IMG/VR virus record: IMGVR_UViG_3300028559_002717
Location: 1 to 37,262 of that record
Length of the DNA stretch: 37,262 nt
From: a virus
Direction: 5' to 3' (one strand)
In this document: positions 1 to 37,262 of the stretch, piece after piece
Numbering within the stretch: the first letter of the stretch is position 1
Layout of the letters: each line of letters starts with the position of its first letter
Translations under genes and position numbers: made by a program
Notes under the pieces: model-generated
The model's database searches: none
Seen by the model: the letters and a program-made list of their open reading frames with translations, nothing else
What the model was told of the DNA's origin: nothing

Positions 1-2541
1 TCACTGCCAATCCCCCAGGGTGGTGGTATTGCCCGCAATTCGCTGCGCCTCGAACAAGCTGCCGTTCTGCAACGTCGGAGTCACCCCGCCCGTTACCAAC
101 TGAAGCTGCGGGATGATCGTCCCTGCAACGGTGACAACGAAGTATCCGGTGATGCGGGCGGAAAGTTCGGTGCCGACGCCTGCCGTGACCATGCTCGCCG
201 CCGTCAAGACCGTCGTGCCGTTGGTGAATGTCCAGGTTGGTGTGCCCGCCAAGGGGTCTGCCGCGTCCACCCCGACCACTTGCAGACTGTCACCGACAAC
301 AGTTCCCGTTCCATTGACCAGACGAAACCTCGCGTTGCCGCTGGTTGCGCTCATCCCGGTCATGTAGATCGTTGCTGAAAACTCATAGAGGCCGGTTTCA
401 AGTAAGATCGATGCCGGGCTGTCGAACATGGGCTGCAACGCTGTGGTGTCGGTCAGCGCCCGATCCACCGTCACCCTGCGCAGCACGCGCCTGGGTGCGG
501 TCACAGGCACCCACCCGGTATTGCCGGTCCCGGATTCCTTGACATAGAGTGTATTCCCCACAAGGCCCGATCTGCGGCGCAGTGTCGATCCGACGCCTGC
601 GGACACCAACCCTTCCGGCGCGAGGCTCGACACCGCATCAACCACATCGTTTGCCAAGTCCACCACGTTGACTTGTTCGGTATTCCCCTTGCGATATCCA
701 ATGTTGCCGAAGGCCCGGATGTTCGGGCCGAACGTCCCGGCCCCTGTGGTGCCAATCGCGGTTCCGGCAAGACCGGAGCCGAACATATTTGCGCTGATGT
801 TCACATTGTCGATTGACGTCAAGCTTTGCAGGAGAACTTCGTTTTCGGTCCAGCCGCGCGTCGTGTTTCCCGATACGTTCGCCGTGTCCACATCGATCAG
901 GTGGATCGCCTTTTCCCCGGTCCCGCCACCGTTCAACGTGTTGCCCGTCACAGAAAGCCCCGTCACGGGTCCGATCACATAGACCGCCTTGATGCCGGTC
1001 GCCCCCGGATGAATGTCGATGCTGTTGCTGCCGACCGTGACATCATCCCATTGGTCGTTTGTGAACACGCCTTCGTCCAGATATCCGCTGATCGCGTTTC
1101 CGCTGACCACCGCGTTCCGGCTTGGAACCACCCCTTGCAGCGCAATCCCTCGGTTCAGGACGCCAGCGCCTTTCAGGGTGTTTGCTGTCACGGTCGGATT
1201 GTCGCAGGCGACGCCATTGATGCCCGCAATCTCGATCCCGTAGAACGTCTGCCCGAGGCCGCTGTTGCCCGTCACCACGGCATTTGGCCCTCCCGCAATC
1301 GACACCAGCATCGCGCCGTCGATGCCCGTGTTCCCGGAAAACACCGGCCCGTCAGCATGGCGGATTTCGCAGCACAGGCCCGCCGAATTGGTCGGGTCCG
1401 CGACGTGGATCATCTCGTTGTCCAAGACTTTGACGTTGGTGCTGAGCCTCGTTCCGGTCCCCCTGACCAGCACGCAACCGGACAAGACCGTGGCAGGGTC
1501 AGCGTCTGACCTGTCCAACCGGCAATTGCGGATGGTGATGTCATCGTTCACTTCGGTGTCGGCGATGTTGTGGGCGCGGATGGAGTAGTTGCTTGTTTCA
1601 GCGATGTCGCACTCATCGATCAGAACCCGGCTATTGCTGACGGCAGATATCCCATATTGGCTGCGGCGCAGCTTCAGCCCTCGCGCCTTGAATCCGGGGG
1701 CGGTCCCGGCGTTCAATGCAATGGCCGACGAAACCGACTTGTCGATGCCGTCCAGAAAGAAGTCCTCCAGGACCAGATCAGCCGCCGATCCCCTGATCAG
1801 GGACGTGCCGGAAAAGCTGGCCCCCTTGCGCAATTCCGCATCGTTGCCCCGGATGGTCACGCTGGCCGTGGTGATGTCGATCTGGGTGTTGAATACATAG
1901 ACCGAGCCCGTCAGCAGTTCGCACACCTTGCCGCCGCTGGCCGCAGTCATGGCTAGCCATGCTGCGCTCATATCCGTGGTGCCGGGGATCGTGTTTTGCG
2001 CAAAGTGGTCCGGTGTGGCACGGCCATCGGGAAGCCAACCCGGCATGTCGCTGATGGCCGTGGCCCCCGCAGATCGGACGATGCGCAGAACGTAAACGAA
2101 GTTGGTCGGAACAGCGACAAACCACCCAACAGTCGTAATCGTGGGGGGCAGCGCGGCGAGCGCGGCAACGCACGCCGCACGATTGCCGTAGGGTTGAATT
2201 GCCGCCGCTGACGATTGCGCACTTGTCAGCAGCACCACATCGACCTTGCCGATATAGTCTTCCAGAGCGGCGGAGGCGAGGTCGGGGACCGTCACCTCGA
2301 TGGGGGTCTTGCGGCCGGTCGGCTCCCTGACCGACCCCTCGTAGTATCCGGGGGCCAGGATCAGGGTGATCACCCCGGCTGCGCTGGTGGTCACCGGGTC
2401 TGGCACCATCGGCAATGCGATCATGCCGGTGCTGGTCACCCGGGTTTCGCCCGGCACGGGGCGCAGCGTGACGACCGCATTGGCGATCGCAACGCCCTTT
2501 GTATCGCGCAGGGTTCCGGTCAGGGTGCAGAGATCAACCAT
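1..2541 (-). CDS. Tail fibre / tailspike with parallel beta-helix (846 aa)
   Basis: Last structural gene, where Mu-like phages carry their host-recognition fibre. The frame is open well upstream, but ATG 2541 is chosen because the upstream part overlaps the neighbouring gene in another frame and its composition is unlike protein. The N-terminal ~100 residues look like a small beta-sandwich (GTLRDTKGVAIANAVVTL). Residues ~180-650 are rich in short repeats of the type N-x-x-S/T-G-N (VSGNTTRG, VTGNTLNG, VSGNAISG), the signature of a right-handed parallel beta-helix as in pectate-lyase-like tailspikes. The C-terminal ~150 residues look like a trimerisation or receptor-binding tip. Base composition is visibly less GC-rich than the tail genes beside it, which suggests module exchange. 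It probably binds, and may cleave, a surface polysaccharide; no catalytic site was identified. The stop codon is at the window edge. Confidence 0.85.
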   Translation of the reverse strand: MVDLCTLTGTLRDTKGVAIANAVVTLRPVPGETRVTSTGMIALPMVPDPVTTSAAGVITLILAPGYYEGSVREPTGRKTPIEVTVPDLASAALEDYIGKVDVVLLTSAQSSAAAIQPYGNRAACVAALAALPPTITTVGWFVAVPTNFVYVLRIVRSAGATAISDMPGWLPDGRATPDHFAQNTIPGTTDMSAAWLAMTAASGGKVCELLTGSVYVFNTQIDITTASVTIRGNDAELRKGASFSGTSLIRGSAADLVLEDFFLDGIDKSVSSAIALNAGTAPGFKARGLKLRRSQYGISAVSNSRVLIDECDIAETSNYSIRAHNIADTEVNDDITIRNCRLDRSDADPATVLSGCVLVRGTGTRLSTNVKVLDNEMIHVADPTNSAGLCCEIRHADGPVFSGNTGIDGAMLVSIAGGPNAVVTGNSGLGQTFYGIEIAGINGVACDNPTVTANTLKGAGVLNRGIALQGVVPSRNAVVSGNAISGYLDEGVFTNDQWDDVTVGSNSIDIHPGATGIKAVYVIGPVTGLSVTGNTLNGGGTGEKAIHLIDVDTANVSGNTTRGWTENEVLLQSLTSIDNVNISANMFGSGLAGTAIGTTGAGTFGPNIRAFGNIGYRKGNTEQVNVVDLANDVVDAVSSLAPEGLVSAGVGSTLRRRSGLVGNTLYVKESGTGNTGWVPVTAPRRVLRRVTVDRALTDTTALQPMFDSPASILLETGLYEFSATIYMTGMSATSGNARFRLVNGTGTVVGDSLQVVGVDAADPLAGTPTWTFTNGTTVLTAASMVTAGVGTELSARITGYFVVTVAGTIIPQLQLVTGGVTPTLQNGSLFEAQRIAGNTTTLGDWQ

Positions 2542-2884
2542 GGGGGTCCTCGTCAGGATAGGGGAACCGGGCACGGATTTCCGCGACCTTGGCGTGGTAG
2601 TCGGCGATCGCGGCCTCGCCGCGTTGCGCCTTGAAGAACAGCGGGTCCGCCTCGATCTGGAAGGCATGACGCCGCGCCGCTCTGGCCTCTGCCATGACCC
2701 CGTCCGGGCCGGGTTCGGCCGCGGGATCGTTTTCGATGCCGGGGGGGAAGGCATCGACGCGGGCCACGCTCTCTCCGCGGCGCGCCTGATGTGCCACCTC
2801 GTCCGGATGGCAGGAGCCGAACCGCAACAGCGCGCCGTCGGGTCCTGTGACGACAAATCTGGCCAGGGTGTCTGCCATGCTCAC
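2534..2884 (-). CDS. Hypothetical tail-associated protein (116 aa)
   Basis: Small acidic protein between the tail-tip gene and the tailspike. The GTG start at 2884 overlaps the stop of the upstream gene as GTGA, a junction used repeatedly in this phage; an ATG two codons later (2878) is the alternative. The N-terminus (ARFVVTGPDGALLRFGSC) looks like a short beta domain. The C-terminal half (RRHAFQIEADPLFFKAQRGE, then YHAKVAEIRARFPYP) resembles the helical tail of small proteins found just before fibres in alphaproteobacterial phages. Its end overlaps the tailspike start by 8 bases, so the two are probably translationally coupled. It may be a fibre adaptor or fibre chaperone, but this rests on position only. 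Confidence 0.75.
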   Translation of the reverse strand: MSMADTLARFVVTGPDGALLRFGSCHPDEVAHQARRGESVARVDAFPPGIENDPAAEPGPDGVMAEARAARRHAFQIEADPLFFKAQRGEAAIADYHAKVAEIRARFPYPDEDPHG

Positions 2885-5223
2885 CTCTGGAACTGCACGG
2901 CGGAGAAATAGCGGCGCAGGACGCGCAGATCGGCGTTCCAGCCGCCGGTCGCGGTCGATTCGCGCTTGCGGGCGCGCAGCTCGTAGGCGGTCACCCCCGT
3001 GCCCAGGTCGAAATCGATCGTGCTGAACGCCATCTGGACCTGCCGCCCGCCCGGTGCCGTGGCATGGTTGGCCCGGCGGACCTCGTCGGTTTCCCGGAAG
3101 ATCGCGACTTGCAGAAATCCCTCGGCATCGGCCTCCAGCGACAGCGCACAGGACAGTTCCGTCGGCACGCCCGTCCGGGTGATCGACAGGCTGCCGATGA
3201 CGGTCCAGGTAACTTCGGTGGTCAGCGTCAGCGTTCCCACCTCGAACGCGCGCACCGGCACGGTGATCTGGTTCGCGCCGATGTCGATCGTCTGCAGCGG
3301 GATGTCCGGCGTAGTGACAGCGGTCCAGGCGGTCCAGGCGGCGGGGCCGTCGATCACCGGACGGCCGCGCCCTTCGTAGGCCTCGTCAGCCACCAGCCCG
3401 GCCGACAGGATGGCCGCGCCGGCCGCGATGTCGGGCGAGGTCCAGGTGGTGACGACGGCCCCGCCCGCCAGACGCACCTCGATCTCGACGCCCTCGACCC
3501 CGTCCTGACCGGCCGCGTTCCAGGTCGCGCGCAGGCCGGGACGGCGCGGGTTGCCCACCCCGTCCTCGACCACATGGGCGACGATGGCGAAATCCTGCAG
3601 CGTCAGGACGGCCGGGGCGACGGTCACCGCAGACGGCACCGACCAGGGCTGTTCATCGGCCACGTCCCAGACGTGGTCGGCGGCATCGCGCTCGCGGATC
3701 ACCAGAGCCTGCAAGATCCTCGTCTGATCGTCCGACACCTCGAAACACTCGAACCCCTTGGCGGCATAGCCGTGGCGCGCGCTGGTCCAGGACACGGCGT
3801 CCAGCGGCTCCAGGATGGCTGCATCGGGCGGCAGAACCAGGCTGTGTTCGGCGAAGCGCCGGGTTTCCGCGATGTCGGCCTGCATCAGGCGCTGCACCTG
3901 GGTGGCATAGGGCGCGGCGGGCAGGTCGAGGGCGCGTTCCAGACGACCGCCGTCCTCGGCCTCCCAGACGGTATTGTAGAGCGGCGGCGCGGGCTTGGAC
4001 TCCCACAGGGCCATGGGTTCCGGATAGGTGGCCGTCGCCGCGTTGAAACGGTTCTCGAAGCCCGGGAAGGGCCTGAACTCCTGGCTGCGGCTGATCACGA
4101 TGTCGTCGTCGGTGAAGAAGAACACCGGCAGGCCGGGCCCGCCGACGCGCGGCTTCCACACGCCGCCCACTTCGGCCAACTGGCCGTTGCAGGCGGCCAG
4201 CAGCGCCTCGATCACGTCGGCGGGGCGCATGTCGACCTTGACCTCGTATCCGGCGCGGAAGGCCGGTTCGGTGCCGCCCGCGTCCAGCGGCACGGCCACG
4301 TCGCATTCGTTCATCGCGGCGAACCATGCGGCCAGCGGCAGGTCCGCGGCCTCGATGCCACCGCCCCAGACGCCGAGGCCGGGCAGGGCAATGCCCCGCA
4401 GGATGTTGTAGATCAACACCATCGGGTTGTCCGACCCCGTCCAGGTGCTGCGGTCTGCCCACCGCTGCGCACCCGAGCCCCCGACGCTCGTGTCGGCGCG
4501 CGGATCGTAGACCGGGATCGACCCGCATTCGAAGCGGACCTCGGGCAGTCCCGAGAACCGCTCTGGGTGAAAGCGGAAGGTGACGATGGCGTGGGCGATG
4601 CCGGTGCCGATCATGTCGGCCGCCCAGGGCCGTTCCGGATAGGTGGCGTATTTGTCCAGCAGGGTCGCGTCGGCGGTGGTCTGGGTGCCGTCGTGATAGG
4701 TGACCCACATGTGGGTTTCGAGCGGGGCCAGCGCCTCGCGGCCATACTCCGAGGATGCCGTCGGTTCGAGGTCGATGTAGCTGCCGTCGACGATGATCCG
4801 GCTCAGGGTCTGGCCCGGCACGTCGCCCAGGTCGATCACATAGGTCAGATAGGCATTGGGGGTGTGGCTGGTGCTGCCATGCGACATCGGCGGGGCAGCC
4901 GCGTTTCCGGCGGTGGCATAGGTGCCCAGGATGAACGACGCGGGATTGGTGCTGCCGCCCGTCGTGACCTCGGTCTGGATGCCGGGCTGGCGGGGCTTGG
5001 GGACCAGCGCCGCTTGCAAGGCCGACAGGACCACTGTCGCCAGCAGACGCCCCGCGATCGTTCCGGTCAGGAAGCTTCCGACGGCCGTGGCCGAAAAGGC
5101 TGCGACAACGCCGCCGCCGGCCGACAGCACCGCAAGGAACACCGGACCTGCCTCGGCCGTCCCGGCGGTGAGGGCCAGCAGCGGCAGAGCAACGAGGGAT
5201 GCAAGGATCGCGCGCCGCATCAT
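2881..5223 (-). CDS. Tail-tip host specificity protein, GTA gp15 / lambda J-like (780 aa)
   Basis: Large tail-tip protein following a DUF2163 gene and an NlpC/P60-like gene, the same order as Rhodobacter GTA gp13-gp14-gp15. ATG 5223 is the start: it overlaps the previous stop as ATGA, and the frame upstream is a shadow of that gene. Residues 1-30 (MMRRAILASLVALPLLAL, then TAGTAEAG) look like a signal sequence or transmembrane segment, and residues ~35-75 are Gly/Ala-rich and hydrophobic. This is common in J-like tip proteins, where it probably inserts into or crosses a membrane rather than directing secretion. The middle (~residues 180-450) matches the phage tail-tip attachment core (NPMVLIYNILRGIALPGLGV). 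The C-terminus contains fibronectin-like beta stretches. It probably caps the tail, holds the tailspike and forms the DNA exit channel. Confidence 0.85.
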   Translation of the reverse strand: MMRRAILASLVALPLLALTAGTAEAGPVFLAVLSAGGGVVAAFSATAVGSFLTGTIAGRLLATVVLSALQAALVPKPRQPGIQTEVTTGGSTNPASFILGTYATAGNAAAPPMSHGSTSHTPNAYLTYVIDLGDVPGQTLSRIIVDGSYIDLEPTASSEYGREALAPLETHMWVTYHDGTQTTADATLLDKYATYPERPWAADMIGTGIAHAIVTFRFHPERFSGLPEVRFECGSIPVYDPRADTSVGGSGAQRWADRSTWTGSDNPMVLIYNILRGIALPGLGVWGGGIEAADLPLAAWFAAMNECDVAVPLDAGGTEPAFRAGYEVKVDMRPADVIEALLAACNGQLAEVGGVWKPRVGGPGLPVFFFTDDDIVISRSQEFRPFPGFENRFNAATATYPEPMALWESKPAPPLYNTVWEAEDGGRLERALDLPAAPYATQVQRLMQADIAETRRFAEHSLVLPPDAAILEPLDAVSWTSARHGYAAKGFECFEVSDDQTRILQALVIRERDAADHVWDVADEQPWSVPSAVTVAPAVLTLQDFAIVAHVVEDGVGNPRRPGLRATWNAAGQDGVEGVEIEVRLAGGAVVTTWTSPDIAAGAAILSAGLVADEAYEGRGRPVIDGPAAWTAWTAVTTPDIPLQTIDIGANQITVPVRAFEVGTLTLTTEVTWTVIGSLSITRTGVPTELSCALSLEADAEGFLQVAIFRETDEVRRANHATAPGGRQVQMAFSTIDFDLGTGVTAYELRARKRESTATGGWNADLRVLRRYFSAVQFQR

Positions 5224-5624
5224 GCCACCCGGAACGCGCGGCTGGCCTGCGACATCGGGGTCATCCCCAACCCACCCGGCATCAGGACATAGACCACCTC
5301 GCCCTGCACGAGGCCAAGGGCATCGCCTTCGGTGGTGGGCACCACCGCCAGGTCGCCGGGGGCGGCGCGGCTGACATGGACCTCGGCCAACTCGCTGGCC
5401 GCCAGGGCGATATGGTCGTCGAACCCCGCGGCGCGCAGCACGCGCAGTCCGCCCTTCAGGGTCCGGTAGCGGCCCCTGAACCGGGCGGCCGGGTCGCGGC
5501 CGGTCATCACCTGGACGGCCCCGGCGGCAAACAGCGCGCAATCATGGTGCCCGAACGCGAACGGCGTGCGAGCCACCTCGGCCAGCCAGGCGATCAGCCG
5601 CGGTTTCCAATCCGGGCGTCTCAC
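5220..5624 (-). CDS. NlpC/P60-like tail peptidase, DUF6950 type, GTA gp14-like (134 aa)
   Basis: Starts at GTG 5624, overlapping the upstream stop as GTGA; the open frame further upstream is a shadow of the DUF2163 gene. The segment FAFGHHDCALFAAGAVQVMT places a candidate catalytic cysteine at residue 29 in the typical HxDCA setting of small phage NlpC/P60-related proteins. A short beta region follows (APGDLAVVPTTEGDALGLV). Homologues sit at the tail tip and are thought to open peptidoglycan locally during DNA entry. It lies between gp13-like and gp15-like genes and is coupled to both by 4-base overlaps. The catalytic assignment is inferred from the motif. Confidence 0.8.
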   Translation of the reverse strand: MRRPDWKPRLIAWLAEVARTPFAFGHHDCALFAAGAVQVMTGRDPAARFRGRYRTLKGGLRVLRAAGFDDHIALAASELAEVHVSRAAPGDLAVVPTTEGDALGLVQGEVVYVLMPGGLGMTPMSQASRAFRVA

Positions 5625-6280
5625 TGCCCACCCCCCTTGACCGGTGCGGGCGACGGGGTCGGGGCGGGGCGCGGAGCCTCGGCCCGGGCGGTGCCCCACC
5701 AGACCTTCACCGACCCGGACACATCCTGGAACCGGCGGAACCGGTCCGCGCCCCGCAGCGTCTGCACCGCGTCGGATTTGGTCAGGGTCAGCCCGCGCTG
5801 CAGGCTGCGCGCGGCAGAGGCCAGCGTCAGTTCGACAAAGGCCACGCCGCCGACCTCGGGGGTGGTGATCGGGGCGGCGTCGACGAACCCCTTCCAGACC
5901 CGGTGCGGCTCTTCGATCAGTGTGCCCGTGGCGGGAAAGAACAGCGCGCGATGGATTTCGACCGGGACGAGGCCTATGTCCAGGGTCCGGGTCAGATAGG
6001 CCACCGTTGCGTCCAGAGGGTTCAGGATCACCCGCAGCAGGCGCACGTCGACCCCGGCGCGCTGCACGATCGGCTCCATCGGCAGCATGGCCCCTTCCCC
6101 GGCATAGGTCCGCGTCGCCCCCCCGATGGTAAAGCTGCGGTCCTCGTCGCCGGTCCACACACCGATCGCCTCTTCGACGCCGGTGGTGCGGTTGCGCGCG
6201 CGCACCCACAGCAGGCTTTTCGAGGCGACACCCTCGCGGCCTTGCAGATAGGTCAGGGCGGTCGCCGAATAGGTTTTCAT
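5621..6280 (-). CDS. DUF2163 tail protein, GTA gp13-like (219 aa)
   Basis: Tail hub component homologous to GTA gp13 and to RcapMu tail proteins. The sequence around residues 20-110 (SLLWVRARNRTTG, IGVWTGDEDRSFTIGG, GAMLPMEPIVQRAGVDVR) follows the usual N-terminal DUF2163 pattern. The last ~20 residues are Pro/Ala-rich and flexible (APRPAPTPSPAPVKGGGQ). ATG 6280 is preceded by GAGGTGA at good spacing, and the previous stop lies 4 bases upstream. Together with the genes on each side it forms the distal tail complex at the end of the tape measure. Confidence 0.85.
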   Translation of the reverse strand: MKTYSATALTYLQGREGVASKSLLWVRARNRTTGVEEAIGVWTGDEDRSFTIGGATRTYAGEGAMLPMEPIVQRAGVDVRLLRVILNPLDATVAYLTRTLDIGLVPVEIHRALFFPATGTLIEEPHRVWKGFVDAAPITTPEVGGVAFVELTLASAARSLQRGLTLTKSDAVQTLRGADRFRRFQDVSGSVKVWWGTARAEAPRPAPTPSPAPVKGGGQ

Positions 6281-6284
6281 CCGA

Positions 6285-6941
6285 TCACCTCAGCGTCTGC
6301 ACGAAGTCGAACGTCATGCCCTCGGTCACCGTCTGCCAACTGGTTCCCTTCGCGACCGTGCCGGGCCGGATCACCGCCTTGCAGGCGGCGCGCAACAAGG
6401 TGACGGGCGTTGCCACCGTGACGCCCGCCCGCACCGGCGGGGTCACTTCGAACGCCGGCGTGATCCCGCCTGCGGAGGCGTTCACGGCCGCGTCGACCAC
6501 CCGGTGCAGGGCCTGTCTGCCGCTGTTGTAGGCCCAGCTCAAATAATCCCCCCGCGACAGCACGTAGAAGGCGGGCAACCCGGTCAGCTTGATCTCGCGC
6601 GCATCTGTCCCGAGACTGGCGATCGTCGGCACGGTCGCGCCCAGGAAGGTGCCAGCGGGATCGGCCAGCGGGGCCGGGCGGCGGGTGTCACAGGCGTAGA
6701 AGCTGGCGCCGGGGCGGCGCAGCAGGTCCAGCAGCACATCGGGTGTGGCCGCTTCGGCGCGGGTCATCAGCCCCAGCCGCACCGACCCGGTCCACAGTTG
6801 CGGCCCGGTTTCCGCCACCAGTTGCTCGCCCCCGCCGGTCTGCGCCATCTCGACCTGCGGCGGGGCATCGAAGGTGATTTCGGCCACCGGCAATGCGCCA
6901 AAGAAGGCCTCCAACGACAGGGGGAACGTGAGCACGGTCAA
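6285..6941 (-). CDS. Distal tail protein, GTA gp12-like (218 aa)
   Basis: Lies directly after the tape measure gene and before the DUF2163 gene, the place of the distal tail (Dit-like) ring protein. The N-terminus (TVLTFPLSLEAFFGALPV) and the body with alternating hydrophobic strands fit this role. Start choice is uncertain. TTG 6941 overlaps the upstream stop as TTGA, matching the overlaps in the rest of the operon, and GTG 6935 is two codons later; neither has a strong ribosome binding site. The frame is open far upstream, but that part is a shadow of the tape measure gene. The ring probably connects the tail tube to the tip complex. Confidence 0.75.
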   Translation of the reverse strand: MTVLTFPLSLEAFFGALPVAEITFDAPPQVEMAQTGGGEQLVAETGPQLWTGSVRLGLMTRAEAATPDVLLDLLRRPGASFYACDTRRPAPLADPAGTFLGATVPTIASLGTDAREIKLTGLPAFYVLSRGDYLSWAYNSGRQALHRVVDAAVNASAGGITPAFEVTPPVRAGVTVATPVTLLRAACKAVIRPGTVAKGTSWQTVTEGMTFDFVQTLR

Positions 6942-9202
6942 CCTGTGACCCGCCCGCCCTGGCGCTGGATGCGCTTGACCTCGTGGGGCAGCCGTTCGCG
7001 GCTGAACATCTCCAGCCCTGCCGCCACTCCGGCTACCACCCGCGCCTCGATCTCCTTGTCCCCTGCGGCACCATTGATGTGGACGTGGAGAGCGAGCGGC
7101 CCGGCCCGACCTGCCCCGCCTGCAAAGCCGCCCGCGCTGCCGCCGATCAGGCCGCCCGCCGCGTATCCGGGCAGGTCCGCCCCGGCGTTGATGCGTTCCA
7201 GAACGGGCCTGTAACGCGCCGTTGAACGGGCGTTTACCGCGAACTCTCCGGCGCTCATCATCACCGGCACCCGGTCCGCGGTGCCGCCACCAGCGCCGTA
7301 GATCATCCCGCCCCCGGCCAACAGCGGCAGGCCCTGCGTGCCGCCGCCGCCCCGGCCACCCCCGAACAGCCCGCTGAAGATCCCGCCCGAAATGCCGAAC
7401 AGGCCCGCCAGCGGCCCCTGCCCCAGCCACAGCGCCTGGATGCTGGCATCCAGAAGCGACGATAGCAGTTTCTTGACCGCGTCCGCTGCCGACTCACTGC
7501 CACTGACGATGCCTTGCAGAAAATCGAGCGAGGCATCGCCAAAGAAATCCGCCGCCTCGCGTGCCGCCTGCAACTGCACCTCGGCCGCGATCAACTGCTC
7601 GATCTCGGCCCGCTCGCCCGCCGTCGTCTCGGCCAGAACCTTGCGGTGCTTGGCCAGCTCTTCGCGGACCGGGTCCATCTCGATCATCAACTGCTGCTCT
7701 TCGCGCAGCCGTTCGATCAGCTCGGCCACTGCATCGCGCTCGGCTGCAGCCCCGCCGCCACCGCCTGCGCCAGCACCGGTGCCGCCGGTGGAGCGGGGGA
7801 TGTTGCGTGTCTCAAGCGCACGCTGTGCCGGGGTCGGTGCACCGCGGTTGCCATAGGCCAGAAGGGCCTGCCCGCCCGGTGAGAACTCGACCGCCATCTG
7901 AGCCAGCTGGCCTTGGGCGGCGGCATATTCGCCCGCTGCGGCCCTCACACCCGATAGGATCGCTCCTACTTTCCCGAGCAGCGCATCGGCAGATCCCAGC
8001 GCACTGTCGAACACGCCCGAAAGATTGACCCCGGCAGCCTCGATCAACAAGTCGCGGAGCAGTTCGGTGGCGTCGGCCAGCGCCTCCCGGCGGGCCAACT
8101 GTTCGGCAATCAGGTTGTTCTCGACTTCAAGAGCGGTGGCGAAGCGCCCGTTGTCCTCCGTCCGCTGGTTGTTATCGTCCTGAATAGCGCCGCGAAGGCG
8201 TTGCTGTTCCAGAAGCAGGCTGTTGATCTGGCGAAGTGCGGCCTCTTCGTTGACCGACATGCTGCCCGAGGCTTCTGCAGCGGCAATAAAACGGTCACGC
8301 AGAGTTTCCAGCGCGGCGATCTGCGCGTCGATTCCATCTGCCTGTTCGATTGCCCGGAAGGCATCGAGAACCGGATTGAAGGCACGCTGCGCATCGCGCG
8401 ACCAAACAGACAGGTCGAAGAAGTCAGCAAGGTTGCGCTGACCGCTTTTCATAAAGGTCACCGGCGCGATCTCGGCCCGGATGGACTCGGCGGCTGCGCG
8501 CGCTTGCCGTTCTGCCTCGCGGCGATCAAGTTCCACGATCTCAAGGTAATACTTGCGGGCCGCCTCGGCACCGGCCCCGAACTCTTTGCGCAAATCGGCG
8601 CTAGTTGAACGCGCCTTTTCAGCGGAGTTGCCGTAGCGGTCAATTCCGTCCGCCAAGCCCTCGACGCGATCCCCGAAGGTTCCAGCCTCTTCGCCCGTGC
8701 TGAACAGCCACTGCGTTACCAGCGCCAGACCTGCAATGCTGCCCATCACCACCAGGTTGACCGGGTTCAGCATCCCCATGAACGCCGCGCCCAAGGCCTT
8801 CACCGCCCCGGCCGCGCCCATCGGCCCGATCACCTGGCTGATCTGGCTGCCCTGCTGCACCGCCAGCATCAGCGGGTTCTGCCCCGCCGCCAGCATCATG
8901 CCGACATCGTTGAACTGGGCGACGAGGTTGCCGACCGACCCGGCCGCCATGGTGTTGGTGCGGGTCATCGTCGTGCCCGAGGCGGCGACGGATTTCTGGG
9001 CGGCCGCCAGCCCCAGCAGATCGGCCTCGGTCTTGTCCGCGCTGCGCCCCAGCGCACCGATCCCGGCAGCCCCGGTCTTGCCTGCTGCGTCCAGCGTCTT
9101 TGCCCCGGCACCGGTCTTGGCCACCTCGCCCTGCAGCGCGCGCAGGTCCGCCTTCGCCTGGGCGGAGTCGGACTTGAACAGCATGGACAGGGTGAAGGCC
9201 AA
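6938..9202 (-). CDS. Tail tape measure protein (754 aa)
   Basis: Long protein with alanine-rich helical stretches, in the position and size of a siphovirus tape measure. It has coiled-coil-like segments near the N-terminus (DSAQAKADLRALQGEVAKTG), a hydrophobic segment around residues 130-165 (GAVKALGAAFMGMLNPVNLV and following), long helices in the middle (ELIERLREEQQLMIEMD), and a glycine-rich region with hydrophobic helices near residues 590-650. The last ~100 residues resemble the usual C-terminal tail domain (GEFAVNARSTARYRP). TTG 9202 is taken as the start: it follows the upstream stop directly and has GGAGA about 8 bases upstream; ATG 9184 is the alternative. It should set tail length and may aid DNA passage through the inner membrane. 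Confidence 0.9.
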   Translation of the reverse strand: MAFTLSMLFKSDSAQAKADLRALQGEVAKTGAGAKTLDAAGKTGAAGIGALGRSADKTEADLLGLAAAQKSVAASGTTMTRTNTMAAGSVGNLVAQFNDVGMMLAAGQNPLMLAVQQGSQISQVIGPMGAAGAVKALGAAFMGMLNPVNLVVMGSIAGLALVTQWLFSTGEEAGTFGDRVEGLADGIDRYGNSAEKARSTSADLRKEFGAGAEAARKYYLEIVELDRREAERQARAAAESIRAEIAPVTFMKSGQRNLADFFDLSVWSRDAQRAFNPVLDAFRAIEQADGIDAQIAALETLRDRFIAAAEASGSMSVNEEAALRQINSLLLEQQRLRGAIQDDNNQRTEDNGRFATALEVENNLIAEQLARREALADATELLRDLLIEAAGVNLSGVFDSALGSADALLGKVGAILSGVRAAAGEYAAAQGQLAQMAVEFSPGGQALLAYGNRGAPTPAQRALETRNIPRSTGGTGAGAGGGGGAAAERDAVAELIERLREEQQLMIEMDPVREELAKHRKVLAETTAGERAEIEQLIAAEVQLQAAREAADFFGDASLDFLQGIVSGSESAADAVKKLLSSLLDASIQALWLGQGPLAGLFGISGGIFSGLFGGGRGGGGTQGLPLLAGGGMIYGAGGGTADRVPVMMSAGEFAVNARSTARYRPVLERINAGADLPGYAAGGLIGGSAGGFAGGAGRAGPLALHVHINGAAGDKEIEARVVAGVAAGLEMFSRERLPHEVKRIQRQGGRVTG

Positions 9203-9547
9203 CTATCGTCTCCGGTTCAGGGCACCCAGGGCACCCGCTTCGATCAGTTGCACGTCCGCCCACAGGCCGGGCGAGGGCGTGATACCGGCGAGGTCGAACC
9301 CCGCCCGCACCGCGGTGTAATCCAGCCCGCAAAAGAACAGCGGGCCTGCCGCCGAGGCCACCACGCGCCACTGGGTGGTCACGGCGAGGAAGGCATCGAC
9401 GGCGGCGGTGTTTTCGGGCCAGACGCCCTCTTCCACGTCGTCGTCAGCGAACAGGGCGGGGTCGATCCCGAAGAAGGCGCAATCGTCGGTCAGGTCATCC
9501 CGGCCTGCGGCCAGAGTGCCATCCGCCCAGGCACCCCCCGCCCACAT
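9203..9547 (-). CDS. DUF1799 tail assembly protein (114 aa)
   Basis: Small acidic protein between the tail chaperone and the tape measure gene. The segment VDAFLAVTTQWRVVASAAGP followed by LFFCGLDYTAV matches the DUF1799 family, which sits at this place in many siphophages and GTA-like elements. The position corresponds to the second of the paired tail-assembly chaperones (gpG/gpT type), here as a separate gene with no frameshift needed. ATG 9547 overlaps the upstream stop by one base (TGATG), implying coupled translation. It should act during tail assembly by coating the tape measure rather than being part of the virion; that role is inferred. Confidence 0.8.
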   Translation of the reverse strand: MWAGGAWADGTLAAGRDDLTDDCAFFGIDPALFADDDVEEGVWPENTAAVDAFLAVTTQWRVVASAAGPLFFCGLDYTAVRAGFDLAGITPSPGLWADVQLIEAGALGALNRRR

Positions 9548-9861
9548 CAGTTTTTTGCGCGGACCTGCCCCCCGGCCATTTCCGTCCAGTAGGCTTTCAG
9601 CAGGCCGACCCGCGCCCAGGGCTGGAGCAGGATCTGTTCCAGCAGCGCGGGCGAGAACGCGACCTGCTCGCCGTCGTCATCCAGGATGTCGCCCAGGTGC
9701 AGGATCGCCGCGCGCAGGAAGTCTTCGATCTGCAGCTGCTCGGCACCCTCCAGCACCCTGTAGCGGACGGTCACTGTCTCCGGCCTGGGGCCGTCATCGG
9801 TGGGCACCATCAAGGTGGCGGTGCAGGTGAAGGTGCGGTTCTTGACGAGGCGGTAGGCCAT
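9547..9861 (-). CDS. Tail assembly chaperone (104 aa)
   Basis: Follows the tail tube gene and precedes the DUF1799 gene. The N-terminus (MAYRLVKNRTFTCTATLMVP) and the C-terminal segment (LLQPWARVGLLKAYWTEMAG) agree with small phage tail chaperones of alphaproteobacterial siphophages. ATG 9861 has GGAG at correct spacing; the long open frame upstream in the same phase is a shadow of the tube gene. It probably works with the DUF1799 protein to recruit tube subunits to the tape measure. Family resemblance is moderate; position is the stronger argument. Confidence 0.75.
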   Translation of the reverse strand: MAYRLVKNRTFTCTATLMVPTDDGPRPETVTVRYRVLEGAEQLQIEDFLRAAILHLGDILDDDGEQVAFSPALLEQILLQPWARVGLLKAYWTEMAGGQVRAKN

Positions 9862-9881
9862 GGGAACTCCGGGTGTTGGGA

Positions 9882-10814
9882 TCAGGTGCAGACGATCGAC
9901 CAGGCGGCGGTGGCCGAGGTGCGCAGCGGGATCGCGTTGATCGTCTGCTGCACCACGCCCTGGTCCTGGTCGAAATTCGCGGGGCGCTGGATCTGCATCG
10001 CGGGGATGTTCAGCGCCACGCGGCGGCCCGCGGTGGTGCCGTGCAGCATCGCAAGCGCCACGGATGTGCGCGCATCCGCCAGCGCCCAGGGGTTGAAGGT
10101 GGCCAGTGCCATGGTGTTCAAGGTGAACTCGCAAGTCTCCATCCGGTCGGTGATCATCACCTCCTGGGCGTTGATCAGGAACCGGTTCTGCAGCGTGTTG
10201 CCGACATCGAAGGTGAACGACTTCATCTCGACAGCGACGGCATTGACCGTGAAGGTGGGCGTGTTCACCCGGGTCGCCCCCTGCGGATCGGGGAAGGCGG
10301 TATACGTCGGGGTCGCCATCGCCACGGCGGTGGGAGCCTGATAGAGCGCCGTGAACTCCCACATCAGCACCGGAATGCCCTGGGCACTGAGACTCAGCTT
10401 GCAGGTGCCGCGCGCGCCCGGCGCGACGAACAGCATCCCGTCGACGTTCAGATAGATCGTCGCCGACCCCTGCGCGGCATCGACCGGGGCATAGGTGACG
10501 GAGGTGACCGCGACGATGGTCTGCGACATGCCGCAGGCCAGCGCCAGCGGCCCCCAGGCGGGCGCGGTGCCCGCCGTGCCGGAGGCCTGCAGTTCCGTCT
10601 CGAAGGTGATCTTGACATGGGCATCCAGCGGGATGCTGCCCGACTGGCCAAACCACGGGTTGTCCAGCGCGCGGTCCATGTCCTGCCCCTCATAGGGCAT
10701 GATCTTGAGGTTCTTGCAGACGATGGCGTTGGCAGCCCCGGTCGGCACCGGATCGGTGCCGTAGGTCACCTCGGTCTTGAGCATCAAGAGCTTCTTGCGC
10801 CAGAACATCGGCAT
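9882..10814 (-). CDS. Major tail tube protein (310 aa)
   Basis: Predicted tail tube subunit. The N-terminus (MPMFWRKKLLMLKTEVTYGT, then DPVPTGAANAIVCKNLKI) is typical of long tube proteins of Mu-like siphophages: a short basic start, then a beta-barrel region. Near residues 60-75 comes an acidic beta strand pattern (SIPLDAHVKITFETELQ). The start is firm: GGAGGT lies 6-7 bases before ATG 10814. No contractile-sheath gene is present anywhere in the window, so this should be the only tail polymer and the tail should be flexible and non-contractile, unlike Mu itself. Confidence 0.85.
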   Translation of the reverse strand: MPMFWRKKLLMLKTEVTYGTDPVPTGAANAIVCKNLKIMPYEGQDMDRALDNPWFGQSGSIPLDAHVKITFETELQASGTAGTAPAWGPLALACGMSQTIVAVTSVTYAPVDAAQGSATIYLNVDGMLFVAPGARGTCKLSLSAQGIPVLMWEFTALYQAPTAVAMATPTYTAFPDPQGATRVNTPTFTVNAVAVEMKSFTFDVGNTLQNRFLINAQEVMITDRMETCEFTLNTMALATFNPWALADARTSVALAMLHGTTAGRRVALNIPAMQIQRPANFDQDQGVVQQTINAIPLRTSATAAWSIVCT

Positions 10815-10816
10815 GG

Positions 10817-10978
10817 TCAGACCTCCGGGTCAGGGTTGAGGGCGGGGGGTGCGGGCAGCAACGCGCCGTCCACCAGAAGGTAGGACCCGCCCGTGGTGGG
10901 CAGGATGTGCGGATGCTGACCGGGAAGAGGGGCCGCCTGCGGCAGCCCGGTCGGCGCGGCATCGGGCTTGCTGGTCAT
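10817..10978 (-). CDS. Small tail-region protein of unknown function (53 aa)
   Basis: Short proline-rich protein (GLPQAAPLPGQHPHILPTTG) between the tail terminator and tail tube genes. ATG 10978 overlaps the previous stop as ATGA, and the tube gene follows with a 2-base gap, so it fits precisely into the operon. The end (YLLVDGALLPAPPALNPDPE) is hydrophobic then proline-rich. Small proteins of this kind are often present at this place in Rhodobacterales Mu-like phages, but I know no function. The exact spacing supports a real gene more than its sequence does. Confidence 0.6.
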   Translation of the reverse strand: MTSKPDAAPTGLPQAAPLPGQHPHILPTTGGSYLLVDGALLPAPPALNPDPEV

Positions 10979-11418
10979 TCGAAAATCCTCAGCTGGTCGG
11001 TGATCGAAAACTCCACCCCATAGGCCAGCAGCCCGGGCTGAAGCGTGATGAGCTGGTGGCTCTGGTAGGCGAACACCCCGACGGTCTCGGCGGGGGTCCA
11101 GCCCGCGATCGCGCGGATCGCCGCGTCGATCGTGGCCTCGACGGCGGTTTGCGCCCGATCGCCAGTCGGGTTGTCGATCGCGGGAAAGGACAGCACGACG
11201 CTGATCACCTCTTCGGTGATCTGGCTGAACACAGCCGTGGCCGTATCCGGGGCGCGGCCCCGCCCTCCGCGCGGAATGACAAAAGCCAGGGCGCCCAGCC
11301 CCTTCATTTCGCCCGACGCCATCAGCCGCGCCAGATCGAGCGCGACCCGCACATCGCGCAGCGGGTCGGGGGTCAGCCGGGCCTTCAGGCGGTCCACGAT
11401 CGGCTGCAGCGGGATCAT
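10975..11418 (-). CDS. Tail terminator, Mu gp37-like (147 aa)
   Basis: Follows the gp36-like connector gene, where Mu has gp37, and precedes the tail tube gene. The start MIPLQPIVDRLKARL and the mixed alpha/beta pattern with SQITEEVISVVLSFPAIDNP and the closing EFSITDQLRIFE match small tail-terminator or tail-completion proteins. These cap the tail tube and mediate joining to the head. ATG 11418 overlaps the gp36 stop by one base (TGATG). The gp37 assignment is by position and size; the tail-terminator role is family knowledge. Confidence 0.75.
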   Translation of the reverse strand: MIPLQPIVDRLKARLTPDPLRDVRVALDLARLMASGEMKGLGALAFVIPRGGRGRAPDTATAVFSQITEEVISVVLSFPAIDNPTGDRAQTAVEATIDAAIRAIAGWTPAETVGVFAYQSHQLITLQPGLLAYGVEFSITDQLRIFE

Positions 11419-11846
11419 CAGATGAACCCCCGCATGTTGTCGGCGGTGAACTCGCGGTCGCGGTCCACGATCTGCACGCCCGAATTGCCCGACGCGGCGG
11501 GCTCAACCCCAGCGATGCTCAGCAGGACCACGCCCTGGGCGATCTCGCGCAGCAGTTTCATGGCGGCGTCGTAGTCCGCCTTGACCTTGGCCTCGGGTTC
11601 AGAGCTGTGCAGTTTCCACAGCGCAATCGCCTGGGCAAGGTCAGCCACCAGGGCGGGCGTGGCGGCCAGCGGCAGGGCATAGCGGCCCGACAGATAGCCG
11701 TCGATCACCGCATCGGTGTCGGCCAGCGCGCGGGCCAGCACGGCGGTGTCGATCACCCCCAGCGGGATCGGGCCGCGATCGGTCAGGGCGATGATCCGCC
11801 CCTCGCCGAACCGGTCCGTCAACTGTGCCTGGGTGCAATAGGTCAT
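11418..11846 (-). CDS. Head-tail connector, Mu gp36-like, DUF1320 (142 aa)
   Basis: DUF1320 protein. The N-terminus (MTYCTQAQLTDRFGEGRIIA) and the segment VIDGYLSGRYALPL are characteristic of Mu gp36 homologues, which form the adaptor between portal and tail. The helical remainder (LAQAIALWKLHSSEPEAKVK, then YDAAMKLLREIAQG) also fits. It lies between the Acb2-like gene and the tail terminator; the ATG follows the upstream stop by one base. Size is normal for the family. Confidence 0.88.
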   Translation of the reverse strand: MTYCTQAQLTDRFGEGRIIALTDRGPIPLGVIDTAVLARALADTDAVIDGYLSGRYALPLAATPALVADLAQAIALWKLHSSEPEAKVKADYDAAMKLLREIAQGVVLLSIAGVEPAASGNSGVQIVDRDREFTADNMRGFI

Positions 11847-11847
11847 G

Positions 11848-12228
11848 TCAGTCGGCCACCGCCGCCCGGACGGCGCAGTCCTTGGCCTCGAGCAGCTTGC
11901 GCCGGCAGGCGGTGCGTTCGGGGCTGCGCAGCGTGGTCTTCACGATCCGGTCGGCCAGCATGGCGAAGGGCCGCGAGATCGACTGCAGATGGTCGGGCAG
12001 GTGCTTCCAGGCGAACCACTTCAGGATCGGCTCATCGCAGGACACCGGGGCCTCGTGGGGGGGCTGCACCTCGTGGATCAGCAGGTCCCGGCCGGAATGA
12101 ACGTGGAACGTCTCTGCGAACCCCGCCTCGACGGTGACCAGCGGGCCGACGAAGGATCCGTCGGCGGTCAGCGGCATCACCCGCACCGGCAAGCCGTGGT
12201 TTGCTTCAACAAGGATCGTCGTGGTCAT
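11848..12228 (-). CDS. Acb2/Tad1-like hairpin protein, candidate anti-CBASS/anti-Thoeris sponge (126 aa)
   Basis: Start ATG 12228 has AGGAG 8 bases upstream. Residues 1-60 are beta-rich (LPVRVMPLTADGSFVGPLVT, then ETFHVHSGRDLLIHEV). Residues ~68-126 carry the helical-hairpin pattern of the Acb2/Tad1 family: an aromatic helix start (LKWFAWKHLPDHLQSISRPF), a helix with LADRIV, a turn SPERT (102-106), and the helix KLLEAKDCAVRA (111-122). Known Acb2 and Tad1 proteins bind cyclic oligonucleotides or gcADPR and block CBASS or Thoeris signalling. In the transposable Pseudomonas phages where Acb2 was described, its gene also lies among structural genes. The N-terminal half is an extension relative to the minimal hairpin proteins. 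The hairpin assignment is by remembered motif; activity is untested. Alternative: a virion protein using the same fold. Confidence 0.65.
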   Translation of the reverse strand: MTTTILVEANHGLPVRVMPLTADGSFVGPLVTVEAGFAETFHVHSGRDLLIHEVQPPHEAPVSCDEPILKWFAWKHLPDHLQSISRPFAMLADRIVKTTLRSPERTACRRKLLEAKDCAVRAAVAD

Positions 12229-12254
12229 CGGGTCGCTCCTGGGACAAGTCGGGT

Positions 12255-12312
12255 GGCCGTCTCTCCGGCCTGTCACGGGCATCCTCCCCCGTTCATCCGG
12301 GTCCGCGCCCGG
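12255..12312 (-). other. Hairpin-bearing leader of the Acb2-like gene
   Basis: The 166 bases from 12229 to 12394 hold no convincing gene. Two inverted repeats are visible: GGCCG/CGGCC (12255-12259 with 12266-12270) and CCGGG/CCCGG (12297-12301 with 12308-12312). In this tightly packed operon such a gap is unusual and may hold a promoter, a processing site or a transcript-level control for the gene downstream. No clear -35/-10 pair was found. Confidence 0.3.
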
Positions 12313-12394
12313 CTCGCCTACTCGGATCGCCCGCCCCTGCCGCTCTGAGGGCTTCGTGGGGTCGGGTTCGCGATGGATCCTTTCGCTCGGGATG

Positions 12395-12634
12395 TCAGCT
12401 GATGCCGACGATCAGCTCAGGGTCGTCCATCAGCGCCTCGAACTGCGCTGGCGTCAGGTCGCGGGCCCGGATGATGACGGCCTCCGGGGTGAAATGCCGA
12501 CCGGCGCGCCAGCGGCCCCGGGCGGGGCCCTTGATGGTCAGCGTCTCCCCTTCGCCGGTCTGCACGGGGTCGATGACGGTGGGGTCGCTGACGGCGGGGT
12601 TCAGGTCGGGTTCAGCGGTGGGTTTACGGGCCAT
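12395..12634 (-). CDS. HI1506 / Mu gp35-like small protein (79 aa)
   Basis: Follows the major capsid gene, as FluMu HI1506 and Mu gp35 do. The middle has the family pattern of a basic beta turn followed by a preference for T-P-E and A-R-D-L (GRWRAGRHFTPEAVIIRARD), then LTPAQFEALMDDPELIV, the usual acidic C-terminal helix. The N-terminal 25 residues are acidic and disordered. Function in Mu is unknown; it may contribute to head completion. ATG 12634 has AGGAG upstream. Confidence 0.75.
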   Translation of the reverse strand: MARKPTAEPDLNPAVSDPTVIDPVQTGEGETLTIKGPARGRWRAGRHFTPEAVIIRARDLTPAQFEALMDDPELIVGIS

Positions 12635-12660
12635 TCAACGGTCTCCTGTCGGCTCAACGA

Positions 12661-12683
12661 AGGGGGCGGGTGCGCCGCCCCCT
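12661..12683 (-). terminator. Strong hairpin just after the major capsid gene
   Basis: On the minus strand the sequence AGGGGGCGG-CGCAC-CCGCCCCCT forms a perfect 9-bp GC stem with a 5-base loop about 20 bases after the capsid stop. No U-tract follows, so it is not a classical intrinsic terminator. It may stop part of the transcripts, or protect the 3' end of the capsid message, and so set capsid over the downstream genes. Confidence 0.5.
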
Positions 12684-12702
12684 CTGGTTCAACCGACCGG
12701 CG

Positions 12703-13596
12703 TCAGGCCAGCCACGGCACAACGAGGAGTTCCGCAGTGCCTTTCCATTCGTTGGTGATCCCGCCCGTGCCGTATTCCGAGTTCACCAGTTGCCGGGCCG
12801 CGCTTTCCAGCGCAGGCGGCACCACCAGAAGGTTCGGCACCAGGCCCAGCGGATTGCCGCCATCGGACTTCATGTTGGAAATCCCCGCCCGCGCGATGGC
12901 ATAGTTGGCGGCGTTCAGGGTCTGCTTCGACCCCCAGGCCAGTTGCGGCAGGCCGTAACCGACGTTGCACCGCATATCGACGCCATAGACATACTCGTTG
13001 CGCAGAAAGACGTTGTCGTCCAGATCGCGGTCCTTGGCGACGAACATGGGGGCCTTGCGTTCCTGGTAGATGATCGGCTTCAGCGGACGGTTGGTGCACA
13101 TCAGGAACCACGGGGTGCCCGCGCCGCCGTCGGTGTTGGCATAGGTGCCGGTCGAGCCGTCGGCGAGCTGGATCGGGTGGTCGGTGTCGAAGAAGAACTG
13201 GCCGTCGAAACAGTTGGTCGCGAACCCGGCTTTCAGCAGCGCCCAGACCAGTTCCTCGGGCAGGCGGGCCGCGCCGTCGCCCATCATGCTGAAGGCGTCG
13301 GAATACATCGCGAGGTTGTCATCCTCGATGAAGTTCCGCGAGACCGCGACCGTCTTTTCGAAATGCCGGTTCAGAATGACGTAGGAGGCTTCGGTCAGGT
13401 TGTCGATCTGGCGCGGGCCCAGCCATTCGCGCAGGCCGGTCTGGCCCTTCAGCCAGCCATAGGTGTTCATCGCGGTCGAGGAGCGCACGGTCTTGGCGAT
13501 GCGGTCCTTCATCTTGGGGACGGAATCGTAGGCGTTCTGGTATTCGGCGCTGAAACCGACACGCAGGGCCTGAAGGGAGGTTTGGGTGATGATCAT
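12703..13596 (-). CDS. T: Major capsid protein, Mu gpT family (297 aa)
   Basis: Mu-type major head subunit. The N-terminus (MIITQTSLQALRVGFSAEYQ) and later segments such as EWLGPRQIDNLTEASYVILN, HFEKTVAVSRNFIEDD and KDRDLDDNVFLRNEYVYGVD are conserved across gpT homologues. The length is normal for the family. It lies after the cement protein and protease/scaffold genes. HK97-like fold and assembly into the icosahedral head are family knowledge. Translation starts at ATG 13596, with AAGGA upstream. Confidence 0.95.
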   Translation of the reverse strand: MIITQTSLQALRVGFSAEYQNAYDSVPKMKDRIAKTVRSSTAMNTYGWLKGQTGLREWLGPRQIDNLTEASYVILNRHFEKTVAVSRNFIEDDNLAMYSDAFSMMGDGAARLPEELVWALLKAGFATNCFDGQFFFDTDHPIQLADGSTGTYANTDGGAGTPWFLMCTNRPLKPIIYQERKAPMFVAKDRDLDDNVFLRNEYVYGVDMRCNVGYGLPQLAWGSKQTLNAANYAIARAGISNMKSDGGNPLGLVPNLLVVPPALESAARQLVNSEYGTGGITNEWKGTAELLVVPWLA

Positions 13597-13608
13597 CAGG
13601 GCTGTTCC

Positions 13609-14040
13609 TTACGACAGGAGGGCGCGGGTGAGGACTTCGTCGAACCGGACCCAGACGCCGATCGCGTCCACGTCCACGACGGCCCCGGCGGGGGATCGGG
13701 TGTTGGTGCCGTTGGTCTTGGCCACCGTCTGATCGTCGACGATGTAGCAGACCGCGCCGATGTCGGCGGTGGCGATCAGGTCAGCCGCCGCCGAGTTGGC
13801 ATAGCGGAACACCCCCTCGCGGAACTCGATATTCGTCACCCCGGCGGTGGTGCTGGTGGCCGGGGTTTCGGCGCGACCCGCCCCGAACGAACCGGTTGCC
13901 GTCGCCCCCTCGATCAGGTGACCCGACGCGTTGCGCATCAGCAGGGCACCGGAAAAGATGGCCTGGTTGAGGCCCAGAAGGCCCACGCGGTCGCCCTCAC
14001 CCATTTGCGGGGTCGAGCGGTTGTCGGTCAGAGCGACCAT
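13609..14040 (-). CDS. Capsid cement / decoration protein (143 aa)
   Basis: Lies between the protease and the major capsid gene. The beta-rich sequence with small residues (IFSGALLMRNASGHLIEGAT, YIVDDQTVAKTNGTNTRSPA, GVVVDVDA-like strands) resembles the cement proteins of Mu-like phages that decorate the capsid surface. ATG 14040 overlaps the protease stop by one base. No enzymatic motif is visible. A decoration role is inferred from position and composition. Confidence 0.8.
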   Translation of the reverse strand: MVALTDNRSTPQMGEGDRVGLLGLNQAIFSGALLMRNASGHLIEGATATGSFGAGRAETPATSTTAGVTNIEFREGVFRYANSAAADLIATADIGAVCYIVDDQTVAKTNGTNTRSPAGAVVDVDAIGVWVRFDEVLTRALLS

Positions 14041-15122
14041 CAGTTTGCCTCCTTCTTGGCATCCGCCTGCAGCGCGGCGAGGAATTTGTCATGCGGCTGG
14101 CCCAGTTGGTCGGCGACCGCCTTCTGCTCGGCGTTCAGCGCGGTGATCACCGCGTCCGTGTCGGGCGGGGCGCTGGCCATATGCGACGTGGCGAGCGTCA
14201 TCAGCCCCGCGACGGCGCGTTGCGCCCGGCTGGGGTCTTCCATGTGGAAGGTGATGTAGAACTCGCGGTCCTCGGGCCGGATGGCCCGCTTGTTCGCGAT
14301 CTCGCCGTCGATGAAGGCCTCCGAAGCGGCGCGCTTTTGCGCCATCTCCAGCGCATCGAGGCGACCGCGCAGGGTCGCGTTCTCGGCCTGCAGCGATATC
14401 TGCGCCGCGCCCTGAGCCAGTTTGCCCTTCACGGCGGCAAGGATCGCTGTGGGGTTGGCATCGTCGACACCCAGCTCGGTGCCGATCGCGGCCAGGGCCG
14501 ACTGCATCGCGGCGGCGGGCTTCATGTCGGACTTGGCCGGGATCGCCGCCATGACCTCTTCGGCGGTGGCGGTGGCGGGCAGGCCCAGCTTTTCGGCCAG
14601 GCGCGCCAGGAACTCTTCAAGGGTCACGGGGCTCTCCATCTTCTGGGCCGTCTTCTGGGCCATGTTCAGGGCGGTCAGGTTCTTGATGTTGGGAACGTTG
14701 GTCAGGCTGGCCCGCAGGATCTGCAGCACCTCGCCCGCCTTGGTGTGGAAGAACACCGGGCTGATCCCGCGATAGGCGCGGTCGGCCAGCAGCGCACGAC
14801 CCGAGGCGTTCCAGTCGACCCGGCCCCAGATGCCGTCGGCACGGGCCTGCAGCTCCTTGATCCAGCCGCGCGCCGGGGCCTCGCCGCCCTGCTGGCCGAT
14901 CTTGTCGGTCGAATGGTTCTCATCGATCAGCATGCCGCGCTCGTCCGACATCGAGGCGGCGATCACGGCGGCGGCATCGACAACCCGGTAGGGTCCGCGC
15001 CCGTCGAAGGTGCGGATGGTGTTGTCCGCAGGCAGCAGATGCACCCAGTCGGGCACATCCGCCCCGGCGGGCAGATCCATGGCGGCCATCAGGGCCAGAA
15101 GCGGGCGGGGCGGGGTGTTCAT
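14040..15122 (-). CDS. I: Head maturation protease and scaffold, Mu gpI/Z-like (360 aa)
   Basis: Mu gpI-type protein. Residues 1-150 form the protease part (DWVHLLPADNTIRTFDGRGP, then LIDENHSTDKIGQQGGEAPA around residues 65-84, and YRGISPVFF near 117). Residues ~155-360 are charged and helical with a coiled coil at ~245-275 (LQAENATLRGRLDALEMAQK), the scaffold part. In Mu a shorter scaffold (gpZ) is made from an internal start; here ATG codons at 14663 (M154) and 14639 (M162) stand exactly at the domain boundary and could serve the same purpose, although no strong ribosome binding site is visible before either. It acts in prohead assembly and is later degraded. Confidence 0.88.
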   Translation of the reverse strand: MNTPPRPLLALMAAMDLPAGADVPDWVHLLPADNTIRTFDGRGPYRVVDAAAVIAASMSDERGMLIDENHSTDKIGQQGGEAPARGWIKELQARADGIWGRVDWNASGRALLADRAYRGISPVFFHTKAGEVLQILRASLTNVPNIKNLTALNMAQKTAQKMESPVTLEEFLARLAEKLGLPATATAEEVMAAIPAKSDMKPAAAMQSALAAIGTELGVDDANPTAILAAVKGKLAQGAAQISLQAENATLRGRLDALEMAQKRAASEAFIDGEIANKRAIRPEDREFYITFHMEDPSRAQRAVAGLMTLATSHMASAPPDTDAVITALNAEQKAVADQLGQPHDKFLAALQADAKKEAN

Positions 15123-15155
15123 GCCGCGATCATCGCGACATCGAAGGCGTCAAAA

Positions 15156-15195
15156 CATCCGCAACGGTGTGCGGAGACGCAGGCCCCCGCGGATG
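15156..15195 (-). terminator. Possible attenuator hairpin between gpG and gpI genes
   Basis: The 103 bases between the gpG-like stop and the protease start contain no gene. On the minus strand CATCCGC (15189-15195) pairs with GCGGATG (15156-15162) and is followed directly by TTTT. The loop is long (26 bases) and other pairings compete, so the structure is weak evidence for an attenuator. Confidence 0.3.
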
Positions 15196-15225
15196 CCGCA
15201 AGCCTGCATGGCCGGTGGGGTCCGG

Positions 15226-15681
15226 TCAAGACGCGGTGGTGATCGCCCCGGTCAAGTATTCTTCGATGATGTCCAGCATGTTGGTCTCGTCCTCCGGTGA
15301 CAGCCCGATGAAGGGGCGCGCCGGGATGTCGCCCCACAGATGCGGGAACGCGGCCCGGGTGCCGCCGAACTGCATCATGGCGGCTTGAACGACACCCGAG
15401 CCGACCTCGACGAAGTCGCGTCCCGCATCGTGAAAGATCCCCTCTCGCATCGTGCCCGACTGGACCAGCGGCTTGACGCTGCTTTTGCGCGCAAGCGTGA
15501 CCGGCGAATTTGCAGCCCAGGCCGCGCCGTCAGGACCCTTGCCATCGGCAAACCGGTCCTTCGTGGATTTGGTCAGATATTCCCCGAGCTGCTCCATCAG
15601 GGGCGTCATGTCGTCCATGCTGCCGCTCAGCCGGTCCAGCGCGCCGGTGACCTGGTCAGCCTTGAGTTCGACGATGAACAT
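15226..15681 (-). CDS. G: Virion morphogenesis protein, Mu gpG-like (151 aa)
   Basis: Phage virion morphogenesis (tail_S) family. The start MFIVELKADQVTGALDRLSG, the Thr/Lys pattern TKSTKDRFADGKGPDGAAWA, and the segment PLVQSGTMREGIFHDAGRDF followed by GTRAAFPHLWGDIPARPFIG are classical for Mu gpG homologues. ATG 15681 has AAGGAG upstream. In Mu gpG is needed for joining of heads and tails or tail completion. Its order after MuF is conserved. Confidence 0.9.
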   Translation of the reverse strand: MFIVELKADQVTGALDRLSGSMDDMTPLMEQLGEYLTKSTKDRFADGKGPDGAAWAANSPVTLARKSSVKPLVQSGTMREGIFHDAGRDFVEVGSGVVQAAMMQFGGTRAAFPHLWGDIPARPFIGLSPEDETNMLDIIEEYLTGAITTAS

Positions 15682-15683
15682 GG

Positions 15684-15800
15684 CTATCTCCTTCCTGCGG
15701 GCGCGACAGGGTGCAAATCTCCCTGCCGTAGCACGATCTCGGGATCGGAGCGCCATACGAGGTTTCCGGGCAACCGGGTGGGAGGCCTCGTCGCCCGCAC
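15684..15800 (-). CDS. Possible 38-aa protein between MuF and gpG genes
   Basis: A GTG-initiated frame (GTG 15800, stop 15684-15686) fills the interval between the MuF stop and the gpG start with only 1-2 spare bases at each end. Its product contains NLVWRSDPEIVLRQGDLHPV, which reads like a protein rather than a shadow. AAGGA lies 11 bases before the GTG, but is closer to an overlapping ATG in another frame (49 codons, Cys/Arg/Pro-rich). Either frame, or neither, may be translated. Confidence 0.3.
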   Translation of the reverse strand: MRATRPPTRLPGNLVWRSDPEIVLRQGDLHPVAPAGRR

Positions 15801-15801
15801 A

Positions 15802-16956
15802 TCATTTGTCCTTGCGAAGCAGGTTGAGGATGTCCCGGTCCCGCTTGGCCTGATCCTTTGACAGACGCCGGTAGCTGACGATGCACAACTCGTCCTTCTC
15901 GATGACGGCCTTCACGACGAGGACATATCCGGGTGCGCCTTCCACCTCTTGCACGAAGATCAGGCGGCGTGCGTCTTCCCGGATGCGCCGGGTCGCGTTG
16001 TCGATGACCGACTGAACCGCCAGGTAATCTTGCGCAGTCAGTTCAGGATGTTCTCGTGCCTGCTTCTCGGCGCTCTGTTCCGACAGGACCGCGACCTTTT
16101 GTGTCGATCCTATCATGGCGGCGTCCGCGTCCGTCAGGCGTGCCAGCGGCCAGCTTCCGACCGGAGCGGCGAACCACTCCGCAAAAGCGTTCGTCCGCAA
16201 CCATGACTGGATCAGATCGACGGACGGACGCCCGGGCAGATCGTCCAGCTTCTTCGCGAGCGCCGCCACCGTATTGGCCACGGTCGCCCCGGGCGCATAG
16301 GCCCAGCCCTTGCTGATGCCGACCGGTGCCCCGGTGCGCGGGTCGATGCTGGCCCAGTTGTCGGGCAGCTTCAGGTCGGGTTTGCCGCCGAGGATCGCCG
16401 CCGATTTCAGGCTGCGCGCGCCCGAGACATAGCAGCTGCACCCCCAACCATTCGGCGGATAGTGCGTGGCCCAGAACGGATGGTCCGCCGGCAGGATCAG
16501 ACCGTTCCAGGCCAGGTGTTGCAGGCGCGGCTCGGCCGAGTTGCCGTGGAAGTAGATCCAGTAGGGGAACTTCGCTGCCGTCAGCTGCGCGAATCGACCG
16601 GCGTGATAGCTGGTCGACACGTTGGTGCGGTAGATCACCTTGGTCCGCCAGGCCTCGCCCTTCTTCGTGCCCTGCCCGGCCGGCGAAATCTGCCAGCCCT
16701 TCTCGGCCACGATCTTGCGGAAATCGCGGCGGAACTCTTCCAGCGTGGTGCCCTGGGTGACCGCCTTGTCCACGGCCGCCGCCAGATCGGCCAGCACATC
16801 GGCCTTCATCGCCCCCGCCACCATGAACGCGCGGTCATGTTCCGACTGCCAGACATCCGTCCAGCCGGTCGTGGCCTGCAGCTGCGCCAGGCGCAACCGG
16901 AAGGCCGCGACCTGGAACTTGAACGGCTTGTTGAAGGCGGCGGTAACGCCCGTCAC
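15802..16956 (-). CDS. F: MuF head protein with C-terminal PBECR-like toxin domain (384 aa)
   Basis: Mu gpF / SPP1 gp7 type minor head protein. GTG 16956 overlaps the portal stop as GTGA. Residues ~50-200 carry the MuF core: VIYRTNVSTSYHAGRFAQL, then HLAWNGLILPADHPFWATHY and PPNGWGCSCYVSGARSLK with the conserved Gly-Trp-Gly-Cys. The portion from about residue 285 to the end (VAVLSEQSAEKQAREHPELT through SYRRLSKDQAKRDRDIL) is an addition of the type annotated as phage Barnase-EndoU-ColicinE5/D-RelE-like nuclease (PBECR2) in MuF proteins. The MuF core is packaged near the portal; a fused nuclease could be carried into the recipient cell with the DNA. The fold of the tail is a family-based inference; catalytic residues were not identified. 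Confidence 0.85.
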   Translation of the reverse strand: MTGVTAAFNKPFKFQVAAFRLRLAQLQATTGWTDVWQSEHDRAFMVAGAMKADVLADLAAAVDKAVTQGTTLEEFRRDFRKIVAEKGWQISPAGQGTKKGEAWRTKVIYRTNVSTSYHAGRFAQLTAAKFPYWIYFHGNSAEPRLQHLAWNGLILPADHPFWATHYPPNGWGCSCYVSGARSLKSAAILGGKPDLKLPDNWASIDPRTGAPVGISKGWAYAPGATVANTVAALAKKLDDLPGRPSVDLIQSWLRTNAFAEWFAAPVGSWPLARLTDADAAMIGSTQKVAVLSEQSAEKQAREHPELTAQDYLAVQSVIDNATRRIREDARRLIFVQEVEGAPGYVLVVKAVIEKDELCIVSYRRLSKDQAKRDRDILNLLRKDK

Positions 16957-18593
16957 TTTGCCGCCTCGTCCACCGCGATCTGGCCGCCCGCATTGGCGGC
17001 GACCAGACCGAGGGCGATCACGTCGGCCAGAACACTTGCGTCGATGTCCGGGAAGCCCGCCAGCAGCATCTCGCGCAGCTCGTCAAAGCTGCCCGCCGAC
17101 CTGACCATCGCCTCGATCTGATCGAGCATCGCCGCCATCGCCGGGGCGGCCTCGACCGCCATCCGGACGGCCAGTACGTCCTCGGGCGACCCCCCCGGTT
17201 TTTTGCCCGCCAGAGGCCCTTCCGCCTGCAACGCGGCCTCCGCCCCCGGAAGGGCCTCAACCCGTTTAAATTCGCCGGGATTGCGTTTAATTCCGCGATC
17301 CGACACCGATGGGTCGGTCGGCAGCGCGGTGGCTGCGGCCGCGCCCCCCGCAGGGCGCAGCATCTTGGCCCCGGCCTTGGCTTCTGGCAGACCGAACCGG
17401 GTCAGGATCGACCCCTGTTCGACCTCGAGCCCGCGGTCGATCATCGGGCCCAGCGCGTCGGCCAGCGCCTTGAGGTCTTCCTGTTCCACCCGCTCGATCC
17501 GCAGGCGCGGATAGACCCGCACCTGGCCGTGGTTCAGTTGCACCCAGGGCCGGATCAGGTCGCGGTTCAGGATCGCCGCCAGGGCGCGGGCGTCGGCCGT
17601 CTCGATGTCCTTCTGGACCTCGCGGTGCTCCTTGCCCGATCCCATGCCGCCGGTCAGCGCATCGGTCGTCGCGGTCTGGCCCAGCACCGCCTTGCTGATC
17701 TGCTGGTCGATCCAGTCGGCGCGCTCCTTGTAAAGGGTGTGGGCAGCCCCGACGTTGCCGCTCTCGATGAACTCGATCTGCATCGAGTCCGGGATGATCG
17801 CCGCGCAATCCCCGGCGATGTTGGCCACGGCGCGGAACAGGGTGTCGCGGTCTTCCTTGGTGGCCCCCGGCCCGAACTTGCCCACCCGCACCGGCTGGCC
17901 ATAGGTCTGGCTGAAGATCGCCCAGTCCCGCTGGGTGTAGGCCTTGAACATCCAGCCCCAGGCGGCCACCCGGGCCAGACCCGCCCGCAGCGCCAGACCG
18001 GACTTCGCCTTGATCTGCGCCGCGATGAACTTGAAGCCGGGCAGCGGCATTTCCTGCCCGGTCTCGCCCAGCATCATCGGGGTCTTCAGGTCGGTCCGGG
18101 CAAAGCGGAACCAGCGCGGATCGCGCCATTCCAGCCGCTGCGGCATCCACTGGCCTTCGGAATGATCCCAGATGATTTCGGTGAAGCTGTAGCCCTTGCC
18201 GACGCAGTCGAGGATGTCGAACACCTCGTCGGCCAGCTCGTCGCGCCTGATCCAGTCGCGCACCATCTGTGCGATCGCCTCGTCGGCGGGGTCTTCGGAT
18301 CCGGCATCGACGGTGATCTCGATCTGGCTGACCGACCGGCGGCGGGTGCCCAGCACGCCGAGGTAGTGCGGATCGCGCTCCTCGATCGTCTCGGCCAGCT
18401 CCAGATAGCGCAGCGGGTCGCCCGCATCCGCCTCGCGCAGAATCTCGGCCAGGCGCAGCGGGTTCAGCCCGTCCGCCGGATAGTTCGAGATCGGGCTGCG
18501 CACACCGCCGACCGTCGCCGCGGCGATTTCCTGCGTCAGGGCCTTGCGCTCGACCGGCTGGCCGTCGGGGCCAAGGAGTTGCGGGGATTTCAT
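16953..18593 (-). CDS. Portal protein, Mu gp29-like, DUF935 (546 aa)
   Basis: DUF935 portal. Conserved segments include NPLRLAEILREADAGDPLRY, DPHYLGVLGTRRRSV and FDILDCVGKGYSFTEIIWDH, then AYTQRDWAIFSQTYGQPVRV and GPGATKEDRDTLF in the expected order. The C-terminal ~100 residues are acidic and Ala-rich. ATG 18593 is used; it has AGGA about 9 bases upstream, and the frame upstream lacks conserved sequence. It forms the dodecameric DNA channel at one vertex of the head. Three small genes separate it from the large terminase, unlike in Mu where they are adjacent. Confidence 0.92.
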   Translation of the reverse strand: MKSPQLLGPDGQPVERKALTQEIAAATVGGVRSPISNYPADGLNPLRLAEILREADAGDPLRYLELAETIEERDPHYLGVLGTRRRSVSQIEITVDAGSEDPADEAIAQMVRDWIRRDELADEVFDILDCVGKGYSFTEIIWDHSEGQWMPQRLEWRDPRWFRFARTDLKTPMMLGETGQEMPLPGFKFIAAQIKAKSGLALRAGLARVAAWGWMFKAYTQRDWAIFSQTYGQPVRVGKFGPGATKEDRDTLFRAVANIAGDCAAIIPDSMQIEFIESGNVGAAHTLYKERADWIDQQISKAVLGQTATTDALTGGMGSGKEHREVQKDIETADARALAAILNRDLIRPWVQLNHGQVRVYPRLRIERVEQEDLKALADALGPMIDRGLEVEQGSILTRFGLPEAKAGAKMLRPAGGAAAATALPTDPSVSDRGIKRNPGEFKRVEALPGAEAALQAEGPLAGKKPGGSPEDVLAVRMAVEAAPAMAAMLDQIEAMVRSAGSFDELREMLLAGFPDIDASVLADVIALGLVAANAGGQIAVDEAAK

Positions 18594-18624
18594 GCAATGG
18601 ATCCTGTGCAGGTGTTTCTGGTCG

Positions 18625-18942
18625 TCATGGGGCGGCCGCACCCGGGCTGATGATGACGTCGATGAACCCGGCGTTGGGAAACGTCTCGGTCCTGCCATTC
18701 GAGTAGGTCACAGTGAAGTCCGCGCGGAACGTGCCGGGTGCGGCGGTATCGGCCGGAACCCAGGCATAGATCACCGTTGAAGGCAGAATGACCGTTGCAG
18801 GCTCGGCATCGACAACCATGACGCCAGCCGGGGTGCTCATGTTGAACACGCAGCTTGCCCCGGTCAGGTCTGCGGACGTCTCCAGCAGCAGCTGAAGAAC
18901 CGGTGAGGTGTCGTCGCGCTTCAGATAGAAGGTCTGCTGCAT
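18625..18942 (-). CDS. BppU-N-like immunoglobulin-fold virion protein (105 aa)
   Basis: The beginning FYLKRDDTSPVLQLLLETSA followed by DLTGASCVFNMSTPAG matches the N-terminal domain of baseplate upper proteins (BppU_N), and the rest is alternating beta strands (STVIYAWVPADTAAPGTF, RADFTVTYSNGRTETFPN). Such domains attach fibres or decorate virions. Here it is encoded between packaging genes, not near the baseplate, so it may decorate the head. ATG 18942 follows the upstream stop with one spare base and has GGGAGA upstream. Confidence 0.7.
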   Translation of the reverse strand: MQQTFYLKRDDTSPVLQLLLETSADLTGASCVFNMSTPAGVMVVDAEPATVILPSTVIYAWVPADTAAPGTFRADFTVTYSNGRTETFPNAGFIDVIISPGAAAP

Positions 18943-18943
18943 G

Positions 18944-19198
18944 TCAGGCGTCTCCCGAGAAGGTCACGGCGTTCAGGCCGGGGTGAGCCAGAGTGGCGAT
19001 GTTGCGGGGCCGCACAACCGTTGCGCCATTGCTGCCGCTGCCGGGTTGGGCTTGCTGACTCGTTTCCGGCGGCCCGAGCCCCGCCGGAGAAAATTCGAAG
19101 AACGCCCGTTCAAACAGGATGCGCGCGGGATCGGACCGCGCGTTTGCGCCGATCCTGATGGTGAACCTCGTCTCCTGACCCCGGTAAACCTTAGCCAT
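18944..19198 (-). CDS. Hypothetical virion-module protein (84 aa)
   Basis: ATG 19198 has GGGAAG at good spacing; an in-frame start further upstream lies inside the previous gene and is less likely. The N-terminus is basic (MAKVYRGQETRFTIRIGANA), the middle has ARILFERAFFEFSPAG, and the C-terminus is flexible (Pro, Gly, Ser, Gln). It overlaps the upstream gene by 8 bases and sits in a group of three genes between terminase and portal. No family was recognised; co-location with the BppU-like protein suggests a structural or assembly role. Confidence 0.65.
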   Translation of the reverse strand: MAKVYRGQETRFTIRIGANARSDPARILFERAFFEFSPAGLGPPETSQQAQPGSGSNGATVVRPRNIATLAHPGLNAVTFSGDA

Positions 19199-20015
19199 GG
19201 ATGATCTTCCCGCCGCCACGGATCGCGCCGGTCGACGTCGTGGAGTTGAACGTGTTCAGCATCAGGCAGGAGTCATTCGGGATTTGCGGCAGACCGAGTT
19301 GCTGCCAGTCCGATGTCTGCGCAAGGTTTGCGAGGCTCTGGGGCTGCATCGCGCGAAGCCGCGTTGCGATCACTCCGAAGTTCCCGGCCGTGCCGGTTGA
19401 GGCAGACAGCGTAACGGAGGTCACCCCCCGGATGAACTGCCCGGGGACGGCGGAGACCAGCGGGACCATCAGCCCGGCCGGCCGTGTGGCGGCCAAAGCG
19501 ATGACAGGCAGGGTCCCGGTCGAGGCATCGTCATAGGTCACCACCACGGTCGCGTTGCAGATTGTCACGCCGGTTGCGACATACCACTCGAGGAAGAATT
19601 GGACATCGCTGTAATCGCTGGCCCCCCGACGGTCTGCGGCCAAACCCCCGCCCGTCGTTGACAAGTCGAGGGCGACCGTCTGCTCCGTGGTCAGGGTGCC
19701 GTTCAGTCCGCCCATCTGTGCGAGGCGGTCGCGGATTTCGAGGGTGACCGCGTTGACGCTGCTGACGCTGAAGAGTTGCGCGATGTAGCTGGTCGCGGGC
19801 GGCGTCTGGTTCTGAAACCCGAGAGCTCCGACCAGGGCCGAGGTGCAGATTGTTGCGTCGGTTGGAACCACAGCCTGACCTGGAACACCACTCGCGCGCC
19901 AGAGCGACGTGAACGTTCCCGCAACCTGCCCATTGATCGTCGCCTTGTCGAAAACGATCCGCGACGAATTGTTTCCCATGGCCGAAATCAGCTTGTCGAG
20001 TGTCGTGATGGTCAT
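19191..20015 (-). CDS. Putative virion protein of unknown fold (274 aa)
   Basis: Beta-rich protein beginning MTITTLDKLISAMGNNSSRI. The segment TFTSLWRASGVPGQAVVPTD resembles structural proteins found near packaging genes in several phages, where Phe-x-Ser-Leu-Trp-Arg-Ala is conserved. Many Thr/Ser/Val stretches follow (VTICNATVVVTYDDASTGTL). GAGGAAG lies upstream of ATG 20015, and the ATG overlaps the stop of a 20-codon gene. Composition is less GC-rich than the flanking terminase and portal genes, consistent with an inserted module. Possible head fibre or decoration protein; function unknown. Confidence 0.7.
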   Translation of the reverse strand: MTITTLDKLISAMGNNSSRIVFDKATINGQVAGTFTSLWRASGVPGQAVVPTDATICTSALVGALGFQNQTPPATSYIAQLFSVSSVNAVTLEIRDRLAQMGGLNGTLTTEQTVALDLSTTGGGLAADRRGASDYSDVQFFLEWYVATGVTICNATVVVTYDDASTGTLPVIALAATRPAGLMVPLVSAVPGQFIRGVTSVTLSASTGTAGNFGVIATRLRAMQPQSLANLAQTSDWQQLGLPQIPNDSCLMLNTFNSTTSTGAIRGGGKIIHG

Positions 20016-20074
20016 CGGTAACTTCCTCTTTTATCCTTCGGTCCTTTTCGGCGCGGCTTCTTGCTGACCGGCAT
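20012..20074 (-). CDS. Tiny basic protein (20 aa) between TerL and the virion module
   Basis: A 21-codon frame from ATG 20074 encodes a strongly basic peptide (MPVSKKPRRKGPKDKRGSYR). It has a textbook ribosome binding site, GGAGG six bases before the ATG. The ATG overlaps the terminase stop (TGATG) and its own stop overlaps the next start (ATGA). This arrangement is hard to explain by chance. It could be a coupling peptide that allows efficient re-initiation, or a small nucleic-acid-binding protein. Confidence 0.6.
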   Translation of the reverse strand: MPVSKKPRRKGPKDKRGSYR

Positions 20075-21720
20075 CACAGACCTCCGCGAATGCCTGTGCC
20101 GATCGGCGGCTTCCACCACCCCCGGCCTTCGTCTTCGTCTGCGAACATCCCGCCCGACCGCGTCGCGTCGCGGCGGGGGGCGGCCTGATAGCTGTATTCC
20201 GTCCAGCGCATCCGGCTTGCCCAATGCGCCAGCGCCAGGCCGATGGCAAAGTCGCCGTGGCGGCGCTTGCCCTTTTCGCCTTCGCGGGTGGGGGGCACGC
20301 GGGGGATGCCCCGGATCACCTTGACGGTGCGCAGGTCGGACACGTGTTCGACGTCGCGGACCAACGCCAGGCTGTCATCCTCGAATGCGGCCTTCAGGGG
20401 CGGCATGTTGAGGCGGTACCACTCCTCGGTGAACTTCACTGCCATCACGATGCCCGACCCCTGCGGGTCTTCGCGCATCCCGAACCTGCGCCCCATCGCC
20501 TCGGCCACGATCCAGCCCATGCCGGTGGCATCGAACGCCGCCCCGACCAGACGCGCGCGGACGTGGTCGAGGATCAGCCCCACGATCATGATCTGCTCGT
20601 CGCCCGGCACGTTGCGCAGCTCAAAACTCAGAACCTCGCGGCGTTTAAGGGTCCGTTCAATGGCGAGCAGTGGCCCGGCTGAAAGGTCCGCCACCCGGGC
20701 GAAGTCGAAGCCGAAGGCGTATTGCAGCGACAGATCAAGCGTCGCCATCTGGGCGCGCAGCTCGGCCAGGAACGGGGCCATCAGCATGGCCTGTTCCAGC
20801 TTGCTGCGGTGCAGATAGTCGCCCGGCAGTTCCAGCCGCAGCACCGGCACATCCACCGTCATCCGCGCCTCGATCAGGGGCGCGGGCAACCAGGCACCGG
20901 ACGATTGCGACGGGATGCAGAACAACTCCTCGTCCGCGCCGTCGGCGTAGAAGTCGATGATGTCCTGCCGCCACGCCGCCTCGGCCAGCGGCGACCATGC
21001 CTTTCGGGTGACGAGGCAAATCCGCTGATACAGCCCCTCGCGCAGCGCCTGGTCGAAGTCGATCCGGATGTGGGCGTATTTCGACCGACCAGCGAGGATG
21101 TCCTGGACGTGGCTGTTGAAGGCATTCTCGGCCCCGTCATGGGTCGAACAGACCACCACCTGCCCGCCCCACATCAGGAACGCCAGCGCCGCCTTCAGGA
21201 TCTGCTCCAGCTCGTCCACAAACGCGGCCTCGTCGATGATCACCACGCCCTGCTTGCCGCGCAACCCGCGCGGGGCCGACGACAGCGCCATGATCTCGAA
21301 TCCGCTGGCGAACTTGATCCGGAAGGCGTTGATCGCCTTGTCCTCGTCGCCCTGGTCGAACAGTGTTTCCTCGGCGGCGTCGGCCGCGATGTCGAAGGCG
21401 CGGGCCCACATCGCGCAGGCGTCGATGAATTCGCGGGTCATCTCGCGGCTGTAGGAGATGTACATCACGTCCATCCCGCCCGCCGCCTTCTGCCGACCGG
21501 CGCGCAGCACGGCATAGGCGGCAAGCCCCCAGGTCAGACCGATGCGGCGGGATTTCTCGACGAAGAGCACCGGGCAGCCGCTGTCGAGGAGTTTCACCGC
21601 GCGCTGCTGATAGGGGAGCAGGACAGACGGCAGGCCGACTTCGGCGATGACCGCAGGCATCGCGTCCATCGCCGAGGCCCGCTGGCGTTCCCATTCGGCA
21701 GACGAGATCGGGGCGGTCAC
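20074..21720 (-). CDS. Terminase large subunit, Mu gp28-like (548 aa)
   Basis: Packaging motor ATPase and nuclease. GTG 21720 overlaps the upstream stop as GTGA; the frame upstream is a shadow. The Walker-A-like motif EKSRRIGLTW is at residues 55-64 and the Walker B VVIIDEAA at 159-166, followed by the coupling motif VVVCSTHDG. The RNase-H-like nuclease part has FGFDFARVADLS and GAAFDATGMGW with acidic residues at the expected places. Mu packages headfuls from host-flanked ends, and this enzyme should do the same with the gp27-like small subunit. Length is normal. Confidence 0.95.
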   Translation of the reverse strand: MTAPISSAEWERQRASAMDAMPAVIAEVGLPSVLLPYQQRAVKLLDSGCPVLFVEKSRRIGLTWGLAAYAVLRAGRQKAAGGMDVMYISYSREMTREFIDACAMWARAFDIAADAAEETLFDQGDEDKAINAFRIKFASGFEIMALSSAPRGLRGKQGVVIIDEAAFVDELEQILKAALAFLMWGGQVVVCSTHDGAENAFNSHVQDILAGRSKYAHIRIDFDQALREGLYQRICLVTRKAWSPLAEAAWRQDIIDFYADGADEELFCIPSQSSGAWLPAPLIEARMTVDVPVLRLELPGDYLHRSKLEQAMLMAPFLAELRAQMATLDLSLQYAFGFDFARVADLSAGPLLAIERTLKRREVLSFELRNVPGDEQIMIVGLILDHVRARLVGAAFDATGMGWIVAEAMGRRFGMREDPQGSGIVMAVKFTEEWYRLNMPPLKAAFEDDSLALVRDVEHVSDLRTVKVIRGIPRVPPTREGEKGKRRHGDFAIGLALAHWASRMRWTEYSYQAAPRRDATRSGGMFADEDEGRGWWKPPIGTGIRGGL

Positions 21721-22031
21721 TTGTGATCCCGCCCGGCCTGATCCCAGACGCGGGCCTGACCCGGCATCTGTTCCCGGCGATCTGCCAGCTGGCCGAGGAG
21801 CGCCACGACCGCCTTGGCCACCAGCGCCCAGGCGGAAACGCCCCGGCGGTGACCCCTGATCACGAAACCGCCCGCATCGCGGGTCGCAGCAAGGCCTGCG
21901 CCCTGCTCGTCGATCCACTGGACGTCATAGTCGTCTGTCACGGTCACGCCATCATTCACGATGTCGCCGCAGGGAACCAGGTTCGCCCCGGCGATCACGA
22001 CTCCATTTAACCTGATCTCGATTGTCAGCAT
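21717..22031 (-). CDS. Hypothetical protein in packaging operon (104 aa)
   Basis: Small protein between the gp27-like and TerL genes. The start MLTIEIRLNGVVIAGANLVP suggests a beta hairpin; later VQWIDEQGAGLAATRDAGG and a hydrophobic helix (SAWALVAKAVVALLGQL) can be seen. GGAG lies upstream of ATG 22031. The end overlaps TerL by 4 bases. No family recognised; position suggests a packaging or assembly accessory. Confidence 0.65.
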   Translation of the reverse strand: MLTIEIRLNGVVIAGANLVPCGDIVNDGVTVTDDYDVQWIDEQGAGLAATRDAGGFVIRGHRRGVSAWALVAKAVVALLGQLADRREQMPGQARVWDQAGRDHK

Positions 22032-22035
22032 CGCG

Positions 22036-22617
22036 TCACTCCACCCCCAAGAGCTTGGCCTTGATCTCTTCGGCGGTCTCGGCCGTCATGCCCTTGGCCT
22101 TCGCCACGGTGTCGACGGCGGCGGTCACCCGGCTCGCGAAATCCCGCTCCAGCTTCAGGCGGCGGTCCGACGAGACGTTCTGCGCCTGGGCGGCCGCCTT
22201 GAACGCGTTGGCCAGGTGCATGGCGTCCTTCGGCTCCATCCCGTCGGTCGCGTCCCCAAGCATGTGCAGCACGATGGCCTTGATCGCCTCGGCGGTGATC
22301 ACTGTCAGATCGTCGGAGGCCTTGGCGTCCCACTTCTCGGCCAGCACCTTGACGATGTCGTTGGTCTGGGCCAACCGCTTGGTCAGCGCCGCCTTGCGCA
22401 TCGAGAACCGGTTGAAGCTCGAGAACGCCGGGATGTCGAACTCCAGCTCGCCGCGATGCTCGGCCATCAGCGCCTCGCAGGCGGTCACGAACTCGGCGTA
22501 AATCTCGGTCTGGGTCCGTTCCCGCTTGGCCAGTTCGCGCGCCGCATCGCGGACGATCCCGGCCGCCTCATCCGGCAGAAGGTCAAAGCTGGACAGACGC
22601 CCGCGCCCGGTGGCCAT
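22036..22617 (-). CDS. Small terminase, Mu gp27-like, DUF3486 (193 aa)
   Basis: DUF3486 protein. The start GRGRLSSFDLLPDEAAGIVR is the family hallmark, followed by IYAEFVTACEALMAEHRGEL, then FSSFNRFSMRKAALTKRLAQ. The remainder is helical. In Mu this gene product is thought to recognise the pac end and direct the large subunit to it. It precedes the large terminase, with one small gene in between. Confidence 0.92.
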   Translation of the reverse strand: MATGRGRLSSFDLLPDEAAGIVRDAARELAKRERTQTEIYAEFVTACEALMAEHRGELEFDIPAFSSFNRFSMRKAALTKRLAQTNDIVKVLAEKWDAKASDDLTVITAEAIKAIVLHMLGDATDGMEPKDAMHLANAFKAAAQAQNVSSDRRLKLERDFASRVTAAVDTVAKAKGMTAETAEEIKAKLLGVE

Positions 22618-22620
22618 GCG

Positions 22621-22923
22621 TCATTCCCCCGGGCGGCTGGGGCGTGCCACGCCCTCGATGACGATGGCGCGGCGCAGGTGGCGCGCGCCCTTTTCGGTCA
22701 AGGTGGCCACGACAACCGTCCCGGGCCGGATCACGGTCACCGCACCGATCTCGGCCAGCCAGTCCAGCTCGCCGTGGATCCACGCGCGGTCGCGGTCGAT
22801 GCCGAACTTCGACAGCTCGGCCGCCAGAAACCCCGAATGCAGCCGCTCGTCGGTCTGTACCGCCAGCGCCTTCAGAATGATCAGCCGGGCATCCTGCCGG
22901 ATCAGTTCGCCATAGTCGCTCAT
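22621..22923 (-). CDS. Mu gp26-like winged-helix protein, VpaChn25_0724 family (100 aa)
   Basis: Short protein with a winged-helix pattern: ARLIILKALAVQTDERLHSG, then LAAELSKFGIDRDRAWIHGE, then LAEIGAVTVIRPGTVVVATL and TEKGARHL. This is the conserved protein next to gp25 and gp27 in Mu-like phages (Mu gp26 position). The ATG overlaps the upstream stop as ATGA. It is probably a DNA-binding accessory in packaging or late expression; the exact role in Mu is unknown. Confidence 0.85.
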   Translation of the reverse strand: MSDYGELIRQDARLIILKALAVQTDERLHSGFLAAELSKFGIDRDRAWIHGELDWLAEIGAVTVIRPGTVVVATLTEKGARHLRRAIVIEGVARPSRPGE

Positions 22924-23270
22924 CGCCTGCCGCCCCCGTCCAGCAGATGGTTGTCATGGCGGCTCACGATGGCCTCGAGCCGTTCCATGATGCCTGTGTT
23001 ACCGTTCATCTCGGCGCGCATGGCCTTCATCTCTCCCTTGATGCCCTCCAGCGCCATGCTCATCGCATGCAGGTCATCCTTGGTCGGGATGACGCCGCTG
23101 CGCTGCTCCAGAACGTTGACCCGTTGCTCCAGCCCGTCCAGGCGGGAGGCGTTTTTCCGCGACGGGCCCGAAAAGATCGCCCACAAGGCCGTGCCAAAAC
23201 CCAGAAGCGAGGACAGTCCCGCCGCCCAGACAATCAGGTCCTGAACCGGGGTGTCGGCGGGTGTCGTCAT
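22920..23270 (-). CDS. DUF2730 membrane coiled-coil protein, Mu gp25-like (116 aa)
   Basis: One N-terminal transmembrane helix (LIVWAAGLSSLLGFGTALWA) followed by a heptad-rich cytoplasmic or periplasmic part (LEQRVNVLEQRSGVIPTKDD, LHAMSMALEGIKGEMKAMRA). This is the DUF2730 pattern of Mu gp25. ATG 23270 overlaps the holin stop as ATGA; the longer frame upstream is a shadow. By topology and position beside the holin it may take part in lysis, for example as a spanin-like or holin-partner protein, but this is not established for the family. Confidence 0.85.
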   Translation of the reverse strand: MTTPADTPVQDLIVWAAGLSSLLGFGTALWAIFSGPSRKNASRLDGLEQRVNVLEQRSGVIPTKDDLHAMSMALEGIKGEMKAMRAEMNGNTGIMERLEAIVSRHDNHLLDGGGRR

Positions 23271-23773
23271 TTGGCCACCCACTTCGATGCCACGTCCTTC
23301 AGGGTGTGCCCGCCCATATACAGCGACATGTAGATTCCGCTGACGCCCAGCAGCACGTCGAACGGGGTGGGCGGCAGGGCAACCTTCCAGATCGCATTGG
23401 CGACATGCAGAACGACCACGTTCCACAGCCACAGGAACCCGATCAAGTACATCCCCGCCGGACGCCACGCAGCCGTCCAGCCGCCCTTGGCGGTTTCGGC
23501 TTGCAGCAGGGCAAACTGCCCCTGAAGACCCGCCGCATAGATCGCCATGACTTCGGGGGTCATGTCGTTGACCACGCGCATGGCGTCGATGACGCGTCCG
23601 GGATCGTTTTCGGCAACGGCGTCCAGCGCATCAGCCGACACCCCGGCCTGTGCCGCGATCCGGCTCAGAACTTCGGTGGCCAGTTGACCGCCCTCATCGC
23701 CCAGCTTGCGGGTCAGCAGTTTCTCGATGATGGGCATCCCTGCATTCAGGGCAATGGCGGCAAGTGCAGACAT
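23267..23773 (-). CDS. Holin, 3TM GTA-release type (168 aa)
   Basis: Matches the three-transmembrane holin family known from gene transfer agent release. Residues 1-95 form a soluble helical part (MPIIEKLLTRKLGDEGGQLA). Hydrophobic segments follow at about 98-130 (PAGMYLIGFLWLWNVVVLHV) and 138-160 (FDVLLGVSGIYMSLYMGGHT). AGAGGT lies upstream of ATG 23773. Together with the endolysin and the 25-residue peptide it forms the lysis cassette. Confidence 0.85.
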   Translation of the reverse strand: MSALAAIALNAGMPIIEKLLTRKLGDEGGQLATEVLSRIAAQAGVSADALDAVAENDPGRVIDAMRVVNDMTPEVMAIYAAGLQGQFALLQAETAKGGWTAAWRPAGMYLIGFLWLWNVVVLHVANAIWKVALPPTPFDVLLGVSGIYMSLYMGGHTLKDVASKWVAK

Positions 23774-23785
23774 GACAGGGACCTC

Positions 23786-23863
23786 TCAGGCAAAGATGAA
23801 AATGGCCGCGACCGCCAGAATGGCGACGATCTTGACCAGGGCGTCGATGATCTGCAGGTCCAT
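23786..23863 (-). CDS. Single-span membrane peptide in the lysis cassette (25 aa)
   Basis: A 26-codon gene between the endolysin and holin. The ATG at 23863 overlaps the endolysin stop by one base (TGATG), with GGAG 8 bases upstream. The product starts MDLQIIDALVK and continues as an almost uninterrupted hydrophobic helix (IVAILAVAAIFIFA). It may modify holin timing or act as a small pinholin-like peptide. It is too short for most gene finders and is therefore probably missed in related phages. Confidence 0.65.
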   Translation of the reverse strand: MDLQIIDALVKIVAILAVAAIFIFA

Positions 23864-24813
23864 CAGAAGCTCCGCAGAAAGTCTGAGACCTTCGGCAAGG
23901 GCCGGTGGACTGCGGCGGCAACGGCATCGCGGTAGGTGAAGGCCAGATGCACCGCATAGAACGCGGCCATCGCGCCGACAGCCAGACCAACCATCGGCAG
24001 GCCCGCGATCTGATCGGCCAGATCGGTTACGGCGACCGGGGTTGCCACCGCGACCGCCGGCACAGCCACCCGGGCCTTGACGCGCGCATCCAGCATGCGT
24101 TGCAAGGTCGACAGGGTGGCGCGCCCGATCATCCCGTCGACTGTCAGGCCGTGGTCGCGCTGGAACGCCAGCACGGCCTTACGCCGCACGACATGGGCGG
24201 TGTCGTCGGAAGCGAAACTGCGCGCGTCCTTATAGCCCAGGGTCTTCAGCCCGTCTGCGACGGCCACCTTCTCGTCGAAGGCCATCGGGACCGCCCAGGT
24301 CGCGTAGGCAATCTTCACCATCCGCCGCTTCAGCACGCCTTCGGGCACCGGCGGCGGCGTGAAGTGCGGATACCGCGCCTCCAGCAGCATGTCCGCTTCG
24401 CGGCCCCGGCGCTTCACCAGGCCAGGAAGAACCTTTCCGCCCCCCTTGTTCCACTGCGCAAGGCTCGCCCGGATCATCGCGGCGGTTGCCTTGCCCTTCC
24501 ACAACCGCACCCAGGTGGCGCGGGCAATCGCCCCGGTGTTGAAGTGGAAACTGACCCCCGCATCGAACTCGTGCTGTGCGGCTCCCGGCATCGCCCTGGT
24601 CACTGCGGGTTCGTAGTTCCGGACCAGCGCCGTGGCGAGCAGCTTGCTGGCCTCGTCCCGCGTGATCACCATCCCCGCCTTCGGGGTCACGACTCCAGAG
24701 GCTGCGGTCAACCCGGCCCCGATGGTCCAGACGCCCACCGCATCACGATAGGCCTTCAGGACGACACCTTCTTCCAACTCGATTGCGGCCACACCGGCGG
24801 CGCTGGTCTGCAT
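23863..24813 (-). CDS. Endolysin: GH24 lysozyme with peptidoglycan-binding domain and C-terminal TM helix (316 aa)
   Basis: T4-type lysozyme with catalytic triad in standard spacing: E15-x8-D24-x5-T30 (within EGVVLKAYRDAVGVWTIG). The catalytic domain runs to about residue 150 (FHFNTGAIARATWVRLWKGK). Residues ~165-245 form a peptidoglycan-binding domain (KTLGYKDARSFASDDTAHVV, then LAFQRDHGLTVDGMIGRATL). A hydrophobic helix at about 270-290 (GLPMVGLAVGAMAAFYAVHL) precedes a short basic end. No N-terminal signal is seen, so release needs the holin, and the C-terminal helix may tether the enzyme to the membrane. GAGGG lies before ATG 24813. Confidence 0.9.
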   Translation of the reverse strand: MQTSAAGVAAIELEEGVVLKAYRDAVGVWTIGAGLTAASGVVTPKAGMVITRDEASKLLATALVRNYEPAVTRAMPGAAQHEFDAGVSFHFNTGAIARATWVRLWKGKATAAMIRASLAQWNKGGGKVLPGLVKRRGREADMLLEARYPHFTPPPVPEGVLKRRMVKIAYATWAVPMAFDEKVAVADGLKTLGYKDARSFASDDTAHVVRRKAVLAFQRDHGLTVDGMIGRATLSTLQRMLDARVKARVAVPAVAVATPVAVTDLADQIAGLPMVGLAVGAMAAFYAVHLAFTYRDAVAAAVHRPLPKVSDFLRSF

Positions 24814-24840
24814 GATGAACCCTCGGGGAAGGGCCGGGGG

Positions 24841-24860
24841 GACCCGGCGGTTACCGGGTC
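24841..24860 (-). other. Hairpin in the 5' leader of the endolysin gene
   Basis: GACCCGG (24841-24847) and CCGGGTC (24854-24860) form a perfect 7-bp stem with a 6-base loop, 28 bases before the endolysin ATG. It lies where the late transcript would begin. It may be a transcript leader structure or the terminator of the middle operon ending at 24913; no T-tract follows. Confidence 0.35.
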
Positions 24861-24908
24861 ATTTTGCGCAGGTTCCATCTGGGAAAATCATCCGCTACGG
24901 TCAGCGGA
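24861..24908 (-). promoter_or_regulatory. Candidate C-activated late (lysis) promoter
   Basis: The 99 bases between the Mor/C-like gene and the endolysin gene contain a perfect dyad TCCGCT-N6-AGCGGA (24891-24908) and, downstream on the minus strand, a -10-like CAAAAT (24861-24866) with no -35. A start at about 24854 would put the dyad centre near -45. In Mu the C protein gene is followed by Plys, and Mor/C bind dyads with a 6-base spacer centred near -43 upstream of weak promoters. The geometry is therefore what would be expected, although it is an inference. Confidence 0.5.
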
Positions 24909-24912
24909 GACC

Positions 24913-25293
24913 TCAGAACAGCGACCCCTGCCGCGTGTCGGGGAAGCTGCGGGGCGGCCCATCGGCCAGCCATCTGGTGACGGTCGGCACCGTCACATGC
25001 AGTCTGCGGGCGATTGCGGCTTTGGACAAGCCTTTCGTGACATGCAGATGCCGGGCGATCCACGGCTTGGCCGTCGGCACCCGGAACTGCAGTTTGGTCC
25101 GCTGCGCCAGGGCCGACAATGCCTGCGCGCCATCCCGCCCCAGAACCTCGACCACCTCGCTCGCCCCCTTGGGATCGCGCGCGATGTAAAGGTCCGCCCC
25201 GCCGAAATGCAGCAGGAACTTGACCGCCACTTCGACGCCGAGCGCCTCGACGTAAGGTTCGACATGGGCGGGCGGGCGGGGCGCGGTGGTCAT
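24913..25293 (-). CDS. Mor/C-type late transcription activator (126 aa)
   Basis: ATG 25293 overlaps the methyltransferase stop as ATGA. Residues ~15-55 (YVEALGVEVAVKFLLHFGGA, then DLYIARDPKG) match the dimerisation part of the Mor/C family, where a Gly-Gly-x-x-x-Tyr-Ile-x-Arg pattern is conserved. A helix-turn-helix is near residues 93-110 (LSKAAIARRLHVTVPTVTRW). In Mu, Mor activates the middle promoter and C the four late promoters. Only one such protein is seen here, just before the lysis genes, so it is probably the single late activator. Size is normal for the family. Confidence 0.8.
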   Translation of the reverse strand: MTTAPRPPAHVEPYVEALGVEVAVKFLLHFGGADLYIARDPKGASEVVEVLGRDGAQALSALAQRTKLQFRVPTAKPWIARHLHVTKGLSKAAIARRLHVTVPTVTRWLADGPPRSFPDTRQGSLF

Positions 25294-25883
25294 GAAACCA
25301 CGAACCTGTCCGACTGATTTCCCCAGACATCGCGCCCCGCCCAGGGCTCGCGGGCGAACAGCTCGCAGGCGTGCTCGTGCGGCAGCAGCGCGTCGATCAG
25401 CGCGCGCATCTCGGCGGGCTTGCGGGAATGCTCGCGCCGCAGGCTTTCGATCGTGTCGGGCAGCGCGTCCGCCTCGATCAGGTTGCGCTGGCTGCGGTTC
25501 TTGATTTCCGGGCTGGCGATGCGCCCGACCAGGAACGGCTCGGTCGCCGATCGCAGCACATAGCCGGTGCCGAACGCTGCCTTGCCCGATGGGGTGCGCT
25601 TGATCCACGCCCCGCCGGTCGAGAACCCAAAGCCCCACGCGGCCATCACGTCCATCGCCTGCGGCAGATGCGGCCAGGTCGACCACAGGAACAGCAGGCA
25701 GTTCGGCCCGGCCAGCTGGCCCACCGGCAGCGCCTTGATGTCGGCCAGCGACATCGTGGCATAGTGCGCCTCCGGGCTTTTCGCATGGCCCTTGGCGGAC
25801 CGCATGGCATAGGCCCACGGCGGATCAGCCAGGATCGCGCCGTATTTCATCATGTGCAGGGTGTCGAACGGCCAAGGGGTCAT
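25290..25883 (-). CDS. MT-A70 family adenine DNA methyltransferase (197 aa)
   Basis: Catalytic motif DPPW at residues 20-23 inside KYGAILADPPWAY, followed by MSLADIKALPVGQL, the hydrophobic motif NCLLFLWSTWPHLPQAMDVM, and a SAM-associated region (GAWIKRTPSGKAAFGTGYVL, RSATEPFLVGRI). These are the features of MT-A70 enzymes that make N6-methyladenine. No restriction partner is encoded beside it, so it probably protects phage DNA from host nucleases, functionally like the Mu Mom modification although unrelated. It could also affect transposition or regulation. It overlaps genes on both sides by 4 bases. Confidence 0.88.
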   Translation of the reverse strand: MTPWPFDTLHMMKYGAILADPPWAYAMRSAKGHAKSPEAHYATMSLADIKALPVGQLAGPNCLLFLWSTWPHLPQAMDVMAAWGFGFSTGGAWIKRTPSGKAAFGTGYVLRSATEPFLVGRIASPEIKNRSQRNLIEADALPDTIESLRREHSRKPAEMRALIDALLPHEHACELFAREPWAGRDVWGNQSDRFVVS

Positions 25884-26152
25884 TCGTCGGTCTCGCCGAT
25901 CTCGCCGATCTGGCCCGGATCAGGGGCCGGGTCGCCGCCTGCAATCAGCACGGTGGTCACCACCGGGCCGTGCTGATCGCGCCGGAGCTTGAAGATGAAC
26001 CCGTCGATCACCACGCCGCAGGCCCCGACCCGCGCGGCCTCATCCACCCGGCGGGCGATCGCCTGGCGCAGCGCCTCGATGTCGAATCCGCCGACCCGCT
26101 CCAGATAGCGGACCAGCGCATGATCGGTCACATGGGTGCGCGGGCGGCTCAC
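25880..26152 (-). CDS. Hypothetical protein (90 aa)
   Basis: GTG 26152 overlaps the gemA stop as GTGA. The sequence VTDHALVRYLERVGGFDIEA, then LRQAIARRVDEAARVGACGV, then VVIDGFIFKLRRDQHGPVVT gives an alpha-then-beta layout. Small proteins with an H-A-L-x-R-Y-L-E-R-V motif are common in alphaproteobacterial phages beside methyltransferase genes, but have no known role to me. It might be related to small toxin-like folds (RelE/BrnT type) because of this helix then sheet layout; that is speculation. Confidence 0.75.
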   Translation of the reverse strand: MSRPRTHVTDHALVRYLERVGGFDIEALRQAIARRVDEAARVGACGVVIDGFIFKLRRDQHGPVVTTVLIAGGDPAPDPGQIGEIGETDE

Positions 26153-26586
26153 AGGGTCACCTTGATCTGCGCGCGGCGGCACATCGCCTTCAGCGCCTCG
26201 GCCACCGTGGCGATCCGGGCGGGATCGTGCATCTGGTCGACGTCGATCGGCACCGAGCCCCATGATTTCTCGAACCGGGCGCGGATGAAGGCGTTGAGGC
26301 CCCTGGCCCCCGGTTTATCGACGACCTTGGCTTCGGCCAGGAGCCGCCACAGGACATGCAGATACCGCACGTCGCCCCGACTGGCGGGCTTGCGGTGGGG
26401 CTTCGCCCCGGCCGAGGGCTTGAACCCCTGCGCCTTCAGGGCGTCGAGCACCGCCGTGCGTTCGGCCTCCGTCATGTCCTTGAGACTGGCCTTGCCGGTG
26501 ACCCGGAACTGCAACTCGCGGCGGGTGTCATCATCCAGGCCCAGCTCGCGCGCGGCCACATGGATCAGTCGGATCGAGGCGGTCAT
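26149..26586 (-). CDS. gemA: Regulatory protein GemA, Mu gp16-like, DUF1018 (145 aa)
   Basis: DUF1018 protein. The start SIRLIHVAARELGLDDDTRR with ELQFRVTGKASLKDMTEAER and the later RGDVRYLHVLWRLLAEAKVV, then LNAFIRARFE are conserved in Mu GemA/gp16. In Mu, GemA influences host gene expression and DNA supercoiling late in the early phase. It overlaps both neighbours by 4 bases. Confidence 0.9.
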   Translation of the reverse strand: MTASIRLIHVAARELGLDDDTRRELQFRVTGKASLKDMTEAERTAVLDALKAQGFKPSAGAKPHRKPASRGDVRYLHVLWRLLAEAKVVDKPGARGLNAFIRARFEKSWGSVPIDVDQMHDPARIATVAEALKAMCRRAQIKVTL

Positions 26587-26834
26587 CGGCGAGTCCTTTC
26601 AGGCAGACCAAGCAGGATTTCGATCTCGTTCAACGCCCCCTTGAAGACGTGGCTCAGATCCACGGCAAAGCTCGGACCATCCCGGTCGGCAAAGGCGATG
26701 TGGATCTCGGCGTCGGTCAGGGTCACGGTCAGCGGCCAGTCATTGATGCGCCCATCCGCCTCGGCAAAGGCATGCCCGCGCGGGCCACGGGTGACCGGCT
26801 GCAAGGGCGCACGAAGGTAGAGGGGGACGGTCAC
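26583..26834 (-). CDS. Hypothetical protein (83 aa)
   Basis: Starts at GTG 26834 behind a G-rich stretch that can serve as ribosome binding site. The sequence has GHAFAEADGRINDWPLTVTL and then DAEIHIAFADRDGPSFAVDL, a beta-strand pattern with an acidic character, and ends LGLPERTRR. It overlaps gemA by 4 bases. No family recognised. It lies in the middle operon whose other members are regulators and DNA modifiers. Confidence 0.65.
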   Translation of the reverse strand: MTVPLYLRAPLQPVTRGPRGHAFAEADGRINDWPLTVTLTDAEIHIAFADRDGPSFAVDLSHVFKGALNEIEILLGLPERTRR

Positions 26835-26864
26835 GCGGCCCCCCGGTGGAGGGCCGCAGATTGG

Positions 26865-27080
26865 TCAGGCTTCGGGGCCGATAAAGTCGCGCGGGACAAA
26901 CTGCTGGAGGGCGTGCGCGGCAGGCCACAGCCGGTCGTCGATAAGTTCGACCATGACTGCGAGTTCCGCATCGCCATAACAGGGGGACGCGCGGTTCTGC
27001 AGCAGCGCATGCAGGCCGCGAACGGCACGGGCTGCAACGAACACGGCGTCGCGGGGATCGTCGTCGGGGTGGTTACACAT
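26865..27080 (-). CDS. Hypothetical protein (71 aa)
   Basis: Begins one base after the stop of the ORF6N gene (ATG 27080). It contains DAVFVAARAVRGLHALLQNR, AELAVMVELIDDRLWPAAHA and LQQFVPRDF, making it largely helical. A competing frame on the same strand is open through this region but has shadow-like composition. Small helical proteins of this type accompany antirepressor genes in other phages; no function can be given. Confidence 0.65.
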   Translation of the reverse strand: MCNHPDDDPRDAVFVAARAVRGLHALLQNRASPCYGDAELAVMVELIDDRLWPAAHALQQFVPRDFIGPEA

Positions 27081-27081
27081 G

Positions 27082-27744
27082 CTAGTGCAACCCCAACTTC
27101 ATCTGCCGCTCGTCCTCGGCATGGATCTCCATCAACTCGCGTTCCGACTTGCGGCGCTGATAGACATAGTGCGGCACGAACAGGGCATGCTGCGGAATGT
27201 AGCCCCTGATCCGCATGTCCTCGACCTCGCGGCCCAGCTTCGGCGCGGACCAGTCGTGTTCGTCCCACAGCTTGCCGAAGGACCAGCCCTCTGCCGCTGC
27301 CAGCTTGATCGCCAGCCGCATCTTGCTGCGCCCGATATAGGACACTTGGTCCTTGAAGGCTGCGACCCGAAGCCGGTCCATCGTCCCGTCGCGCAGGTCG
27401 GTAAAGGCGTCGATCAACGCAATTGTGGCCCTGATCGCCTGTTCCCCGGACATGAAGCGCAACAGCAGAAGTGCGCCCTTTTCGGTGAAGCCGAACTGCT
27501 CCAGATCGGTGCGACTGCGCTCGGCAGTCTGCACTAAAAGTGCAGACTGTGCCCGGTATTCCTCGGGTGTCAGAACGAAGTAATAGCCCTCCGGGAACTC
27601 GTGCCGGTTCTTCTGGAACTGCCGCGTGATCAGGCGGGCTTCCATGTCGAAAACCTCGGCCATTTCCCGGATGATCATGAAGGGCGGACGGTCGGGCAGC
27701 ATGTGGATGCGGGATTGAACCCCCGCGATGGTCGGAAGTGACAT
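27082..27744 (-). CDS. ORF6N-domain antirepressor-like protein (220 aa)
   Basis: The N-terminal ~110 residues match the ORF6N DNA-binding domain: PPFMIIREMAEVFDMEARLI, then TRQFQKNRHEFPEGYYFVLT, ending FGFTEKGALLLLRFM. The C-terminal part is charged and helical (SFGKLWDEHDWSAPKLGREV). ORF6N, KilA-N and Rha proteins act as antirepressors or late regulators in many phages. ATG 27744 has AGGAG at good spacing, but this site lies in a predicted stem (see 27752-27806), so translation is probably controlled. It heads the operon leading to GemA, the methyltransferase and the late activator. Confidence 0.82.
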   Translation of the reverse strand: MSLPTIAGVQSRIHMLPDRPPFMIIREMAEVFDMEARLITRQFQKNRHEFPEGYYFVLTPEEYRAQSALLVQTAERSRTDLEQFGFTEKGALLLLRFMSGEQAIRATIALIDAFTDLRDGTMDRLRVAAFKDQVSYIGRSKMRLAIKLAAAEGWSFGKLWDEHDWSAPKLGREVEDMRIRGYIPQHALFVPHYVYQRRKSERELMEIHAEDERQMKLGLH

Positions 27745-27751
27745 CTTGTTC

Positions 27752-27806
27752 TCCTGCGGTTACGGAAGCCGAAACGGCTCCGGGTGTTGGAAAGACTGCC
27801 GCAGGA
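27752..27806 (-). promoter_or_regulatory. RNA structure sequestering the antirepressor ribosome binding site
   Basis: On the minus strand TCCTGCGG (27799-27806) is the exact complement of CCGCAGGA (27752-27759), which includes the AGGAG ribosome binding site of the ORF6N gene. Inside it lies a second hairpin, GGAGCCG-TTT-CGGCTTC (27765-27781). Further upstream AGGC-GAAA-GCCT (27825-27836) is a GNRA-type tetraloop hairpin. A second copy of CCGCAGG at 27903-27909 could compete for CCTGCGG and free the site. The pairings are read directly; their regulatory use is inferred. Confidence 0.6.
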
Positions 27807-27914
27807 CAATCCGCACGTGCCTTTAGGCTTTCGCCTTGGACATTGCACATGCCACCCGGATGAAGCTGATCTCTGGTGAGACGCTTTTTCGGGGCGTAAC
27901 CGCCTGCGGTCGTC

Positions 27915-27949
27915 TTGTTCGGGGCGCTTTCCACGGCACGTCCGAACAA
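27915..27949 (-). other. 8-bp inverted repeat at the 5' side of the antirepressor leader
   Basis: TTGTTCGG (27942-27949) and CCGAACAA (27915-27922) are perfectly complementary and separated by 19 bases. If transcription starts near 27948 this hairpin would form the 5' end of the leader RNA, where the c4 antisense RNA of P1-like immI loci lies. A separate small RNA product is possible but not shown. Confidence 0.4.
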
Positions 27950-27953
27950 CACC

Positions 27954-27982
27954 AACATGAGTCGGTTCGCCTGATTGGTCAA
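27954..27982 (-). promoter_or_regulatory. Candidate promoter of the antirepressor/middle operon
   Basis: On the minus strand TTGACC (27977-27982) and CATGTT (27954-27959) are separated by 17 bases. The -35 is good and the -10 is poor (3 of 6), which would suit an activated or weak promoter. Transcription would begin at about 27947, at the edge of the leader hairpin. If so, ATG 27958 would not be in the transcript. Confidence 0.35.
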
Positions 27983-28046
27983 GTGGGACTCCACCGCGCA
28001 GCGGATGCTAGCCTCACAAGGGCATTGCATTGGGGTGGGCGATTCG

Positions 28047-28487
28047 ATGGACAGCTTTGGAACGGACCTGTACCGGATGTTCCTGACGGTCGCGTGGCGC
28101 AACCCCGACCCGACCCGTCTTGAGTTCGCAACGTGGGAAGACGTGGCCAAGATGTTCTTCGACAGCGCGGCCGGTATCCGCGACAACGTCGTTGTCGAAG
28201 GCATCCCTTGGAAGAAGCGCGGGATCGAAGAACTCGACATTGCCCTGATGCAAATGGCCGAAGTCGGGCAGTTTTCCGGGCAATTCACCGTCGGCCCATA
28301 CGCAGGGGCCGAGCTTTGGCGAAGATGGCAGTATGCGATCATCGGGGCGCGGATGGAGGCGGATGCGGGGAACGAGCTCAATTTACCCGTGCCCCTCGAT
28401 GCGCCCGATGACCTCAAGGGTTGGGCGCTTGTGCTCTATGTGCTTGGCGGTCCGGCCCGCGACTATGACCCCAAGATGTTTCGTTAA
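28047..28487 (+). CDS. Cargo (moron) gene of unknown function, opposite orientation (146 aa)
   Basis: Apart from the repressor this is the only gene on the plus strand. ATG 28047 has a G-rich ribosome binding site (GGGGTGGG) 7 bases upstream; in-frame starts further left fall in the leader region. The protein is acidic and rich in aromatic residues (LYRMFLTVAWRNPDPTRLEF, WEDVAKMFFDSAAGIRDNVV, VEGIPWKKRGIEELDIALMQ), with ELWRRWQYAIIGARMEADAG near the C-terminus. No family recognised. It is set between two leftward operons and followed by strong inverted repeats, the usual layout of a lysogenic-conversion cargo gene expressed from its own promoter. A defence, superinfection-exclusion or host-fitness role is possible but unproven. 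Confidence 0.7.
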   Translation: MDSFGTDLYRMFLTVAWRNPDPTRLEFATWEDVAKMFFDSAAGIRDNVVVEGIPWKKRGIEELDIALMQMAEVGQFSGQFTVGPYAGAELWRRWQYAIIGARMEADAGNELNLPVPLDAPDDLKGWALVLYVLGGPARDYDPKMFR

Positions 28488-28496
28488 ATCCCGATC

Positions 28497-28543
28497 CACG
28501 GGCCGGGGAGCCTGCGCCGGTGCACTGCTCGACCCGGCCCGTG
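28497..28543. terminator. Bidirectional terminator-like inverted repeat between convergent genes
   Basis: CACGGGCCGGG (28497-28507) and CCCGGCCCGTG (28533-28543) form an 11-bp perfect stem with a 25-base loop. It lies 10 bases after the stop of the plus-strand gene, where that transcript and the leftward early operon converge. No T-tract follows on the plus strand; on the minus strand the short TTTAA follows at a distance. The whole gap 28488-28699 holds no gene. Confidence 0.6.
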
Positions 28544-28578
28544 AAGGGGGGATATTCACCGTTTCAAAGAGCAGGTCC

Positions 28579-28597
28579 GGGGCGGACCCTCCGCCCC
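28579..28597. terminator. Second strong hairpin in the convergent gap
   Basis: GGGGCGGA (28579-28586), loop CCC, TCCGCCCC (28590-28597): an 8-bp perfect GC-rich stem. Together with the repeat at 28497-28543 it would block read-through from the early operon (ending 28700) into the cargo gene and antirepressor leader, and from the cargo gene into the early operon. Confidence 0.5.
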
Positions 28598-28699
28598 GCC
28601 AATACGCGCACCCTAGCAAACCGCAGGCCGCAGCCGAAAGCCAAGCCGATGGGCCGCCTGCATTTTGTCTGACAGCCGAGTTTGCAGCGGCGCGGGTTT

Positions 28700-28966
28700 T
28701 CATGGGCGTGGCTCGTCCGAAAGCGTGATGCTTTGAACCAAAGCCATGTTCAGCAGGGCGATTAGTGCTCCGTGACCGTCATCGTAAACCCCAACGAAAT
28801 GGTGCTCACGATCATCGGCATGCCAATGCCCTCCATGCGCTGTGAAGAACAGAACTTGTCCCGTCAGCGACCAAGTCTTTCCGTCCATGAAGAACCTCAC
28901 TTCATGCACAGGTAGGAGGACATTGTTGACGCAAGTCTGTATGGTTGCGAATTTGCTGCCTGCCAT
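28700..28966 (-). CDS. Hypothetical protein, last gene of the early operon (88 aa)
   Basis: ATG 28966 follows the DUF3164 gene by 4 bases. It shows an alternating beta pattern (NNVLLPVHEVRFFMDGKTWS, then LTGQVLFFTAHGGHWHADDR) and a His-rich centre (HGGHWHADDREHHFVG) that could bind metal, then VYDDGHGALIALLNMALVQS. No family recognised. Codon use is slightly less GC-rich than the DUF3164 gene. It could be a late addition to the operon, next to the cargo gene. Confidence 0.65.
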   Translation of the reverse strand: MAGSKFATIQTCVNNVLLPVHEVRFFMDGKTWSLTGQVLFFTAHGGHWHADDREHHFVGVYDDGHGALIALLNMALVQSITLSDEPRP

Positions 28967-28970
28967 GGCC

Positions 28971-29624
28971 CTACGCCCGCGCCAAATCGATGGTCACGCT
29001 GGACCACCGCGCGTCGCAGGTGGGCCGCATCCACATCCGGACGTAGGTCTTGCTGCCGATGACGATCATCGCGTCGCGCAGGGCGCGCAGGGCCTCGTTC
29101 CAGCGGGGATCATCGCTTTCGGTGCGCAGCAGCGTAAAGATGCCGCTGCGGCTGATCTGCCCCGCCTTGTCGGTGCGGAAGGCGTCCGTCACCAGCGAGC
29201 GGATTTCGGCGCGGCTGTCGGCCGACCATTCGACCAGGCATTCGTCGAACAGCGCCTTGGCAATCTGCACCTCTGGGCCAAAGTCGAGATGGTCCTGGAC
29301 CCTGACCTCGATCTTGAACAGGCCATCATAGGTGTAGAGGGTGATGTTGCCCTTGGCCCCGCCGAGCTTGGCTCCATACTCTTGCGCCATCAGCGCTTCC
29401 AGAGAGCCGATGTCGCGGAAGGTGTGACCGAGGAAGCGGGAAACCTGTTGAGACAGGGCGATGGCATAGCCCATGACCTTGCGGACCACGCCGTCCTTCA
29501 GAAGGTCGAGCGGTTTGACCATTTCGATGGGCATCAGCCCGCCCTTTGCGGTGGGCATGTAGGTCTTGCCATGGACCTCTACCTTGCCATCGGGGATCGG
29601 GGCGGGGGTGAAATCAGACGGCAT
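28971..29624 (-). CDS. DUF3164 protein, Mu-like early gene (217 aa)
   Basis: Conserved early protein of Mu-like phages. Typical segments: VEVHGKTYMPTAKGGLMPIE, then MVKPLDLLKDGVVRKVM, then GNITLYTYDGLFKIEVRVQD, and DDPRWNEALRALRDAMIVIG with SKTYVRMWMRPTCDARWSSV at the end. Its function is not established; its place after MuA/MuB suggests a role in replication, or sulfhydryl- or RNA-linked functions. ATG 29624 has GGAGG at ideal spacing and lies inside the end of the upstream gene (11-base overlap). Confidence 0.88.
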   Translation of the reverse strand: MPSDFTPAPIPDGKVEVHGKTYMPTAKGGLMPIEMVKPLDLLKDGVVRKVMGYAIALSQQVSRFLGHTFRDIGSLEALMAQEYGAKLGGAKGNITLYTYDGLFKIEVRVQDHLDFGPEVQIAKALFDECLVEWSADSRAEIRSLVTDAFRTDKAGQISRSGIFTLLRTESDDPRWNEALRALRDAMIVIGSKTYVRMWMRPTCDARWSSVTIDLARA

Positions 29625-29850
29625 CGGGTGCCTCCTTTTGCGGTTGGATGATCAGGATTGCGGGCGGTTCCTTGCCCGGTGGGGTGGGGACCAGGCCGAA
29701 CAGCGCCAGCAGCAGGGCCATGGCCTCGATCTCGTCGATCGACAGCATGGTCAGGCCGCGATGACCGTGCAGATCGACGCGGCCCAGGGCGCGGCTGGCG
29801 TGAACCAGCATCGGGCGCGGGGCGACGGGGATGATGTCCGGCGTGGTCAT
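29614..29850 (-). CDS. Hypothetical protein (78 aa)
   Basis: Small protein with a hydrophobic centre (IDEIEAMALLLALFGLVPTP) and a beta-like end (PPAILIIQPQKEAP). Overlaps the HTH gene as ATGA and the DUF3164 gene by 11 bases. No motif recognised. The central segment is too short and too acidic to be a clear membrane span. Confidence 0.65.
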   Translation of the reverse strand: MTTPDIIPVAPRPMLVHASRALGRVDLHGHRGLTMLSIDEIEAMALLLALFGLVPTPPGKEPPAILIIQPQKEAPDAV

Positions 29851-30101
29851 TGCTGCACCTCGCCGATCGCCCGCCGCTCGTGCGCCGCCTTGCCGAACAA
29901 CAGCCAGTCGCTTGACACGTTCAGGCCCACCGAAAGCGAGGCGAGGGCCAGCGATCCGGGCAAGCTTTTGCCGGTCAGATAGGTTTCAAGCGTCGGCAGC
30001 GGCAAGGAAGCGGCCTCGGCCACCGCTTTCGGTCCGCCGCGCAGGGCAACGATTTCACGGATGCGCAGGATCACCGCCTGCGGATCAAGGGGCGGGGTCA
30101 T
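29847..30101 (-). CDS. XRE-type helix-turn-helix protein (84 aa)
   Basis: Single-domain HTH protein: VILRIREIVALRGGPKAVAE, then AASLPLPTLETYLTGKSLPG, then LNVSSDWLLFGKAAHERRAI. The Asn-Val-Ser-Ser-Asp-Trp-Leu-Leu-Phe-Gly end is typical of the CI-like HTH family. It lacks a regulatory C-terminal domain. It may modulate early expression or act on host genes. Four-base overlaps on both sides. Confidence 0.8.
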   Translation of the reverse strand: MTPPLDPQAVILRIREIVALRGGPKAVAEAASLPLPTLETYLTGKSLPGSLALASLSVGLNVSSDWLLFGKAAHERRAIGEVQQ

Positions 30102-30466
30102 TCGGTCACCTCGGGTCGGTTGCGGGGACAGACGTTGCAGGCGCGGTACATCCGCAGCCGCAGGGGGCTGGCCATGACGAACTTCGCGGCCTTGTCGCGC
30201 CAGTTCTGGCAGTCGCTGACCGGGATTTCGCCCAAGCTGGGACAGGCGACCTTGCTGTCGAGGAACACGCCCCTGACCAGCTCTTCGACGCGGTCCATCG
30301 ATCCGGTGTATTTCCGGCTCAGCACCTGGCTGACCAGCGCCGAGGAGCGGTCGAGCGATTTGGCGACCTTCGCCTGGCTGGACCGGTCGCAGGCCAGCGC
30401 CAGCGTCTCAACCCAGTCGGGCAGCGGTTCGCCCCACTTTTCGCGGGCGGCGGCAAGGGCGCTCAT
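30098..30466 (-). CDS. HTH protein with four-cysteine C-terminus (122 aa)
   Basis: The N-terminal part has an HTH-like sequence around residues 29-52 (SSQAKVAKSLDRSSALVSQV). The C-terminus carries cysteines at 75, 86, 110 and 113 (ACPSLGEIPVSDCQNW and YRACNVCPRN), a spacing that could bind zinc or an iron-sulfur cluster. ATG 30466 overlaps the upstream stop as ATGA. It is found beside MuB-like genes in other Mu-like phages of this group. A transcription regulator sensing metal or redox state would be a hypothesis. Confidence 0.75.
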   Translation of the reverse strand: MSALAAAREKWGEPLPDWVETLALACDRSSQAKVAKSLDRSSALVSQVLSRKYTGSMDRVEELVRGVFLDSKVACPSLGEIPVSDCQNWRDKAAKFVMASPLRLRMYRACNVCPRNRPEVTE

Positions 30467-31017
30467 GCGGCACCTTCCGACATCGGGGTCACGGTGCCCG
30501 CGTTCGGATCGATGATGGCACGCACCCGTTTCTGCCGGGGCGCACGCGGGCCGCTGTTGCGGGCGAGGCGATAGATCGCCTCGCGGACCCCCGGCACGGC
30601 GGTCTTTTCGACCCGCAGGTAGCCGCCCTCCAGCAGCACCCGGCAATAGGCCTGCGCCTGTTCCGGGCTGACGCCGATCGCGCACAGGGCCGCAACATCC
30701 GTGGGACGGAACGACCCCAGTTTGCGGATCGCACCCCACATCTGGTCGATCGCATCGCGGCTGTCCCGGTCGACCGGCAACGTGAACCCTGCAACGACCT
30801 GGAACTGCAGACGCCCAGCCCCGCGCGGCAGGTCGGACACCTTGCGGACCCGGCCCTCGGCCACCCACGCCCGCGTCACATGGGTCGCATGGACCAGCGT
30901 GATCTTTGCCTCGCTCGCCAGCGCGGCATAGCTGAAGGTGCGCAGCTTTTGCGCGATGGCCCAGGCGATGGCCTCCTTCGCCTTCGAGGCGGGACTGTCG
31001 AACGTCGCCTTGCTCAT
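30463..31017 (-). CDS. Winged-helix-like DNA-binding candidate (184 aa)
   Basis: Follows MuB with a one-base overlap. Residues ~10-70 (AKEAIAWAIAQKLRTFSYAA, LASEAKITLVHATHVTRAWV, then AEGRVRKVSDLP) look like a winged helix, and a second similar unit is near 105-140 (FRPTDVAALCAIGVSPEQAQ, YCRVLLEGGYLRVEKT). The end is basic (PRAPRQKRVRAIIDP). Probably a DNA-binding accessory in transposition or regulation. No specific family name can be given. Confidence 0.75.
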   Translation of the reverse strand: MSKATFDSPASKAKEAIAWAIAQKLRTFSYAALASEAKITLVHATHVTRAWVAEGRVRKVSDLPRGAGRLQFQVVAGFTLPVDRDSRDAIDQMWGAIRKLGSFRPTDVAALCAIGVSPEQAQAYCRVLLEGGYLRVEKTAVPGVREAIYRLARNSGPRAPRQKRVRAIIDPNAGTVTPMSEGAA

Positions 31018-31796
31018 CAGACAGCCCTCCGCGCGCGGCCCATGGCCGACACGGTCACAAACCCCTTGCGAGCTTCCGGGGCCTCGCCGGTGTGGAACGC
31101 ACCCGCCGCCCAGTTGGCCAAAGAAAGATGCTTCAAGCCCTTCAGGGCCGCGAACTCGCCCATGAAGGCCAGACTGTTGCTTGCGTTGCGGATCGATCCG
31201 CGCGAGGCGGCCAGCAGGCCCTGCTTCAGGTCGGGGTCCAGCGTCACGCCACGGGCATAGATCGCGGCCAGATGGCCGATGTCGTCCAGGGTCACTGCCT
31301 CGGCCGCCTCCCAGCTCAGGATGCGGCTGTGCACCCGCTCCCACCGCTTCAGCTTTTGCGGCAGCAATTCCTCGCCCATCAGGATGACCGGCACCCCGGT
31401 GTGGTCCTGCAGATTGCGGATCGCCTCGATCGTGGTGTCGCGCAGGATCTGGTCGGCCTCGTCGATGATCAGCGGATAGCCCTTGCGGGCAAACTCTGCC
31501 GCCGCCTGGTCGAACAGCCCGGCAACCGTGCGGGCGGGGGCGAACCCCAGTTCCACCACGATCATCTCCATCAGCTTCTTGGTGCCGCCGAACGGCAGGG
31601 CCTGCACATGGCAGGCGTCGAACTTGCTGGCGGCGAAGATGCCGGCATGGGTCTTGCCGAAGCCTGCGGGGGCATAGAAGCAGCCCAGACCCGGCAACCC
31701 ATGGGCGCGGTTCTGCAACCGGTCCACCAGCGTCATCAGCCGGGCGACGTTGGCCAGCGGGGCAATATTGTTGATCGGAACCCTGTCGTCTGTCAT
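31017..31796 (-). CDS. B: Transposition protein MuB-like AAA ATPase (259 aa)
   Basis: ATP-dependent target DNA activator. Walker A is APAGFGKTH (residues 42-50) and Walker B PLIIDEADQI (108-117). These lie in a protein with the TniB/MuB layout: a short N-terminal stretch (VARLMTLVDRLQNRAHGLPG), the AAA core, and a C-terminal domain. MuB binds target DNA and stimulates MuA. It lacks the long N-terminal HTH of Mu MuB, like related siphovirus transposable phages. AGGAG lies 8 bases before ATG 31796. Confidence 0.92.
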   Translation of the reverse strand: MTDDRVPINNIAPLANVARLMTLVDRLQNRAHGLPGLGCFYAPAGFGKTHAGIFAASKFDACHVQALPFGGTKKLMEMIVVELGFAPARTVAGLFDQAAAEFARKGYPLIIDEADQILRDTTIEAIRNLQDHTGVPVILMGEELLPQKLKRWERVHSRILSWEAAEAVTLDDIGHLAAIYARGVTLDPDLKQGLLAASRGSIRNASNSLAFMGEFAALKGLKHLSLANWAAGAFHTGEAPEARKGFVTVSAMGRARRAV

Positions 31797-31854
31797 CCTG
31801 TTCTCCTGTCGTCGTTACCGCCGCCTTGGGGCCTGCCCGCTCCCGGCGGCTTTC

Positions 31855-33993
31855 TCATCCGAAATACGCGTCCTTGAAGTGGGCGTGCATGGTCTGTTCC
31901 GTCCGGTGCTCCGGCGTGGTGCGGTAGACATCGAGCCAGGCACGCTGGTCGGGGGTCACCGGCTCGCCCGCATCGATCCGGGCCTGCAGCGCCAAGGCCT
32001 GGCGATAGCGGTCGCGCGGGGTTTCCTCGGTCGGGGCGGCGGCGGCGGGGCGGCGGCTGGCAATGTCGGTCACGATCTGCGCCTGCGCGGCGGCGACCTC
32101 GGGCGTCAAGCCCGAACCGGCGGCGGGCCGACCGGGTTTGGCCCCCTTGCCGAACACTGGCTTGACCACCTTCGCCTCGACCGGCGCGTCCAGGGCGGGC
32201 GCGATCTCGTCCAGCATCTGCCCGACATCCGCCGCGTTGAACTTGCGCAGGGCTTTCAGGGCCTTCTTCTCGGCCGCCATCCATTCCTTGCGGGCACGGG
32301 CATGCAGGCGGGCTTCGTCCTGGTCAAAGAACCCGACGGCCTGCCGGATCGGCGCATGGCCGAGGTAGGCGTCATCCTGCGAGTAAATGTGCAGGCCGGC
32401 GTGAAAGTCGGCGGGATCGAACCGGACGGTCACGCGCTGGCCTGCGATGTCCTGCATCCAGGCGTCCCAGAACTCGTTCTTCTGGAACCAGACAGCCCCG
32501 GTGTGCTTGTCGGCGGTCTGCTCGTCACTGCCCAACAACCACAGCCGACGTTGTGCCTGGACCGCCTTCTTGATCGGGGCGGTGGCATAGCTTTCGTCGA
32601 ACACCTCGGCAAAGCTGCGCTTGAAGGCCACCTGCGACCGGCGGTTCTGCCGGGAATTGTGCTCGACGATGCCTTCGGACAGCACCTTCAGGAACACATC
32701 CAGATCGATCGCCCGGCTGCCGTAATCCTCGGGCTTGGCCATCGGCGTGTTGCCGGTATAGGCCCCGTCGAACCGCACATCCTTGGCGATCGACGAACAC
32801 ATGTCGCGGAAGGCGCGCTCGATCGGTTTGGCCTGCCCGTGATAGGGGCTGGCCCAGTGGACCTTGCAGCCCAGCCGTTCGAACAGGCCCAGCGGGTCCT
32901 CGGCCTTGACCTTGAACCGGAACCGGGTGGCCGCGCCGCCGGTGATCGACTTCGCCGCGAACTCGCGCCCGTTGTCGAACAGCACATGGGCAGGAATGCC
33001 CCAGGTCTCGATCATATCGCCCGCGGCCAGTTGGACGGCGGTGCTGTTCGGGGTCTGGTCGATCCGCCAGGACAGGATGCGACCCGAGTAGATATCCTGA
33101 AACGCCACCATCTGCGGGCGGCAGATCGCGCCCGGCGCCGTGTCGCCCTGAGCCGCAGGCCAGCGGACGAAGACGTCGAACTTGTGGAAGTCGGCGTTGA
33201 CCGCCTCCATCGCCACCATCGCCGACTTGTCGCGCACCTGGGCGGGGTACAGCCGCTGCAGGGCCTCGATGCCCTCGCGGGCCAGCACCTGTGTGACCCG
33301 GCTCACGTTCGCATCCAGACGACGGCGCATCGTCCGCTCCGGCAGGGTCTCCCACCCCTTCGCCGCCGCGATCCTGACGGCGGCCCGGTAGCAGTCGGTA
33401 AAGCACGGACCTGCGAGGCGCAGAAAGCTGGCCGCCAGAACGTCGAAGAAGGCAGGCTCGCACCCCTTCGACCGGCTGCGCGGGGCGGCGGCCCGGTTGC
33501 GCGGGGCAAGATACGGAAGGCGGTCATCTGACCGGACCCCCTCGATGGCCGCAAACCACGTCCAGATGGTGCGCGCGCCGATGTCCGACAGGCGGGCCAC
33601 ATCTTGCACCGCCATGTGCCGCCCGCGCCCCTGCGCGGCCTCCAGCGCCTCGACCTGCTGGACGATCAGCAACCGCGCCCTCGCCTTGTCCTTGACCGAC
33701 GCGGGCAGCGAGTCAAACCACACCCAGACCTCGTCCCGCTCGGGGCGCACGGGTTCTTTCGGGGTCCGCGCCTCGGCCAGCAGGCGGCGCTTGGCGCGGT
33801 CGGGGAACAGCGCCCAGGAATACTCCCACCCGCCGCCCTTGCCCGAACGACGCCGGGCATGCTGGGGGTGCGACCGCCAGTTGTCGCGCAAAACCTGCGC
33901 CTCGACCCCCTGACGGGTCGCGGCCATGTCCGGCAGACCGGCTGCCGCGATCTGGTCGGTGGTCCACCATTCCCGGGCGGGGCGCAGGGTCAT
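31855..33993 (-). CDS. A: DDE transposase MuA (712 aa)
   Basis: MuA-type transposase. The N-terminus (MTLRPAREWWTTDQIAAAGL) is a winged-helix end-binding or enhancer-binding part, followed by a helical region around 90-160. The catalytic core contains D268 (EAVNADFHKFDVFVRW), D340 (HVLFDNGREF) and E392 (GQAKPIERAFRDM), nearly the numbering of Mu (D269, D336, E392). The Mu-type C-terminal domain follows (VRFDPADFHAGLHIYSQDDA) and interacts with MuB. It carries out integration and replicative transposition. ATG 33993 overlaps the upstream ParB-like stop by 4 bases. Confidence 0.96.
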   Translation of the reverse strand: MTLRPAREWWTTDQIAAAGLPDMAATRQGVEAQVLRDNWRSHPQHARRRSGKGGGWEYSWALFPDRAKRRLLAEARTPKEPVRPERDEVWVWFDSLPASVKDKARARLLIVQQVEALEAAQGRGRHMAVQDVARLSDIGARTIWTWFAAIEGVRSDDRLPYLAPRNRAAAPRSRSKGCEPAFFDVLAASFLRLAGPCFTDCYRAAVRIAAAKGWETLPERTMRRRLDANVSRVTQVLAREGIEALQRLYPAQVRDKSAMVAMEAVNADFHKFDVFVRWPAAQGDTAPGAICRPQMVAFQDIYSGRILSWRIDQTPNSTAVQLAAGDMIETWGIPAHVLFDNGREFAAKSITGGAATRFRFKVKAEDPLGLFERLGCKVHWASPYHGQAKPIERAFRDMCSSIAKDVRFDGAYTGNTPMAKPEDYGSRAIDLDVFLKVLSEGIVEHNSRQNRRSQVAFKRSFAEVFDESYATAPIKKAVQAQRRLWLLGSDEQTADKHTGAVWFQKNEFWDAWMQDIAGQRVTVRFDPADFHAGLHIYSQDDAYLGHAPIRQAVGFFDQDEARLHARARKEWMAAEKKALKALRKFNAADVGQMLDEIAPALDAPVEAKVVKPVFGKGAKPGRPAAGSGLTPEVAAAQAQIVTDIASRRPAAAAPTEETPRDRYRQALALQARIDAGEPVTPDQRAWLDVYRTTPEHRTEQTMHAHFKDAYFG

Positions 33994-34853
33994 TTGTCCT
34001 CTGCCTCCGACCAGTTGGTCAGCGCGGCCCCCCGGTTCTGCACGTCCCAGATGTCGCGGGCGAACTCCAGGCAGAACCGCTTTTTCGCGGCGCGCGAGGC
34101 GCGCGTCCAGACCTTCGACAAGGCGGCGAACTCGTCGTCTACCCGGCTTTTAACAGGGGGTTCAACGCCGGTTTCACGGGCCTTCCAGGCGCGCCAGGCC
34201 TTTCCGGCAGACTTCGCAGTTCCGTCCACCAGAGCGGTCACCACGTATGAACGCTCCTCGGCGCTGCCCAGCTTGCCGATGATCTCGATGTCCTTCAGTG
34301 TCGCCGGGCTTTTCGCCTGACGCAGCCTGACCAGATCTCCGCTGGTCAGCCGGTCGCCTGCCGCGGCGATCTTCTGTATCTGGCGTACCGAAACCGCCCG
34401 CTTTGCGGCGACCACTTCTGCAAACGAACTCGAGTTCGCTTGCAGACCGTTCTTGGCCAGCGCCCCGGCAACACCGCCTGCCGTTTCGGGGTGTTTCTGC
34501 AGATAGGCCCGCTTCCACGCCGCGAGGAACACCGCATCATCAAGCGGCGACATGCCCCCGATCAGGTTCTGGGATGCCTCGAGCATCCGGGCGTCCTCGT
34601 CCGTCATCGCATAGCAGCGGACCGGGATTTCAGGCAGGCAAAGGCGGATCGCGGCCTCCAGCCGGTGCCGTCCGTCAACCAGGACAAAGCCTGTCTTGGT
34701 GCGGCGGACGATGATCGGGGTGGTGTGTCCGAACTCCCGCATGACCTCCATCAAGGCCAACACCTCGGGTTCGGAAATCCCGCGCAGACGGTCTGCCTTG
34801 ACGATGACGTCAGCGAGCGGCAGCGCCGTGATCGTCGAAAGAAGGTCAAGCAT
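33990..34853 (-). CDS. ParB/RepB/Spo0J-like DNA-binding protein (287 aa)
   Basis: ATG 34853. The N-terminal ParB-like domain contains LPLADVIVKADRLRGISEPE, then GHTTPIIVRRTKTGFVLVDG, with the conserved GRHRLEAA (residues ~61-68). A HTH follows (AVSVRQIQKIAAAG). The C-terminal part is basic. ParB-type CTP-switch proteins bind DNA and regulate or segregate. Mu has no such gene, but Rhodobacterales Mu-like phages carry it before the transposase. It could assist MuA assembly or protect ends. The gene overlaps the previous by 8 bases. Confidence 0.85.
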   Translation of the reverse strand: MLDLLSTITALPLADVIVKADRLRGISEPEVLALMEVMREFGHTTPIIVRRTKTGFVLVDGRHRLEAAIRLCLPEIPVRCYAMTDEDARMLEASQNLIGGMSPLDDAVFLAAWKRAYLQKHPETAGGVAGALAKNGLQANSSSFAEVVAAKRAVSVRQIQKIAAAGDRLTSGDLVRLRQAKSPATLKDIEIIGKLGSAEERSYVVTALVDGTAKSAGKAWRAWKARETGVEPPVKSRVDDEFAALSKVWTRASRAAKKRFCLEFARDIWDVQNRGAALTNWSEAEDK

Positions 34854-35052
34854 CCTTGCGCGCCTTCTCGAACTGCTGAAACCAGAAGTCGAGCGCGCTG
34901 ACGCTCTCGTGCAGCATCTCGGCGGCAAACTCCAACCCCTCCTCGCCAGACAGGATCAGCTCCTCGATGGCACGGGCGCGATGCGCGGTCAGACGAGCCT
35001 TTTGGTGCAACTGGACGATGGCCGTGATCTTGGGGTCGGTCGGGGATTTCAT
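34846..35052 (-). CDS. Small helical early protein (68 aa)
   Basis: Helical, charged protein (KITAIVQLHQKARLTAHRAR, AIEELILSGEEGLEFAAEML, HESVSALDFWFQQFEKARKD). ATGA overlap upstream and 8-base overlap with the ParB-like gene. No family recognised. The helical hairpin may be an oligomerising accessory to the ParB-like protein. Confidence 0.7.
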   Translation of the reverse strand: MKSPTDPKITAIVQLHQKARLTAHRARAIEELILSGEEGLEFAAEMLHESVSALDFWFQQFEKARKDA

Positions 35053-35306
35053 TTCGGGTCAGGTGCCTTTGTCATGGTGTAGTAGAACCGCCGCCCGCCG
35101 CCGTTCGGGCAGGCCTTGATGGTGCAGGTGATCTCGGCCCCGTGATGGCGCAGTTCGGAAATGGCGGCGTTGACCGCCACCACGCGGGCCTTGCGGACGA
35201 TCCCGCGCGTGCTGAAGGTGCGCCCGCAGGCCAGCAGCTGCAGCACCCGCTGCAGACGCGGGCTGTCCAGCGAAGCCGCCTTGATGCGCCCCAGCGGCTT
35301 GCCCAT
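35049..35306 (-). CDS. Small winged-helix-like early protein (85 aa)
   Basis: Residues ~15-60 read as a winged helix (SPRLQRVLQLLACGRTFSTR, then ARVVAVNAAISELRHHGAEI), followed by a beta wing (TCTIKACPNGGGRRFYYTMT). This is the pattern of small phage winged-helix proteins that bind DNA. TGATG overlap with the zinc-motif gene. Possibly a regulator of the early operon. Confidence 0.75.
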   Translation of the reverse strand: MGKPLGRIKAASLDSPRLQRVLQLLACGRTFSTRGIVRKARVVAVNAAISELRHHGAEITCTIKACPNGGGRRFYYTMTKAPDPK

Positions 35307-35617
35307 CAGGCCCGCCGTTCCAGATAGGATCGCACCGGGTCCAGCGGGTCATGGCTGCGGCGGCACCGGTCGCACAGCCGGTTGTGGATGCCCTCGCTGG
35401 GGAATGCCGTCCGGCAGCACATGCAGGCCCGCGTGCCTGCCTTGGGTTTGGTGTTGGCGTTCAGACCCTCGGCGCGGTCCTTGATCCGGTCACCGTCCGG
35501 GTCCCACGCCGAACAGCGCACATCGCGCGCATCGAAGATCGCCCAGCCCAGGCCGGACTTGAACTCTGCCCGGAACGGGCCGAACCGCATGCGGTCATGG
35601 CGTTGCGGCGCGGCCAT
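35306..35617 (-). CDS. Zinc-ribbon-like protein (103 aa)
   Basis: ATG 35617, overlapping the upstream stop by one base. The N-terminal part is compact (MRFGPFRAEFKSGLGWAIFD). The C-terminus has cysteines 65, 67, 68, 82 and 85 and His78 (RACMCCRTAFPSEGIHNRLC, then DRCRR), a zinc-ribbon pattern. No known family was recognised. Small zinc-finger proteins in early phage operons often bind DNA or RNA polymerase. Confidence 0.72.
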   Translation of the reverse strand: MAAPQRHDRMRFGPFRAEFKSGLGWAIFDARDVRCSAWDPDGDRIKDRAEGLNANTKPKAGTRACMCCRTAFPSEGIHNRLCDRCRRSHDPLDPVRSYLERRA

Positions 35618-35841
35618 CACGACACCTTCCGCGACAGCATCAGCCCGATCCGCCCCAGCGTGCCCGCCTCGGACATCCGCTCCAGCTGCTCGAACAGGCT
35701 GTCGGATACCTGCTGGAACCGCACCGTCGCCAGATCGCGGTCCGCCCGCGGCGCGTCCGGATTGCGCAGGATGTCCCGCTCGACCTGCGCCATCCGATAC
35801 CGCCCGAGCGGGCACAGGAACTGCTGGTGATCGCCCGTCAT
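35617..35841 (-). CDS. Small early protein (74 aa)
   Basis: ATG 35841, ATGA overlap with the upstream gene. It contains QFLCPLGRYRMAQVERDILR and DLATVRFQQVSDSLFEQLER, so is mainly helical with a basic face, ending GRIGLMLSRKVS. No family was recognised. The longer open frame upstream in the same phase has shadow composition. Confidence 0.65.
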   Translation of the reverse strand: MTGDHQQFLCPLGRYRMAQVERDILRNPDAPRADRDLATVRFQQVSDSLFEQLERMSEAGTLGRIGLMLSRKVS

Positions 35842-36110
35842 GCCGACACCTGCACAGCCGGATCGTCGGCCCCGAGGTCGAGGATCATCGCCTGCAGCTC
35901 GTCGGCCAGCGCGGCGATGATCCGGCTCCCGCCATCGGTGCAGATCAGGGCCACCAGCTGCTCGGTGTGGGTGTCCCAGTCCTGATAATGCGTCTCGGCC
36001 GCCACATCCGACAGCGCCCGCTCGGCCGCCTCCTGCGCCGCCTTCGCCAGATGCGCCGTGGCGACGACCCGCACCAGATGCGCGTGCATGTCCCCCAACG
36101 ACACGCTCAT
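35838..36110 (-). CDS. Small helical early protein (90 aa)
   Basis: ATG 36110. Strongly helical: MHAHLVRVVATAHLAKAAQE, then AAERALSDVAAETHYQDWDT, then HTEQLVALICTDGGSRIIAA and LADELQAMILDLGADDPAVQ. Acidic. ATGA overlaps on both sides. Function unknown. Its place early in infection suits a host-takeover or anti-defence role, without sequence support for a particular one. Confidence 0.68.
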   Translation of the reverse strand: MSVSLGDMHAHLVRVVATAHLAKAAQEAAERALSDVAAETHYQDWDTHTEQLVALICTDGGSRIIAALADELQAMILDLGADDPAVQVSA

Positions 36111-36238
36111 GACGCACCCCCGAAGGCGACGATCGCCAGCAGACCCATCCACAAAGCGGCGAAAAGACAGACCGCGCCCAGCAGATCGCCGAACCAATGG
36201 TCATCCAGACGTGCCAGGGCACGAAGCATCCTGCGCAT
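36107..36238 (-). CDS. Small single-span membrane protein (43 aa)
   Basis: ATG 36238 overlaps the previous stop by one base. The N-terminus is basic (MRRMLRALARLDDHWFGD) and followed by one hydrophobic helix (LLGAVCLFAALWMGLLAIVA). An inner-membrane protein made immediately after infection could act in exclusion of other phages or in host inhibition; in Mu the kil gene lies in the corresponding early region. No homology to Kil can be claimed. Confidence 0.65.
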   Translation of the reverse strand: MRRMLRALARLDDHWFGDLLGAVCLFAALWMGLLAIVAFGGAS

Positions 36239-36483
36239 CACGCAGCCTCCTTCTTGGGTTTGGGGGGACGGGGAATGTGGCGGGGCCATTCGAGGTCGGC
36301 GGGCCAGTTGCCCGCGAACCAGTCCATGGCTTTTCGGTAGGTATCGATATGGCAACCAACACCAGCCTTCAGGTTGGTGAAGGCCTTGTTGTGCACACCG
36401 ACGCGCGCGGCGACGGTGAACAGGCCTCTGCCGATATGAGCGGCGTAAAGGTCTGCAAGATCGGTGAGGTGCTTCGTGTCCAT
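36238..36483 (-). CDS. Ner/Cro-like regulator, first early gene (81 aa)
   Basis: First gene of the leftward early operon, divergent from the repressor. The sequence DLADLYAAHIGRGLFTVAAR followed by VGVHNKAFTNLKAGVGCHID reads as a helix-turn-helix. The position equals that of Ner in Mu, which shuts off early and repressor transcription. ATG 36483 has no convincing ribosome binding site: the predicted promoter -10 ends 7 bases before the A, so the mRNA may be leaderless. C-terminal segment is proline- and lysine-rich. Confidence 0.75.
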   Translation of the reverse strand: MDTKHLTDLADLYAAHIGRGLFTVAARVGVHNKAFTNLKAGVGCHIDTYRKAMDWFAGNWPADLEWPRHIPRPPKPKKEAA

Positions 36484-36489
36484 ACCCCA

Positions 36490-36517
36490 AGTATGGAAAT
36501 TGCTACTATCGTGTCAA
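36490..36517 (-). promoter_or_regulatory. Early promoter Pe (leftward)
   Basis: On the minus strand a perfect -35 TTGACA (36512-36517) and -10 CATACT (36490-36495, 4 of 6) are 16 bases apart. Transcription would start at 36483-36484, that is at the ATG of the first early gene. The -10 overlaps one arm of an inverted repeat, so binding there would block it. Confidence 0.75.
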
Positions 36518-36531
36518 TGTTTATTTCCATA
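36492..36531. promoter_or_regulatory. Operator with 9-bp arms flanking the early promoter
   Basis: TATGGAAAT (36492-36500) and ATTTCCATA (36523-36531) are perfect inverted copies 31 bases apart, about three DNA turns, so both face the same side of the helix. They bracket the -35 and cover the -10 of Pe. Likely the repressor (or Ner-like protein) binding sites. Confidence 0.6.
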
Positions 36532-36563
36532 ATCTCAGGCGGAATGTTGCCCATTTAGACTAG

Positions 36564-36593
36564 TTGCAAACGGTGTCCTCAATTGTGTAAATT
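36564..36593 (+). promoter_or_regulatory. Repressor promoter Pc (rightward)
   Basis: TTGCAA (36564-36569) and TAAATT (36588-36593), 18 bases apart. Transcription from it would begin 6-7 bases later at 36599-36600, the A of the repressor ATG. The -10 lies inside the palindrome at 36582-36601, implying autoregulation or control by the Ner-like protein. Confidence 0.5.
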
Positions 36594-36601
36594 TACATAA
36601 T
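36582..36601. promoter_or_regulatory. Near-perfect 20-bp palindromic operator at the repressor start
   Basis: ATTGTGTAAATTTACATAAT: 9 of 10 base pairs symmetrical, with the central 12 (TGTAAATTTACA, 36586-36597) perfect. It covers the -10 of Pc and the first bases of the repressor gene. It is unlike the arms of the other operator, so the two probably serve different proteins. Confidence 0.65.
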
Positions 36602-37262
36602 GCAAAGCCCGGCCGAGATTCTGACGCTCTTCGAGTCCCGTATGACGGAACTGGGTATCACTCAGGCCGAGCTTGGCGCGCGCGCCTTCGGGAAGCAGGA
36701 CAACAGTGCGATCCAGGGCCTCAAGAGGGGGTCATCGCCAGCCTTCGACAGGGTTGCGGCGATGGCGGATGTTCTCGGCCTGGAGCTATACCTTGGAAAA
36801 CCTCGGGCGTGGCCTGCGGGCTTTGCTGACCCGGATGCAACCAGTAATCCAAGAGCCCCCGAAGCAGTTCGCGGGGACTATCTACCGATTCCGTGGCACG
36901 TTCCCATCAAAGGGGCAGGCAGCTCTCCGGTCTCTTTCTCGTACGCGTGGATGACGGCCAATGGCCTGATACCCGACCGTTTGTCAGCGATAATCCCTGA
37001 CCACGTAGACCTTCCGGACCATCTATCCGGCAGCACGGTTGCCGTCATCGATGCACGCGCTCAACGCCAGTTGTCGTTCGGCCCGTGGACGTATCAAGAG
37101 GCCGGCTCGATCCGCGTCGCGCGTCTTCTGTTCGACCATGGAAACATCGTGATCATGCCGGGCAGTGCAGACCGTCCAGCGCGATTGCTTCCCGAAGCCG
37201 ACGCTTCAACGATACTGCCGCTTGGGCGCGTCGTCTGGATGGGCGTTGTGCCAAAGGACTAG
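36600..37262 (+). CDS. c: Repressor (c) with HTH and degenerate S24 domain (220 aa)
   Basis: Immunity repressor. Residues ~5-65 hold the HTH (ELGITQAELGARAFGKQDNS, then SPAFDRVAAMADVLGLELYL). Residues ~90-215 have the S24 (LexA/CI) layout: the linker DYLPIPWHVPIKGAGSSP, then VSFSYAWMTANGLIPD in place of the usual F-x-x-x-W-L, and the beta core. Where active members have Asp-Ser-Met-Glu, this one has D134-H135-V136-D137; where they have Val-Lys-Arg-Leu, it has V173-A174-R175-L176. Both catalytic Ser and Lys therefore seem absent, so RecA-stimulated self-cleavage is unlikely. No ribosome binding site precedes the ATG. The stop is at the window end. Confidence 0.85.
   Translation: MQSPAEILTLFESRMTELGITQAELGARAFGKQDNSAIQGLKRGSSPAFDRVAAMADVLGLELYLGKPRAWPAGFADPDATSNPRAPEAVRGDYLPIPWHVPIKGAGSSPVSFSYAWMTANGLIPDRLSAIIPDHVDLPDHLSGSTVAVIDARAQRQLSFGPWTYQEAGSIRVARLLFDHGNIVIMPGSADRPARLLPEADASTILPLGRVVWMGVVPKD

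Follow-up and report, generated by a model that had tools for sequence, protein, structure and literature searches.

The 37,262-nt stretch of viral DNA analysed here (IMG/VR record IMGVR_UViG_3300028559_002717, hereafter the window) encodes a 126-amino-acid protein that is probably a two-domain sponge for a nucleotide immune signal, carried by the phage as an accessory anti-defence gene. We base this reading on a C-terminal helical hairpin of predicted Acb2 topology, on the apparent remote homology of this hairpin to the Acb2/Tad1 hairpin family (PF24729), and on the finding that Acb2/Tad1 and Tad2 domains can take its place after the same N-terminal domain (N-domain). We infer that the hairpin would oligomerise and bind a nucleotide immune signal of the infected cell, for example a cyclic oligonucleotide of CBASS or a cyclic ADP-ribose of the Thoeris type, and that sequestration of this signal would keep the defence effector inactive. 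The N-domain would be a swappable module common to sponges of the Acb2/Tad1 type and of the Tad2 type, where it probably helps the sponge to assemble, stay stable or reach its place, or broadens the ligand range. The features of the locus are collected in Table 1.

Table 1. Features at and around the gene of the 126-aa protein, with positions in the window.
Feature	Position	Strand	Basis
Gp36 head-tail adaptor, downstream neighbour	11418..11846	minus	PF07030 E 2e-34
Gene of the two-domain protein, 126 aa, MTTTILVEANHG...AVRAAVAD	11848..12228 (stop codon included)	minus	ORF list and relatives
C-terminal helical hairpin domain, residues 66-125	11854..12033	minus	AlphaFold2 pLDDT 93-94; PHROG_1761 E 1e-22, PHROG_5120 E 4e-19
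N-terminal beta domain, residues 1-57, 'ANHGWPVDVT...VHSGQDLLIHEVQP' family	12058..12228	minus	33 distinct proteins and model strands
166-nt leader between the FluMu_N-like gene and the 126-aa gene	12229..12394	minus	sequence
Shine-Dalgarno AGGAG, 7 nt before the ATG	12236..12240	minus	sequence
Leader hairpin TGACA-GGCCG-GAGAGA-CGGCC, 26 nt upstream of the start codon	12255..12275	minus	exact 20-mer in 66 contigs
FluMu_N-like protein, 79 aa, upstream neighbour	12395..12634	minus	Pfam PF17891 E 0.003, below cut-off
Major head protein gpT	12703..13596	minus	PF10124 E 4e-113

The original prediction had proposed a gene at 11848-12228, and we located there a complete 126-aa reading frame with an ATG at 12228, the AGGAG listed above and a TGA at 11850-11848, 1 nt before the start of the Gp36 gene. 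The gene is encoded on the minus strand, and we discarded as wrong the frame that the plus strand has over the same positions. The motifs that had been noticed in the translation (an aromatic helix start, LADRIV, SPERT and KLLEAKDCAVRA) are all present and turn out to be part of a large conserved family. Direct sequence searches of Pfam, NCBIfam and PDB with the 126-aa protein yielded no match. Identical copies of the gene occur in two loci (L081/L082), and a search with the full-length query reached a full-length relative with 85% identity in L105. This last contig is binned as Burkholderiales, yet its phage genes resemble those of Rhodobacteraceae phages, and it is possibly misbinned.

The genes around the 126-aa gene encode gpT, the FluMu_N-like protein, Gp36, a tail terminator, a tail tube, a tape measure, MuF, a portal and a MuA transposase; portal, MuF, tape measure and MuA together confirm a Mu-like phage, and the predicted placement among Mu-like head-tail genes was borne out. 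The head genes have their closest sequenced counterparts in two phages of Rhodobacteraceae, Thiobacimonas phage vB_ThpS-P1 and Rhodobacter phage RC1. In both, one gene lies between those of the major head protein and the Gp36 homologue, and the slot after it, before the Gp36 homologue, consists of just 93 and 54 nt respectively, with no 126-aa gene. Elsewhere the same slot holds an N-domain gene alone (L086/L288), an N-domain gene and a PF24729 gene (L092, L298) or an N-domain gene and a small membrane ORF (L310). Because the slot is empty in ThpS-P1 and RC1 and differently filled in other contigs, the 126-aa gene is insertable cargo and not a core head-tail gene. Homologues of the hairpin are found in mutually unrelated contexts, next to thymidylate synthase, holin or small terminase genes or in an immunity region. 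Other phages encode the N-domain beside genes for a holin, an endolysin or tRNAs. N-domain genes also lie immediately upstream of a head-tail/portal-like gene at L303:3355 and 3705 and at L299:4000, the two in L303 being in tandem and one of them having a C-terminal extension of unrecognised type.

An AlphaFold2 model of the full-length protein, built from a 47-sequence alignment, reached a pLDDT of 93.1 with a pTM of 0.57, so that the placing of the two domains relative to each other is undefined in the model. The beta-rich N-terminal domain of the original prediction is recovered as five strands (residues 2-8, 15-21, 31-33, 38-44 and 47-53; pLDDT > 95), and the C-terminal part is modelled as a short helix (66-72) followed by two long antiparallel helices (79-98 and 103-125), with a pLDDT of 93.8 and a pTM of 0.80 when the hairpin was modelled alone. 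An Acb2 protomer likewise consists of a short N-terminal helix and two long antiparallel helices (PMC12043709), and the hairpin as predicted shows this topology. Foldseek searches of PDB returned only unrelated beta domains with the full model, neither Acb2 nor Tad1 among them, and no match with the hairpin alone; in a viral library the search retrieved an 'Acb2/Tad1 hairpin domain-containing' protein with a probability of 1.00 and a TM of 0.73 to the target, but at an E-value of 0.13.

The hairpin belongs to a family that we name LLEAKD after its motif and that is spread over 296 phage records (tblastn) and hundreds of viral contigs, including phages of Vibrio, Erwinia, Acinetobacter, Gordonia and Mycobacterium, mostly as stand-alone proteins of ~60-80 aa labelled hypothetical; Gordonia phage Ruthy gp8 and Acinetobacter phage Ab105-2phi ORF46 are examples of stand-alone homologues. 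The window hairpin is about 44-65% identical to hairpins of diverse phages and carries the conserved F-x-Y-x-H-L-P...LRKLLEAKD core of the PHROG_5120/1761 family, with only its hairpin part matching PHROG_1761 (positions 62-139 of 148). Among the fetched loci, KLLEAKDC is present in 152 of 153, a near-invariance due in part to the search seed, and members found without this seed vary at the motif (for example IRSLWEAKNLAVFA and LQKLIEAKDCFVRA). The same set shows no variation at F72, H76 and L77 and almost exclusively aromatic residues at position 74 (Y in 75%, W and F in 10% each), and the conserved core of helix 2 comprises E104 and R110-C118. The aromatic Y8 of T4 Acb2 is required for cyclic-dinucleotide binding (PMC12657218), and by analogy F72 and W74 are the foremost candidates for ligand-contact residues, a likeness drawn without structural superposition. 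With the Panoptes OptSE reporter in E. coli, sponges suppress the formation of colonies (PMC12657218). A profile search of PDB with the hairpin matched none of the Acb2/Tad1 structures; as no deposited structure matches the family by sequence, it is unlikely to have been solved, though it may have been described before.

Whether the hairpin is Acb2/Tad1-like, as originally proposed, has a divided answer: hairpin topology, remote homology to PF24729 and interchange with sponge domains speak for it, but the protein is not a direct member of the PF24729 profile. The profile search that had been suggested as a check gave no PF24729 match even at E=10, the gathering threshold being 27 bits, and only two of 36 relatives matched, at E of about 0.1. 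Two single proteins bridge the gap, Brevibacterium phage AGM1 gp27 to PF24729 (E 0.011, 16.4 bits) and Gordonia phage Ruthy gp8 to phrog_1454 (E 0.0065), and back the relation at weak significance. A profile-profile comparison of the hairpin family with the 'REKSLALTKLEEA' (REKS-type) PF24729 hairpins gave a score of 30.6 (P 6e-6), above all 400 decoys (200 column shuffles, maximum 19.5; 200 block shuffles, maximum 26.2). These 'REKSLALTKLEEA' hairpins match PF24729 at up to E 5e-26 and PDB 9ptq, 'Acb2 homolog 43', at E 3e-4. Compared in the same way, the founding Acb2 branch (PaMx33 gp24; PDB p26) showed no direct link to the family (P 0.79). Taken together, the sequence profiles suggest that the hairpin family shares remote ancestry with PF24729-type hairpins. 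At the aligned position equivalent to N92 of cbTad1, which we take to be the gcADPR-binding position, the hairpin family has R, K or L, which makes Thoeris binding in the manner of Tad1 doubtful.

The main evidence for a sponge is domain swapping. Using N-domain-only queries, which are blind to the C-terminus, we retrieved 33 distinct proteins, 26 of which lack a recognised fusion partner; the family also exists as a stand-alone phage protein of 60-90 aa. In the other seven, the partner is the LLEAKD hairpin (three: the window, L105 and L306), PF24729 (two: L089 and L314) or a Tad2-like PF11195 domain (two: L299 and L325), so that all recognised fusion partners are a sponge or the LLEAKD hairpin. 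In the two contigs of the capsid-Gp36 slot that carry both genes, the PF24729 gene begins right after the stand-alone N-domain gene, and a Tad2-like gene lies directly downstream of a hairpin-family gene at L018:4413-, L050:3470- and L178:5001-. In Vibrio phage 1.185.O, the LLEAKD hairpin is fused to the unrelated 'SWSPKDVFERAY' (SWSPKDVF) N-domain. The second N-domain, 'IGxKxVxAxxMTxxEYNxYRGW...GYISWSPKDVFERAY' (L094:4923-5330; L348-L424), is joined to Tad2 in 42 of 66 distinct viral ORFs, and Pfam searches assigned its other partners to PF13876 in L360 (E 8e-10) and L424 (E 5e-26), to PF24729 of the Tad1-like kind in L398 (29.2 bits) and to PF21825 in L383 and L404. PF13876 is the Acb4 family (PMC11722364). 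The hairpin thus exchanges with experimentally known sponges in two unrelated N-domain frameworks, which suggests that it occupies a known nucleotide-sponge slot. As separate observations, PF21825, a small helical domain related to crAss001_48, is by its place behind a sponge-linked N-domain a candidate for a further sponge family, and a reverse-strand gene in L444 near 9763 reads as an internal deletion that joins the first residues of the N-domain to an Acb2-type hairpin end, behind the same TGACA/GAGAGA leader hairpin. A survey for the N-domain in 395 genomes of one bacterial family gave zero matches, with 16 candidates scored per genome and no positive control, and is uninformative.

The leader that had been described as having hairpins of its own does exist and contains one conserved hairpin, but as a whole it folds no better than its shuffles (z=+1.1), and a search of Rfam with it matched nothing. 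By a hand count on the alignment, its ~82 nt nearest to the gene (about 12237-12320) share ~95% identity with L105, against 83% for the coding region. About 0.1 exact occurrences of the hairpin 20-mer would be expected for the size of the collection (a rough estimate) against the 66 IMG/VR viral contigs that have it, often 15-60 nt ahead of a small ORF, or ahead of a tRNA. With the GGCCG stem excluded, the loop is GAGAGA in 8 of 14 distinct hairpins with TGACA, a perfect stem and a 6-nt loop, and TGACA precedes 8 of 12 GAGAGA hairpins, counts that derive partly from loci fetched with the 20-mer; a control with the loop reversed yielded 0. Stems that vary while TGACA and the loop stay fixed are the pattern expected of a structured element. 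Among loci obtained with protein queries, half of the distinct copies (5/10) have an N-domain, SWSPKDVF or PF24729-type gene 20-50 nt downstream, and the hairpin is not restricted to such genes. Stem variants are found at L407:1455 and 1799, at L237:1931 and 2201 and in L434, L438, L456, L463 and L490, and many phages without relation to one another have TGACA/GAGAGA hairpins ahead of tRNAs and small genes. Searching Rfam with 15 loci that carry the leader hairpin returned tRNA and tmRNA only, none at the element. A promoter with TGACA as -35 was considered and dropped, since no conserved -10 follows it in the contexts that we listed and inspected by eye. Cluster K mycobacteriophages have start-associated sequences, short conserved elements just upstream of small phage genes, which the leader hairpin resembles in position; it differs from them in sequence, having TGACA, a changing stem and a GAGAGA loop.

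Other readings of the protein have to be weighed against these data. Small helical hairpins are a common fold, and this, along with the failure to match PF24729, to link to the p26 branch or to match Acb2/Tad1 in PDB, argues against a sponge. We hold it improbable that the protein is merely a divergent ordinary Acb2/Tad1 with the known ligand range and a hexamer, for which the N-domain would be a decoration: the shared topology, the remote homology and the fusion of the same N-domain to real PF24729 hairpins would fit such a protein, whereas the PF24729 profile failed at any threshold, the Acb2 p26 branch is unlinked and the N92-equivalent position is not N in the hairpin family. It is also unlikely that the gene encodes an accessory protein directed at something else, such as nucleic acid or a protein of the host, with a hairpin that is a generic protein-binding fold and with N-domains that occur in sponges too only because genes of this kind cluster in counter-defence islands. 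This would agree with the 26 N-domain proteins without a sponge partner and with the very strong conservation of the hairpin core, which is biased by the seed motif, and the nucleotide binding of a sponge is itself something that we infer; the remote PF24729 homology speaks against it, as does the fact that two unrelated N-domains link it to sponges of three kinds by actual fusion, beyond mere neighbourhood.

A role in completing the head-tail junction or decorating the Mu-like particle appears highly unlikely. The gene does lie between the gpT/FluMu_N genes and Gp36, and in the PDB profile search the best match of the hairpin was to residues 426-471 of Gp22 of 8jaj, a phage structural protein, at E 0.003; this match weakens to E 1.8 with another query, and we took it as possibly due to chance. 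Conservation in close relatives, as expected of a virion-structural protein, fails in ThpS-P1 and RC1, the hairpin homologues adjoin holin, thymidylate synthase, small terminase or immunity genes, and relatives of the N-domain adjoin endolysin or tRNA genes. The attachment to the virion that had been raised as a possibility is therefore unsupported. The parallel drawn with Acb2, as a gene among the structural genes of transposable Pseudomonas phages, fails for the founding phages PaMx41 and PaMx33 (Fredfastierviridae), whose gp24/acb2 is on the opposite strand, just past the structural block.

The sponge reading can be extended tentatively to a modular system, which may hold although we would sooner expect that it does not: at least two unrelated N-domains would serve as front ends for Acb2/Tad1, Tad2, Acb4-family and LLEAKD domains, the new hairpin would bind a ligand outside the range of known sponges, and some of the genes would be co-activated via the TGACA-stem-GAGAGA-stem hairpin. 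If the protein is indeed a sponge, an unrecognised class of immune-signal sponges, now labelled hypothetical, would be present in hundreds of phages, one collection alone having 296 records. Thanks to the swapping of N-domains, new sponge families could then be sought simply by examining which other domains are fused to these front ends, PF21825 (crAss001_48) being an example. Ligands outside the known set would in that case indicate defence signals still undescribed.

Among known families, PHROG_1761 and PHROG_5120 represent the hairpin itself, and both are unannotated. Tad1 (PDB 7uav, 8kbg) has the same order of a beta domain and then a two-helix C-terminal hairpin; its N-terminal antiparallel beta-sheet (PMC12043709) means that the extra N-domain, although present as predicted, is not a feature foreign to sponges. 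In contrast to this shared order, the N-domain has no detected sequence relation to that of Tad1 (no PDB sequence match, and unrelated Foldseek matches of the beta domain), the Tad1 motif SREN is not preserved and Tad1 was matched neither in PDB nor by Foldseek. The Tad2-like domain (PF11195) is a different domain to which the hairpin has no detectable sequence relation, yet it can take the C-terminal place behind either N-domain, that of the window protein or SWSPKDVF, and its gene neighbours that of the hairpin in three loci. Compared with Acb2 (PF24729 Acb2_Tad1_hairpin; PDB 8h2j, 8ixz, 9ptq), the window protein lacks a PF24729 match and has its own conserved core RKLLEAKDCAVRA, an entry F-x-Y-x-H-L-P with invariant F, H and L, and an extra beta domain. 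What it would share with Acb2 is the predicted arrangement of a short helix and two long antiparallel helices and, by profile, a remote homology to the PF24729 subgroup of Acb2 homolog 43; a PF24729 hairpin can stand in its place behind this N-domain and in the capsid-Gp36 slot.
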